The notes beneath the pieces are model-generated. The model was not told the DNA's origin. It ran no database searches and saw only the letters and a program-made list of their open reading frames with translations. Positions 1 to 60,207 of a stretch of DNA of 60,207 nucleotides are shown here, piece after piece (position 1 is the stretch's first letter; each line of letters opens with the position of its first letter). Origin of the DNA: Bdellovibrionales bacterium (GTDB lineage: Bacteria; Bdellovibrionota; Bdellovibrionia; Bdellovibrionales; UBA1609); the NCBI GenBank assembly GCA_028283955.1, contig JANQSP010000055.1:1-60207 (forward strand), in the 5' to 3' direction. Position numbers and translations under genes: made by a program.

Positions 1-1
1 A

Positions 2-2998
2 ACAATAGGGCAAGAGAAGCAACTTATTCCAAGAAGAGATACACAGCAGGTTATTGAATTAAATCCTGATAAAGAAGTTGTGAAAAAAATCTTGTCGGAC
101 AGTCAGGATATTACAAACAAATATGTTGATTCAAAATGGCTTCGGCTAACATCAGGTTTCCCATTGATGGCCAAACTGCTTAAAGATTTAGGTCCTATTA
201 AATTACTTAAAGGTGATATTTCTACAATTAGAAAAAAAATGCTTTGGGGAATGGGTCAACTGCACAAAGAGGAAAGAATTATAGGGGAAAAGGTCATAAA
301 AGCTTGTTCCTTATTTGATACAGTTTGTATTTCCGATGATGACTGGAGGAAGAAAGGATGGATCATATCTAGTACGACTGTTAATAGAGGAGTAGAAGAG
401 GCAAAATATATAGCCGAAAAAGTATGTAAAGTGGATTATGACCAATTCTGTGCTAAGGTACAATATTTTAGGGAGAGAAAAATTATCCAACAACATGGTA
501 GGTTTATACAGGTTCGTCCAAAGCCTTTAGCAGGTGGGTTGGCTGCTAAATTGATTCAAGAAACTCCTCCAGAATCCTTAATAAAATGGCTTACTGGTAT
601 GAACTCTTATCAAATAGAAGGTGAATATTCTGTTTTAAATGGCCTACGAGAATCTTTTTGTAAACAATTTTCTTATCTAAGTTTATCTTCAGAAGATCAA
701 GATTTAGGAGAACCACTCTGTGGAGCAGAAGGTTTTTTTGGAAAAGAGAAAATACTAACTACACAATGGGGCTCTGCTTGTTTTTATCACCTCGCAGAGG
801 CAAGTCCTAAAACGGCTTTAAAAACTCTGAAGAGACTCTTTGGAAATAAAACTGTAGAAGAATTATCTAATCTCAGGGAACCTAGAAGAAATTTAGTACA
901 AACTCTGCAAAAACTTGCTGTCAGAAAAGAATTGTATCCAAGCTCTGCCCGATTACTTTTAAAATTTGCAGAGGCAGAAAATGAATATCATAATGGTCAG
1001 CCTATAAGTAATAACTCTACCGGTATTTTTATACATCACTTTCAAATACTTTTATCTGGAACAGAAGCAGAACCTGATATGAAATTTAAGATCATTGATG
1101 AAATAGAACAATCTGGTTCTATAACACAAAAAGAAATAGCTATAAAAGCACTTAAAGAAGCTTTACCGAAGCAGAGTGCTACAGGTTTTTCTGATAGTGT
1201 AATGCAAACTACGAAAGGCGAGCGAATTCAGGATTGGAAACCTAAAACCTATGGAGAGTCCTGGGATTATTTCCGAAAAGCCCTTGAATATCTCGTTAAA
1301 TTCGCCACAAAAGATGAGAATAAGGAGATTCAAAATAATGCAAAAACAGTAATTGCGCAGAACCTAAGTTCTCTTCTTATAATAAACAATTTACATAATG
1401 ATATGGATAAAGCTGTTCAATCTGTTATTTCAGTTCATGGTACATATTGGCCTGAAGCCATCCGTAACTTAGGGTGGTTTATTAAATATAAATCAAAAAC
1501 AACAACAAAAGAAAATATAGAAAAAGCGAACGAAATGCTGAAAATATTACAACCAAAAAAAGAAGATATAAACAAGCGATTGAAGCTTTATGTGAAAGAA
1601 GACAGTGATTTATATGACCTGGACAAATCTAAGAATAAAAATATGCCAAATAGATATAACACGCAGTTTAAAAGTCTTATTGAAGATTTTAAAAATTATT
1701 TAGAAAATGTGGACGAAGATAAAATAGTTTCTATCTTTCACCTTTTGTTTCATGGAAAACAGAGTAACACTATCCCCTTTGCAAGAGAAGTTTCTCAAAA
1801 ATTAGAGAATCCGGTGAAATTAGCTACTCTATTACTTGGTCTTATAAAAGAATGGAAAAAAAATGCAGATTTTAACCCTTCTTTTCTAAGTGGTTTTTTA
1901 GACGGGTTAAATAAAAATAATCCAGATACAATACAGAAGATTTTAGACAATATATCAAATGATAATCATTTAGCAGATTTAATTTTACCTGCTTACTGGA
2001 GCTTGAGACTACAGGACCAAGATATAAAAAGGCTAATAGAGGTTATAAATAATAAATCGGTGAAAATAAATGCCAGTGAGTTAAAGTATTTATCTACAGC
2101 GCAGAAATGCCAGTCTGTTAGTGTAGAAGTAATGGAAAAATTAATCAGTATTCTCACAGACAAAAATATAGAGTTCTCCTGGTCTGCTTTACATATATAC
2201 AGTTATTATATTGATTCTAAACCTGAAAAAAAAGAGGAGTTACTTCACACCCTCTACAGGTTACTGACAAGAAAAAAATTATTAACTCAGGATAAAAAAA
2301 GATATGATACTATGAATGGTCACTTTTACAAAAAAGCAGTAAGTGATGTTTTAGACTCTACTTATGGAAAACGATTTTCGGAGATTTTTACTTCTGAGGT
2401 TCTAAGTTCTAAATTATCTCTATTTGAGTTTCCAATTGACGACTACTATATAAAAGAGTGTTTTAAAAAAGTTATGGAAAAATATCCTGACACAGTTATA
2501 TCTGAAGTAATAAACTGTGATCCAAATAATTTTAATATGCAATGTATTTTTGAAAATATCCTTGGAAGTAAAAATTCTTTAGGTGGAGGAGGGGATATTT
2601 TTAATACAAATTCTTCGTGTATTTTAAATGAACAGCAGCTTAAAAAATGGTGTGAAAAAGCACCTGATAAAGTTCCTGCTTTTTTAGCTAGAAATATGGA
2701 TTTATTTTCGAAAGAGGAGAAACAATGGTCATGGTCTTCTTTTGCCTTATTTTTATTTGATAAATATGGAGATAGAGAAAATGTTACAAGAGCTATTACA
2801 ATGAATCTTAGTAGTTTCCAATGGGCTGGAGATATATTAAAATATTTCGAGCGAATAAAAACAGCAGTAGAAGGATTACAAAATCATAAACATAAAAATG
2901 TGCGTGAGTTTTGTGAAAAAGAAATTGAATTCTTAGAAGAAAGAATAAAGCAAGAAAAACGAATGCAAAAGGAGAGAGAAGAGTTTGGAGTATGGTGA
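2..2998 (+). CDS. Large STAND/NTPase-like protein, C-terminal part (GxP-like motif, winged-helix-like segment, long alpha-solenoid); 5' end lies outside the window
   Basis: The 80..2998 ORF is open to the left edge: frame 2 reads TIGQEKQLIPRRDTQQVIELNPDKEV before the GTG at 80, with no stop. The segment 'LRLTSGFPLMAKLL' resembles the GxP motif at the end of STAND ATPase domains, followed by helix-rich sequence. Confidence 0.6.
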   Translation, partial: TIGQEKQLIPRRDTQQVIELNPDKEVVKKILSDSQDITNKYVDSKWLRLTSGFPLMAKLLKDLGPIKLLKGDISTIRKKMLWGMGQLHKEERIIGEKVIKACSLFDTVCISDDDWRKKGWIISSTTVNRGVEEAKYIAEKVCKVDYDQFCAKVQYFRERKIIQQHGRFIQVRPKPLAGGLAAKLIQETPPESLIKWLTGMNSYQIEGEYSVLNGLRESFCKQFSYLSLSSEDQDLGEPLCGAEGFFGKEKILTTQWGSACFYHLAEASPKTALKTLKRLFGNKTVEELSNLREPRRNLVQTLQKLAVRKELYPSSARLLLKFAEAENEYHNGQPISNNSTGIFIHHFQILLSGTEAEPDMKFKIIDEIEQSGSITQKEIAIKALKEALPKQSATGFSDSVMQTTKGERIQDWKPKTYGESWDYFRKALEYLVKFATKDENKEIQNNAKTVIAQNLSSLLIINNLHNDMDKAVQSVISVHGTYWPEAIRNLGWFIKYKSKTTTKENIEKANEMLKILQPKKEDINKRLKLYVKEDSDLYDLDKSKNKNMPNRYNTQFKSLIEDFKNYLENVDEDKIVSIFHLLFHGKQSNTIPFAREVSQKLENPVKLATLLLGLIKEWKKNADFNPSFLSGFLDGLNKNNPDTIQKILDNISNDNHLADLILPAYWSLRLQDQDIKRLIEVINNKSVKINASELKYLSTAQKCQSVSVEVMEKLISILTDKNIEFSWSALHIYSYYIDSKPEKKEELLHTLYRLLTRKKLLTQDKKRYDTMNGHFYKKAVSDVLDSTYGKRFSEIFTSEVLSSKLSLFEFPIDDYYIKECFKKVMEKYPDTVISEVINCDPNNFNMQCIFENILGSKNSLGGGGDIFNTNSSCILNEQQLKKWCEKAPDKVPAFLARNMDLFSKEEKQWSWSSFALFLFDKYGDRENVTRAITMNLSSFQWAGDILKYFERIKTAVEGLQNHKHKNVREFCEKEIEFLEERIKQEKRMQKEREEFGVW

Positions 2999-3846
2999 AT
3001 AAAGTAACTAAATCAAAAATGAAAAAAATTTTTAAAAAGCATCCAATATTATCTACAATTTGTTGTTTTCTATCCCTTCTTTGCTTTGTCCATTTGCTCC
3101 CTCTGGAGCATGAGTTTATAACTGGTTTTAAAGTTAATTGGGATAATTATATTTCTTATTTATACAGCGTTATGTTGACAACCGATATTGCTTTGATTGT
3201 TTATTTATTCGTAGATACAGAAACAGATGACAAATTGAAAAAAATAAAGGATACCGAGAAGAATATACAAAAAAATACTGAACAAATAGGTGAAATAACT
3301 AAAATGGTGCAAAATGATGTTAATAAAATGGAAGAAAATGTTCAAAAAATATCAGAAATTCAGAATAAAATTGCTCTTGAAACAGAGAAAAATCGCCTTA
3401 TAAATTTTGCTCAGCATTCTTCCTTGCCTGAGGAAAATAAGCGTTTTTTTAGAAGTAATATAAAATCTATTTTTCATGAATCGAAATATAATTTCAGGCA
3501 AATAGACCAAGATAATAATACTTTAGATTATTTTACAATTATTTTCATAAGAAAAAATAACGGATTACCAAAAGTATTTTATCCATTTGGCAGAGTGCAT
3601 GAGTTTCCTTATTTTTGTGTACATGTGATTGACAAAAAACCTTCTTTGGAAAATGGAGACAGTGGAGTGCAGCTGGATTTACATTATTATTTAAGTTATG
3701 ATTTTTCTGATAAAACTTGGCGTATTGCTGAACAATACCCTATAGAAGGTTCCCATATGAATAAAAGTTTCAAAATTATTTTTTCTGGTACCAATTACAT
3801 TGGAAAAGGTGGTCCATCCGCAGAAGAATTTTGTAAAAACTGTTAA
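2992..3846 (+). CDS. Membrane protein with two N-terminal TM helices, a coiled coil and an uncharacterised C-terminal domain
   Basis: Start overlaps the upstream stop (ATGGTGA). Hydrophobic segments 'HPILSTICCFLSLLCFVHLL' and 'YISYLYSVMLTTDIALIVYLFV', then a Lys/Glu/Asn heptad-rich region and a soluble C-terminus. Confidence 0.75.
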   Translation: MVNKVTKSKMKKIFKKHPILSTICCFLSLLCFVHLLPLEHEFITGFKVNWDNYISYLYSVMLTTDIALIVYLFVDTETDDKLKKIKDTEKNIQKNTEQIGEITKMVQNDVNKMEENVQKISEIQNKIALETEKNRLINFAQHSSLPEENKRFFRSNIKSIFHESKYNFRQIDQDNNTLDYFTIIFIRKNNGLPKVFYPFGRVHEFPYFCVHVIDKKPSLENGDSGVQLDLHYYLSYDFSDKTWRIAEQYPIEGSHMNKSFKIIFSGTNYIGKGGPSAEEFCKNC

Positions 3847-4004
3847 AGTTTACTAGTTTCACTTAAGAGAAAAGTCTTTAACTTAATCCCTGAGCACTTA
3901 AGAAAACCAGCCTCACAGAAGAAAAAGCGAGAATGTTTCCAGCGGGAAGGGTGGACAGTGTGTAACAAGAAAGAGTTAAAAGTACACTCTAAAAAACAAA
4001 TAAA

Positions 4005-4025
4005 TGGCGGAGAGAGAGGGATTCG
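4005..4025 (-). repeat. tRNA-Ser 3'-end fragment (CGAATCCCTCTCTCTCCGCCA), att-like remnant
   Basis: Minus strand reads T-loop end CGAAT, T-stem CCCTC, acceptor TCTCTCC, discriminator G, CCA. It is complementary to the GGAGAGG acceptor 5' strand at 4245-4251. Homology to tRNA breaks inside the T loop. Confidence 0.6.
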
Positions 4026-4163
4026 CCTACTACGTTCGTTCGCATCACGCTCACTCACTGCGCAGGCCCCCCTCAGTCGCTCAGAAAATCATCCAGATTT
4101 TCTGCCCTGTATTGTCTGCTCCCATAAGGTCGCAGGCAACACAGGTCTCTCCTTTTACTTCTT

Positions 4164-4251
4164 TGGAGAGAGAGGGAAAACGAAGCCTCGAGACGGTTTC
4201 CCGCCTACACGCTTTCCAAGCGTGCGCCTTCAGCCACTCGGCCACCTCTCC
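4164..4251 (-). tRNA. tRNA-Ser(GGA)-like gene, possibly degenerate (aberrant T arm, no encoded CCA)
   Basis: GGAGAGG-TG-GCCGAGTGGCTGAAGGC-GCACGC-TTGGAAA-GCGTG, a paired long variable arm (AGGCGG GAAA CCGTCT) and acceptor TCTCTCC. The T arm is GAGGC-TTCGTTTT-CCCTC (8-nt loop, C:C mismatch, no A58), and the discriminator is A instead of G. Confidence 0.6.
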
Positions 4252-4266
4252 TTATTTTAAACTTTA

Positions 4267-4321
4267 TCCCGCCTACACGCTTTCCAATGCCTGCGGATTT
4301 CAGCCGCTCGGCCACCTCTCC
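4267..4321 (-). pseudogene. Truncated/chimeric tRNA-Ser 5' fragment
   Basis: Minus strand GGAGAGGTGGCCGAGCGGCTGAAATCCGCAGGCATTGGAAAGCGTGTAGGCGGGA shares the acceptor 5' strand, the D-arm start and the 21-nt TTGGAAAGCGTGTAGGCGGGA with 4164-4251. The anticodon stem cannot pair and there is no T arm. Confidence 0.65.
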
Positions 4322-4341
4322 TATATTTTCCTAGACACATT

Positions 4342-5865
4342 TTACTTTTTATAAAATTCCTGCATTTGTGACTTGAACATCTGTCGTGAATGCTTCCAGG
4401 TGTAAAACATATGTCCTCCATGAAACACCTTAAAGGAAATTTGCTGTTTTAATTCTTCCGGAAGATTCATAGACTGCACCACCCGCTCAGAAGAAAAATA
4501 AGGGGTCGCCAGATCAAATATCCCATGACAGATAAATACCTTCATCTTCGGATTCATGGACATAGCATAACGAAGATCATCCGTGGCCCCTATTTGCAAA
4601 TCGAAAAAATGATCCCGCTTATCCTGCTTCCAACTTTTATTCACCTCTATATTTATAAGACGATATTGCCTGTCACAATCCAATTCCAGATGCTCCCTCA
4701 ATAAAGTATTAATCCCATGACTGAAAGCATGTTCAGTACCGGATAAACCGGGGTCAGGTCCTTCAAATTCATTCCGATGGGGAAAAGGATCATAAGTGGT
4801 AATGGAAGTGTCATACATGCCACACCACTTTCTTTCATTCTGTAAGAGCAGACGGCAAAACTGCCAAATCTGAAGTCGGCCATTTCCCTTTCTCATCCTC
4901 TCAAAAGGCACGCCTATAAATTTCACCACCTTTTGTAAAATGGCTTTTCTTTTCTCCTCATCCATTCTTTCACCCTGGACGAGCAGACAGTTCATCTCAT
5001 TAAGTGCAAAGTCCTCCGCCTCCTTCAAGAAAGACCGTAAATCCGATCCCAAATTCATACCCTGTTCCCGACCGGCAAAATAAGGAGACTTTTGATGATG
5101 AACCGCTGAAGCCACCATGGTGGGAAAAGACTCAATCCAACCAAGAACATCGTAATCACTACCGGTAAAAGTATTGAGTTCCAGACAGGGGGAAATCAAT
5201 ATCACACCGGATAAACCCACTCCATAATCCTCCTGAAGTTTTCGCGAGAGCTTGGCTACACGAAAACCTCCGTAACTTTCTCCGGCAATAAACACAGAAG
5301 AAGACCAACGGCGGTACTTTGATAAAAATCTCCCTATAAATTCCCCTATTGTTTCCAGGTCTCGATTCATTTTGTAAAACTCCTGGCCGAACGCTTTCTC
5401 TTTTTTATCCTTCTCACCGGGAGGGGTTAAATCCACCTCTTCCAAAGAACGACTAAACCCTGTACCCACCGGGTCCACAAACACCAAATCAGTAAAATCA
5501 AGCCAGCTCTCTGTATTGTCTTTTAAATGGGCCGGAGGAGGTAAACACTCTCCTGTGTCACCAAAAGTGATTGTCTTTGGCCCCATTGTTCCTACATGTA
5601 AATAAGCGGAAGAAGCCCCAGGACCACCATTGAAAACAAAAGTGACAGGCCGGGAAGACCCCGTCTCCTTACAACAATAGTAGGTATAAAAAATGTCCGC
5701 TATAGGCTTTTCTTTTTTGCGGATAGGAAGCCACTGCGCTTCGACGGAACAATCGACACGCTTCCCTTCCAACTTCCAGGACCATATTTTTTTTTGTCCT
5801 TTAGGTGGCTGATAAACCTTTTCTTTGTTTTCAGACGACTCTTTCTTTTTTTCCTCTTTACTCAC
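4342..5865 (-). CDS. S10-family serine carboxypeptidase-like peptidase
   Basis: Motifs FNGGPGASSAYLHVGTMGP, DPVGTGFS, GESYGG and a C-terminal HGGHMFY histidine region. Confidence 0.9.
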   Translation of the reverse strand: MSKEEKKKESSENKEKVYQPPKGQKKIWSWKLEGKRVDCSVEAQWLPIRKKEKPIADIFYTYYCCKETGSSRPVTFVFNGGPGASSAYLHVGTMGPKTITFGDTGECLPPPAHLKDNTESWLDFTDLVFVDPVGTGFSRSLEEVDLTPPGEKDKKEKAFGQEFYKMNRDLETIGEFIGRFLSKYRRWSSSVFIAGESYGGFRVAKLSRKLQEDYGVGLSGVILISPCLELNTFTGSDYDVLGWIESFPTMVASAVHHQKSPYFAGREQGMNLGSDLRSFLKEAEDFALNEMNCLLVQGERMDEEKRKAILQKVVKFIGVPFERMRKGNGRLQIWQFCRLLLQNERKWCGMYDTSITTYDPFPHRNEFEGPDPGLSGTEHAFSHGINTLLREHLELDCDRQYRLINIEVNKSWKQDKRDHFFDLQIGATDDLRYAMSMNPKMKVFICHGIFDLATPYFSSERVVQSMNLPEELKQQISFKVFHGGHMFYTWKHSRQMFKSQMQEFYKK

Positions 5866-6000
5866 TTTTTATACCCTCATCTGTTAAACTTTTAAACAAT
5901 CCACAAAAACACTCTAACATATCTTTACTTGATAAAAATTTACTTATATACTGAATAACAAGCTTTATACTATATAATCCAAACACAGGAAAAACAAATC

Positions 6001-6618
6001 ATGAACACAAAAAATAATAAGGAAATAATTGAAGATCAGGTAAATATATGGAATCAGGCCGCCTCCTCCGCACTTGCAGACGGACAAATTGATCCGGAAG
6101 AAATGGAAAAACTGAGAAGCTCTCTTAAAAATCTTCCTTTTGAGCTAACAGCAAAAAACAAAAAGGAAATGACAGAAAGTCATTTGAATATGTGGAAGCT
6201 CGTGGCTTCGGCTGTCCATGCCGATGGACGGGTTGATCCGGAAGAAATACAAATGGTTAAAAAGTATATTGAAGAGCTGCATTTCGATGCCAGACAAAAA
6301 GAAATAATAAAAAATGAGCTTAGGTCCCCTACTCCCCCTGAACAAATTCTACCCAAAATCACCGACCCGGGAGACAGAAGCCAAAGTCTTTACTTCGTGA
6401 GACTTTTGTTATGGAAAGACAACAAGCTCACAGATACAGAACAGGCTTTTTTAAAAAAAGTCAGTGATTACTTAATGCAGTTTGCTGACATACAGGAGCT
6501 TAGTCACCAATTGGAACTATCAAAACAAAAAACATCAATGACAGAAGCACTTCTCTACTCTATGAAAAGCTCTGTAGTCCAGTTTTTAAAAAGATTTACG
6601 TTCTTTTTCAAAGAATAG
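6001..6618 (+). CDS. TerB-like domain protein with two tandem related repeats
   Basis: Repeats 'WNQAASSALADGQIDPEEMEKL' and 'WKLVASAVHADGRVDPEEIQMV' resemble TerB/DjlA-like helices (ADG.id..E). Confidence 0.6.
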   Translation: MNTKNNKEIIEDQVNIWNQAASSALADGQIDPEEMEKLRSSLKNLPFELTAKNKKEMTESHLNMWKLVASAVHADGRVDPEEIQMVKKYIEELHFDARQKEIIKNELRSPTPPEQILPKITDPGDRSQSLYFVRLLLWKDNKLTDTEQAFLKKVSDYLMQFADIQELSHQLELSKQKTSMTEALLYSMKSSVVQFLKRFTFFFKE

Positions 6619-6634
6619 GCCACTGTCACTCTTC

Positions 6635-7702
6635 TTACTGAGCCATTGCCTTTTCAGGCTTACTATTGTCTTTTAACATTTTAAATTGTTTACACTCCTC
6701 GGGAAAATGACTCTCTTTTTCCAATTTCCTTAAAAGACTGAAGGCCAACACCTTTCCAAATGAGGGTTTGCATATATCAAATACATAACCACCTGAGCCT
6801 TTTGCAAAACTTATAAGTTCAGTTGGTGACTGATCAACTATAGAAGTGGCATTTGAAAAGTCAACTAACAGATAGGAGGCCAACACAACCAAAGGATTCA
6901 TGGTAACAGCACCATACAAACCACCTGCTTTTCCTACATATTTTACACCATTAGAAATAAAACCACTGGACTGATCAACACAATCATCCCTTGTATTGGA
7001 ACCTGTCACAACCAGTCCTATAAAGTTATCCTCTGTATAATGTTCATAAACGGAAGCCAGAGCCCCTTGAGCATCAGTAATGTCACTGGAAAACATGCCA
7101 CTTGATTCATCTTTTGATGATATAACTATAACCGCAAATGCAGAACCCTCTCTTAAAAAAGACCCTTCCCTGCCTGCCTGCCTATGCATAAATGATTTTA
7201 CCGCACTAAGAGGTTTTATCGCTCCATCACTGCAATAGGGGGGAAAAGAACATCCTGATTTTAAGGAAACCGTATCGGAAAATACCTGTTCATAATTTGC
7301 AGTATCAGAAGTAATAAACTTTTGAGTGGAAATTTGTCCGGATACCTCTGTATTGACTAAAACTCCAAGCGAACTTTCCGAGCTTCCCTTCACACCAGGT
7401 ATAACCCCCACTTTCCAATCAACCGCTTCCACACACTTTAAAAATTGATTTAAATTGGATGTCACTCGGGAATTTAAATCCTGCCCATCTGAAGAATTAT
7501 CCAGGGTAATAAGAATATCCATCGATTTTTTTTCCAACCATCCTATATCACCATTTTGTCTACAGTCCCTGGTTCCATCTTCCACACAATTGTAGGAAGA
7601 CATATATAGCTCAGAACAGTTAAAAAAAAATATACAACCCGCTACAATGGCAAGTGTAGCAAGACGACTCTGTTTTGTAATTAGAAAATTATTCAGCCTC
7701 AT
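6635..7702 (-). CDS. Secreted protein/lipoprotein with VWA-like segment
   Basis: N-terminal hydrophobic segment with Cys (IFFFNCSEL). 'MDILITLDNSSDGQDLNSRV' resembles the DxSxS start of a VWA-like fold. Confidence 0.45.
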   Translation of the reverse strand: MRLNNFLITKQSRLATLAIVAGCIFFFNCSELYMSSYNCVEDGTRDCRQNGDIGWLEKKSMDILITLDNSSDGQDLNSRVTSNLNQFLKCVEAVDWKVGVIPGVKGSSESSLGVLVNTEVSGQISTQKFITSDTANYEQVFSDTVSLKSGCSFPPYCSDGAIKPLSAVKSFMHRQAGREGSFLREGSAFAVIVISSKDESSGMFSSDITDAQGALASVYEHYTEDNFIGLVVTGSNTRDDCVDQSSGFISNGVKYVGKAGGLYGAVTMNPLVVLASYLLVDFSNATSIVDQSPTELISFAKGSGGYVFDICKPSFGKVLAFSLLRKLEKESHFPEECKQFKMLKDNSKPEKAMAQ

Positions 7703-7792
7703 ACCTCTTTTATCTCGGAAAAAGAAGTATGAAAATTGAAATATTAGACTCCGGTATAGACTTTCATCCAGTTGTAAAACAATCTATCCAAA

Positions 7793-8962
7793 TTACATCC
7801 CCAACTGTATCTTATAAAGCCAACCGACATTAGAGATAAAGTACAGCTCCGCAGTTGCTTTTGACACGACAGGCGGGGCGGACATCCCGCTCCCAAAAGG
7901 AAAGGAATGCAGCTCTTCCCCGGTACTCTTGGAGATAAAACGCAAGGCACCCGTATACTCTCCATAAATTAAAATACCCTTATACAATACAGGAGAAGTA
8001 GCTATAGATTCAGGAACATCGTGACTCCAAATCTGTTTTCCTGACTTTTGATCCAAAGCCAATACCTGTCCATTATGAGTGGAATAAAAAAGCCGGGAAC
8101 CATCAAGAAGTAAATCCCCATACGATCCGACGTCGGTTTTCCATATCACTTTTCCGGTTTTTTTATTTAAACAATAAACCCCCGATTCCAAACTGGAGGA
8201 ATATAAACACGCTTTCCCTATAACCGGTGAGGAAAAAGCAGTGGTAAATCGATTACCCGAATTAGATAATGTATGCTTCCATTTCAAACGTCCTTTAAAA
8301 TTCAAAGCAATAAGAGATCCATCACTAACTTTAAAATATATAAGATCATCTCCAACAAGAGGAGCCGCCACACCTTCAACTGTAAATTCCGCCGGTTTTA
8401 TCTGGGTAGAATAAGTCCAGATATTTTCACCTGTTTTCACATTTAAACAATAAATTTTATCAGCGGAAGCAAAATATAAATTCAACCCCCTTAATACCGG
8501 CGCACTGATACCAGTCAGGCCGGTATAATACTTCCACAATACTTTGCCCGTTTTCAAATAAAGAGCATATATAAAACCATCAGATCCTCCAAAAAATACA
8601 AATTCACCTGAAACCAGGATATCCCCCGCAACACCTCCTTTAATCGAAAAAAACCACTTCCTCTTACCCTGTTCCGAAGTGTAAACACTGACCCCGTTCA
8701 CCTTATTTCCCTGAACCAGCAAACCTTTCCCGGTAAGCACAGGTTTTATAGACTGTAAAATAGAAGGACGAGTAAAATCTTTTGAAAAAGTTTCACGTAT
8801 CCAAACTTTTCTGGCTAAAACAGAAGGTGTTTTTCCCCTTATATAATGAGCCACTCCTCCTTTTGCTTTTTTATAATCCTGAAAGAATCGATTATCCGTC
8901 GGTTTCAGGTGCTGACAGGAAGTAAAAAACAAGAAAGCAAACAACAGATATATTATATACAT
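7793..8962 (-). CDS. bamB: PQQ-like beta-propeller lipoprotein, BamB-like outer-membrane assembly factor
   Basis: Repeated '..G.vyaLdqkTGk.iW' blades. Lipoprotein signal MYIIYLLFAFLFFTSCQ, so the start is probably at 8962 rather than the ORF-track 9010. Confidence 0.75.
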   Translation of the reverse strand: MYIIYLLFAFLFFTSCQHLKPTDNRFFQDYKKAKGGVAHYIRGKTPSVLARKVWIRETFSKDFTRPSILQSIKPVLTGKGLLVQGNKVNGVSVYTSEQGKRKWFFSIKGGVAGDILVSGEFVFFGGSDGFIYALYLKTGKVLWKYYTGLTGISAPVLRGLNLYFASADKIYCLNVKTGENIWTYSTQIKPAEFTVEGVAAPLVGDDLIYFKVSDGSLIALNFKGRLKWKHTLSNSGNRFTTAFSSPVIGKACLYSSSLESGVYCLNKKTGKVIWKTDVGSYGDLLLDGSRLFYSTHNGQVLALDQKSGKQIWSHDVPESIATSPVLYKGILIYGEYTGALRFISKSTGEELHSFPFGSGMSAPPVVSKATAELYFISNVGWLYKIQLGM

Positions 8963-8966
8963 AAAC

Positions 8967-9773
8967 TTACTCTCCGGTTTTCTCTTCTTCCGCTTTTTCA
9001 TTGTCCACACGCTTATTCATCCTGTCTTGAATACGAAGCAGGTTGAGATATTTCTCAGCTACTCCACTAGCCTGGGAATCCGAAAAATCATTTTTTATCC
9101 TTTTATAAATTTCTTCTGCTTTTTCTTTTTTATTCTGCTGCTCATAACAAAGAGCTATTTTAACCAAAGTGTCCGGCCATAACCACTTTGCTTTTTCATT
9201 CTCCATAATAAACTGAAAACTTTCAATTGCGTCATTATAATTTCCCTGGTCCATTAAATAAGCCCCTGATTGAAAGGAAACTAAAAACCCTAGCATGTTT
9301 TTCCTCTTATTAAGCCTAACCAACTTAACCAGTTCCATGGCCTGCTCTTTTTTTCCATATTGATGTAAAAATGACACCATTTCAATTGCTGCTGTCAAAC
9401 CCGCTGATTTTGAAATCCATTTCTCAATCACACTGATATACTGATGAACCGCCTGTTCCATCTCTGAGTTGTATTCCGCTTTTTTGGTTCTTCCAAAAAA
9501 GTTTTGACTGCTATTGAAGCCCAATATGTCTCCCCCCGCTTTCTCTTCAGCCAACACCAGCTCTTTCCTCGCCTGATAGAGTAACTCTTCCGCTTTTTCA
9601 TTTTGCTGTTTTCCCAGGTAGGCATACAGAAGTGACAATCCAAAAATCAAAATACCACCAACTAATAAAGAAGTGGCAGGCCAAAAATATCTACTCACAA
9701 AACTATTGGATTTTTTAATAAATAAAGATAGCGGGTCCCGCTCCTCTTTCTCTGGAAAATTACTTTTGGCCAT
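8967..9773 (-). CDS. Membrane-anchored TPR protein, YfgM-like
   Basis: Single N-terminal TM, TPR-like repeats, immediately upstream of the bamB-like gene. Confidence 0.65.
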   Translation of the reverse strand: MAKSNFPEKEERDPLSLFIKKSNSFVSRYFWPATSLLVGGILIFGLSLLYAYLGKQQNEKAEELLYQARKELVLAEEKAGGDILGFNSSQNFFGRTKKAEYNSEMEQAVHQYISVIEKWISKSAGLTAAIEMVSFLHQYGKKEQAMELVKLVRLNKRKNMLGFLVSFQSGAYLMDQGNYNDAIESFQFIMENEKAKWLWPDTLVKIALCYEQQNKKEKAEEIYKRIKNDFSDSQASGVAEKYLNLLRIQDRMNKRVDNEKAEEEKTGE

Positions 9774-9829
9774 CTTGAATTATCCTTATTTATTCATACA
9801 AGAGTGTCGTAAAACCACTCATAAATGTT

Positions 9830-10876
9830 TTAACACTTTTCTTTTATTCTTTTATCAGCAATGTCAATAGCCACATCTGTTGCATTTTTCCCATCCTTTT
9901 CAGAAATAGAAAAAATCTCTTTCAGCACATTATATATATTGGAGATTCTATCCTGCACTTCCTCTTTGGAATACCTGCCTTTTGACTCCACAAATACACT
10001 GATCACCCCTCCGGCATTGATGACAAAGTCAGGTGCATAAAGAATACTTCTCTCCCGAATAATATCCTCTGTCTCAGAAGTATCCAATTGATTATTTGCC
10101 GCTCCGGCAATAATAGAACACTTTAACCGCTTTAGTGTTTTTGGATTAATCACAGCTCCCAGAGCACAAGGAGAAAAAACATCACACTCTTCATCGTAAA
10201 TCTTTTCATGATGAACAATTTTTACCTGCGGGTGTTTTTCCTTAAACTGCAATACTTTCTTCTCAAAAATATCACTAATACTTAACTGACAGCCTTCTTC
10301 CAAAAGGTATTTTGCCAAATACACTCCCACATGACCCATTCCCTGGATAGCCACTTTTAAATCTTTCAACGAGTTCTGTTTCAACTTGTGAGCGACAGCG
10401 GCTTTCATTCCAACAAGGGTACTCTGAGCTGTAAAGGGACTGGGATCTCCCGAACCGCCTAATTTTTCCGGTAAACCGGTAACAAAGGGAGTACTTTCCC
10501 GAATATACCTCATATCCTCCACACTGGTTCCTACATCCTCCGCTGTAATATAGGCCCCATTTAAAGAATTAATAAAACGTCCAAAAGCTTTAAAAAGCTC
10601 CGGCGTTTTATTTTTAGGGTCGTATATAATAACCGACTTTCCCCCTCCCTGCTCCAATCCTGCCGCAGCCGCTTTATAAGTCATCCCTCTGGATAACTTC
10701 AAAACATCCACCAAAGCCTCCTTTTCAGAGGCATAAGGCCACATACGACAACCTCCCAAGGCAGGGCCAAGAGTGGTACTATGAATAGCTATAATACCTT
10801 TTAAATTAACTGATGGCTCATGAAAAAATACAATTTGTTCATGGTCTCCGTATCGCTCAATATGTTCAAAAACCAA
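9830..10876 (-). CDS. ldh: Leucine dehydrogenase (Glu/Leu/Phe/Val dehydrogenase family)
   Basis: ALGGCRMWPY, LSRGMTYKAAAAGLEQGGGKSVI, GMGHVGVYLAKYLLEEG. Confidence 0.9.
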   Translation of the reverse strand: MVFEHIERYGDHEQIVFFHEPSVNLKGIIAIHSTTLGPALGGCRMWPYASEKEALVDVLKLSRGMTYKAAAAGLEQGGGKSVIIYDPKNKTPELFKAFGRFINSLNGAYITAEDVGTSVEDMRYIRESTPFVTGLPEKLGGSGDPSPFTAQSTLVGMKAAVAHKLKQNSLKDLKVAIQGMGHVGVYLAKYLLEEGCQLSISDIFEKKVLQFKEKHPQVKIVHHEKIYDEECDVFSPCALGAVINPKTLKRLKCSIIAGAANNQLDTSETEDIIRERSILYAPDFVINAGGVISVFVESKGRYSKEEVQDRISNIYNVLKEIFSISEKDGKNATDVAIDIADKRIKEKC

Positions 10877-11036
10877 TTTAGTGCTCCTCTCAGTATTTTT
10901 TTATAAGTAAATTACCACCTCTTTAAACTTCAAAAATGATATTACAGATATCCTTTGTTTGCTTTAAATTCAAAAACACTCTACCAAAAAAAAAATAAAT
11001 TTCCAGCTTGTAATAACGATAATTAAAAATGTTTAC

Positions 11037-11537
11037 TTAAAAAATCTGAACATTTCTTTGAAGTTCAGACCAGTCCAGAAAAGTTTTTGAAGGTGAATAA
11101 CGAACCACCCGGGCTTGTTTTGTTGTATATCTTCTATTTTGTTGAGCCAATATATCCCCTATTGTATCAGAAGGATGAGAGTCAAAATTAGAAATAAGAG
11201 ATATCCTCTTCCATTCTTTAAAACCTTTTTTCCAGACAAAATCCCTTGACTCACATACACCTATTTCCAAAAACCGACGAATTTGCATGGTACTATATGG
11301 CCCCTTTTGTCTAAAAGACTGTCTTTCACCTTGCCTTTTCAGAAGAATCCAGTGCTTGGGTTTATCGCAAGATCCATAAAATAAACTCCACTCCGGAGTT
11401 TCGTTTAATTTCTTCCAGGCACCGCTTAATCCCTTTTGAATATTTACCGACGGCTTTAGTTTTCCATCAAAAAGCTTCTGTATTAACTCCTGACGAGTTA
11501 AAGGAAAAAGACTGGAGTCCGTATATATGTGATACAT
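11037..11537 (-). CDS. GYF_2-like domain protein (two degenerate copies)
   Basis: 'GPYSTMQIRRFLEIGVCESRDFVWKKGFKEWKRIS' resembles the GYF_2/DUF4339 GP(Y/F)s..el..l...g.i..ddlvW..G...W pattern. Confidence 0.55.
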   Translation of the reverse strand: MYHIYTDSSLFPLTRQELIQKLFDGKLKPSVNIQKGLSGAWKKLNETPEWSLFYGSCDKPKHWILLKRQGERQSFRQKGPYSTMQIRRFLEIGVCESRDFVWKKGFKEWKRISLISNFDSHPSDTIGDILAQQNRRYTTKQARVVRYSPSKTFLDWSELQRNVQIF

Positions 11538-11767
11538 TTTTCCCCGACTTCCCTATAGCAATCAAATAATATATAGCTTGTTTTCCCCTCTGAACCTGCC
11601 TTAAGTAATAAAAACAATCAAGACGCAAAAGGTCTTGAAATATGACCAAAAACAGACATAATTACTCACAGCATTAGAGCTTTTATTCAAATTACAAACC
11701 AAGGAAAAAACAACACTGGCAAGGGCAACAGGCCAATGATATTAACACCTCAAACCCTTTTAGGAAT

Positions 11768-12925
11768 ATGAAAAACAAGCTTTATATTATTCTTATCTGT
11801 TCTCTGTTATCCATGGGTTTTCAACTCTATTTAAGCGAAAGATCGTATTCTATAGCCTCTGATAAAGTGGAAGGTTCCACTATTTGTCATATCAATGATT
11901 CCTGGGATTGTGACAACACTCTTACATCCCCTTATTCTGAGTTTATCGGTATCCCTCTTTCAAACTGGGGGTTTTCCACTCATCTGATTATAGCCCTTCT
12001 CTCCCTTCTCCTGCTTATAGGCTGGGCGGAAAATACCGCTCTTGTTTGGCTCACTCTGAGTCTCTTTGCCTCTCTTTCCGCCGGAGCCTCTTTAATCATG
12101 TTCTCTATTTCCCTATTTGCCCTGCGTCTTTTCTGCCCTTTTTGTGTTATTCTGTATGTTCTGTCTTTTGTTATAGCTGTTTGCGCTTTGCCTTCCGGTA
12201 AACACGGTATTTCACTGCCCTCCCTTAAAAAAGCAAAGCTGCTCCTCTCCGGTTCCTCTATTGGATTAATACTGACAACTATTCTTCTCCATCTGATTTT
12301 TATGAACACCCACAACATAAAATCAACTGATAAAACAGTTCAATCAAACGTAATGGACTGGAATTCAGCCCCTGTGAAACACAGTACGGAAGAAGCTCTC
12401 TTAACAACAGGCCCAGCCAAAACAGAAGCTGCAATAACTATAACAGAGTTTGCCGACTTTCTTTGTTCCTATTGCCGTAAAAGTTATTACATATTAAAAA
12501 TATTCAAAGCCTCAAATCCCAAAGTGCGGATAGAATATTTTTCTTTCCCTTTAGATCAATGTAAAAGCAAAAGAGCTTCCTGTGCTTTAACCAGAGCTGT
12601 TTACTGCGCGGAAAAACAAGAACAGGGGTGGAAAATGCAGGAGACTGTATTTGAATATCAAAAAGAGTTCATCACTATAATGGATGATAAAAAAGCTTTT
12701 CAAAAAGTAAAAGACCTGAACAATGACCTGCAAATGAATTGGGATAAATGGACTGAATGTATTAACTCCCCTTCCGCTATTGAAGCTCAAAAAAACCAAA
12801 TAAAAGCAGGAAATGATATGAATGTTATGGGAACCCCTTCTCTATTCGTAAATGGAAAAAAAATTAATCATGTTTATTTTACCAAAACCATAAAAGCCAT
12901 TCAGGATACCATTAAAAATAAATAA
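11768..12925 (+). CDS. Vitamin K epoxide reductase-family membrane domain fused to a DsbA-like thioredoxin domain
   Basis: N-terminal multi-TM domain with CxxC (FCPFC), then 'ITEFADFLCSYCRK...GTPSLFVNGKKI' DsbA-like fold. Confidence 0.85.
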   Translation: MKNKLYIILICSLLSMGFQLYLSERSYSIASDKVEGSTICHINDSWDCDNTLTSPYSEFIGIPLSNWGFSTHLIIALLSLLLLIGWAENTALVWLTLSLFASLSAGASLIMFSISLFALRLFCPFCVILYVLSFVIAVCALPSGKHGISLPSLKKAKLLLSGSSIGLILTTILLHLIFMNTHNIKSTDKTVQSNVMDWNSAPVKHSTEEALLTTGPAKTEAAITITEFADFLCSYCRKSYYILKIFKASNPKVRIEYFSFPLDQCKSKRASCALTRAVYCAEKQEQGWKMQETVFEYQKEFITIMDDKKAFQKVKDLNNDLQMNWDKWTECINSPSAIEAQKNQIKAGNDMNVMGTPSLFVNGKKINHVYFTKTIKAIQDTIKNK

Positions 12926-12955
12926 TATCGGAATCCCCTTCCAGAAAACAATTAT

Positions 12956-14488
12956 CTATGAAGTCAGATGAGATTGTTGCTTTTGTAAGATAGATACTCT
13001 TTTTAGTAAAACTTTACGGCTGATTAAAGGAATGACCGCTTTTAACTCTATCCCTTGTGGACGACCCAGAACAGCTGTTCTGATAGGCATAAATAACAAC
13101 TTTCCTTTTACCTCTGTTCTTTTTTGAATATCTTTACAAGCTTGAGAAAAAGCCTCAGGGGTGATTTCCTCCTGCGGATAAGAATTTAAAAAACCTTCCC
13201 AGGCGCCTAATACAGAGGAAGTCGAAGGCCATAGTAAAACCTCCCTGGCTGTATCATGCACCTCAAAAAAACTGTCCGACAAAAAACGAAATACATTAAC
13301 CGCTTCATGCAAAGAGGAAAATGTATCTTTTAAATTCAATATTGCTTTCTCCCACCATATTGGGTTTTGAGGAAATTCCAGACCTTCCTTTCTAAAAAAA
13401 GGTTTTAGCTTTTCCAAAAAGTCCTCCACTTTCATTTGCTTTAAATGTTTACCATTGATCCAATCCAGCTTTTTTTTATCAAAAACACCGGGAGAAGGAT
13501 TTAAACCCTGAAGAGAAAAAGAATCCACCAACTCGGAAAAAGAAAAAATCTCCTGTTCCGTCTTAGGGTTCCAACCCATTAAAGCCAAAAAATTAAGAAG
13601 AGCTGCAGGCAGGTACCCCTGTTTTTTGTACTCACCACAACTGACAGAACCATGTCGTTTACTCAGCTTTTTACGGTCCTCCCCCAGAATCAAAGACAAA
13701 TGCCCATAGCGTGGAAGAGGCCAGCCAAAAGCTTCAAAAATCATCATTTGCCGGAGTGTATTCGCCAGGTGTTCCTCCGAACGAAAAACATGAGAAATTT
13801 TCATGGAATAATCATCTATCGCACAAGAAAAGTTATACACCGGCAGGCCGGAAGACCTTAGCAGAATAAAATCCCCCACCATATCCACAGGAAAACACAC
13901 TTCTCCCCGTACAATATCTTTTAATACATAATTTTTTTTGACTTTAGGAACCTTAAAACGAACAACAGCCGACTCCCCTCTCTTTATTCTCTCTTTCGCT
14001 TCCTCCAAGCTCTTATTCCGGTAAGGACTCTCCACACGAAAAGGCTCCTTATTTTTAAGGGCCCTCTCTTTCATCACTTCAATTTCCTTATCAGTTAAAA
14101 AACAATAGTAAGCCTTATCGGACTGAATAAGCTCCTGAGCATATCCCTGATAAAGAGAAAGTCTCTGACTTTGACGATAAGGACCATAGGAACCCTGATC
14201 CTCCAGAGTTACCGGATGTGGCCCCTCATCCCATTTAAAACCCAGCCACTGTAAATCACCAAGCTGTGCCTTAAGATAAGTATCATTACTCCTGTCCAGG
14301 TCTGTATCCTCCACCCGCAAGACAAAAACACCCTTCTGATTCTTTGCAAAAAGATAATTAATGAGGGCTGTACGCACCCCCCCCATATGGAGCCAACCGG
14401 TAGGACTGGGGGCAAAACGCACCCGAATATTTTTACTTGGGGCCAGTTCTTCTTTCATATTACTATCCCCAAAGATAATACCATCCAC
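12956..14488 (-). CDS. gltX: Glutamyl-tRNA synthetase
   Basis: VRFAPSPTGWLHMGGVRTALINYLFAK (HIGH-like region) and DRKKLSKRHG (KMSKS-like). Confidence 0.97.
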   Translation of the reverse strand: MDGIIFGDSNMKEELAPSKNIRVRFAPSPTGWLHMGGVRTALINYLFAKNQKGVFVLRVEDTDLDRSNDTYLKAQLGDLQWLGFKWDEGPHPVTLEDQGSYGPYRQSQRLSLYQGYAQELIQSDKAYYCFLTDKEIEVMKERALKNKEPFRVESPYRNKSLEEAKERIKRGESAVVRFKVPKVKKNYVLKDIVRGEVCFPVDMVGDFILLRSSGLPVYNFSCAIDDYSMKISHVFRSEEHLANTLRQMMIFEAFGWPLPRYGHLSLILGEDRKKLSKRHGSVSCGEYKKQGYLPAALLNFLALMGWNPKTEQEIFSFSELVDSFSLQGLNPSPGVFDKKKLDWINGKHLKQMKVEDFLEKLKPFFRKEGLEFPQNPIWWEKAILNLKDTFSSLHEAVNVFRFLSDSFFEVHDTAREVLLWPSTSSVLGAWEGFLNSYPQEEITPEAFSQACKDIQKRTEVKGKLLFMPIRTAVLGRPQGIELKAVIPLISRKVLLKRVSILQKQQSHLTS

Positions 14489-14556
14489 ATAAGAATAACA
14501 GTTGTATAATAGAATGCAGTATAGACAAAATACTTTAAGAAAAACTTAATACTGTT

Positions 14557-15063
14557 TTACTGCTTCAGATTTGCCAAAGTGCCGGAAAAATCAAAAGCCT
14601 TCTGAAGCTCGGTAGTAGTCATAACCATGGATATCTCATCAAAAATCATTTTACAAACAGTCAGCATAAGCTGTCTTTCGTAAAAACTTAATCCCTTTTT
14701 TTCATCTATGTTCAATAATTCCCTGAATACTCTAGCTGTTTTAATTATATTACCTGTCTTGATAATTTTCATATACTCCTGGTATCTCTTGCTCCAGTTT
14801 TTTCCTGTTTCCACAAGCGAACGGCTTTGTTCACCGTTTCGTAAAATATCCAATACTGTTTCCGCTGTTTGACGGGTAATAACCGAGCGCAGACCCACTG
14901 CTTTCATACGATTCTCAGGTACCATGATTTTCATGTCAGAGCTGGCGAGAAGAATAGAATAAAATTTCTGTCGGGCTCCGGAAATTTCCTTTGTTTCAAT
15001 TGATGTGATTCTGCCAAGACCGTGACCCGGATAAACCGCTTTATCGCCGACTTTAAATTGCAT
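14557..15063 (-). CDS. carD: CarD family transcriptional regulator
   Basis: N-terminal 'FKVGDKAVYPGHGLGRI..IE' RNAP-interaction domain and the CarD C-terminal helical domain. Confidence 0.92.
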   Translation of the reverse strand: MQFKVGDKAVYPGHGLGRITSIETKEISGARQKFYSILLASSDMKIMVPENRMKAVGLRSVITRQTAETVLDILRNGEQSRSLVETGKNWSKRYQEYMKIIKTGNIIKTARVFRELLNIDEKKGLSFYERQLMLTVCKMIFDEISMVMTTTELQKAFDFSGTLANLKQ

Positions 15064-15400
15064 GTAGCTCCTCCATTAAAAAAACTAATACCTAACCTGA
15101 GTAAATCTTATAGCAAAAAAAAACAAAATAATCAAGTCTTGCCGTATCCTACAAAGCTTCCCTTAAGGAGTATCAAGATAAAAAACTATTTTATTATCAG
15201 TAGTTTATAATGAATTCTTAAAAATTATTAATAAGTAAGCATCACGTGTAAAAATTATACCCTATATGATTGTCCCAAAAATCGACAACTTGAGCTTCAT
15301 ACATAGTGTAGCTGTGGGTTTATATATGAATAATGAAGCCCTTATTATTCCCTCTATATCAGTTGCTTTTTTAAATTGTACTAAAATAAAAACTTTTATA

Positions 15401-17626
15401 TTACTCTTCTCTGTGTACACTGATAACACTCTTAAGAGACTTTAACGAACGAACCAAAATCTGCAACTGTTTTAAGTCATACACTTCAACACTAAATAAA
15501 GATACCGCTTTTAAATCTTTGGTTGCACTCACTTTGAGATTAAAAATATTCACATTTTGCTCAGCAAAAACTTCTGAAAAACTTTTTAACACACCCGGAA
15601 CATCATGAGAAACCACTCTTATCTCAGTAATGTGTTTATTTTGTCGCTCTCTATAGCTTTGATTCCACTGCACATCCACATATCTCTCAGAATCCATAGA
15701 TAATAAAGACCGACAAGGCTGACGATGCACCACTATGCCCCTGCCACGGCTAATAAACCCAACAATGTTATCACCCGGAAGGGGACGACAACACCGCGCC
15801 AGATGCACCATTATATTACCAAGCCCTTCAACAACAACCGGAGAAGAACTGCCTGTTTTCCCCTTCTTCCTTTTTTTATCCTCCAGAGAAACCTCAAGAG
15901 GAGAGGGGTCTTCCGTTTTCTCCTCCTCTCCGGGAATAACGACTTCCAACCAGTCTTTAACTAAAATTTTTCCATACCCTAATGAGGTGTAAAGATCTTC
16001 CCTTGAATTAATTCCCTTATCCCTCATATACTTTATACAAGCCGGAGTTTTTATCACATCCTCTATTCTCATCCTTTTTGCCTTAAGTTCTTTCTCAACC
16101 AACTTTTGCCCTATTTCCAAAGCCTGTTTTCGGCTCTCCATTTTCAAAAAAGATTTAATTTTTGACTTGGCTTTGGAAGTAATACAACTTTTTAACCATT
16201 CTTCTGAAGGGGTTTGATTTTTTGAAGTAATGACCTCCACTGTATCTCCGTTCTTCAGCCTGTACTTAAGAGGCACCAAACGCCCATTAACCCGGGCACC
16301 GGTGATACGATGCCCAAGATCTGTATGAATACAATACGCAAAATCAATAGGAGTGGCCCCCCTCGGAAACTCTTTTACATCACCATTAGGGGTAAATATA
16401 TATATATCAGAATCAAATAGATCCATTTTTATGGATTCCAAAAACTCACCAGAGTGAGTATGTTGCTGATGCAAGCTAACCAAATCCTGAAGCCAGTTAA
16501 ACCGTTTCAAGGTTTCACGATCCACAGCAGACTGATTCTTCCATGACTCTGTTTTATACTTCCAATGAGCCGCAATTCCCCGTTCGGCCATAAGGTGCAT
16601 CTCATGAGTTCTTATCTGTATCTCCACTCTTTTATTCTTTTCCCCCAAAACAGTTGTATGCAGACTTTGATAATTATTTTGTTTAGGGATAGCTATATAA
16701 TCCTTAAACCGCCCTGGTATGGGTTTCCAAAGGGAATGAATAAGCCCTAATACTTTATAGCACTCTTCAATTCTCTGTACACAAATACGAAAAGCCAAAA
16801 TGTCATATACCTGACTATAATCCACATTTTGGCTCACCATTTTTTGGTATATAGAATACAGGTTCTTTGGCCTTCCGGCTATCTCCGCCTTTAATTTCAT
16901 TTTAACGGAAATCTCCTCTTCCAGAATATGAATCACCTCGTCGATATATTTTTCCATTTCTGTTTTTTCGCTATCCATCTTTTCAACCAAAGAACGATAA
17001 GCCTCCAAATCAGAATACCGAAAAGCCAGATCTTCCAGCTCCACTTTAATAGAATGAATACCCAGTCGGGATGCCAGTGGTGCATAAATATCCATTGTTT
17101 CCTGGGCCACCCTCAACTGTTTTTCCTGAGAAAGATGGTTGAGAGTTCTCATATTATGCAAACGATCAGCCAACTTCACTAGAATAACCCGCACATCACG
17201 AGCCATAGCCACGATCATTTTTCTCATATTTTCGCTGTCTTTTTTCTGAGTGTCCTTAAAATGAATTTGAGAGACTTTACTGACCCCATCAACCAAAAAA
17301 GCTATTGTTTCATTAAACTGATCTTTAAGAAAGTCCAAACCAACAGGGGTATCTTCCACTACGTCATGTAATAAACCTGTTACAATAGTGTAAAGATCCA
17401 ACTTCAGGTCAGCCAGAATAGAGGCAACACACAGAGGGTGAAATACAAAAGGAGAACCATCTTTACGATATTGACCTGTATGAGCTTTCTCGGCCAAATT
17501 GTAAGCCTTATGAACAATCTCCAAATCAGCAGTAGGATAATATGTTTGTATTCGGGCAATGAGATCATCAATACCCTTTGGAGTTTCATAATTATGATCC
17601 AAATCCATAGTCCGTGGCAAAGCCAT
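15401..17626 (-). CDS. spoT: Bifunctional (p)ppGpp synthetase/hydrolase, RelA/SpoT family
   Basis: HD motif 'TGLLHDVVEDT', synthetase domain, TGS (VKEFPRGATPIDFAYCIHTDLGHRITGARVNG) and ACT domain. Confidence 0.96.
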   Translation of the reverse strand: MALPRTMDLDHNYETPKGIDDLIARIQTYYPTADLEIVHKAYNLAEKAHTGQYRKDGSPFVFHPLCVASILADLKLDLYTIVTGLLHDVVEDTPVGLDFLKDQFNETIAFLVDGVSKVSQIHFKDTQKKDSENMRKMIVAMARDVRVILVKLADRLHNMRTLNHLSQEKQLRVAQETMDIYAPLASRLGIHSIKVELEDLAFRYSDLEAYRSLVEKMDSEKTEMEKYIDEVIHILEEEISVKMKLKAEIAGRPKNLYSIYQKMVSQNVDYSQVYDILAFRICVQRIEECYKVLGLIHSLWKPIPGRFKDYIAIPKQNNYQSLHTTVLGEKNKRVEIQIRTHEMHLMAERGIAAHWKYKTESWKNQSAVDRETLKRFNWLQDLVSLHQQHTHSGEFLESIKMDLFDSDIYIFTPNGDVKEFPRGATPIDFAYCIHTDLGHRITGARVNGRLVPLKYRLKNGDTVEVITSKNQTPSEEWLKSCITSKAKSKIKSFLKMESRKQALEIGQKLVEKELKAKRMRIEDVIKTPACIKYMRDKGINSREDLYTSLGYGKILVKDWLEVVIPGEEEKTEDPSPLEVSLEDKKRKKGKTGSSSPVVVEGLGNIMVHLARCCRPLPGDNIVGFISRGRGIVVHRQPCRSLLSMDSERYVDVQWNQSYRERQNKHITEIRVVSHDVPGVLKSFSEVFAEQNVNIFNLKVSATKDLKAVSLFSVEVYDLKQLQILVRSLKSLKSVISVHREE

Positions 17627-17711
17627 AACTGTATTGTAACCTATTTTTGAGAAAAAATATATTTTTATTTGTTTTGTATGATATCCGCTTTGGGTTTCAT
17701 AGATAAACGGT

Positions 17712-17975
17712 TCACTCAGAAGACAGATACTTTGGAATTTCCCTTTCCACTCTCAAGTCCTCTTCCAGTTGCTCTTCAGGAAGAGTATCTCCACAGTCAA
17801 AGTTCACTTTATCCGCAGCCACCTCTCTTAAAGCATTAACCACATTGTTGTTCTTTTCATCCACCAGACATTTATCACCTTTTAAAAACTGCTTTACCCG
17901 TTTCGTAACTAAAGACACCAAAGCAAATCGATTGGATACTTTTGTCAGACAATCTTCGACTGTAACACGAGCCAT
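17712..17975 (-). CDS. rpoZ: DNA-directed RNA polymerase omega subunit
   Basis: [29 protein letters not shown]. Confidence 0.93.
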
Positions 17976-17999
17976 TAGGACCTCCCTTTTTTAACAGAT

Positions 18000-18578
18000 T
18001 TAAACCCTTTCAATATATTCTGCAATAATTTTCTTTAATTTTTTCACTGTTTCTGAAAGATTTGCATTCTCCAACTGATAATCAAAACAGGAACTTTGCT
18101 CCATCTCCTTTTGCGCCTCTTTAACCCTTATTTCTATATCCTTCCCTTTGTTTTCACTCCTCTTGTGTACACGATGAATAAGCTCTTCTATAGAAGGAGG
18201 GGATATAAAAACCCTTAAAGTCTGCGGGTAAAGTTTTTTAATAATACTCGCTCCCTGCAAATCAAGGTCCTTGATAATAGCTCTACCCTTTTCCCAATGA
18301 TCATTAATCTGTTCAACAGCCGTGCCATAGTAATAGTTATAGACAAAAGCCCATTCCGCAAAAAAACCCCTCTCTTTAAGAGATACAAATTTTTCTTCAG
18401 ATATAAAATAATAATCACGCCCTTCCTGTTCCAACCCTCTTACCGGACGAGTTGTATAAGTAATAGTTGTTCCCATTTTTTCAGGACCATAGACAGATAT
18501 CATTTCCTTAACTATTGTAGATTTACCCACTCCACTGGGCCCTGACAAAATAATGAGAGGCTTTTTCTTCATTGTCAT
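18000..18578 (-). CDS. gmk: Guanylate kinase
   Basis: LIILSGPSGVGKSTIVKEM...TTRPVRGLEQEGRDYYFISEE. Confidence 0.96.
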   Translation of the reverse strand: MTMKKKPLIILSGPSGVGKSTIVKEMISVYGPEKMGTTITYTTRPVRGLEQEGRDYYFISEEKFVSLKERGFFAEWAFVYNYYYGTAVEQINDHWEKGRAIIKDLDLQGASIIKKLYPQTLRVFISPPSIEELIHRVHKRSENKGKDIEIRVKEAQKEMEQSSCFDYQLENANLSETVKKLKKIIAEYIERV

Positions 18579-18579
18579 A

Positions 18580-19488
18580 TTACTCTATATTTTGAACCTG
18601 TTCCCGCATTCTCTCAATAAAGGTTTTTATCTGAACCACTTCCTTTGTCAGCTTGAAATCCTGAGCTTTAGCCCCCGCTGTGTTCATCTCTCTTATCATC
18701 TCCTGAAGATAAAAAGACATCTTTTTTCCTATTACCCCTTTAACAGCAATAAGAGAACGAAAAGCCTTTATATGTTCTTCCATACGACTGACTTCCTCAC
18801 TGATATCCATTCGATTGATAAGTGTGCCGGCAACTTCCTGTATCGCTTTTTTCCCTTCAATATCATCATCATCTATAACCCCCACTTTGCTTTCTATTTT
18901 TTTACTCACTCCCTTGCTTTGTCTGAGAGCATGAGATTTTACTTTTTTAAGAGAAAGCATAAGTTGGTTTAAGTTCTTTTGAAAATCTTTTTGTAAAGCT
19001 TTCCCCTCACGCTCCCTTTCCTTATTACATAAATCAACCGCCCTACGCACAAGCATCTTTACCTTGTTCTTCTCCTGTAATGAGATAACAGCAGGCTGAG
19101 CAGTCACCTCCAACACCCCTGGCTGTTGAGCCAGATTGGACAAACTCATTTCATATTTCATTTTTAATGTTGTAGCCATATTTTTATAAAGAGTCTTCCA
19201 TTTCAAAGCCTGCCCCTTATTCCACTTCACTGTCGTCTTCTTTACAGGCCATAAAGGACTGCGGGTTACTGATAAACTAACAAACCCACGTATGAATTTT
19301 TTTTGCAGCTCTTTTCTTAATTCCCCTTCCAATGAGTTATAAAAAGCAGGTGTTTGCACCCGCAACTCAAAGTACTTGCCATTATAGCTCTGCACTATAA
19401 TCTCTATATAGCAGTCTTTTGATTTCCACTGGCTAATACCATACCCGGTCATACTTTTCATTACCATACCCTCATTTATGTTTTGCAC
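18580..19488 (-). CDS. yicC: YicC/YloC family endoribonuclease
   Basis: MKSMTGYGISQW start and QEMIREMNTAGAKAQDFKLTKEVVQIKTFIERMREQVQNIE C-terminus. True start probably at the second Met (MKSMTGYG). Confidence 0.95.
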   Translation of the reverse strand: MQNINEGMVMKSMTGYGISQWKSKDCYIEIIVQSYNGKYFELRVQTPAFYNSLEGELRKELQKKFIRGFVSLSVTRSPLWPVKKTTVKWNKGQALKWKTLYKNMATTLKMKYEMSLSNLAQQPGVLEVTAQPAVISLQEKNKVKMLVRRAVDLCNKEREREGKALQKDFQKNLNQLMLSLKKVKSHALRQSKGVSKKIESKVGVIDDDDIEGKKAIQEVAGTLINRMDISEEVSRMEEHIKAFRSLIAVKGVIGKKMSFYLQEMIREMNTAGAKAQDFKLTKEVVQIKTFIERMREQVQNIE

Positions 19489-19582
19489 ACATCCAAAAAA
19501 AGATCACCTTAGTACTAAAAATGTAATTGGTTTTTATTGGAACTGCAATAGGAATAAATCCGGAAATGTAAATTTTCCTGCC

Positions 19583-20557
19583 TTAATCAAGAGTACGCTC
19601 TTTGATTCTTTGATAGATGACAGGCCAGTTTTTACGTTCGGATACATACCACTTGATGCTCTTATCTCTTTTAAACCAGGATATTTGTTTTTTTGCCAGT
19701 TGCATTGTTCTATTGGTTATATGCATTTTCATTTCTTCTTTGGTGATTTTATGCTGCAAATACAAGACGGCTTCTTTATACCCCACACTTTTCATAATAG
19801 GCCAATCTGCCAATCCTTTTTTTAAAAGACCCTGTACTTCTTCCAATAGCCCGCCTTCAATCATTTTGTCCGTCCTGAATTGAACATTTTTTAATAAAAC
19901 CTCCCGCGGAAGATGTAACCCTATTTTCAAATAGGGCCAGGGCAGCCTTTGCGCCTGAAAAGAGGAGCGAATAAGAGAAACCGGTTTTTCCTCAGAAAGA
20001 ACAAGGCAAGTCCCTCTAAAAATTCTATATTTGTCCTGGGGTGATATTTGTTTTGCGTATTTCGGATCCAAAAACTGAAGCATCTTATACAGATGAGCTA
20101 ATCCCTTCTCCTTATACATTTTTCTCACTTCCGTTTTTATCTCCGGCTTGATCGGTTTAACAGAATACATCCCCTTTTCCAGAGCCTGAATATAAAAACC
20201 ACTTCCTCCCACAGCCAGCACAGAACGTTGAGCCAATTCCCGCTCCAAAATAGCCAGAGCTTTTTTTCTGAATTCTCCGGCTGTACAGGTAAAAGGAGGC
20301 TCCCACTCATCAAAAAGAAAACAGGTATGTTTTTTGTTTTCCTCTACCGGTTTGGCTGAACCTACATCCAAACCTTTATACATCTGGATACTGTCACAAT
20401 TTAAAATAGAAGCGGAAAGTTTCTCAGCCAGATAAAAAGAAAGATCAGTCTTACCCACGGCCGTGGGTCCCAATAAAAAAATGACAGAATAACCCGAAGA
20501 ATCCCGCTTTGGAACCCCCACCAACGGCTCTTGTCCCAAGCTCTCTTTTTTATTCAT
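19583..20557 (-). CDS. miaA: tRNA dimethylallyltransferase
   Basis: LGPTAVGKTDLSFYLAEKLSASILNCDSIQMYKGLDVGSAKP. Confidence 0.96.
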   Translation of the reverse strand: MNKKESLGQEPLVGVPKRDSSGYSVIFLLGPTAVGKTDLSFYLAEKLSASILNCDSIQMYKGLDVGSAKPVEENKKHTCFLFDEWEPPFTCTAGEFRKKALAILERELAQRSVLAVGGSGFYIQALEKGMYSVKPIKPEIKTEVRKMYKEKGLAHLYKMLQFLDPKYAKQISPQDKYRIFRGTCLVLSEEKPVSLIRSSFQAQRLPWPYLKIGLHLPREVLLKNVQFRTDKMIEGGLLEEVQGLLKKGLADWPIMKSVGYKEAVLYLQHKITKEEMKMHITNRTMQLAKKQISWFKRDKSIKWYVSERKNWPVIYQRIKERTLD

Positions 20558-20572
20558 AACCCACTCAAAAAA

Positions 20573-22438
20573 TTAAACCCGCCGGCCGAAATCTTTTTCC
20601 AGACGGGAAAGGGGATATTCCACAAAAACAGGGCGGCCATGCGGGCAAAAACTGGAAAGTGGAAATTCATCCATTTGAATCAACAGTTCCTTCATTTCAT
20701 CTTTACTTAAAGCCTGTCCGGCCCGAATAGCGGAGTGACAGGCCATAGTGGCACATAAATCAGATACCTTGTTCTCAATGGCAAAACTGCCGCCCAATGA
20801 TTTCATTTCATCAGCCATTTGCACCAGGGCTTTTTGTAAAGCCACATCCTTTAAAATAGCCGGCGCAGAATGAATGACCAGCCCGTCCGGTCCGGAAAGC
20901 TCCACCTCAACTCCTATTTTCAAAAGCTCTTTTTGAACAGATAACAAGGGTTTCACCAAAGACTCATCCAGGTCCAAAACCAGAGGTATAAGACGGTTTT
21001 GCACTTCTCCCTTTCCTGTATTCCAGGATAGCATTAACCTTTCGTAAAGCACTCTTTCATGAGCGGCATGCTGATCAATAAACACAATCGCCTCACGAGT
21101 CTGAGCCAGAATGTAAGTTAAATGCGCCTGTGACAAAACATATAGAGACGACCAATAGCCCTGCTTTCCTTCCGGTTCTTTCTCTTCTTGGACTTCCCGG
21201 GAAAGTGAATCCTTAACAAGAGCAGGTTTCATGTCCATATTCTGTATAGTGGAAGCTAAAGACGAAGAAGTTTCATAAAAGTCCTGCGTTTTGTCAGAAG
21301 AAGGTGAAGCAGAGTAATCTTTTTGAAAACGGGACTTATCGGAATGACCATAAAAACCAGAGTCTTTCTTGTGAAAATGAGTTTTATCAAATCCAACATT
21401 TGGAAATTTCAGTTCTGTTTCCTGACTCTGCTGCATTGACCTTTTGTTATTAATCCAGGGGGCTTTTTCCAATACAGCACGAAGGCTATGATGAACGGCT
21501 TTAAATACGGGAGAGGAGTTTTTAAACCGCACTTTGGACTTTGACGGATGTACATTTACGTCCAAATCCTCCTGTCTGCAGGAAAGATGTAACACCACCA
21601 GGGGATATTCCCCATGCATCAATAATCCCCGATAAGCAGACATTACGGCTGAATGAATTGTGCTGTCCTCCACCCATCGCCCACTTATAAAAAACCACAT
21701 CTGACGACGGTGAGCGGCTGTTTCATTAGGCGCACACATTACAGCTTCCACCATTATATCGTTATATTTTGTTTTGGTATAAAAGGTGTTTTTAAAAGAT
21801 AACACTTCCTCTGCTCTTTTTTGCAAATTTTCCGCCGCCGGCCAATAAAACAATAACTTACCTTTATGCAGTACTCTAAACTCCACTTGAGGATGAGAAA
21901 GGGCCATAGCCTTAATAGTGTTTTTAATTAAATTAGTTTCCGAAGCTTCTGATTTTAAAAATTTTAATCGGGCTGGAGTATTTTGAAACAGATTTTTTAC
22001 TATAACAGTAGTGCCTTTTTCTGATGCTATACGCTCCACGGGCCTTTTTTTTCCAAACTCACTTCTTAAATGGGCAGCTTGATCCTGATTTTCCGTTTTT
22101 GACACCAAAGTAAAATCACTTACTTCAGAAATACTGGCCAGCGCCTCTCCACGAAACCCATAGCTGTTAATGGTCCAAATATCTTTTAAAGAGGATATCT
22201 TACTGGTGCTATGCGGGGATAAGGCCAGGTTTAGTTCAGAGTCTCTAATACCACACCCATTATCCTTCACCTGAACAAATCGACCACCTTCAGAAAAATG
22301 AATTTCAATTTTAGAAGCCCCGGCATCCATGCTGTTTTCAACAAGTTCCTTCACCATACTGGCAGGACGCTCAACCACTTCTCCCGCAGCTATTTGATTA
22401 ACCACCTCCTGTGGAAGCTGATGAATAGATTTTAACAT
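20573..22438 (-). CDS. mutL: DNA mismatch repair protein MutL
   Basis: IAAGEVVERPASMVKELVENSMDAGA...NGCGI...GFRGEAL...CPHGRP. Confidence 0.97.
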   Translation of the reverse strand: MLKSIHQLPQEVVNQIAAGEVVERPASMVKELVENSMDAGASKIEIHFSEGGRFVQVKDNGCGIRDSELNLALSPHSTSKISSLKDIWTINSYGFRGEALASISEVSDFTLVSKTENQDQAAHLRSEFGKKRPVERIASEKGTTVIVKNLFQNTPARLKFLKSEASETNLIKNTIKAMALSHPQVEFRVLHKGKLLFYWPAAENLQKRAEEVLSFKNTFYTKTKYNDIMVEAVMCAPNETAAHRRQMWFFISGRWVEDSTIHSAVMSAYRGLLMHGEYPLVVLHLSCRQEDLDVNVHPSKSKVRFKNSSPVFKAVHHSLRAVLEKAPWINNKRSMQQSQETELKFPNVGFDKTHFHKKDSGFYGHSDKSRFQKDYSASPSSDKTQDFYETSSSLASTIQNMDMKPALVKDSLSREVQEEKEPEGKQGYWSSLYVLSQAHLTYILAQTREAIVFIDQHAAHERVLYERLMLSWNTGKGEVQNRLIPLVLDLDESLVKPLLSVQKELLKIGVEVELSGPDGLVIHSAPAILKDVALQKALVQMADEMKSLGGSFAIENKVSDLCATMACHSAIRAGQALSKDEMKELLIQMDEFPLSSFCPHGRPVFVEYPLSRLEKDFGRRV

Positions 22439-22471
22439 TACTTACTCCCCCAACTCGTCTCAAATAAAAAA

Positions 22472-23416
22472 TTAAAAAGCAACTAACAAACCTCCAACCA
22501 AAACAGGAACCACTCCCTGCTCCGACAGGTCATAATACCCTTTCCCTTCCATTAAAAAAGAAAACCTGTCACTCATTTTCAAAGTTAAGGATGCGGACCC
22601 TGCCACACCCGCGCCCACTTCGGAAAGCGCCGGATCTGAAGGGGCAAGAGCACCTTTCAATTTAGCCATCACACCCGCACCTAACTGAAAAGAAAAGAAA
22701 GGAGCTTCAAATAAAGGCATCTTGAATAAAAAATCTCCCATAAGAACATAACCGTTTTTCAAAGTATCCCCTCCGATAACAGGTGGAGAAAAGGAAAACA
22801 TTAAATTTATATCAGTAATCACATTACTTATGGGAATACCCGCCCCACTGAGTTTTAAACCAAAAAACCAGGATGGAAAAAATGAAGATTTGGACTTATA
22901 AGTAAGCCAGGAATAGGATGCAGTCATACCAATAAATCTCATTTTTGAAAGAGGTGTATCACTAAAATCCAACCCTGCATCCGGTTCAGCATTAAATTGA
23001 AAATCTTTAACGTATTTTAGCTTTTTCTTCACCTGATCAAATGAGGGATTAATTTTAAACTGAGCACCCGATCTAACATAACGAGGCACTACATCTATTT
23101 CAGAAATATAGGCTTTTATTTTTTTTGGTTTACTAATATAAATACGATAAAAAGTGCCAAAACGGGTCTCAGGTCGATAAATTTTTTTGGAAATAGTGAC
23201 CATTGTTCCGGCCGGTATACTAGTTATCTGAATGGAATCAAAATTTGGTCTGGTATAAACAAAAGCATTTTTTTGAATGACATAAGCCTTTTGAAGATAA
23301 GAAGGAAGAACTTTTGATTTTTTTTCTTTTGCAGATCCTGAAAAAGAAAATATAAAAAACACAAAAAATACAGTCGAAAATAATTTCATTTTATATTTAC
23401 ACACCTGTTGAACCAA
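22472..23416 (-). CDS. Secreted protein with SH3-like segment and predicted outer-membrane beta-barrel C-terminus
   Basis: Signal peptide; 'AYVIQKNAFVYTRPNFDSIQITSIPAGTMVTIS' is SH3-like; alternating hydrophobic C-terminus. Confidence 0.55.
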   Translation of the reverse strand: MVQQVCKYKMKLFSTVFFVFFIFSFSGSAKEKKSKVLPSYLQKAYVIQKNAFVYTRPNFDSIQITSIPAGTMVTISKKIYRPETRFGTFYRIYISKPKKIKAYISEIDVVPRYVRSGAQFKINPSFDQVKKKLKYVKDFQFNAEPDAGLDFSDTPLSKMRFIGMTASYSWLTYKSKSSFFPSWFFGLKLSGAGIPISNVITDINLMFSFSPPVIGGDTLKNGYVLMGDFLFKMPLFEAPFFSFQLGAGVMAKLKGALAPSDPALSEVGAGVAGSASLTLKMSDRFSFLMEGKGYYDLSEQGVVPVLVGGLLVAF

Positions 23417-23873
23417 ATCCCTTTACTCCCCTCTCTGTAGCATTCAGATTATCCGCCCACTTCAATTGAGCTTGAAATACGGGACACAAAACCACTTGTG
23501 CCACTCTCTGTTGATCCTCAATGATTACGTCTTTATCTGAAAGATTAATAACTATAATTTTTAACTCTCCTCTATAATCAGAGTCAATGGTTCCGGGCGA
23601 ATTAGGTACGGATAAGCCTTTTTTTAAACTTAAGCCGCTACGAGGGCGCACTTGCAGTTCAAAGCCAGGTGGAATCTCAAAAATCAAGCCAGTGGGGATA
23701 GCATCCCTTTGTAAAGGACTCAATGTGACCGGCAACTCCAGTTGAGCCCGAATGTCAAAACCACTGGCCCACACACTTTGGTATGCAGGCAGCTCTCCCT
23801 TAAAATGAGACAGTTTTTTTACTTTTAAGGCAATTTTATTTTTATTATCCAGCATCGACACATTAAAGCACAT
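23397..23873 (-). CDS. dut: dUTP diphosphatase
   Basis: SGFDIRA, RPRSGLSLKKGL, NSPGTIDSDYRGELKII, Q-R-VAQVVLCP, and the C-terminal glycine-rich GVKGFGSTG. Confidence 0.95.
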   Translation of the reverse strand: MCFNVSMLDNKNKIALKVKKLSHFKGELPAYQSVWASGFDIRAQLELPVTLSPLQRDAIPTGLIFEIPPGFELQVRPRSGLSLKKGLSVPNSPGTIDSDYRGELKIIVINLSDKDVIIEDQQRVAQVVLCPVFQAQLKWADNLNATERGVKGFGSTGV

Positions 23874-24005
23874 TTATATTTAATGCTTAAGGGTAAAACA
23901 GTAATGACACAACTTCCTAAACATTCTTTTTATCTTTTATACTGAATATTTAGAACACAAAAACAAAGTCAAAAATAATTGCCTCCTCTTACATAAATGA
24001 GTTGT

Positions 24006-25289
24006 TTACTCTTTTTGCATTGTAGAGCCTGTTATTTCCAAAATTTCTTTAGCCGCCGGAAAATAATTATTTTCCCTTGCCGCCTTTCCATGCCAAAACA
24101 AAGCTCTCTCTTTATAAAGTGCTTTCTTCTCATCTGTATCACTTTCCTCATATTTCTTACGATAGAACTTTCCCAAGTCAAACTGAGCTAAAACATGCCC
24201 TTTGGAAGCAGCCATTACAAGATGGGATTCCGATTTGCTTAACGCATTTTCTTCATCACTTAATACTGTTTGTAGTAGCATGCCTGTAACGTAATTCGCA
24301 GGGACATTGCCTTTTTCAGCGGCTATCCGAATATTTTGAATACCTTCCTTAATATCACGTTGATTTCTTCTTTCTATCAAAGACAAGCCAAAATTAAGCA
24401 GGGCTTCAATATGCCCGGACTCAGACGCCAAATACCACCATAAGAATTTATTTAACTGTATGTCTCGTCCCAGCTCTTCCACATAGTACGCTAAATAAGG
24501 ACCCAAACCCCTATTGAGTAAGTTACCCAATATAAATTGGGCGTGTGGGTCTGACTGATTAGCCTTGGTAAATAAACTGTTTACAGCAGTAAACTGACAT
24601 GACTCTTCCTCTTTACAAACTTTTCCTGTTGCAATCAATTCATTAACCTTTGAAACAGGAGTAATCAAGCCAACATTATAAGAAGAAATAAACACAACAC
24701 CCGTTACCAGATCCTCTTCCTCTCTTAAAACAGGAGCCCCACTCATCCCATCAATCTCATAAAAATTTAACATGCCCGTATTAAAATAATCTCCTTTCTC
24801 AATCATCGCTCCTTTTAAGCGGGTAAGGTCAGGATAATCAGCCACATATCCGAAAGTGCGAATTTTCTCCTCTTCCTGAAAAAAGTCAGCTTCATCAAGT
24901 GTTAAAGAATATTCTGAAGAAAAATCATCCAGTTCCAAAACAGCTAAATCATTATACGGATCCAAATAAACAATATTACTCACAGCCACCTGTTGTTGAT
25001 TGAATGTAGAGATAAATAAAGTCTCATTAACAGGTTCACGAAAACAACAAACAGCATGAAAGTTGGTGACCAATCTATTGGAATTAATAAAAAAAGCGGT
25101 CCCGGTGGCGGAAGTGTGTTTATTAAAAATACTTGCTACGGAATAAGCAAGATGAGCTTCCTCTTTTTGATATTTATAAATCTCCTTACTCAAAACAGAA
25201 TGCAACTCACCTGACTCAACAGAAGAATAGGCAAAAAAGGCATGCGTAAATAATAAAAAAAAACTAAACGACAAAAAAATATTTTTCAT
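24006..25289 (-). CDS. Secreted trypsin-like serine protease fused to Sel1-like repeats
   Basis: Triad-like motifs NFHAV, NDLAVL and GMSGAPVL; C-terminal 'A..GH..Aq..LG..y' Sel1-like repeats; signal peptide. Confidence 0.75.
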   Translation of the reverse strand: MKNIFLSFSFFLLFTHAFFAYSSVESGELHSVLSKEIYKYQKEEAHLAYSVASIFNKHTSATGTAFFINSNRLVTNFHAVCCFREPVNETLFISTFNQQQVAVSNIVYLDPYNDLAVLELDDFSSEYSLTLDEADFFQEEEKIRTFGYVADYPDLTRLKGAMIEKGDYFNTGMLNFYEIDGMSGAPVLREEEDLVTGVVFISSYNVGLITPVSKVNELIATGKVCKEEESCQFTAVNSLFTKANQSDPHAQFILGNLLNRGLGPYLAYYVEELGRDIQLNKFLWWYLASESGHIEALLNFGLSLIERRNQRDIKEGIQNIRIAAEKGNVPANYVTGMLLQTVLSDEENALSKSESHLVMAASKGHVLAQFDLGKFYRKKYEESDTDEKKALYKERALFWHGKAARENNYFPAAKEILEITGSTMQKE

Positions 25290-25397
25290 ATCTTAACCAT
25301 ATATAATTTATAAGTGAGAATATAATACAAGAGACTGCATAAAGACAGTGTGCAGATTCAAAGTGTAAAACTTATAGTACTTTTCTGCCTTCCTGTC

Positions 25398-25988
25398 TTA
25401 ATTACTTTTAATCATTCCCTTTTCTTTTGGTGAGAAATTTTGAGGGAACTTCGTTTTTTCATTATAAATGGCATCTGTGAGATCAGTGGTGGTTAAATCT
25501 GTATCTAAATTTGCCCCAATAACCAGTGTTTCTTTCATATTTGTATTAGTTAGTATTGCTCCTTGTAGATTTGCGTAAGCCAGGTTGGCACCACTGAGGT
25601 CTGAGTTAGTGAGATCTTTTTTACTCCAATTTAATCCGATTAATTCTGCACAAATAAAAAATGTAGATACTAATTTCACATCTTTAAAATCATTACATCC
25701 TTTGGAATACTTTGAAGGTATATTATCCCAAGCCCAGTCCGTTGCATCTACTCCAGATGCTTTTACACAACTCAATTTACATTTTGTTCCTGAACTATAA
25801 ATGTATTTTTCATAATTATTTATGTTACAACCCTCTTTTTCAGGACAGGTTACAGTCATGGCTACTACAGGTTGTGTAGGTAATTGTTGGTTTGGTTTAG
25901 GAGATTGAGTGTTTGGGGAAGTGCAGCCGGATAGGCAAAAAATGACAGATACAAGAGTCCATTTTATATTAATTTTTGATATCTTCAT
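25398..25988 (-). CDS. Pentapeptide-repeat lipoprotein
   Basis: VIFCLSGCTS lipobox; 'LTNSDLSGANLAYANLQGAILTNTNMKETLVIGANL' A(D/N)LXX repeats. Confidence 0.8.
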   Translation of the reverse strand: MKISKINIKWTLVSVIFCLSGCTSPNTQSPKPNQQLPTQPVVAMTVTCPEKEGCNINNYEKYIYSSGTKCKLSCVKASGVDATDWAWDNIPSKYSKGCNDFKDVKLVSTFFICAELIGLNWSKKDLTNSDLSGANLAYANLQGAILTNTNMKETLVIGANLDTDLTTTDLTDAIYNEKTKFPQNFSPKEKGMIKSN

Positions 25989-26111
25989 AAGCTATGATTT
26001 TTTATATTTATTAATATAGTAAATGTTGTGTTGCCGTTAAACAAGTATTTATTAAATGGAATCAATCTAGAGAAAAAATGAGAATATTTTTACTTGGGTG
26101 ACATAGAGAGC

Positions 26112-26510
26112 TTAGTCTTCTTCTCTATTCCAATGAATTTCATAATCACCATAATCCACAAAGTTAGCGGATTCTTCCTCATAATCGGTTGACTCTTCGT
26201 CAGAGGCCAAGCCTCTATGTTTTGATAACTCCCCGTTTAAAGATGTATTCATTGCTGATTCTTCCTTTGATAAATCTTTAACAGCGTCAGTTAGAGAAGA
26301 TAGGTCTCTTTTAATTATCACTTTGTGCTTTTTATATACTTTTTCTATACGCGGCCCCGCCAAATCAAAATCACCACCCTCTATGTCGTCCGTTTCCACA
26401 ATCTCACCTTCATCAGTATCTCCTTTAATAAAAAGATCGTTACTGATTTCAATACTGAAAGTGTAGAATGAAAAAATAGAAAAAATAAAAAAACAGATTA
26501 AATTTTTCAT
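26112..26510 (-). CDS. Small acidic secreted protein, unknown function
   Basis: Signal peptide-like N-terminus; acidic C-terminus. Confidence 0.5.
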   Translation of the reverse strand: MKNLICFFIFSIFSFYTFSIEISNDLFIKGDTDEGEIVETDDIEGGDFDLAGPRIEKVYKKHKVIIKRDLSSLTDAVKDLSKEESAMNTSLNGELSKHRGLASDEESTDYEEESANFVDYGDYEIHWNREED

Positions 26511-26736
26511 AAGCCAAACTAAATTAAAAAAACCTAACCTCTGAGCCTCTACCCAACAGAGGAGCTTTACTTTGTATTAAAAGTATATCACTTATCAAGT
26601 AAAAAATGCGTTTTCTCTCGAAAAAAGAGCTTTGGTTCGGAAAAAACAGTTCACATTAGATAAAAGTACAATTACTGGACTTTGAACTGTCAAAAAAATA
26701 AACGATTAACAATATAGTAAACAGAAAAACTGTAAG

Positions 26737-28206
26737 TTAATGAGAAATATCCAAACCATTCGTTTGAATGTATCTATGATACTTTTCATCCACTGTCTCA
26801 TCATCACCCAATTGAGTCAAAGCGGGTCGGGCATACATATCCAAACGATCCTCCGGTATGGGTTGATTGATAAAAGCTTTACGACGATACAGTTGATCCG
26901 AGTCCAGTTCCTCCTGATGTATAGAGAGAAACGATAAAAAATCTGAAGTAGGGTTCGTTAGAAGTTCCACCAAAGCTATAAATGCACTATCCCGCACTTT
27001 TGTATCCTGTTCATCCCGAATTCTTTGTTCGTAAGTGACAAAGTCAGATTCAGGAATTCGTTTATTATCCCGGACAATTTCATAAAGTGCCTGGGCCGCT
27101 GAGCTAAAATAAATACTCAAGTCCTGTAAAGCCTCAACAGCTCTTATACGAAAGTAGAGGTTCATATCATACTTCATAGCCATTTTTTTTAATTCAGAAA
27201 TAACACTCTCATTTTGAGTCCTAAAACCCACACGCACCAAAGACCAAAGTATAGACTGAATCATAGTCTGACGAAAATCCAACAATTCTATCGACATTCC
27301 CTCTGAATTTTGTTGAACAAAACCGGAGAAAAAAGAAATTATTTTATTATCACAAACCCCCTTTACATCAGCCAAGATCCATATAATAGCATCTCTAACA
27401 TGCCAATCCCTATTGTCAGAAAAAAACAACTGAAGATGATTTAAGACCGCATCAGAACATATACGTTTATAATCAGGATCATGCGACAAAATAATTTTTT
27501 CTTTTAAAGCCCATTCCAACTGAGGTTCAACAGTCAAAGCAGTCATCGCACTTTCAAAATTACCATTTTGATTACACACCTTGAAAAAAAGATCCAATAT
27601 TTCCTCTCTCTCACGAATATCCTGCTCATTATCCTTAACTATATCTATAGTGGCTAAAACAACAGATTGTGTACATACATCCTGATCCAGATATTTTCTA
27701 AGAAGAAACAACCGAAATGTCACAGACACACTACCACTGACTAAAGACTCCTCCATACCAAATTCAGTTATAATGTCTGTAGATAACTGATCCAGAATTA
27801 AAGGGTTTAAAAATTTATTATACTCCGGTTGATTACTGATCACGCCAAATAAGATAGCCCCATAATTATAGTTACTCATATCATTGGCTCTCTTCATTTC
27901 AAGAAGAAATTGAAGCATCTGCATTTTAAACTGCGGGCTTTTCTGGCTATTCAACAAATTAACAATCCCTGTAACAAGATCCTGTTCACGTACTAACTGA
28001 TTAAAAATGTCTCTCTTCTCAGAATAAGCTTTTGTATTTGTAAATTGATTTATTAAAGAATCTCTATCGACCGGCTGGCCATTTCCACCCACAGCTGAAA
28101 TAGTGGTTCTATATGGTGTTACTCCTCCGGCATCATTATCCGCAGCATAAGCAGCACAACAGGTAAGAACAATAAATATAATAACCGGTTTCACAAAGCA
28201 AAACAT
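26737..28206 (-). CDS. Secreted HEAT-like helical repeat protein, unknown function
   Basis: Signal peptide from MFCFVKPVIIFIVLTCCAAYAA (start likely 28206, not 28254); helical repeats. Confidence 0.6.
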   Translation of the reverse strand: MFCFVKPVIIFIVLTCCAAYAADNDAGGVTPYRTTISAVGGNGQPVDRDSLINQFTNTKAYSEKRDIFNQLVREQDLVTGIVNLLNSQKSPQFKMQMLQFLLEMKRANDMSNYNYGAILFGVISNQPEYNKFLNPLILDQLSTDIITEFGMEESLVSGSVSVTFRLFLLRKYLDQDVCTQSVVLATIDIVKDNEQDIREREEILDLFFKVCNQNGNFESAMTALTVEPQLEWALKEKIILSHDPDYKRICSDAVLNHLQLFFSDNRDWHVRDAIIWILADVKGVCDNKIISFFSGFVQQNSEGMSIELLDFRQTMIQSILWSLVRVGFRTQNESVISELKKMAMKYDMNLYFRIRAVEALQDLSIYFSSAAQALYEIVRDNKRIPESDFVTYEQRIRDEQDTKVRDSAFIALVELLTNPTSDFLSFLSIHQEELDSDQLYRRKAFINQPIPEDRLDMYARPALTQLGDDETVDEKYHRYIQTNGLDISH

Positions 28207-28345
28207 AGCAGTACAGTACCCTTTACTGTCAATTTTTAAATTAAAAATTAACATATTTATTATATTTTAGGATTATGTTAATAATAACCTGTGTTTTACA
28301 AGTGACTGTGCAATTATTACAATTCATATATAGTATTTTATAGCT

Positions 28346-28582
28346 ATGCATAAAATAGAAAATAAAACAAAAAATAATGTGCCTGGCCCCTATTATGTGG
28401 ACCAGGAATGTATTGCCTGTGATGCTTGTGTCCTGGTGGCTGAAAAACACTTTAAAATAGACGAAGAGGAAAGTCTGGCCTATGTCTGCCAACAACCCCA
28501 AAATCAGGAAGAGAGAGACCTCTGCCAGGAAGCTATGGAAGCCTGTCCTGTAGAAGCCATTCACAACGACGGAGATAAATAA
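28346..28582 (+). CDS. Ferredoxin, single [4Fe-4S]-type
   Basis: CIACDAC...EACPVEAI. Confidence 0.88.
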   Translation: MHKIENKTKNNVPGPYYVDQECIACDACVLVAEKHFKIDEEESLAYVCQQPQNQEERDLCQEAMEACPVEAIHNDGDK

Positions 28583-28583
28583 T

Positions 28584-30059
28584 ATGCCTCTACTTATTTA
28601 CAACAGCTTAAGTCAAAAAAAAGAAGTTTTTAATCCCATAAATCCACCTCAGGTTAAAATGTACTGCTGTGGTCCCACCGTATATGACTTTTTACATATT
28701 GGTAACTTTAGAGGGGCCGTCTTTTTCAACTTTCTGAGACAATGGCTGGAATACAATGGGTACCAGGTTACCTATGCTTACAACTTCACTGATGTGGATG
28801 ATAAAATTCTCAATCGCGCCAAAAAAGAAAACAAACAAATGAAAGAAATAGCGGATAAATATATAGCTGAATTTAAGAAAGACTTTCAGGCTCTTAAGTT
28901 AAAAGAACACGAACACAATCCCCAGGCCACCCGGTTTATACCAAACATGATTGAAGTCATTGATACTCTGTTAAAAAAAGGAAAGGCCTATAAAGTAGGT
29001 AAAGATGTTTTCTATTCTGTAAAAAGCTTTTCCGATTATGGAAAACTCAGCAAGAAAAAAGCAGATGAACTGATAAGTGGCGCACGGGTGGATGTGGATG
29101 AAAGAAAACAAGACCCAAGAGATTTTGCCCTGTGGAAGTCCTGCACGGAGGAGGAACCGGGTTGGGATGCCCCTTGGGGACGGGGACGACCCGGCTGGCA
29201 CATCGAATGCACCAGTATGATTTTTTCCCTGTTGGGAAACAATATTGATATTCACGGAGGGGGAACAGATCTTATTTTTCCCCATCACGAAAATGAACTG
29301 GCTCAAGCGGAAGGAGCCAGACAAGGCCCCTTTGTCAAATACTGGGTCCACAATAATATGTTCACCTTTGGCGGGGAAAAAATGGCCAAGTCCACAGGTA
29401 ATGTCAGTATCATGAGGTCCTTCCTGGAAGAATACAACGGAGAAATTTTTAAGTTCCTGGTGCTCTCTTCACATTATCGCTCCATGACAGAGGTATCAGA
29501 AAAAAAAATCCTCCAATGCATTCAAGCTCTCTCCAGAGTTTACACTTTCTTAAAAACCGCCGACTTCTTAGTTAGGGCAGTTTCAGAGGAGACAGCAACT
29601 GATAAAGAAAAAACCCTGCCGGAAGTGCAGTCAGCGGAAAAACAAATAGAAGACAGTCTAAATGATGATCTGAATACGCCCACCACCCTCTCTATAATAT
29701 TTACACTTATTCGCCAATTTAATGAAAAGAGAAGTCACTCTGAATCCCAAACAAAAGAAATCATTTTATACGCCAAAAATATTAAGAGTATAATTATAAA
29801 GTACGGAAAAATAATGAGCCTCTTTCAGGAACCCCCTGTCTCATTTTTGAAACAACTGGATGATATTTTCCTTGGAAAAAATAATATCAGTAAAGAAGAA
29901 GTCAATAAGCTGGTGGAAGACAGAACCCGGGCCCGAAAAAGCAAAGACTTTAAAAAAGCGGATGAAATAAGAAGGAAGCTTATGGATATGAATATAGAAG
30001 TTCAGGACTCTCCCACTGGTACAACATGGGGAACAAAAAAAACAGACTTTTTACCTTAA
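28584..30059 (+). CDS. cysS: Cysteinyl-tRNA synthetase
   Basis: [46 protein letters not shown]. Confidence 0.97.
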
Positions 30060-30075
30060 CCTGAAAGACAACACA

Positions 30076-33000
30076 CTACTGCTGTCCTCCCCTTTGAGGT
30101 AAAGCATTTGAATTATCAAAACCGATATAACCAAAAGGATTGTTATCAACAAACCACTCACCAAATCTTTCAAACATGCCCTTCTTCTTATCTTCGGGGT
30201 CTCTGAAGTAATGATGTTGTTCATCATACCTCATATCATAAACCCCCGGGTAAAATCCTGTTCTGTTCCACACTTTAGCCTGTTGAATCACCCTTCGCAT
30301 ACCATCCGCCGGCTTGGAAACCGTATTATATGAGTTGGTATGCAATCCATACGGATCATAATCCTCCACTCCTTGTATTTTATCCGCTTCGACAAAAGCA
30401 TGAGTGAGAAAAGTGAATTTTTCCAACTCTGTTGCTCCTCTTATAGATAAAACATAAGGCCGGTTTCTAAAACTGAGTAAATTGTGAAACTGCCCCCGAT
30501 CACCCGCTATAGGTTGATAAAGATAAAAGTAGTTTTCCGTTATATAAAAAGGTTCCGCCACTTCCGCTTCGTCAATATCTTCAGAACAAAGCATCAAGCC
30601 TGATTTAATATAGGGAATCTGATGAATAAAATTATCTTTCAACTCTTCTTTCCATACCATATTTGTATCATATCCATCGAAAGCCAGGTTTTGTGCCCTT
30701 ACCACCAGACAATGACGATATTTTTTTAAGCGAATGGATATCGCAGAATGATTCACATTTAAATATAAAGACTCATCGGCAAAACGCAAAGACTGCTGCC
30801 GACGATTTTGATCTGATTCCGAACGACTGGTTTGCCAATCACTTTTTAAACCAAAACCACCAAATGAAACAACAGGACTTACAACACTCAAGGGACTCAG
30901 TATATTCTGCAGAAACTTCGGTCCCCCTCCTGCCAGTCCTAAAAAGGTAAATCCCATTCCAAGAGAAGTGGAGAAAGAACGGGACATGGACCAGGTAGCG
31001 GAGTAAGCATAATCAAAAGCCCTTTGTACATTAAAGTTTCTGGTCTGACCAAACTCATAAATAAGATCAGAATAATCAGAGCCAATATCCCCTACTATAA
31101 CTTTCTTTTCTATATGAAAGAAATTAAATGGATTAGCGACACATTTAAAATAAGGATGGCGATATGATCTAAGGGCATTTATAAAGGGCCTGGCTGTCAT
31201 GGCTCCCGACAGAGCCACCATTTGTTGATCTTCATTCGCTCTTTTCAAAGCCAGCTGCTTATCTTTATAGATAGACTGTACAACTGTATTCGGCTCCTCT
31301 TCTTCACTTTCTTCTGTCTCTTCCGAAGAAAACAGCCTCTCCCACAAAGGAGGCGGCTCGCTTACATCGTGAACCAGAAAAGGATTTTCCACAGTCAGTA
31401 AGGTTTTCTCCATTGGCAATAAACTGTATTGTTGCATAGCTCTATAAAGATCCGCATACTGTTCCTCGGCATCTTTCTCTTCTAAAAAATATTGTAAAGT
31501 CCCTTTGTAATATCTAAAATGTTCCATGTGCTTAAGGTAAATACTATCCAATTGCCTTTGTTCAAGATATTCCTGATAGAACTTATCAAACCAAAAACCA
31601 CAAAGAGAATGTAAGAACGACATGACTTCCGGTGTTTGCAAAGTGGAAGCGTGAACACCCTCCATAACCACTTTATTTAACCAGGATCTGTTCATATCAG
31701 GTATAAACATCTGCTTTATTTTTTTATCTATAGCAAAGTAATCATCCCCTTCTATAAGTTCAAAATTATTCCAAAAAGCCTGGCTGTATTCTCCATATTC
31801 ATCCACCAGCCTGCTATGAGCTTCCATATTTAATTCTTCATATGCTCTTCCCTCTTGCTCCCTTATTTGAAAATATAATTCCCGTTCCATAACACCACCC
31901 AACCGGGAATCACGTACAGCTTTCTGTTTTTCCTCATTTGCCTTATGGTTAAAGTGATATTCATTATGTAACTGAGCTGTTGCCTGCAAATCGCCTATAA
32001 AACGATTCACCAAAGTGTCATCATCCAGAGTAATGACTTTTAAACCTTCATCATTAGCAAACAAATTCATATTAAAAGCGGACCACTCTGCAGGATCATC
32101 CGGAAAAGAGATATCAGAAGTAAACCATTTATTTCTCTCACTCTCCCTGCGACTCAAATAATTTTGTTTTTGTGAAATAGATATAGGTACGGAAAAAGAC
32201 TCACTTGCCAAATTAATGAACTTCTTTCTGTCCTCCTCTAGTACCTTTTTTAGATCCGGTTCGGAAATATCCGAATTTTCCAGAAAAGCCAAAGATCCTC
32301 TTAAAATATTAATCAATTCCCTGAAAAAATTTCTTTCCTTACTATCATCACTACTCGGCCCGTTAAGAGCTGTTGAGGCAAATGTAATAGTTCCATGAAT
32401 AGTTTCGATAAGAGCGTTTTTTTGTTCTTCAAAATCAGATATTGTACTGTCATCCCACTTTGTTCCCAATAGCTTACTCATATCCTCATACAGCTTCTCA
32501 AGAACCGAACCTGTTCTTTTTATCACAGCGACAGACGTTTCACTCCATTCACCTGTGTTCACAAGGAAGGTGCTCTGTAACTTTGTAAAGAACTCATGTT
32601 CGGAAATAACCTTTTCTTCTTCTTCTGCTGCTTCTCCTTTTAGCACGACACTATACTCTTTTCCCATTTTAATAAACTGATCCAGCTGCCAGGGGTCCAT
32701 ATCCAACTGCATTTGCTCGGCACCATTACCAGTAATTTCCAGGTTCGTGTACTCATTTAACACTTTAAAAATATTCCAGTTCCTCAAATCACCAGGAACA
32801 AAAGTACCCATAAAAGGACGGGCTATTAACTCATGCTCAGTAAAAGGCACGAAAGAAGACCTGGAAGGGTCCACCTTACAAGAACCGGAATAGGTATAAT
32901 ATTTCGGATCCGTAGGTAAAAGCTGCACAATAAGACGATTGTTTGAACCTATAAAAATAAACTGATCCAGATCAAACAAAAAGTTGGTATAGGCATTAAC

Positions 33001-35457
33001 AACACTGTCTCTTACCTGTACGTATGTATCAAAATGGGTGATATACTCCAGGTGTGTGTTCATCATTTGCCCGATTTGATTGCCGTCTCTATCTATTTTC
33101 CATCCCAGATTGGTATTCCAATCATGCATCTTGTAGTATTGCTTCCTAAAACTTTCATCCTCAACAACCTGATTCCCCTTACCTGCCGTCTCTTCCGTGT
33201 GCGACTTAACAAGAATAAGGCGGAGAAAATAATAGCCTCTTCTGGAATCCTGAGAGGAGGGCCTTTGTCCTCCGGCCCCGGTAGCTATATTATCCGGACG
33301 ATCTATTTTGATTCTAAAAAGAAACAACAGATTTTGAAAAATATTGATGCCCAACCAACGATCAATAGTATAGATAAATTCAGGTGATAAACTTCTAAAG
33401 TCATGTAAAATAATTTGCGGTCGTTCCGCGCCTTTCGCCAAATGAGCTGTTCTGATAGAGCTATGCCCCAACTGAGTAATATCCTGGAAGAATACAAAGC
33501 CCCAGTGCCAGGGATTGATGGCGATCACTCTCTCCCCTTCAAAACCCCATTCCTTTTTTGAAAAAATCATCTTTCTGACGAAATAATGTTCGCGGTCATA
33601 CCATTTATGGTAAATTTTATCCATCCACTGTAAACACCCTCTTGTATCCGAGATATAGGGCGTATTTTTTAATGCCTTTCCACCCAAATCCTGCCACTCA
33701 CCCTCTTTAAAGTCGGATATATCCCAATCCTCGCTCTTCCTTACTTCAGGTATGTCAACCACCCCTCCTTCCCGAGACTGGCCATCCCTGCTAAAAAAGA
33801 CATTTTGTCGCTGAATAGTAATATGAGTATTGGGAACGGGATCATTAGTCAGAGGGTCCACAATGCATACTTCACCAACATAGCGAACGGTACGATCCAC
33901 CGGTGTGAGACATTCATTTTTCTCAACACTGATATCAGAAAAACGAAGACGATTCAGCCTCACATCCCATCCCGCTTTTCTAAAACCCTCCTCCTCTCTG
34001 CTCAACCAGGAACCCGACAGGTTATAACTATCTATGAGCGACATCTCATTAAGTGAGTTCTTCTCATAGAAAGCTTTGATGGCCGGTTCCAGCTGTAAAC
34101 TGTTTGAACCGAGGACGGCTCTTAACTTACCGGGAAAAGAAAACACACCTTCAAAAGGAAGAAAAAAATCCTTGGAATCCCCCTCCGGCTGCACCTTTAA
34201 ACCTAAAAAAGCCGGTAACCCGTAATGCTCATAAGGTACATGAAAGTAAAACTCAGAAGTTAAGTCCCTTTCCTTTGTTCCCACTGTCAATGAAGCTGAC
34301 TTAAACCCCATATCCCTATGCAAAACAATGTGCTTTCCTTTTTCATTTTTAAGAAACAAATAAGCTTTAACAGAATAACTCCCACGATTTAAAGGAAGAA
34401 GTTCCAGCTCATTCCTGTAATTCCTCACCTGAATTCTCAGTGGCATTTGCAAACGAACCTTAAAGAAACGACCTGGAGGGTCACAATTCTCCTTTATATC
34501 AGCATGACATACTCTAAACTGCTTGAGAGCATTCAGGTGCTCCTCAGAATGATCTTTTTGAACAAGCACATACTCCTGACTAATATTGGCGTCTATCTCA
34601 TTTAACAAAAGACGTGGACGAGGTGCCTTACTTTCAAAATGAGAGATAACACTGGATAAACTTCTTTTTTTATAATCACATAACTGGCAATCTATATCGT
34701 TATTATTTTCAGTACAAAAGCGGCACTGAGGAATATCCTCCTCTTTTAAACTGATGAGCGTCTTCTTTTGATCAATAGCACCAGGGTGGGATAGCAGATC
34801 CACCAATTGAAGTTCAAGAGCCGATCCGGACGGATCCAAAGAAAGCCAGGGGTTTACCGCCATAGGTACGGTAAAAGTACCTTTATGTTTCCCCGTACCT
34901 TCAAAAGTTCTTTCATAACGAAACCATACAGACCGGTTTACAGGATGATAAGGATATACCTCCGTCCATTTAAAACAACCACTGGAATCTGTTCTAATCT
35001 GAATACAGGACTTATTGGATGACAGCAGGAAAGAGTCACTTTCGGAGCACTCCGTATCCTTATCAGATCTCTCTTTATTTCCGGTATTTCCACTCGTTCT
35101 TTTTGAATGAGACGCTGAGTTTTCCTTTTTACTTAAACCAAAATTCTCATGAAAATGAATTTTAAAAAGACTATTCTGTATAGTATTATCCTGATGAACA
35201 TGATCTCTAAAACAGGCTGTATAAAATATTTGAATCTCTTCCGGCAAACCATTTACTCTGGTAGCAACAACCCGACCTTTTACTTCATCTACAATAAATC
35301 TGGCATTATTCGTATTATCATCAACAGTAGATCTTCTTGTGTCATCCCCAAAAAGAAAAGAACAGGAGGCAAGTAATAGAAATAAAGATACTGTGAACAG
35401 GCGAAACAGGATCAAAGGCATTTGGTAATCCAAGTAGCTATTTTGTAAAGTTTTCAC
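30076..35457 (-). CDS. Giant (1793 aa) lipoprotein of unknown function
   Basis: Lipobox LFLLLASCSF; very long uninterrupted ORF; two N-terminal repeat domains (see findings). Confidence 0.8.
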   Translation of the reverse strand: MKTLQNSYLDYQMPLILFRLFTVSLFLLLASCSFLFGDDTRRSTVDDNTNNARFIVDEVKGRVVATRVNGLPEEIQIFYTACFRDHVHQDNTIQNSLFKIHFHENFGLSKKENSASHSKRTSGNTGNKERSDKDTECSESDSFLLSSNKSCIQIRTDSSGCFKWTEVYPYHPVNRSVWFRYERTFEGTGKHKGTFTVPMAVNPWLSLDPSGSALELQLVDLLSHPGAIDQKKTLISLKEEDIPQCRFCTENNNDIDCQLCDYKKRSLSSVISHFESKAPRPRLLLNEIDANISQEYVLVQKDHSEEHLNALKQFRVCHADIKENCDPPGRFFKVRLQMPLRIQVRNYRNELELLPLNRGSYSVKAYLFLKNEKGKHIVLHRDMGFKSASLTVGTKERDLTSEFYFHVPYEHYGLPAFLGLKVQPEGDSKDFFLPFEGVFSFPGKLRAVLGSNSLQLEPAIKAFYEKNSLNEMSLIDSYNLSGSWLSREEEGFRKAGWDVRLNRLRFSDISVEKNECLTPVDRTVRYVGEVCIVDPLTNDPVPNTHITIQRQNVFFSRDGQSREGGVVDIPEVRKSEDWDISDFKEGEWQDLGGKALKNTPYISDTRGCLQWMDKIYHKWYDREHYFVRKMIFSKKEWGFEGERVIAINPWHWGFVFFQDITQLGHSSIRTAHLAKGAERPQIILHDFRSLSPEFIYTIDRWLGINIFQNLLFLFRIKIDRPDNIATGAGGQRPSSQDSRRGYYFLRLILVKSHTEETAGKGNQVVEDESFRKQYYKMHDWNTNLGWKIDRDGNQIGQMMNTHLEYITHFDTYVQVRDSVVNAYTNFLFDLDQFIFIGSNNRLIVQLLPTDPKYYTYSGSCKVDPSRSSFVPFTEHELIARPFMGTFVPGDLRNWNIFKVLNEYTNLEITGNGAEQMQLDMDPWQLDQFIKMGKEYSVVLKGEAAEEEEKVISEHEFFTKLQSTFLVNTGEWSETSVAVIKRTGSVLEKLYEDMSKLLGTKWDDSTISDFEEQKNALIETIHGTITFASTALNGPSSDDSKERNFFRELINILRGSLAFLENSDISEPDLKKVLEEDRKKFINLASESFSVPISISQKQNYLSRRESERNKWFTSDISFPDDPAEWSAFNMNLFANDEGLKVITLDDDTLVNRFIGDLQATAQLHNEYHFNHKANEEKQKAVRDSRLGGVMERELYFQIREQEGRAYEELNMEAHSRLVDEYGEYSQAFWNNFELIEGDDYFAIDKKIKQMFIPDMNRSWLNKVVMEGVHASTLQTPEVMSFLHSLCGFWFDKFYQEYLEQRQLDSIYLKHMEHFRYYKGTLQYFLEEKDAEEQYADLYRAMQQYSLLPMEKTLLTVENPFLVHDVSEPPPLWERLFSSEETEESEEEEPNTVVQSIYKDKQLALKRANEDQQMVALSGAMTARPFINALRSYRHPYFKCVANPFNFFHIEKKVIVGDIGSDYSDLIYEFGQTRNFNVQRAFDYAYSATWSMSRSFSTSLGMGFTFLGLAGGGPKFLQNILSPLSVVSPVVSFGGFGLKSDWQTSRSESDQNRRQQSLRFADESLYLNVNHSAISIRLKKYRHCLVVRAQNLAFDGYDTNMVWKEELKDNFIHQIPYIKSGLMLCSEDIDEAEVAEPFYITENYFYLYQPIAGDRGQFHNLLSFRNRPYVLSIRGATELEKFTFLTHAFVEADKIQGVEDYDPYGLHTNSYNTVSKPADGMRRVIQQAKVWNRTGFYPGVYDMRYDEQHHYFRDPEDKKKGMFERFGEWFVDNNPFGYIGFDNSNALPQRGGQQ

Positions 35458-35748
35458 AAATAAACCCAGGGGGGAAATTAAAGCACAAACCCTGCTTTCA
35501 CAGATGCTATAGAAAATTTTTTTTCCTAAATCAAGGGGGGTAATAAAATTTACAAAAAGACAATAATTCCTTGACTTAATATTATCATTTCATTTTGGCT
35601 GCTCTAACAGAGAAGACGATGTTCATCTCATATATAAAGCTTGTGAAGAAACAGGACTTTTTACCTTCCGCCCTGGAAAAGAACTAACAGCTGTCTTTAC
35701 AAAAATAAAAGTGACAAAATATTAAAGAACTTTAGATATAATATCAGA

Positions 35749-36903
35749 TTATAGAGACGAGTAACGGGAACTCACAAAAACCATAAAAGAGTGCTGCCGA
35801 TCCCCTATAGAAGAAGGACTGACAACACTTTGTTGAATAGGATCAGATAAAATATAACGAAAACCCAATTCAAAATTTCCTTTCGGAAAAAAAGACTTTA
35901 GTTCCATCAAAAAACCTGTCCTGTCATTATGTCCATACTTCTCTTCGTTAAAATACGCCGGAGCCGAATCAGAATTATTATAAAAATACTCCACACGGGA
36001 ATAGATTTTAGCGAATTTCCAAAAGTCCATATCCAAAATACCATATACTCTCTCTCCCCAAGCTCTTTCAATAGGGGCCCCCATATTCATCAAACCATTG
36101 TAACCAAGAGAGAAATATATTTCCGGTGTAATCCTGATCTGCGAACTAAAATCGAAATTAACCCCGTAATATGAATAAACAAACTCAGCACTGTTTCGAG
36201 TCCCGGAAATAGTATTTCCATAACCTTTACTCTCATATGCGATAACAGCAGGTAAACTGTTAAAATAAAAGCCCGTGACATGACCTTTAAAAGAATAGTA
36301 GTCGGAAGGAATCCATTCACTATAAGTAAAGAGAGAAGTGAAAAAAGGACTGTCTTCAATCTCATTACTTCTTCTGAAAGAGTTCACGATAGAGGGGGCA
36401 CTCAGCTGAAGAACTGTCTGCACCTCATACTTTTCCTTTATATAAGAGTAAGCTAACAAAGCGGACAAAAAAGACTGATCCGACACCAGGAGCGGAGCGC
36501 TCAGATAATCCTGGTTAATAGCACCTATTTGAAAACTAAAACGTTCTAATGGCCTGATCTCAAAAAAGCCCTGGTGCATCTGTATAACTGAAGACTCAGA
36601 ACGAACAAAACGAAGATGTTGAACCTCCCCTTCCTTTACAACCAGGTAAGGTTCAAAATAACCGAACATATAAGAATTAAATTCCAGGTTAAACTTTCCA
36701 TACAGTTTAATCTTCATCAAACGTTCAAATTTTGAATTGTTTTTGAGGACAGTCCCCTCAACATGAGTTTTCCAATAGCTATTCACTTTAAAATCAGAAG
36801 AGATTTCCTCATCATCCACTTTATAGAAGTGACTATCCTGGAGTTGCGCTTGAACCACGCTGGAAAAACCGGAGATGCAAAAAAGCAACACTAACTTTTT
36901 CAA
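35749..36903 (-). CDS. Predicted outer-membrane beta-barrel protein
   Basis: Signal peptide MKKLVLLFCISGFSSVVQAQ; alternating aromatic strands. Confidence 0.6.
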   Translation of the reverse strand: MKKLVLLFCISGFSSVVQAQLQDSHFYKVDDEEISSDFKVNSYWKTHVEGTVLKNNSKFERLMKIKLYGKFNLEFNSYMFGYFEPYLVVKEGEVQHLRFVRSESSVIQMHQGFFEIRPLERFSFQIGAINQDYLSAPLLVSDQSFLSALLAYSYIKEKYEVQTVLQLSAPSIVNSFRRSNEIEDSPFFTSLFTYSEWIPSDYYSFKGHVTGFYFNSLPAVIAYESKGYGNTISGTRNSAEFVYSYYGVNFDFSSQIRITPEIYFSLGYNGLMNMGAPIERAWGERVYGILDMDFWKFAKIYSRVEYFYNNSDSAPAYFNEEKYGHNDRTGFLMELKSFFPKGNFELGFRYILSDPIQQSVVSPSSIGDRQHSFMVFVSSRYSSL

Positions 36904-37108
36904 TTGTGATATAACCCCTTCAACCTTAATCTATAGGTTGAAAACACAGGCATCAAAAGTAAAAAAAGCCACGTTACACCAAACAACTTTGCCCTTATTT
37001 CTTCTTAAATCCCATTTCGAAAAGGATAAAGGAATAAAACACTTCTTAACAAACACCTAACATTTATCTGGACAATACGATAATCAAAAAATTGACGCAA
37101 AAGGATTG

Positions 37109-37174
37109 CTACGCCGCTCCTTTGATGGCAACACCAGCCAAAGAACCCAACGCAACGTTTAATATACCTCTCAT
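37109..37174 (-). CDS. Putative 21-aa peptide MRGILNVALGSLAGVAIKGAA overlapping the mpl stop by ATGA
   Basis: Read from sequence: ATG at 37174 overlaps the mpl TGA; TAG at 37109-37111. An AGAGG lies about 10 nt upstream. Confidence 0.35.
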   Translation of the reverse strand: MRGILNVALGSLAGVAIKGAA

Positions 37175-38637
37175 ACACTTAAAGCCTCTTTCAATAGAGA
37201 GTAGATACCCCCAAAGTCCCCATTACTCATAGTTAAAATCACATCCCCTTTTAGTACTTTCTGTTTCACAAGACCAACCATCTGCTCTACATCTTCAGCG
37301 TAAAAAGCTCTCTTTTTCTCCTTCTTCTGTCTATTCAAATTATCAACCAGCAGCTTCGAAGAAAAGCGCTCTGATTCGGCAACAGAAGAAGCATTATAAG
37401 CTTTCATACAAAAAACCAAATCAGCTTGCGATAAAGCATTTTGATAATCTTTTTGAAAAATATTTCTTCGGGAGGTATTGGATCGAGGTTCAAACAAAGC
37501 CAGAATGCGACGGCCTGAATACATTTCCCGTGCGGATTTTAACACAGACAGAACCGCTGTAGGATGATGAGCAAAATCCTCAATTAAAGTTATTCCGGAA
37601 AAGTGACCCAAAACCTGAAATCTTCTTCTGACCCCCTGAAACCTTTTTAAAGCCGACAGCACCTTTTCCTTATTGAGGTTAAGGACACAAGACAACACCC
37701 ATACAGATAAAACATTTAGAGCATTATGTTCACCCGGCAAGGGAGTCCGGATTTCCACCGTTTCCCCTTCCGGGTCTTTCACCTGTAACAACTGTCCTTC
37801 ACCGGGAACAGGTGTTCTTTTCACCAGGTGCCAGTCTCCTTCGTTTGTACCGTAGGTAATCACTTTCTGATCCGTAATAGAAATAAGCTTTTTTACCAAA
37901 GGAGAATCAATACCCGCTATTAAACAGGAAGAAGCGGAAATTTTCTTTTTCATTAAAAGCCGAAAGGCCTGCTCCACATCCTTTATATCTCTATAAATAT
38001 CCGCATGATCAAATTCGATATTACTTAATAAAGTATATGTGGAATGATAGTGAACACATTTCGGTGTTTTCTCAAAAAAAGCCGTATCATACTCATCCCC
38101 CTCCACGACAAACCAATTGGAGTCACTGAAATGAAATCCCTTTTTAAAGTTTTCAGACACACCTCCAATCATGAAGCCCGGATCCAATCCACATTCATGC
38201 AACACCCAGGCAACCAAACAGGAGATAGTGGTCTTTCCATGTGTCCCACAAACCATAACGGTATTTTTTTCTCCAATGACAAAAGAATTAAGGGCTTCCG
38301 GTAAACTGATATAAGGAAGACCGGAAGACAACAGCGCCTGAGTTTCCGGTAGGTTGCGGGAGATAACATTTCCCACCACGACCAGATCCAAGCCGGCATG
38401 AATATTTTGAGCCTCGTACCCTTTGACAGTGGAAATTCTCATCTTTCTTAATTCATCTGATATAGGAGGATAAAAGTGGCGATCACTGCCGCAAATATTA
38501 TACCCTTTTTCTTTTAACAAACCGGCCAAAGAAGACATGGCTGTCCCGCATATTCCCATAATATGAATTTCTGCATCAGATTTAAGGTCTATATAGGAAG
38601 TCTCAGCAGACGAACCACGGTGAATTTTTAATTTCAA
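37171..38637 (-). CDS. mpl: UDP-N-acetylmuramate:L-alanyl-gamma-D-glutamyl-meso-diaminopimelate ligase
   Basis: IHIMGICGTAMSSLAGLLKEKGYNICGSD, VCGTHGKTTISCLVAWVL, EDFAHHPTAV. Confidence 0.93.
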   Translation of the reverse strand: MKLKIHRGSSAETSYIDLKSDAEIHIMGICGTAMSSLAGLLKEKGYNICGSDRHFYPPISDELRKMRISTVKGYEAQNIHAGLDLVVVGNVISRNLPETQALLSSGLPYISLPEALNSFVIGEKNTVMVCGTHGKTTISCLVAWVLHECGLDPGFMIGGVSENFKKGFHFSDSNWFVVEGDEYDTAFFEKTPKCVHYHSTYTLLSNIEFDHADIYRDIKDVEQAFRLLMKKKISASSCLIAGIDSPLVKKLISITDQKVITYGTNEGDWHLVKRTPVPGEGQLLQVKDPEGETVEIRTPLPGEHNALNVLSVWVLSCVLNLNKEKVLSALKRFQGVRRRFQVLGHFSGITLIEDFAHHPTAVLSVLKSAREMYSGRRILALFEPRSNTSRRNIFQKDYQNALSQADLVFCMKAYNASSVAESERFSSKLLVDNLNRQKKEKKRAFYAEDVEQMVGLVKQKVLKGDVILTMSNGDFGGIYSLLKEALSV

Positions 38638-38652
38638 AAATATTCCCCTTAT

Positions 38653-39819
38653 TTAAGAAAAAGATCGAATGCGTTTCACAGAATCAACAAGATCGGATAT
38701 AAATCGATTCAGATGCTCTTTGCTCACTCCCAAACCCAGACTGATTCGAATAGCCATACGAGCTTCTTCTTCACTCAATCCCATAGCCACCAAAACACCA
38801 CTGGGATTAAGACTCCCTGAATGACAGGCCGACCCGACACTGAAAGCATATCCCTTTAAATCCATATTCATTAAAAGAGTCTCTCCCTGTACCTCGGGAA
38901 TATGAATACAGGAGGTATTGCCCAAGCGCTTCCCTTTTTTTCCTAAAACCTTTGCTCCGGAAACAGAGGATAAAATATTTTGTTCCATCTCATCTCTCAT
39001 TTGCTCCAACTGTTTAAACTCTTTTAAAATTTCTTCTCCTCTTTGAGCTACAGCTCCAAAACAAGCCATTCCCAACACATTTTCTGTTCCCGCGCGACGA
39101 TTTCTCTCCTGCGGCCCCCCATGTATCAGATTGCCAGGCAACAAACCTTTTCTACAGTAAAGGACACCCGCCCCTTTTAAAGCATAAAACTTATGAGCTG
39201 AAAAACCGGCTGTATCCACACCTAACTTGGATAAATTAAAATGAACTTTCCCTAAAGCCTGAACAGCATCACAATGGAAAAAAGCCCCTACTTTATGAGC
39301 CATTTTTACTAATTTGGAAACAGGAAATAAATTACCTGTTTCATTATTCGCATACATTATAGATACCATAAACGTTTTTTCACTTAAAGCAGACTCATAG
39401 GCGGATAAATCCAACTCACCCTGTATGGATACGGGGACATATTTTACCTTCATCCCTTTTATCCGCAAAGCCTCCACAGGAGCTTTTACACTGGGGTGTT
39501 CCACATTAGATATAACAATCTCATCTCGTTTCGGATCCTGAGGAAAATATTTCTCATACAGGCCTTTGATGGCCATATTATTGGCTTCACTGCCACCGCT
39601 GGTGGCTATCAACTCCAGAGGATGACACCCCATAAACTCCGCTAAATGAAGCTTGGAAGACCAGAATAGAGAGCGTGCATTCTGACCAATTTGATGCACA
39701 GAGCTTGGATTACCCCACAATGATAACCATTCTTGAATTTTCCGACTGAGAAATGAGGCGGGAGGAGTGGTTGCATTATAGTCTAAATAAACACGTCTTT
39801 CGTCCTGTAAAGTGTACAT
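38653..39819 (-). CDS. Cysteine desulfurase, NifS/IscS family
   Basis: VYLDYNATTPP, HCDAVQALGK, FSAHKFYALKGAGVLY, GSACHSGS. Start probably at MYTLQDERR (39819). Confidence 0.92.
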   Translation of the reverse strand: MYTLQDERRVYLDYNATTPPASFLSRKIQEWLSLWGNPSSVHQIGQNARSLFWSSKLHLAEFMGCHPLELIATSGGSEANNMAIKGLYEKYFPQDPKRDEIVISNVEHPSVKAPVEALRIKGMKVKYVPVSIQGELDLSAYESALSEKTFMVSIMYANNETGNLFPVSKLVKMAHKVGAFFHCDAVQALGKVHFNLSKLGVDTAGFSAHKFYALKGAGVLYCRKGLLPGNLIHGGPQERNRRAGTENVLGMACFGAVAQRGEEILKEFKQLEQMRDEMEQNILSSVSGAKVLGKKGKRLGNTSCIHIPEVQGETLLMNMDLKGYAFSVGSACHSGSLNPSGVLVAMGLSEEEARMAIRISLGLGVSKEHLNRFISDLVDSVKRIRSFS

Positions 39820-39931
39820 ATAAAAGGAAAAGTACCACACAGGGTGTATCGAAATCAGCACATATTTAAGAAAAACCCCTTTTTTTCCGAAAAATAAAAA
39901 AACTTTAACACTACGAAGAAAGAGCCAATTT

Positions 39932-40903
39932 ATGGAAAAAGAATGGCTAAAACAACTTAATCTTCCTGAAGAAGACTATCAAGAATGGAAAAACTCTTCT
40001 CAAGAGGACAGCTTTCCTGTCTGGGCTTTAAAAAATAAAAAGCTGCATCCGGACAAGTACATAGATTGGGCTACACATCATTATAAAATACCTTTTCTCA
40101 AAAGCTCTTTTTTTCATGATATTACACCAAACCAGCCACTTTGGAACCGTAATAAAGACCGTGAAGACTGGAATGAAAGCTTTGTACCCCTGTACGAATG
40201 GGATTCAACCCTGTTCGCAGGATGTATCAAGCCTCCCGACAAAACCAAGGACCCCAACATAGTACCTGTTCTTGCTCTACCAAACAATTTGGAGATTTTC
40301 TGGCATAAAATCAAAAAAATTTCCGCATCTGAAAAACCCTTTTACGGTTCAGACAATCCAACGACACCGGAAAGTAATACCCAAAAACAATCAGGGTTCT
40401 TCTTAAAATCAACTATATTACTTAATTCATTTATTAATAGAACCATTCTTACACAATTAAGACCTACTAACGAAAATAAGGTGTATGAGCAAATCCTTAC
40501 TATTGCAGAAAAATACTTCATTGGTGCCATCATTTTCTCATATCAAGATAACGAATTTAAACCAGTGGAATGGACGGAATCAGTAGCAGGCCCTGCTACA
40601 CCGGTAAAAACAGATAAGCCTTCCATATTCAAAATGATTATCAAATCCAGAAGTTCTTACCATGGATTTATTGTCGATAACCCCGAACACCAGAACTTTT
40701 TTACACCACGAGGGTTTAGCGAACTCCCCAAGCACGTAACCCTTGTACCTGTATTCAACAGTTCAAAAAATATGATAGGGGCTTTTATGGGAATATCCAA
40801 CAGAGTTATTCATCAAAAACACCTTCATGAAGTTACAGGGTGGACAAAACCTCTTGCAAAAATACTTATAGAAGAAGAAAAAAATTATAAAGCCGCAGCT
40901 TAA
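39932..40903 (+). CDS. Uncharacterised protein with MshEN/GspE-N-like N-terminus and possible GAF-like C-terminus
   Basis: 'LHPDKYIDWATHHYKIPFL' resembles MshEN; C-terminal ~150 aa has GAF-like alternation. Confidence 0.4.
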   Translation: MEKEWLKQLNLPEEDYQEWKNSSQEDSFPVWALKNKKLHPDKYIDWATHHYKIPFLKSSFFHDITPNQPLWNRNKDREDWNESFVPLYEWDSTLFAGCIKPPDKTKDPNIVPVLALPNNLEIFWHKIKKISASEKPFYGSDNPTTPESNTQKQSGFFLKSTILLNSFINRTILTQLRPTNENKVYEQILTIAEKYFIGAIIFSYQDNEFKPVEWTESVAGPATPVKTDKPSIFKMIIKSRSSYHGFIVDNPEHQNFFTPRGFSELPKHVTLVPVFNSSKNMIGAFMGISNRVIHQKHLHEVTGWTKPLAKILIEEEKNYKAAA

Positions 40904-40909
40904 CCTTTT

Positions 40910-41416
40910 TTACTTTTTTCCATCACCCCAAAATTCCAACTGTACGTGACGGGTTTCTTTATATTCCCCAAAGGAAAGTATAAGTCTTATATAATTCCAA
41001 ATGGGAGGAAGAGAACACGGATTTAAAAGATTGGCCCATTCTATAATGATCAAATTCTTTTTTTCCGGCTCCGAAAAAACATCCCAAAATCCTGTCGATT
41101 CCAGATCCTCATCATTTTTTAAACGATATAAGTCTATATGTTGTATAACACCAAAAGAAGTTGAATAACTGTGATGAACTGAAAAAGCAGGTGATACCAC
41201 TTGCCCTCCCCCTTGCAGCCCTTTCCCGTCCCCTTCCTTTTCAGTACCCCGATCATCTTCCGCTAAAAAATCAAACAACAAACGAACAAAAGTGGTTTTA
41301 CCCACTCCCAGCGGACCTTCCAACAATAAAACCTGCGGCTTTTTCAAAAGAGTTCCTAACTCCCTCGCAAAGCCCCTCATGTCCTCTAAATTTAAATTCT
41401 TCTTAAAGCTATTCAT
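40910..41416 (-). CDS. tsaE: tRNA threonylcarbamoyladenosine biosynthesis ATPase
   Basis: LLLEGPLGVGKTTFVRLLF ... HIDLYRL ... IIIEWANLL. Confidence 0.93.
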   Translation of the reverse strand: MNSFKKNLNLEDMRGFARELGTLLKKPQVLLLEGPLGVGKTTFVRLLFDFLAEDDRGTEKEGDGKGLQGGGQVVSPAFSVHHSYSTSFGVIQHIDLYRLKNDEDLESTGFWDVFSEPEKKNLIIIEWANLLNPCSLPPIWNYIRLILSFGEYKETRHVQLEFWGDGKK

Positions 41417-42930
41417 CTGAGTTTTTTTAAAACAAAGGGTAAAATATCCTTTAGGTCCTGAGCCATCAAGCTGTCTTTATCTTTTCCGGATTTCGTCCAC
41501 TCTTCCGCCAGGCTTCCATGAACAAAAGCCGCTACGGCGGCTGCAGAAAAAGCATCCAAAGAGCGAGCCATTAAAGCTCCAACAAAGCCGGTTAACACAT
41601 CTCCTGTCCCCGCTTTGGCCAAAGCTGAATTTCCTTTGGGAATCATCCAACATCTATCCTGTTGAGCCAATACAGAATAAAACCCCTTCAATAACACCAG
41701 GCAACCTGCCCTTTGACTCGCTTTCATGGCATAAGCACAACGATCCTCATCCACTTCCTTTCCTGTCATGTCAAATAATCGAGCCAGCTCGCCACTATGA
41801 GGAGTTAAAACCCAATGGGCAGGCAAAGGAAACAGATTTTCCCTTACACAAACCGTAAAAGCATCCGCGTCCACCACGACCGGTAATTGTGTTTTCTTTA
41901 GAGCCAGCAAAAGCTCCTTCGTTTCTTCTCCCGTTCCCAACCCCGGACCGATAGCCACCGCTGTTTTATTTTTTAATAATTCAGGATCCGATAATTTCTG
42001 CGCCAACACATCCGGAATTTTTTTACTTAGGACAGGTTCAGAAAAGTGATTAACATCTGACCACAGGGGAGAAGCCCAGGTTACATATCCAACACCCATG
42101 CGATAAGCGGAAAGGGAAGCCAAAATCCCTGCACCTATAAAACCTTCCCTCCCGGCTAATACCAGCAAATGCCCTTGCTTTGCCTTATGATCCGTAGGCT
42201 GACGCTCAGGAAGTTGAGAGGCCACCCATGACCTTTCCACCAGGAAATGGGTATCCGCCTTTTCTGACAGAAGAGAATCCGGAAATCCGATAGAAAATAT
42301 TTTAAGACAACCGACATGATAAGGGCCCTGCATCAGATAAAACCCCGGCTTGGACAAACCAAAAGTCAAAGTGAGATCGGCCCTTACCGCCTGTCTTTTT
42401 ACCTGTCCCGTATCCACATCCAAACCGGAAGGGGTATCCAGGGCTATAACCTTTTTACCGGATGAATTCACCCACTGTATTAGCTCTGCATAAAAGCCCT
42501 TTATATCTCCCATTAAGCCCACACCAAAAAGAGCGTCCACAATAAGAGAACATTTTTCACCTCTTTCTTTTATCTTCTGCATTTTCTCCAAGGAATGAAG
42601 AGTAATGTTTAAAGCTCTTAACCTGTCTTTTTGCTTTTCCACCAGAGTGGAACCTTTTGTGTCAGGACAAAATACCTCAACATCTATCCCTTCAGAAATA
42701 AGATGACGGGCTACCACCAAACCATCTCCCCCATTATGTCCCGGCCCACACAAAACCATAACAGAAGGTGATTTATTTTTTTTATGTTTCCTCAGGATTT
42801 CCCGAGCTGATAAAACCCCTGCCGACTCCATCAAAACTTCAGCGTTTAAACCATAATCTTTTTCCGCCAAACGATCTATCTCAGCACTTTGAGCTGAACC
42901 GGCCAAAGGAATCATTTCATCTTCTTTCAT
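41413..42930 (-). CDS. nnr: Bifunctional NAD(P)H-hydrate epimerase / ADP-dependent dehydratase
   Basis: VLCGPGHNGGDGLVVARHL; VVDADAFTV; LTPHSGELARL; GNSALAKAGTGDVLTGFVGALMA. Confidence 0.94.
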   Translation of the reverse strand: MKEDEMIPLAGSAQSAEIDRLAEKDYGLNAEVLMESAGVLSAREILRKHKKNKSPSVMVLCGPGHNGGDGLVVARHLISEGIDVEVFCPDTKGSTLVEKQKDRLRALNITLHSLEKMQKIKERGEKCSLIVDALFGVGLMGDIKGFYAELIQWVNSSGKKVIALDTPSGLDVDTGQVKRQAVRADLTLTFGLSKPGFYLMQGPYHVGCLKIFSIGFPDSLLSEKADTHFLVERSWVASQLPERQPTDHKAKQGHLLVLAGREGFIGAGILASLSAYRMGVGYVTWASPLWSDVNHFSEPVLSKKIPDVLAQKLSDPELLKNKTAVAIGPGLGTGEETKELLLALKKTQLPVVVDADAFTVCVRENLFPLPAHWVLTPHSGELARLFDMTGKEVDEDRCAYAMKASQRAGCLVLLKGFYSVLAQQDRCWMIPKGNSALAKAGTGDVLTGFVGALMARSLDAFSAAAVAAFVHGSLAEEWTKSGKDKDSLMAQDLKDILPFVLKKLR

Positions 42931-43015
42931 AGTTTAATCAAACCTCATATTTATTTCATTTGTATATAGCCGTCTCTTTGAGTGACACATAAACTATTTT
43001 CTCCAACTAATTATA

Positions 43016-43150
43016 ATCTATGAAGTCAAAAGTCAGCTCAAAAGCTCAGACATGCGTTTTGCCACAGAGCCGTCATCCCCGCGAAGGCGGGGATCAGCCG
43101 CTCTGTGATCAAAGCCGAACTCGTTTTGACCTGCTTTTGACTTCATAGAT
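43016..43150. mobile_element. 135-bp MITE-like non-autonomous element with TIRs and a nested GC-rich hairpin
   Basis: Ends ATCTATGAAGTCAAAAG...CTTTTGACTTCATAGAT (17-bp perfect inverted repeat). Internal CACAGAG...ATCCCCGC-GAAG-GCGGGGAT...CTCTGTG (43063-43107). Flanks suggest a 3-bp TAA duplication. Confidence 0.7.
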
Positions 43151-43231
43151 AAGTATTTAATAGATACATACTTAAAGCTGTTTTTCTGAAGGAAATTTAC
43201 ACTAATAAAAATTCCTTTTCTGGACTCTCGT

Positions 43232-44608
43232 TCAAGCAGGGTTGAGATTTTCACGAAGAAAACAAGTCACTTCATCCGCGTAATTTTGAATTAAGCTTTT
43301 ATCCTCTCCTTCTATTAACACTCTCACAACCGGTTCTGTTCCTGAATACCGTACATATACCCGGCCCTTATCTTTTAATCCCTTCTTTATATTTTCCATC
43401 AAATGATTATACCCTGGAATACTATTCAATTCACTTTTCCTGTTTATACGAACGGCGGTTTGAATTTGTGGAACAGACACTAAAACAGATCTTAAATCCG
43501 AAAGCGCCTTATTCTCCGCACACATAACAGCCAATACATTCAAAGCGGCCACACAGCCATCTCCTGTAGTACTTTGATTCAAAAAAACAATATGACCCGA
43601 AGGTTCCCCTCCCAGGACAATATTGTTTTTCTTCATATATTCCACTACATTTCGATCACCCACTTCCGTGCGTTCCAGATGAATATTATTTTTTTTCAAC
43701 ATAGTCTCCAAACCCATATTAGACATGGAGGTCGCCACCACCTTATTATTTTTCAACTCTCCTTTTTTCTGTAAACTTAAAGCACAAATTCCAAGGATAT
43801 AATCCCCATTAACCAAATGACCCTTTTCATCCGCCATGATAACCCTGTCACCATCCCCGTCCAGACTGATACCCACATCCGCTTTATTCTTTAATACCGC
43901 TTCCTGCATTTTCTCCAGGTGTAAAGCCCCTGCCTGCTCATTGATATTATATCCACTAGGATCATTCCCTATCACAAACACTTCAGCCCCCAATTCTCCA
44001 AAAATTTTAGGGGCCACTTTATAGCAGGCGCCATGAGCACAATCCAAAACCACACGAAAACCATCCAGAGTATGATTGAGAGGAAATGAATTTTTCACAT
44101 GGACAATGTACCTTCCGGCCGCATCATCAATTCGACGACTGCGTCCCACTCTATCAGAAGAAGCTATTAAATTATCCAGTTCATCAGAAAAAACGAGAGA
44201 CTCTATTTCTTCCTCCACATCCCTGGAGATTTTAAATCCATTTGCATCAAAGATTTTTATTCCATTATCATGGTATGGATTATGGGAAGCGGAAATAACC
44301 ACTCCGGCCGCCGTCCTCATATTTCGTGCCAAAAAACCAATCCCCGGTGTAGGCAAAGGACCGGTTAACTGCACCCACACTCCCATAGAGTTTAGGCCAC
44401 TGGCCAAAGCCTGTTCCAGCATATAACCGGAAAGACGTGTGTCCTTTCCTATTAAAACCATGGGAGCTTTTTTACCTTTATGATTTTTTCTCAGCAAATA
44501 ACCCATAGCCTGTCCCACCCTCAAAACGATATCGGGACGAACAGGAAAACAGTTGGATTTTCCTCTAATACCATCTGTTCCAAAAAGACGACGAGACTGT
44601 TTACTCAT
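43232..44608 (-). CDS. glmM: Phosphoglucosamine mutase
   Basis: RRLFGTDGIRG, VVISASHNPYHDNGIK, DGDGDRVIM, RYSGTEPVVRVLIEG. Confidence 0.96.
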   Translation of the reverse strand: MSKQSRRLFGTDGIRGKSNCFPVRPDIVLRVGQAMGYLLRKNHKGKKAPMVLIGKDTRLSGYMLEQALASGLNSMGVWVQLTGPLPTPGIGFLARNMRTAAGVVISASHNPYHDNGIKIFDANGFKISRDVEEEIESLVFSDELDNLIASSDRVGRSRRIDDAAGRYIVHVKNSFPLNHTLDGFRVVLDCAHGACYKVAPKIFGELGAEVFVIGNDPSGYNINEQAGALHLEKMQEAVLKNKADVGISLDGDGDRVIMADEKGHLVNGDYILGICALSLQKKGELKNNKVVATSMSNMGLETMLKKNNIHLERTEVGDRNVVEYMKKNNIVLGGEPSGHIVFLNQSTTGDGCVAALNVLAVMCAENKALSDLRSVLVSVPQIQTAVRINRKSELNSIPGYNHLMENIKKGLKDKGRVYVRYSGTEPVVRVLIEGEDKSLIQNYADEVTCFLRENLNPA

Positions 44609-44708
44609 AGCTTACTTTCTTTTGGAGATAAGATACCGGGTAATAAACAGGACAACCGAATGAAGAAAGAAGCACACATAATACACTGTCTCCTCACCTG
44701 TTAAAAAG

Positions 44709-46679
44709 TCAGGTGATAACCGGTTTCGGACCCCCCAATGGATCCACTCCGGATGGTTCATCTTTTTTTTGCTTTTTCTTCATTTTTTCAGCAGATTCCT
44801 TTCGCTCCTGCTCCAATTTTAAATCATGTTCTTTACGGTTTTTTTCCAGATCGTCCAAACCCGCTCCTCTTGTAATCATATCCACTTCATCACCGCTGAT
44901 TGTTTCATACTGTAATAAAGCCTTTGCCATCACCTCCAATATTTTTCTATTTTCTTTTAAAATATCCACCGCCTTTTTATAAGCGGTATCGATAAGACGA
45001 TATACCTCCTGATCCACCTCTTTCGCCTTGGCTTCCGAGTACTCTCTTCCCTTGTTATATTGAACACCTAAATAGACAGGGCCTTCCCTTTTCTCCAAAG
45101 CGAGGGGGCCCAGTTTTTCACTCATTCCCCATTCACATACCATTCGACGTGCCAGCTCTGTCGCCTTTTCAATATCGTTTCCCGCGCCCGTAGTGTAGTC
45201 CTTAAAGACAATCTCTTCCGCAGCCCTTCCACCAAACAAGAAGGCCAAAGTATTTTCCGCCTTGCTCTTACTGAGATTTAAAGTGTCTTCCTTAGGTAAA
45301 GTTTGTGTCACTCCCAGTGCCATCCCACGGGGAATAATGGTCACTTTATGAACAGGATCAAGGTTAGGCAACCTCTTACCAACAAGAGTGTGGCCTGCTT
45401 CGTGGTAAGCCGTTATTTCGCGATCCTTTTCACTAATCACCATGGATCTTCTTTCCCTCCCCATAATTACCTTGTCTTTGGCTTTTTCAAAGTCTGACAT
45501 TTCAATTTGATTTTTATCAACACGGGCTGCCATAAGCGCTGATTCGTTCACCAAATTTTCCAGATCCGCTCCGGAAAATCCCGGTGTTCCCCTGGCAATT
45601 TTCTTCAGTTCCACATGACTGGAAAGAGGTATGTTACGCGTATGCACTTTTAAAATTTCATGCCGCCCTTTCAGGTCAGGCACATTAACCACCACTCTCC
45701 GATCAAAACGCCCCGGACGCAACAGAGCGGGATCCAACACATCCGGTCTGTTTGTAGCCGCGATGAGAATAATACCCGCCTTACTTTCAAAACCATCCAT
45801 CTCCACTAAAAGTTGATTTAATGTTTGCTCCCTCTCATCGTGCCCCCCTCCCATTCCGGAACCGCGATGTCTTCCAACAGCATCAATTTCATCCACAAAA
45901 ATCACACAAGGGGCACTTTTCTTTCCCTGTAGAAAAAGATCCCGGACACGGGAAGCCCCCACTCCCACAAACATTTCCACAAAATCCGAACCGGAAATAG
46001 TAAAAAAAGGAACTTTAGCCTCCCCGGCTACGGCTTTAGCCAAGAGAGTTTTACCCGTTCCCGGTGGACCTATCAGTAATACTCCTTTTGGAATACGCCC
46101 TCCCAGCCTTGTGAACTTTTTTGGATTCCTTAAAAACTCCACTATCTCCTGCAGCTCCTCTTTAGCCTCCTCCACACCGGCTACATCCTTAAAGGTTACT
46201 TTCTTCCTGTCTGAAACCAGGCGCGCCCGACTTTTACCAAAAGCCAAAGCCTTTCCACCACCGATCTGAAGTTGACGAATAAAAAAGATGAACAATCCGG
46301 CAAAAATGAGAATGGGTAACCAGTTTAAAAGAACAGAAGTCCAAAATGAATTATCCGTATTTACATAAGAAGGGGTAATTCCCTGATTACGTAATAACTC
46401 AAACCCCTTATCTGTCACATTACCCTGAATACGAAACTTTACCCCTTTGTATTTTGCCACCCCTGCTTCAGTCAGCTCCCCTGTAATTTCCTGTTTACTC
46501 GTATTAAACACAATAGAGTCTTTTTTTATTTCTTCATCAGAAAGGGCCTGAATAAATTTAGGATAATTAAAGTCAGAAACATAAGAGCTACGCCGGTACT
46601 CATAAATCTGAAAAAAAACCAGACCGGCCACCAAAAAAAACATCCATAATAAAAACACTTTTCTTCCTGAAGGTTTCAT
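44709..46679 (-). CDS. ftsH: ATP-dependent zinc metalloprotease FtsH
   Basis: AAA+ [21 protein letters not shown], and HEAGH zinc motif. Confidence 0.97.
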
Positions 46680-46818
46680 TTGTTCATCACCTCTTTTATT
46701 ATCAGATAAGAAATACTTATATCTGTGCTGTTTTAAAAATTACCTGCTCATCATGATATTGCTGATAAGAATATTTTGCAAGGACAGATTGCTCTGTTCC
46801 TTTTTTCCTTGACCTCTT

Positions 46819-47850
46819 TTATAATAGTTGTAGCCATTGAGCACTCATTGTCCACTTTTTTCCAAGTAAAGAAAAAGTAAACTCCTTTTGAGGTCTGTTC
46901 ATCTGTTTCAACAGCTCCAGTACATGTGAAGCACGATAGTTTTTCAGGCCCTGCCTTTTCATATAGTATGCCAAAATTTTCTTTTTATCCTCCAAAGGAA
47001 AAGCAAAAAAAGCAGAATCTCTTTTTAACTTTTGACCTTCAATCAAGTCATGGCAAATTTTATGTACTCTCTGTTGATCTTTATTGGTTTTATAAGCCAT
47101 TAAACTCAAAGAACGAGACATAGCCTCAACAGAGCCGGCTCTCTTTTTTTCCAGTCGAGGTAACCACTCATTCCGAATCCAGTTTCTAAAGCTATACTCT
47201 GAAGACCGGTTGCTGGGGTCTTCACACCATTTTACCTGTCTTTTTTTCGAGTAATCCAAAAGGCGAGAACGGTTAATATTTACCAGTGGACGTAAAAGTT
47301 TTCCTTTATTAACACCCATTGCTTTTAAGCCCTGTCCACCGGTTCCGCGAATCAGTCGAATCAGACGGGTCTCCAACAAATCATTTGCCGTATGAGCCAA
47401 AACCAAAAAATCCGATTCAGATTTTTTCATATAATGTGAAAAGACCTGATAACGGTATTTTCTCATTTCCGCCTCGTTCACTCCTGAAGAAAGAGAAAAA
47501 CCCATCTCCTTGTTTTCTTTTTTTAAAGAACCCGTATTCACAGAGTAAACAGCTTTATTGGAATAACACTTTATATTGTTTTTCATACAAAAGTTTTTTA
47601 CTGTCTCTGCTGCCTGATCCTGAAAATCCTTTTGCCGTTTACCTTTGGCTCCATGGTGAACATGCACAACGGAAATATTTAAGTTCAACACTTTCTTTAC
47701 TTCCATTAAAACCGAAAGCAAAACCATTGAGTCTATACCTCCGGATACACCCACCAACAGATGACAGTCTTTTAACTCAATAGATTGAAACTGTTTTAAC
47801 AGATAATGAAAAAGAAAATGTTTTGATTTCCGGGTCGCCATAACTTCCAA
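46819..47850 (-). CDS. tilS: tRNA(Ile)-lysidine synthase
   Basis: LVGVSGGIDSMVLLSVL PP-loop, VHVHHGAKG, LAHTANDLLETRLIRLIRGTG. Confidence 0.93.
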   Translation of the reverse strand: MEVMATRKSKHFLFHYLLKQFQSIELKDCHLLVGVSGGIDSMVLLSVLMEVKKVLNLNISVVHVHHGAKGKRQKDFQDQAAETVKNFCMKNNIKCYSNKAVYSVNTGSLKKENKEMGFSLSSGVNEAEMRKYRYQVFSHYMKKSESDFLVLAHTANDLLETRLIRLIRGTGGQGLKAMGVNKGKLLRPLVNINRSRLLDYSKKRQVKWCEDPSNRSSEYSFRNWIRNEWLPRLEKKRAGSVEAMSRSLSLMAYKTNKDQQRVHKICHDLIEGQKLKRDSAFFAFPLEDKKKILAYYMKRQGLKNYRASHVLELLKQMNRPQKEFTFSLLGKKWTMSAQWLQLL

Positions 47851-47948
47851 AGAATATACTGATCCCTTATTTATGTCTATCTAAATAACCACTCCCGTTT
47901 TTTGTAAAATAAAAGTGAAAAAATTATTAAAAAAAGTTAGAAAGATTT

Positions 47949-50000
47949 TTAGTAATCACTTTTGTTGAAATATTTATACAAATCAAAATTAAATTCACTG
48001 GCATATTGTTTAAAAGCGGCTAAGATCATATCGTATAGCTCTCGATCCTTCAGTCTGGCTGTGACAGATAAAAGTCGAAGAGGGGTTGTTGTGCAACGAG
48101 TATCGTGATTCCAAGGTTCAAATGAATTATTGGAAAATAAATCGTCGATATATTTTTTGATATCCTGTTTAAGTTTTTGTCGGTTGGATTGCTGCTTTGA
48201 AGAACTTAGCTTTTTTTGTTCATTGGATTGTATTATTCGATTTAGAATCTTTAAGTAATTTGTTAACCATTTTGGATCTTTATCATTGAGGGGAAGGGCA
48301 TCCAAATCGGCTCCCTGAAATAAGGCGATTTCATGCAAAAGGCCCCATGAGGCCAATTGTGTCTCATACCTTATCTCTTTTTTACTGAATTGAATGTGTC
48401 TATTTCGAACTTTATTGAGATCATCCATAACGTTATATAATATATGTGCGTCAATACAGCTCCAACCCTTATCTGTATTATTTTTACACGAATCTTCAAA
48501 ACCTTGGTATGCCTTTTTCAATTCACCTAGGCCTACAAGAGTCAGGTGTAGCTTTGCAAGATTATAACCATAATTCCACTCTTCCGTGGGCTTAGCATGA
48601 TTCCGAACTGCCCAATTAAGAAACATGGCATTAGCTTTTTGAAACTGTAATTTAGCTTCTGACCAACGATTTAAAATTATAAAAATTTGACCATACTCAT
48701 GAGCGGCACGAGCACTATAAGGTGCTTGTTGAACAAGGATTTCCGCCTTTTTCAGAGCTTTCTGTGGTAAGGCATTACTCTTATACCAAAGTGCAAGATA
48801 GAAATTAGCCCCTGGATGTAAAGGTTGAGCTTTAAGAGCTTTGAGATAATTGTCTTTTTGTTTAGTGCTATCAGACTGTGTTGTAAGTTTGGTAGCTAAA
48901 ATGAGTGTTTCTACATCATTTGGATCAAAGTTAAACAATTCTGTATAGGCATCAGATGTTTTTTTTATTTCGGGAAAGACTTTTTTTATGGTGTCTTGAA
49001 GGGGCTCTCTTTCAACAAGAAAAGAAAGAGCAAGATTATACCAAAGTTTTTCTCTTGGCGAAGCTGAATCTATAAGATGTGTTGAATCTAAAGCTAATTT
49101 CCCGGCAAGAGCCTGCCCCTTCCTTATAGAAATATTGATGTAGCTAATAATCATTCCTGTTATGGGATATAAAGATCTAGGATCGATTTTGTGAGCCATT
49201 TTAAACGAGCGTAATGCATCAGTATAATTGAAGACATGAAGAAAGGCTACCCCTTGATTAACATAAGAATCAAATTTTTTATCTTCAGTTTGAACCCAGG
49301 TTATAGAATTATTCAAAAGTTCTATTTTGATTTTCTTGTTGGCTAATTTAGTGGATACATTTGCAAGACTGTCCGTTTTTTCTATCCTATCTTCATAACT
49401 CTTATAAAGGACCTGAACAGGCTCCAATACTTTTATTTTAGGAGAGGGCTGCCATTTTTTTTCTATATCCCTCTCTAATTTTTTTAGGGATGAAAAAGCG
49501 GAAAGGTAGATAGGTGAGGATATAAGTTTTTCTGTGTATGGATCAACCAAGAAACCCGTATTGTACTCATAAAGACGAATCCCCAGTTTTTCCTGTAGCT
49601 GGGAAATAGATTTATTATTGAAATGACCCCCATAAATCTTTATGGGAACAACTTTTTTGGAGAACCTATTGTAAGCTTTCAAATCACCATGAAGTACGTT
49701 ATCAAACTTTATACAAGGCGGACACCAGTCTGTTCCATATATAAGTAAAATCGGTCTATTGTACTTTTTAGCTATAAGGAGTCCTTCATTCCAGATCTCC
49801 ATTTGATCCTCACATTCAGCATATACTTTTCCACCACATTTCTCCAGATAGGGAATCATAGAGAATATTCCCTCTTCATCCTCTTGGGCCGGAGGGGAAT
49901 GAGGGCTCAAAAACAATTGAGTGGATATTAAAACACAAGTTATACCAAGGCACAGAACAAGAACTAACCATAAGATATTAGAAGGGAAAGCGAATTTCAT
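47949..50000 (-). CDS. Membrane/secreted thioredoxin-like (WCPPC) protein with TPR repeats
   Basis: N-terminal TM; 'RPILLIYGTDWCPPCIKFDNVL'; downstream TPR-like helices (LNRWSEAKLQFQKANAMF). Confidence 0.75.
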   Translation of the reverse strand: MKFAFPSNILWLVLVLCLGITCVLISTQLFLSPHSPPAQEDEEGIFSMIPYLEKCGGKVYAECEDQMEIWNEGLLIAKKYNRPILLIYGTDWCPPCIKFDNVLHGDLKAYNRFSKKVVPIKIYGGHFNNKSISQLQEKLGIRLYEYNTGFLVDPYTEKLISSPIYLSAFSSLKKLERDIEKKWQPSPKIKVLEPVQVLYKSYEDRIEKTDSLANVSTKLANKKIKIELLNNSITWVQTEDKKFDSYVNQGVAFLHVFNYTDALRSFKMAHKIDPRSLYPITGMIISYINISIRKGQALAGKLALDSTHLIDSASPREKLWYNLALSFLVEREPLQDTIKKVFPEIKKTSDAYTELFNFDPNDVETLILATKLTTQSDSTKQKDNYLKALKAQPLHPGANFYLALWYKSNALPQKALKKAEILVQQAPYSARAAHEYGQIFIILNRWSEAKLQFQKANAMFLNWAVRNHAKPTEEWNYGYNLAKLHLTLVGLGELKKAYQGFEDSCKNNTDKGWSCIDAHILYNVMDDLNKVRNRHIQFSKKEIRYETQLASWGLLHEIALFQGADLDALPLNDKDPKWLTNYLKILNRIIQSNEQKKLSSSKQQSNRQKLKQDIKKYIDDLFSNNSFEPWNHDTRCTTTPLRLLSVTARLKDRELYDMILAAFKQYASEFNFDLYKYFNKSDY

Positions 50001-50025
50001 TAGATTTACTCCTTTTAATAATAGA

Positions 50026-50712
50026 TCATAAACGATTCAAAAACAAAGACTGGGCTATCTCACACCAAAGAGAAAATACCTCTTTCAATTCCGGCTGCAC
50101 ACTATAACTGTGAATAGAGTCATGAGGACGATGAGATACACCACAGCTTCTAATCAAGTCAAAAAGATGAAGATCATTACAAACATTAATGGCCAATCCA
50201 TGCTGACTGACCCCACGGGAAATATGAATACCAAAGAACGCAATCTTACCTTTTTGAGTAAAAAGCCCCGCCGAGCTTTCCCGCTTTTCAGCCAGGACTC
50301 CATATTCTTTTAAAGTCTCCACCGTAATCTTCTCTAAAACGGATAAAAAATCCCGAGGCCGAACCTTCCACTGTAAAAGGTCCATGACCGGATAAATAAC
50401 CAATTGCCCGGGAGAATGTAAAGTGGCCTGCCCACCTCTTTTAATGGTGACAATCTCTATACCTTTTTTTTTATACTCCTCGACAGCGCCGCTTAAGTCT
50501 TTCTCCTCTTCCCCTCGCAGCCCCAGAGTGATACATGCAGGACATTCAAAACCGATGAAAAAAGCCTGACGGGTTTTACAGGCCCGTGCTTTTAACTCTT
50601 CCTGTAAGAGAAGACTTTCCCTGTAAGGTATTCTCCCTTTCCATATTGGTTTGACTTCACCCTCTGTTTTCAAAGAGCCATTACGGGCATCCTGACTGTT
50701 CTTTGCGTGCAT
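50026..50712 (-). CDS. lipB: Octanoyltransferase
   Basis: RGGQATLHSPGQLVIYPVMDL and KGKIAFFGIHISRGVSQHGLAINVCNDL. Confidence 0.92.
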   Translation of the reverse strand: MHAKNSQDARNGSLKTEGEVKPIWKGRIPYRESLLLQEELKARACKTRQAFFIGFECPACITLGLRGEEEKDLSGAVEEYKKKGIEIVTIKRGGQATLHSPGQLVIYPVMDLLQWKVRPRDFLSVLEKITVETLKEYGVLAEKRESSAGLFTQKGKIAFFGIHISRGVSQHGLAINVCNDLHLFDLIRSCGVSHRPHDSIHSYSVQPELKEVFSLWCEIAQSLFLNRL

Positions 50713-50752
50713 TATTTTCCTTCACACTTTTTACCCAAATAATTGAAAAGTC

Positions 50753-51901
50753 TCACTTTTTAGGGCTTACTTCTAAAATAATCTCATTTTTTCCAACGCG
50801 GGAAACACGAACATAGAAGCCGGGAAACAAATCTTTTTTAATTTGTTTTGAAACAGCTTCAATTGAAGCATTGGTATTTGCAATATAAGTGACAGAGTTA
50901 GACCTAATGACATTCTCCTTCAGTTCTCCCACACTCTTCATTTTTGAGCTTAATAACTCTCTAAACCGGTTAGAGTTTCTGTAACTCATCTTCCCTTTTA
51001 CAGTAATTTTTAATAAATTAGCTGAAATCTGTCCCGCTTCATAAATAGACTGTAGTTGCACCCCGAGACCTTTTGCAAAATCTTTCTGTTGTTTTAAAAA
51101 ATACGCAACGGGATCAAACTGTTTTTCATCTGTTTGAATTTTTTCAAATCGTTCAACTTCCGCCAACAACCGTCCACTGTCTGCATGGTAAACGCTTAAC
51201 TCCACTCGCACACTCAATACAGATTTAATATCAGACTCTCTTATCTTTACCGAACCTGTCATCACCAGATTGCATTCAAAAAATCCCGCTAAATTAAAGA
51301 CATTCCTTTTTTTGGGTTTTTTGAATGACAAACTATCAGGAACAAAGTAACGGCTTCCCGCCACCTCCGGATTGATTAAAAAAAAGCCATAAGACATTAA
51401 TGCACTCTGTACATTATTATAAAATTCACTCATTCGTCTTGATATATCAGTACTAACCTTTTTCTTTATCCACCACCCATATGTTTCACGTTCCACAAGA
51501 TCCTCATACAAAACAAGCGGCAATACTCTAAGATGGGAGGTTCCTGAGTAAAAAAGATCCTCTTCCAGTAAAATTTTTTTCAGATTCTCTGCTGAAAATC
51601 CGATTGTTACAGGGATGATAAAAGATTTACCGTCCTCCTTCTTAATAGGAGGAGATGTGCGTGTATATAAAATATAACGGTTTGAATATGTTGATATTAT
51701 TTTTCGTATTCGTCTTCTTTGTGCCTTTAATTTTGATGGTTCAATAAACTGCTCCATCATCTCAATAGACACTTTCTCTATAGCTGTCTGAACCGCCTTT
51801 TTTACCTCATCAGGTGAGCTTTGTTCTATCTCCAAAGTAGTCTCGCCACTATAAGCAAAAAAAGAGAACAAAAAAGAAACCAAAAAAACAGCTCTATACA
51901 T
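50753..51901 (-). CDS. Secreted protein of unknown function
   Basis: Signal peptide MYRAVFLVSFLFSFFAYSG; no confident family by eye. Confidence 0.5.
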   Translation of the reverse strand: MYRAVFLVSFLFSFFAYSGETTLEIEQSSPDEVKKAVQTAIEKVSIEMMEQFIEPSKLKAQRRRIRKIISTYSNRYILYTRTSPPIKKEDGKSFIIPVTIGFSAENLKKILLEEDLFYSGTSHLRVLPLVLYEDLVERETYGWWIKKKVSTDISRRMSEFYNNVQSALMSYGFFLINPEVAGSRYFVPDSLSFKKPKKRNVFNLAGFFECNLVMTGSVKIRESDIKSVLSVRVELSVYHADSGRLLAEVERFEKIQTDEKQFDPVAYFLKQQKDFAKGLGVQLQSIYEAGQISANLLKITVKGKMSYRNSNRFRELLSSKMKSVGELKENVIRSNSVTYIANTNASIEAVSKQIKKDLFPGFYVRVSRVGKNEIILEVSPKK

Positions 51902-51918
51902 ATATATCCATCTTTCTA

Positions 51919-54900
51919 TCAGTAAAGGCGCACTTTTTCATGCCCCCCCATCATTTTCTGAATTTGTTCCAGAAACTGCGAACTTAAAGCCACCCCGTTT
52001 AAAGCACTGGATTTCAAACACACCATTTTAGAAGGGTTTTCCAGTTTTACATTAAAATAAATAGGCACATTACCCGCATATTGGGTGAGCACCTCTTTCA
52101 AGTCGGAAAGCTTATGTTTTTCCTTTTCACTAATCTGCAAAATAATACCACTGGAACGATTATTCAACTGATTACGAACCAACTCCACCTCTTGTACCAA
52201 TAACCTAAGACGGGTGTTTTCCTCCCGTGACAACGTCCCTTTAATAACCAAAGGTTCCCCCACAGAACGAATTTGCTTTTCAAATTTCAAATACACGTCT
52301 GAAAAAAACACAGTTTCAACCATTCCTGTACCATCCTCTAACTTCGCAAAAGCCATCGGTACCCCTTTTCTCGTCATTACCTCACGAAAATCATTCAGTA
52401 CCCCCCAAGTACAAATAGAGGCTTTATGTTCTTTTTCCGCCACAGACGAAATAGACTGGCAACCACAAATACCAATAAAAGGCTTGAGATGATCCATGGG
52501 GTGGCCACTTAAATAAAATCCAATCACTGACTTTTCATAATCCAAACGAACAGAGGCTGTCCATTCCAGTTTTTTTACATACATAAAATCCTGTTTTTGA
52601 TTACCCGAAAATAAATTAATCTGTCCGGATTCAAACTCCTCTTTTTTTTGATCGACCTGTTCTATCAAACTATCATAGTTAAATAATATTTCCCTTCGGT
52701 TCATTTCCATACCATCAAAAGCACCCGCTTTGACAAGAGCTTCTATACATTTTTTATTGATCTTTTTTATATCCACCTTCTCAAAGAACTGCTGAACAGA
52801 CAAAAATTTGCCCGTCTCCATACTTTTTCTGACACTGATAATATGATCCGCGGCTGAACGGCCTACACCTTTAATAGCTCCCAACGAAAAGTAAATCTGA
52901 TTTTCCACAGGAGTAAATAAATACTCAGAGTGATTTATATGGGGAGAAAGAACTTTTATACCGTGTTTTCTGGTATCTCGTACATAACGAACTATTTTAT
53001 CCGTATTGTTAATCTCCATAGAAAGTAAAGAGGCGAAAAACTCCACAGGATAATATTTCTTAAGCCAGGCTGTTTGGGCCGCCAACACACAATAGGCTGC
53101 CGCATGAGATTTATTAAATCCATATTTCGCAAACTCGGCAACCAGGTCAAACAATCTCTCTGACTTTTTCAAATCATATTTGTTCTTCTTGGCTCCATCC
53201 AAAAATCTGGTTTTTTGTTTTTTCATTACAGCCGTTTTCTTCTCCCCCATGGCTCTTCTCAAAACATCCGCCTCCCCATAACTGTACCCGGCAATCTTTG
53301 CGGCAATGAGCAGAACCTGCTCCTGGTACACAATAACTCCATAGGTCTCTTTTAAAATCGGTTCCAATTCAGGAAATAAATATTCCACCTTCACTCTTCC
53401 CTTTTTCCTGTCCAGATAAGACGGAATCATATCCATCGGACCTGGACGAAATAAAGCATTGATCGCCACGATGTCTTCAAAACAGGAAGGCTGAGCTTTG
53501 ATAATCAAATCGGTAATACCTTCTCCCTCAAATTGAAATACCCCCTTGGTATCCCCCTTACACATGACTTCGTAAATTCCCGGATCCTCCAAAGAAACAT
53601 CCTTGACAGATAGTGTTTTTCCCTTGTTTTGCTTAATCATTTGAAAAGCGGAATGAACCTGAGTCAGTGTCTTCAAACCCAGAAAATCAAACTTAACCAA
53701 ACCTATTTTTTTGGAATGATTCAAATCACATTGAATAACATTTTCCCCTTCCGCTCCCCGATACAGAGGAGCAAAACCGATAATCTGATGATCCGCAATA
53801 ATAACTCCGGCAGCATGAATACTCACATGACGAATCAAACCCTCTATCTGACGGGCTAAATTCATCAAGTTTTCAATCTGAGGGTCTGCTTCCATTAATT
53901 CATTTAGCCGTTGATTATTTTTCGTAGCTTCATCCAGGGTAATGCCCAAACGTTCCGGAATCAGTTTAGCCACCTGATCCACCTCGGCATAACCCATACC
54001 CAATACACGCCCTACATCCCGAATAGCCGCTCTTGCCTGAAGCCTTCCGTAAGTCATCACCTGGGCTACATAGTCCTTACCATACTGTTCACTGACGTAC
54101 TCAATGACACGGTTTCTATTCTCCTGACAAAAATCAATATCAAAATCCGGAAGTGAAATTCTTTCCGGGTTTAAAAATCTCTCAAATAGCAAATGATAGG
54201 GCATGGGGTCTAAATCCGTGATCTCCAGACAATACGCTACTAAAGAACTGGCCCCCGAACCACGCCCGGGACCTACCGGAATACCTTCTTTCTTGGCCCA
54301 ATGAACAAAGTCATAAACAATCAAAAAGTAGTCAGCAAACCCCATATTAATTATAATTTTAAGCTCTTCCTCCAAACGCTCTTTGTATTTACACATATCC
54401 TTCGTATCTACTTCCGTTTCTCTTTCACTCAACTCTTTCCATCGTTTCATGAGCCCTTTAAAACTCAATTCTCTCAATGTCTGCTTTGGACTCTTTGCCT
54501 TTTCCTCCCATTTTAACTTCGGCAGATGATAAACAGAGCGTCCTTCTCTCTTAAGTTGAAACTGAACCTGGCAACGGGAACTAATCTCCAAAGTGTTGTC
54601 ACAAACATTGGGAATATCTTTAAATAAATCTCTCATCTCATTGGAATCTTTGAAATAAAATTGATCTGATTTTAGCCTAAATCGCTCCGGATCCCTCAAT
54701 GTCCTATTAGTGCCAATACAAAATAAGACATCCTGAACAACATGATCAGCCGGGTTCAGATAATGCACATTATTTCCCGCCACCATTTCCACACCGGCTA
54801 TTTTACCCGCTTCCAAAAGAAAAGGATTAATCTGATCCCACTCCCGTAATCCTGTTCGATTCAATTGCAGGTAAAGACGATCATGATAGATACTCTTCAA

Positions 54901-55476
54901 TTTCCTGACAGCTTCCAAAGCCTTTTCAGAGCCTTTTTTTAAAAAAGTCTGAGGTATCTCCCCATTAAAACCACCCGTTAAAGCTATAACTGAATGACTG
55001 TATTTTTCCAGCACTTCATAATTTACCCTGGGGACATAATAAAAACCTTCCTGATAAGCTATCGTATTAATTCGACAAAGATTCCTGTAACCTTCCACAT
55101 TTTGCGCCAATAAAACCACAGAAGAATTCCTTGTTTGAAAAGAACCGGGGGCATGGCGAGATGAAGGAGAGCTTTTTTTATCCGAAAGGGGCCCGGAACA
55201 GAGATATATTTCCAAACCCAAAATAGGTTTAATTCCTTTTTCCCTGGCTTTGAAATAAAGGTCCAACACACCAAACATATTTCCATAATCTGTAATGGCA
55301 ACAGCAGGCTGAGAGTGCTCAACACATTTATTTACCAATTTGGAAATAGTACAAGAGGATTTTAAAAGGGAATAATGAGTGTGCACATGCAGATGCACAA
55401 AGGAGGATTGAGGGTGTTTATCTTCTTTGACAGACTCCCCGTCTATAGGTTTCTTTATAATAGAAGGACGATTCAT
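51919..55476 (-). CDS. dnaE: DNA polymerase III subunit alpha
   Basis: PHP domain FVHLHVHTHYSLL; polymerase motifs GPGRGSGASSLVAYCL and LPDFDIDFCQENR. Confidence 0.97.
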   Translation of the reverse strand: MNRPSIIKKPIDGESVKEDKHPQSSFVHLHVHTHYSLLKSSCTISKLVNKCVEHSQPAVAITDYGNMFGVLDLYFKAREKGIKPILGLEIYLCSGPLSDKKSSPSSRHAPGSFQTRNSSVVLLAQNVEGYRNLCRINTIAYQEGFYYVPRVNYEVLEKYSHSVIALTGGFNGEIPQTFLKKGSEKALEAVRKLKSIYHDRLYLQLNRTGLREWDQINPFLLEAGKIAGVEMVAGNNVHYLNPADHVVQDVLFCIGTNRTLRDPERFRLKSDQFYFKDSNEMRDLFKDIPNVCDNTLEISSRCQVQFQLKREGRSVYHLPKLKWEEKAKSPKQTLRELSFKGLMKRWKELSERETEVDTKDMCKYKERLEEELKIIINMGFADYFLIVYDFVHWAKKEGIPVGPGRGSGASSLVAYCLEITDLDPMPYHLLFERFLNPERISLPDFDIDFCQENRNRVIEYVSEQYGKDYVAQVMTYGRLQARAAIRDVGRVLGMGYAEVDQVAKLIPERLGITLDEATKNNQRLNELMEADPQIENLMNLARQIEGLIRHVSIHAAGVIIADHQIIGFAPLYRGAEGENVIQCDLNHSKKIGLVKFDFLGLKTLTQVHSAFQMIKQNKGKTLSVKDVSLEDPGIYEVMCKGDTKGVFQFEGEGITDLIIKAQPSCFEDIVAINALFRPGPMDMIPSYLDRKKGRVKVEYLFPELEPILKETYGVIVYQEQVLLIAAKIAGYSYGEADVLRRAMGEKKTAVMKKQKTRFLDGAKKNKYDLKKSERLFDLVAEFAKYGFNKSHAAAYCVLAAQTAWLKKYYPVEFFASLLSMEINNTDKIVRYVRDTRKHGIKVLSPHINHSEYLFTPVENQIYFSLGAIKGVGRSAADHIISVRKSMETGKFLSVQQFFEKVDIKKINKKCIEALVKAGAFDGMEMNRREILFNYDSLIEQVDQKKEEFESGQINLFSGNQKQDFMYVKKLEWTASVRLDYEKSVIGFYLSGHPMDHLKPFIGICGCQSISSVAEKEHKASICTWGVLNDFREVMTRKGVPMAFAKLEDGTGMVETVFFSDVYLKFEKQIRSVGEPLVIKGTLSREENTRLRLLVQEVELVRNQLNNRSSGIILQISEKEKHKLSDLKEVLTQYAGNVPIYFNVKLENPSKMVCLKSSALNGVALSSQFLEQIQKMMGGHEKVRLY

Positions 55477-55637
55477 GAACTCTTACCTCTGAAGGCACCA
55501 ATGTACAGGGCTTTTCATGGACAGTCCAGCAGATACATTTCCCGTTTTCATATCCTGATTAAAACCACCCGCTTTTTTAACCAATAAAGCGCTCCTTTAA
55601 ACTGAAAACAACTCCTGTCTATATTCCCATCTACTGA

Positions 55638-57152
55638 CTAGGTGAAATCTTTTCTCAGTTCTTTAAGAAAGGAATAGCAGATAAAGCAAAGCAATAAAGA
55701 AAAGGGAAAAGCAACAACAATAACCAAAAGCTGTAAAGACTCTATTCCACCAAAATAAATCAATACCATAGCCAACACACCTTCCAACAAGGCCCAATAA
55801 ATTTTACCAAAAACGGGTGATTTACCGGTTCGATCAGAAATATGATGTACTATATAAGAAGCGGAGTCAGATGAAGTAACAAAGAAAATAACAACAGCAA
55901 AAAGAGTAACCACGGATATCAGTTTTGTAAATGGAAAGTGTTTTAAAAATTCAAAAACCACCATGGAATATTCTGTCTTTAAAAGAGATACTAAATCCAT
56001 TTTTCCTATTAGATGATACTGAATAGCTGTACCACCAAAAGCGATAAACCAAATGCAGGAAACCAAAGAGGGAATAAGAAGACTGCCAAGAACAAACTCC
56101 TGAATGGTTCTTCCCCTGGAAATATGAGCAATAAACAAACCCACGAAAGGAGCCCAGGCAATCCACCAGGCCCAATAAAGTATAGTCCACTGTGAACGCC
56201 ATTCCGTAGAGCCCAAAGAATGCACCCAAGTCATACTGCCAAGCAAATTTTGCAAATAAGCTCCTGAGTACTCCACAAAGGAATCCAATAAGAAAACAGT
56301 AGGACCGGTAAATAGAATAAACAAAAGTAAAAAAATACAAACCAGTATATTTAGTTCACTGAGACGACGAATACCCTTGTCCAAACCGGAGAGAAGGGAG
56401 AGGGTGGCTATAAGAGTTATAACAGATATAATAACACTTTGAGACAACTGGGAATAAGATATACCAAACAACTCCTTTAATCCGGAGTTAATTTGCATGG
56501 CGCCTCTACCTAAAGTGGTGGCCACTCCAAATAAAATCACCGTAACAGACAGAATATCTATTGCCGTTCCCCACCTTCCCGATGTCTCCCCTTTTACAGG
56601 ATTTTGATTTGAAGTGGAGTAACATATAGAAGAGATCCTTTGAGGAAAACTTTTGCAAAAAGAAAAATAAGCAAAAGCCAGACCCATCACAGTATAAATA
56701 GCCCAGCCCGAGAACCCCCAATGCAAAAAAGTAAGTTGAAAGGACAATTGAAGAGACTCAGGCGTATCTCCTGTTCCGACAGGCGGATAGAAATAATGGT
56801 AGAGAGGCTCATACACACCGGAAAACAATAAACCGGTTCCCATACCTGCGCTAAAAAGCATGGCAACCCATGTAAATCTTGTATATTTTGGCCGTGAAGT
56901 CAGACCCAGGCGAACTTTTCTATAAGGTCCAAATGCCATATAAACACAAAAGCAAAAAAAGAAAAATACCAACGAAACATAAAACCAGGAGATACTGATC
57001 ACAAAAGCATTTTGAATCCAGGACAGAACACCAAAAAAGAGATTCGGAGCTGAAAAAGCGCAAAGGAGAACTAAAAAAATAAGGGCAAAAGAGCCGATAA
57101 ATATCGGATTCCAGGAGATTTTTTTTACTTTACTTATAATGAAACCAAACAA
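55638..57152 (-). CDS. BCCT family betaine/carnitine/choline transporter
   Basis: ~12 TM; 'HWGFSGWAIYTVMGLAFAYF'; 'WTILYWAWWIAWAPFVGLFIAHISRGRTIQEFVLG'. Confidence 0.95.
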   Translation of the reverse strand: MFGFIISKVKKISWNPIFIGSFALIFLVLLCAFSAPNLFFGVLSWIQNAFVISISWFYVSLVFFFFCFCVYMAFGPYRKVRLGLTSRPKYTRFTWVAMLFSAGMGTGLLFSGVYEPLYHYFYPPVGTGDTPESLQLSFQLTFLHWGFSGWAIYTVMGLAFAYFSFCKSFPQRISSICYSTSNQNPVKGETSGRWGTAIDILSVTVILFGVATTLGRGAMQINSGLKELFGISYSQLSQSVIISVITLIATLSLLSGLDKGIRRLSELNILVCIFLLLFILFTGPTVFLLDSFVEYSGAYLQNLLGSMTWVHSLGSTEWRSQWTILYWAWWIAWAPFVGLFIAHISRGRTIQEFVLGSLLIPSLVSCIWFIAFGGTAIQYHLIGKMDLVSLLKTEYSMVVFEFLKHFPFTKLISVVTLFAVVIFFVTSSDSASYIVHHISDRTGKSPVFGKIYWALLEGVLAMVLIYFGGIESLQLLVIVVAFPFSLLLCFICYSFLKELRKDFT

Positions 57153-57463
57153 ACTCTATCACTCCACAAAATACCCTTTAAGGCATTAACCTGCTACAAA
57201 AAAGGCGCATACACAAGCTGTTGGAACGGGGCAAACACCCTGGAAAAAAGTATTTCATTTTACCCTTCCCCACTTTATATAAATAACCCTATAAAGCTCT
57301 TTTTTTCTGCCGGAAATCTGGACATCCAAAAGATTCAATGATAGCTTGATTTATTCAGTTGTAATAAATATACATATGTAATAGAAGAGCAGGAAAATGG
57401 CTCATTCGTTTGCATGTATAAACTAATTTCTAACGAAAACCAGGTTTTTATAGGACAGGTAAA

Positions 57464-57577
57464 ATGAAAGTGCGGGCTTCTGTAAAAAAAATATGTAAAA
57501 ACTGTCGTGTGATTCGCAGAAAAAACCACCTTCGGGTTATCTGCACAAACCCCAAACACAAACAAAGACAAGGATAA
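57464..57577 (+). CDS. rpmJ: 50S ribosomal protein L36 (C+ zinc-ribbon type), absent from ORF track
   Basis: Read directly: [37 protein letters not shown]. Confidence 0.95.
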
Positions 57578-57583
57578 TAAGTC

Positions 57584-57961
57584 ATGTCTCGTATAGCCGG
57601 AGTGGACCTACCAAAAGAGAAAAGAGTGGAAGTGGCCCTAACCTACATCTACGGTATTGGAAGAAAACGGGCGCGGGATATATGCAAGAAAGCGGGTTTT
57701 GAACACTCTATGCGAACCAAAGACCTAAATGATGAGCATGTTGCCTCACTGAGAGCTATTATTGAAAAACACTATAAAGTAGAGGGGGACCTGCGCAGAG
57801 AAGTAGGCTTATCCATTAAAAGACTGATGGACCTGTCGTGCTACCGGGGACTACGTCATAAAAAAGGCCTGCCTGTTCGTGGTCAAAGCACAAGACAAAA
57901 CGCCAGAACCAGAAAAGGCCCCAGAAAAACTGTTGCAAACAAGAAAAAAGCCACTAAATAA
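57584..57961 (+). CDS. rpsM: 30S ribosomal protein S13
   Basis: [27 protein letters not shown] ... [27 protein letters not shown]. Confidence 0.98.
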
Positions 57962-57990
57962 GAAACAATCTATTTAATTAAGGAGTGACC

Positions 57991-58377
57991 GTGTCTGTAC
58001 GAAAACCAAAAAAGAAAAAAGCCAAAAAAAATGTACCGGTTGGAAATTGTTACATTCATGCCGGATTCGGGAATACTCAAGTCAGTTTTACCGACCCCAA
58101 CGGTCAGCTGATTTGTTGGTCCTCATCCGGTGTATTAGGTTTTAAAGGTTCACGTAAAGGCACCCCCTTTGTCGCACAGGCTGTGGCGGAAGATGCTGTT
58201 AAACGAGCACAGGACTGTGGTGTAAAAACAGTGAGTGTATTCTTAAAAGGTCCGGGAACAGGAAGAGAAATGGCTGTACGCACTCTCTCTGCTGCCGGAG
58301 TGAAAATCACTTCGCTCAGAGATATTACCCCTATCCCACATAATGGTTGCCGCCCGCCTAAAAGAAGACGGGTCTAA
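57991..58377 (+). CDS. rpsK: 30S ribosomal protein S11
   Basis: [17 protein letters not shown] ... [13 protein letters not shown]. The AGGAG at 57981-57985 overlaps the ORF-track GTG (57985), so GTG 57991 is the better start. Confidence 0.96.
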
Positions 58378-58441
58378 ACTTTTAATCAGGTAAATTTTAT
58401 TGACAGGAAAGAATGAAAAATAAAACAGGAGATGCACACAA

Positions 58442-59800
58442 ATGGAAAAAATAGAACTGAAGCCACACTATTATAAATACTGGAAAAACCTTATTAAACC
58501 AAAAGGTTTTGAATTGGATAAAGACAGTCTGACTCCCACTTACGGAAAGTTTACCATTCGTCCTCTGGAAAGAGGTTATGGTTTAACTTTAGGTAATGCC
58601 ATCCGCCGTGTTCTACTGAGTTCTATGATGGGTTCCGCTGTTTCAGCTGTAAAATTCGACGGAGTTTTACATGAGTTCACTACTATACCTGACGTTCTGG
58701 AAGACATCACAGACATTATTTTAAACTTAAAACAAGTGCGTTTTCAGCAGGACGATGCAGATCAAAAAAAATTAAAAATAAGTAAAGAAGGCCCCGGTCT
58801 CATAACAGCAAACGATATTGAACTGGTCAGCGGCATTAAAGTCATCAATCCTGAGCAACTTATTGCCACTCTGGAAAAAAATGCAAAATTCAATGCGGAA
58901 ATCATAGTTAACTTTAATCGTGGTTACATTGAAGCCTCTGAACAAACAAAGAATCTACCTGTAGGGTTCATCCCTGTTGATTCTATTCACTCTCCCATTC
59001 GACGTGTAAACTACACAGTCACTAATGCCCGTGTCGGTCAAAAAACAGACTACGACTCCTTAATATTACAAGTATGGACAGACGGATCTTTAACTCCGGA
59101 AGAAGCTGTGCCTCTGGGATATAAAATTCTAAAAGAACAAATACAGGTCTTTATGAATTTTGACGAAAATATTGAACCGGAAGAGAAAAAAGAAACAGAA
59201 GAAACCCCGCAAGTGAATAAAAATCTATTTCGCCCGGTTGAAGATCTGGAGTTGTCTGTACGTAGTGCCAACTGTCTGAAAAATGCCCGTATTCGCTACA
59301 TAGGAGACCTTGTCACCAAGACAGAACAGGAAATGCTAAAAACCAAAAACTTCGGTAGAAAATCCCTGAATGAAATAAAAGACATTATTAAACATATGGG
59401 ACTCTCTCTGGGTATGGTAGTAGAGGGATGGCCTCCAAAAGATCTGGAGGCACATAAAGCCAAAAGTGAAACAGAACAACAAACCAATGGATCTTCTTTT
59501 GGATTCTCCAGCAATGCCGGCTCAACGGAAGATACATCACCATCTCCACAAAGCACTTCCTCTTATGCCGTCTCGGGACTGTCACCTGCTGCACCCTCAC
59601 CGCCAGATACTCAACAACAAGCTGAACCTCAAAGTACAAATGACGACATGAGTTTCAAGAATATATCAAATGAAGAGCATACCACTGCTGATGACCCACC
59701 TCCTGAAAAATCATCACAAGAAACAGAAAACGAATTTGAAGGCTCCGATAACAAGCCATTTTCAAATGATGATGATGACGATTACAATCCAATTCAGTAG
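58442..59800 (+). CDS. rpoA: DNA-directed RNA polymerase alpha subunit with ~117-aa acidic C-terminal extension
   Basis: [31 protein letters not shown]; alpha-[25 protein letters not shown]; low-complexity tail ending [10 protein letters not shown]. Confidence 0.97.
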
Positions 59801-59824
59801 GCAAAGAAAGAAAAGGTTATTCTA

Positions 59825-60207
59825 ATGAGACATCAAATGCGCAGTAACCCCTCCTTCGGGAGACACAGAGGACCCAGAAAAGCCCTCATAAAAGGGCTGG
59901 TGAACAGTCTTGTGGAAAAGGAAAGAATCAAAACCACTGTACCTAAAGCCAAATACGTGCGCCCTTTGATAGAAAAAGCCATTACAATGGGAAAAGAAAA
60001 AAATACTCATGCCCGCCGCTTATTACTGGCCCGCTATTCCAATAAGAAAACAGTGGATAAAATTATAAACATCCTTTCACCTCGTTTTAAAGACCGCCCG
60101 GGAGGTTATACCCGTATTATAAAACTGGGTTTTCGATCAGGTGATCAGGCCCCCCTGGCTTATCTGGAATTTGTGGACTACAACACCCAGGCAATAGCCA
60201 CGACAAA
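59825..60207 (+). CDS. rplQ: 50S ribosomal protein L17, truncated by the right window edge
   Basis: MRHQMRSNPSFGRHRGPRKALIKGLVNSLVEKERIKTTVPKAKYVRPLIEKAI..., open to the end. Confidence 0.95.
   Translation, partial: MRHQMRSNPSFGRHRGPRKALIKGLVNSLVEKERIKTTVPKAKYVRPLIEKAITMGKEKNTHARRLLLARYSNKKTVDKIINILSPRFKDRPGGYTRIIKLGFRSGDQAPLAYLEFVDYNTQAIATT

What the first reader, a model, noticed from the sequence alone, without database searches (positions are those of the whole stretch)
1..3846. Candidate undescribed two-gene system: STAND-like NTPase coupled to a 2-TM coiled-coil membrane protein
Seen: the large ORF is open at the left edge and its stop overlaps the next start by 7 nt (ATGGTGA). The region is visibly more AT-rich than the backbone and adjoins tRNA-Ser fragments. 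Known: STAND NTPases with C-terminal helical sensor domains (e.g. Avs and bNACHT families) are phage sensors paired or fused with effectors. Inference: gene 1 would be the sensor/oligomeriser and gene 2 a membrane-acting effector. No Walker A/B is visible because the N-terminus lies outside the window.
Basis: partly seen in the sequence, partly recalled or inferred. Interest (0 to 1): 0.75.

Follow-up and report, generated by a model that had tools for sequence, protein, structure and literature searches.

The report
Antitoxin-fused NLR-like phage-defence candidate
The window begins inside a gene for a large immune-sensor-like ATPase (related to the anti-phage protein PD-lambda-4 and, more distantly, to plant NLR immune receptors), and complete copies in sister bacteria show that this sensor is fused at its front end to the antitoxin of a HipA-type kinase toxin encoded just upstream, which suggests a sensor that holds and releases a growth-stopping toxin; the neighbouring membrane-protein gene is not a conserved partner.

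Summary
Both genes exist as described. Gene 1 (window 2-2998, 998 aa, cut by the contig end) matches PADLOC PD-Lambda-4_A (E 1.6e-43). Gene 2 (2992-3846) is a 2-TM, coiled-coil protein overlapping it by 7 nt. The contig cannot be extended, and the genome holds neither the N-terminus nor a kinase. A sister species (78% identical) has the full 1531-aa protein: HipS-like domain, HTH, PD-(D/E)XK-like domain, NB-ARC-like STAND NTPase (Walker A/B), then a C-terminal region read as helical repeats. Directly upstream lies an overlapping HipT/HipA_C kinase gene. Kinase plus fused antitoxin-STAND protein recurs in three of three relatives with upstream sequence. Elsewhere in the phylum (374 genomes) the HipS-HTH part occurs only alone (about 220 aa); plasmid homologues of the STAND part show no HipS-HTH. 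So the sensor reading is supported, but the conserved partner is HipT, not gene 2: no convincing gene 2 homologue exists in the phylum, and two sister species have unrelated sequence there, although its start and first six codons are conserved. The C-terminal region diverges fastest and conflicts with genome-wide relationships, as expected of an exchanged phage sensor. Anti-phage function and toxin gating are inferred. Verdict: new variant of a known kind.

The parts
2..2998 (+). Gene 1: C-terminal 998 aa of a STAND NTPase of the PD-Lambda-4_A family; 5' end off the contig, inferred to hold a HipS-like domain, HTH, PD-(D/E)XK-like domain and Walker A/B, as in sister species
2..622 (+). C-terminal part of the NTPase module, after Walker B (aligns with residues 514-715 of the 1531-aa G002 homologue)
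632..2995 (+). Fast-diverging C-terminal region, read here as a helical-repeat sensor (G002 residues 744-1531); the repeat assignment is inferred and was not modelled
2992..2998 (+). Overlap ATGGTGA of gene 1 stop and gene 2 start; the same overlap and the next six or so codons occur in G001 and G002, where no 2-TM protein follows
2992..3846 (+). Gene 2: 284-aa 2-TM coiled-coil protein; accessory gene, not conserved with gene 1
3043..3207 (+). Two predicted membrane helices of gene 2 (residues 18-44 and 50-72)
3223..3417 (+). Predicted coiled-coil helix of gene 2 (residues 78-142)
4164..4251 (-). Intact tRNA-Ser (GGA) beside the locus
4267..4322 (-). Partial second copy of the tRNA-Ser 5' half

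Best explanation
Gene 1 is the sensor end of a candidate phage-defence protein in which the antitoxin of a HipT-type kinase (HipS-like domain plus HTH) is fused to a PD-Lambda-4-type sensor: PD-(D/E)XK-like domain, NB-ARC-like STAND NTPase and C-terminal region. Proposed mechanism: at rest the HipS domain binds and silences the HipT kinase made by the overlapping upstream gene, and the HTH represses the operon. A phage product bound by the C-terminal region lets the NTPase exchange nucleotide and oligomerise. This activates the nuclease-like domain and changes the antitoxin arm so that HipT becomes active, phosphorylates a translation factor (HipA and HipT are known to hit aminoacyl-tRNA synthetases) and stops growth before phages are released. 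Shown by sequence: the fusion, the operon order, intact kinase, nuclease-like and NTPase motifs, the PD-Lambda-4_A relation, and a fast-diverging, phylogenetically discordant C-terminal region. Inferred: that the window's copy has the same missing front half, that the C-terminal region is a phage sensor, the triggering, and both effector activities. Gene 2 is an accessory gene at a variable position.
For: PADLOC PD-Lambda-4_A E 1.6e-43 for the window fragment and 1.1e-65 for the full homologue. Complete 1531-aa homologue in G002, near-complete one in G037, and G001 in two contigs, each preceded by a HipA_C gene, overlapping in G002 and G001; Pfam Couple_hipA E 1.6e-9 and 4e-11, HTH_3 about 2e-5, HipA_C E 8.5e-20, all above Pfam's curated cut-offs. 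The kinase's best solved matches are entries annotated HipA_C domain-containing protein and Legionella HipT. Standalone kinase plus 209-218-aa HipS-HTH gene pairs were read at two loci (G247, G009), and similar standalone HipS-HTH frames occur in about 20 genomes of the phylum, the presumed toxin-antitoxin ancestor. In 18 homologues the motifs E..DGGxD..QxK, GxxGxGK[TS]R and hhhDxC are invariant or nearly so, and the profile's best solved matches are NRC3 and NRC1 NB-ARC (E 7e-6, 1e-5). G001 and G002 share 87% of the HipS-HTH part, 75-78% of the nuclease/NTPase part, and 48-50% beyond residue 900. G000 and G002 share exact DNA runs up to 145 nt in that region against 72-77% identity in the housekeeping gltX/relA region, while G001, closer to G000 in that housekeeping region (77-79%), is only about 50-75% identical there. 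The locus sits in a different place in G002.
Against: The window's own copy lacks the front half: neither the N-terminus nor a kinase was found in its MAG (91% complete). No known defence gene was recognised among the window ORFs read to the right of the locus, which look like ordinary cell functions; they were not scanned with PADLOC. The AlphaFold model of the fused N-terminus failed (mean pLDDT 43, two sequences), so the PD-(D/E)XK assignment rests on a motif pattern. No trigger, target or phenotype was tested. The fusion is known only from four MAGs of one bacterial family, in one of which (G030) the frame stops before the NTPase.
Confidence: 0.5

Rival explanations
1. The HipT/HipS-HTH arm is an addiction or guard module rather than the sensor's effector. 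The STAND protein defends by its nuclease-like domain alone; loss or phage shut-off of the fused protein frees HipT, which kills the cell and so keeps the gene from being lost or inhibited.
For: Unfused relatives are mostly annotated as single genes of about 1250-1290 aa with no hip gene annotated beside them, so the nuclease-STAND unit probably works alone. The HipS-HTH part is about as conserved as the kinase (87% and 86%), as expected of an independent TA pair.
Against: Fusion of the antitoxin to the sensor is not needed for addiction and ties antitoxin conformation to the NTPase; kinase and antitoxin remained adjacent in all three loci with upstream sequence.
Confidence: 0.25
2. One reading: gene 1 is the sensor and gene 2, the 2-TM coiled-coil protein, is its membrane-acting effector, translated by coupling.
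For: 7-nt overlap, same strand, shared low G+C, 2-TM coiled-coil architecture; the gene 2 start and first codons are conserved in three species, so a coupled downstream ORF may be ancestral and degraded elsewhere; a weak relative (23% identity over 249 residues) lies next to a retron-like reverse transcriptase.
Against: Only one of three loci has it; G001 and G002 have 19-aa and 9-aa ORFs followed by unrelated sequence. No convincing homologue in 374 genomes of the phylum, none in plasmids, none confirmed in viral contigs. The weak relative's similarity is largely membrane and coiled-coil sequence.
Confidence: 0.1
3. Housekeeping or regulatory STAND protein (transcription regulator or signalling ATPase), not a defence protein.
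For: It carries an HTH, and HipB-type HTH domains autoregulate; no defence island was seen around it.
Against: Patchy distribution (fusion in 4 of 374 genomes), different genomic position in sister species, identity patterns discordant with the genome, fast C-terminal divergence, PADLOC PD-Lambda-4_A match.
Confidence: 0.1

Closest known systems
PD-Lambda-4 (protein A), anti-phage system from the E. coli functional selection (Vassallo et al. 2022, PMC9519451; PADLOC models PDLC03989-03991)
   Same: Homologous over the C-terminal two thirds of the window fragment and of the full homologue; P-loop NTPase noted for PD-lambda-4 in PMC10952713.
   Different: Unfused relatives are mostly annotated as single genes of about 1250-1290 aa without a HipS-HTH arm, and one carries an alpha/beta-hydrolase in place of the nuclease-like domain. 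Here about 210 N-terminal residues of HipS-HTH are added and a HipT kinase gene is placed upstream. The E. coli reference protein itself was not compared directly, only through PADLOC's profiles.
HipBST toxin-antitoxin (HipT kinase neutralised by HipS; E. coli O127, Legionella; PMC6581861, PMC9325769, PMC10627512)
   Same: HipA_C kinase with the GNxDRHGRNLG and APMYDNPS motifs; HipS-like domain homologous to HipA N-subdomain 1 (Couple_hipA) and an HTH.
   Different: Gene order reversed (kinase first); HipS and HTH are one polypeptide and are fused to a nuclease-like/STAND protein. The organisations found in the passages of PMC8262856 read here (HipS, HipS-HIRAN, Stl-like and resolvase-like antitoxins) do not include this.
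Avs / bNACHT STAND defence proteins
   Same: STAND NTPase with an N-terminal effector domain and a C-terminal region expected to sense phage (from general knowledge).
   Different: No Avs or other STAND model in PADLOC-DB matched; only PD-Lambda-4_A, an RT family weakly, and Hip-type or HTH candidates did.
HipAD / DS-6 (HipA kinase anti-phage system, PMC13092281)
   Same: A HipA-family kinase whose predicted catalytic residue is needed for phage defence.
   Different: Partner protein has DUF3037/DUF1829; no STAND sensor is described.

Membership tests
PD-Lambda-4_A family (PADLOC) | Match to the family profile over most of its C-terminal part | tested here: met
   Window 1.6e-43 over profile 456-1280 of 1283; G002 1.1e-65
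PD-Lambda-4_A family (PADLOC) | Domain layout of the unfused relatives, without an N-terminal antitoxin | tested here: not met
   HipS-HTH of about 210 aa precedes the position where unfused relatives start
PD-Lambda-4_A family (PADLOC) | Protection against phage | not testable with these tools
   Needs plaque assays
STAND (NB-ARC-like) NTPase | Walker A GxxGxGK[TS] and Walker B hhhhD | tested here: met
   Present in G002, G037, G001 and 15 further homologues; off the contig for the window copy itself
STAND (NB-ARC-like) NTPase | Homology to known STAND domains | tested here: met
   Profile best hits NRC3 and NRC1 NB-ARC, E 7e-6 and 1e-5; Pfam NB-ARC 2e-4, below its curated cut-off
HipBST toxin-antitoxin | HipA_C kinase with catalytic motifs, next to a HipS-like domain and an HTH | tested here: met
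   for relatives; not observed for the window copy
HipBST toxin-antitoxin | Order B-S-T with separate HipB and HipS genes | tested here: not met
   Order is T, then fused S-B-STAND
HipBST toxin-antitoxin | Kinase toxicity neutralised by HipS | not testable with these tools
   Needs co-expression
PD-(D/E)XK nuclease | Conserved E..D..(E/Q)xK core | tested here: met
   E (at least 90%), DGGxD and QxK invariant in 18 homologues
PD-(D/E)XK nuclease | Nuclease fold | tested here: inconclusive
   AlphaFold model unusable, mean pLDDT 43; no Pfam or PDB nuclease match
Avs | Match to Avs models in PADLOC | tested here: not met
   No Avs hit at E up to 1 for the window and up to 0.1 for G002

The most novel reading that the evidence does not exclude
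A sensor-gated toxin-antitoxin system: an NLR-like phage sensor physically carries the antitoxin of a HipT kinase, so that recognising a phage directly switches a translation-stopping kinase on, with a nuclease as second effector. Such a joining of a HipBST-type module to a STAND sensor was not found in the papers or libraries searched.
Probability: 0.4. Interest if true: 0.8.

Novelty: new variant of a known kind. Interest (0 to 1): 0.6.

Why it matters
How toxin-antitoxin modules are triggered by phage is a long-standing question. A TA module whose antitoxin is one polypeptide with an NLR-like sensor would make that trigger explicit and testable, and would add a Hip-family protein kinase to the effectors attached to STAND sensors. 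It also shows a PD-Lambda-4-type C-terminal region being exchanged between related Bdellovibrionales species.

Tried and rejected
Search for the missing N-terminus and kinase in the same genome: none. Gene 2 as a conserved partner: rejected. Pfam and NCBIfam hits of gene 2 (VKGC lumenal domain, ZIP, FtsL and so on) are weak composition-type matches below every cut-off. AlphaFold of the fused N-terminus failed, so no fold search was run on it. AlphaFold of gene 2 resolves only the helices. Relatives in viral contigs or phages: none. The genome-contig scan found only the three relatives already known. Search of other phyla by whole genome was not possible. Literature searches for HipA with STAND or Avs found no description of the fusion.

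Full report
What is in the window. Base 1 of the window is the first base of contig C12 of a 1.35-Mb draft genome. Its nearest relatives are metagenome-assembled genomes titled Bdellovibrionales and Oligoflexia; the isolate names (RHO2, RHO3, IP30b) suggest sponge samples, which is an inference. Gene 1 is open at the left edge and ends at 2998; gene 2 (2992-3846) starts inside it, sharing ATGGTGA. G+C is 31% against 39% elsewhere. Gene 2 is a 2-TM protein with a long coiled-coil helix; its C-terminal half could not be modelled.

What gene 1 is. The 998-aa fragment matches PADLOC's PD-Lambda-4_A profile (E 1.6e-43). PD-lambda-4 is one of the experimentally selected E. coli anti-phage systems (PMC9519451) and was noted as having a P-loop NTPase (PMC10952713). 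A sister species, G002, holds the complete protein, 1531 aa, 78% identical over the shared part. Its layout from the N-terminus: HipS-like domain (Pfam Couple_hipA, E 1.6e-9), HTH_3 (2.3e-5), a domain with the E..DGGxD..QxK pattern of PD-(D/E)XK nucleases, a P-loop NTPase with Walker A GVSGVGKTR and Walker B ILIIDDC, and about 800 residues read here as helical repeats. A profile of 18 homologues finds NB-ARC domains of the plant NLRs NRC3 and NRC1 as best solved matches (E 7e-6 and 1e-5), so STAND is well supported. The nuclease assignment rests on the motif alone: the AlphaFold model failed and no library matched.

The conserved partner. Directly upstream of the fused protein in G002, G037 and G001, overlapping its start by 8 nt in G002 and G001, is a gene for a HipA_C kinase (E 8.5e-20 in G002) whose best solved matches include Legionella HipT and which keeps the motifs YILKVQ, GN(N/H)DRHGRNLG and APMYDNPS. 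Two loci elsewhere in the phylum were read as a kinase followed by a free HipS-HTH gene, and standalone HipS-HTH frames occur in about 20 genomes of the 374 searched. The fusion to the nuclease-STAND protein was found only in four genomes of one family, one of which (G030) stops before the NTPase. In plasmids, relatives of the nuclease-STAND unit begin where the fused part begins; none of the listed matches includes the HipS-HTH region, and the loci read have no annotated hip gene beside them. One, in Lelliottia, has an alpha/beta-hydrolase in place of the nuclease-like domain, so the sensor unit takes different effectors.

What can be said of the window's own copy. Its front half lies off the contig and neither it nor a kinase was found in the genome bin. 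That it has the same layout is inferred from 78% identity to G002 and from G001, G002 and G037 all having it. The assembly of G001 breaks within about 40 nt of the same place, which may reflect alternative continuations in the population; this is unexplained.

Gene 2. In G001 and G002 the gene 1 stop also overlaps an ATG, and the next six or so codons are alike (MVNKVTK, MVNKITI, MVSKITR); after that the three species have unrelated sequence. No convincing homologue was found in the phylum, plasmids or viral contigs. The best weak relative, 23% identical over 249 residues, lies beside an HTH gene and a retron-like reverse transcriptase (RT_VI model, E 2.7e-79). Gene 2 is therefore best seen as an accessory gene at a variable 3' position; whether it contributes is open.

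Signs of defence-type evolution. Between G001 and G002 identity falls from 87% in HipS-HTH through 75-78% in nuclease and NTPase to 48-50% beyond residue 900. G000 and G002 share exact DNA runs up to 145 nt in that C-terminal region, although the housekeeping gltX-relA region is only 72-77% identical; G001, nearer to G000 in that region (77-79%), is about 50-75% identical to it in the C-terminal part. The locus in G002 is elsewhere, and the place beside the window's peptidase gene is occupied in G002 by another gene with no tRNA-Ser. This speaks for horizontal exchange and against a housekeeping role.

Mechanism. Best supported: the fused protein is sensor, antitoxin and possibly nuclease in one; HipT is held by the HipS arm and freed when the sensor is triggered, giving growth arrest by phosphorylation of a translation component, as HipA and HipT do (PMC6581861, PMC8262856). 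The rival that HipT merely guards or addicts the cell to the sensor is not excluded. Triggering, kinase target and nuclease activity are all inferred.

Novelty. PD-Lambda-4-type proteins and HipBST modules are both known; no description of their fusion was found in the papers searched. New variant of a known kind.

Noticed in passing
L014 (G003:C26), 892-3285 (-): HTH gene, retron-type reverse transcriptase (PADLOC RT_VI, E 2.7e-79) and a 380-aa membrane/coiled-coil protein weakly like window gene 2: possibly a type VI-like retron with a membrane effector.
   Followed up: partly
L019 (Lelliottia plasmid), 3468-7595: PD-Lambda-4_A relative whose N-terminal effector is an alpha/beta-hydrolase (PADLOC DUF626_VIII, E 1.2e-20) instead of a nuclease-like domain.
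   Followed up: partly
L047 end (G001:C206), L008 start (G001:C81) and window base 1: Two assemblies break within about 40 nt of the same codons, just after Walker B.
   Followed up: partly
L050 (G009:C137), 3962-8611: Two Hip-type kinase/antitoxin pairs in one locus: kinase then HipS-HTH, and HipS-like then kinase.
   Followed up: no
L048 (G030:C245), 2936-4144 (-): HipS-HTH-nuclease-like frame of 402 aa that stops before the NTPase; truncated or shortened form of the fusion.
   Followed up: no
window 4164-4322: Intact tRNA-Ser(GGA) with a partial second 5' half about 70 bases away.
   Followed up: partly
L016, about 6890-6990 (-): Short tandem repeat (about 18 nt, GGTAGGGATGACGTCTT) downstream of the fused gene in G002.
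   Followed up: no
L080 and L082: Two plasmid relatives (Rhizobium gallicum, Burkholderia plantarii) have another long gene directly upstream of the PD-Lambda-4_A-like gene.
   Followed up: no
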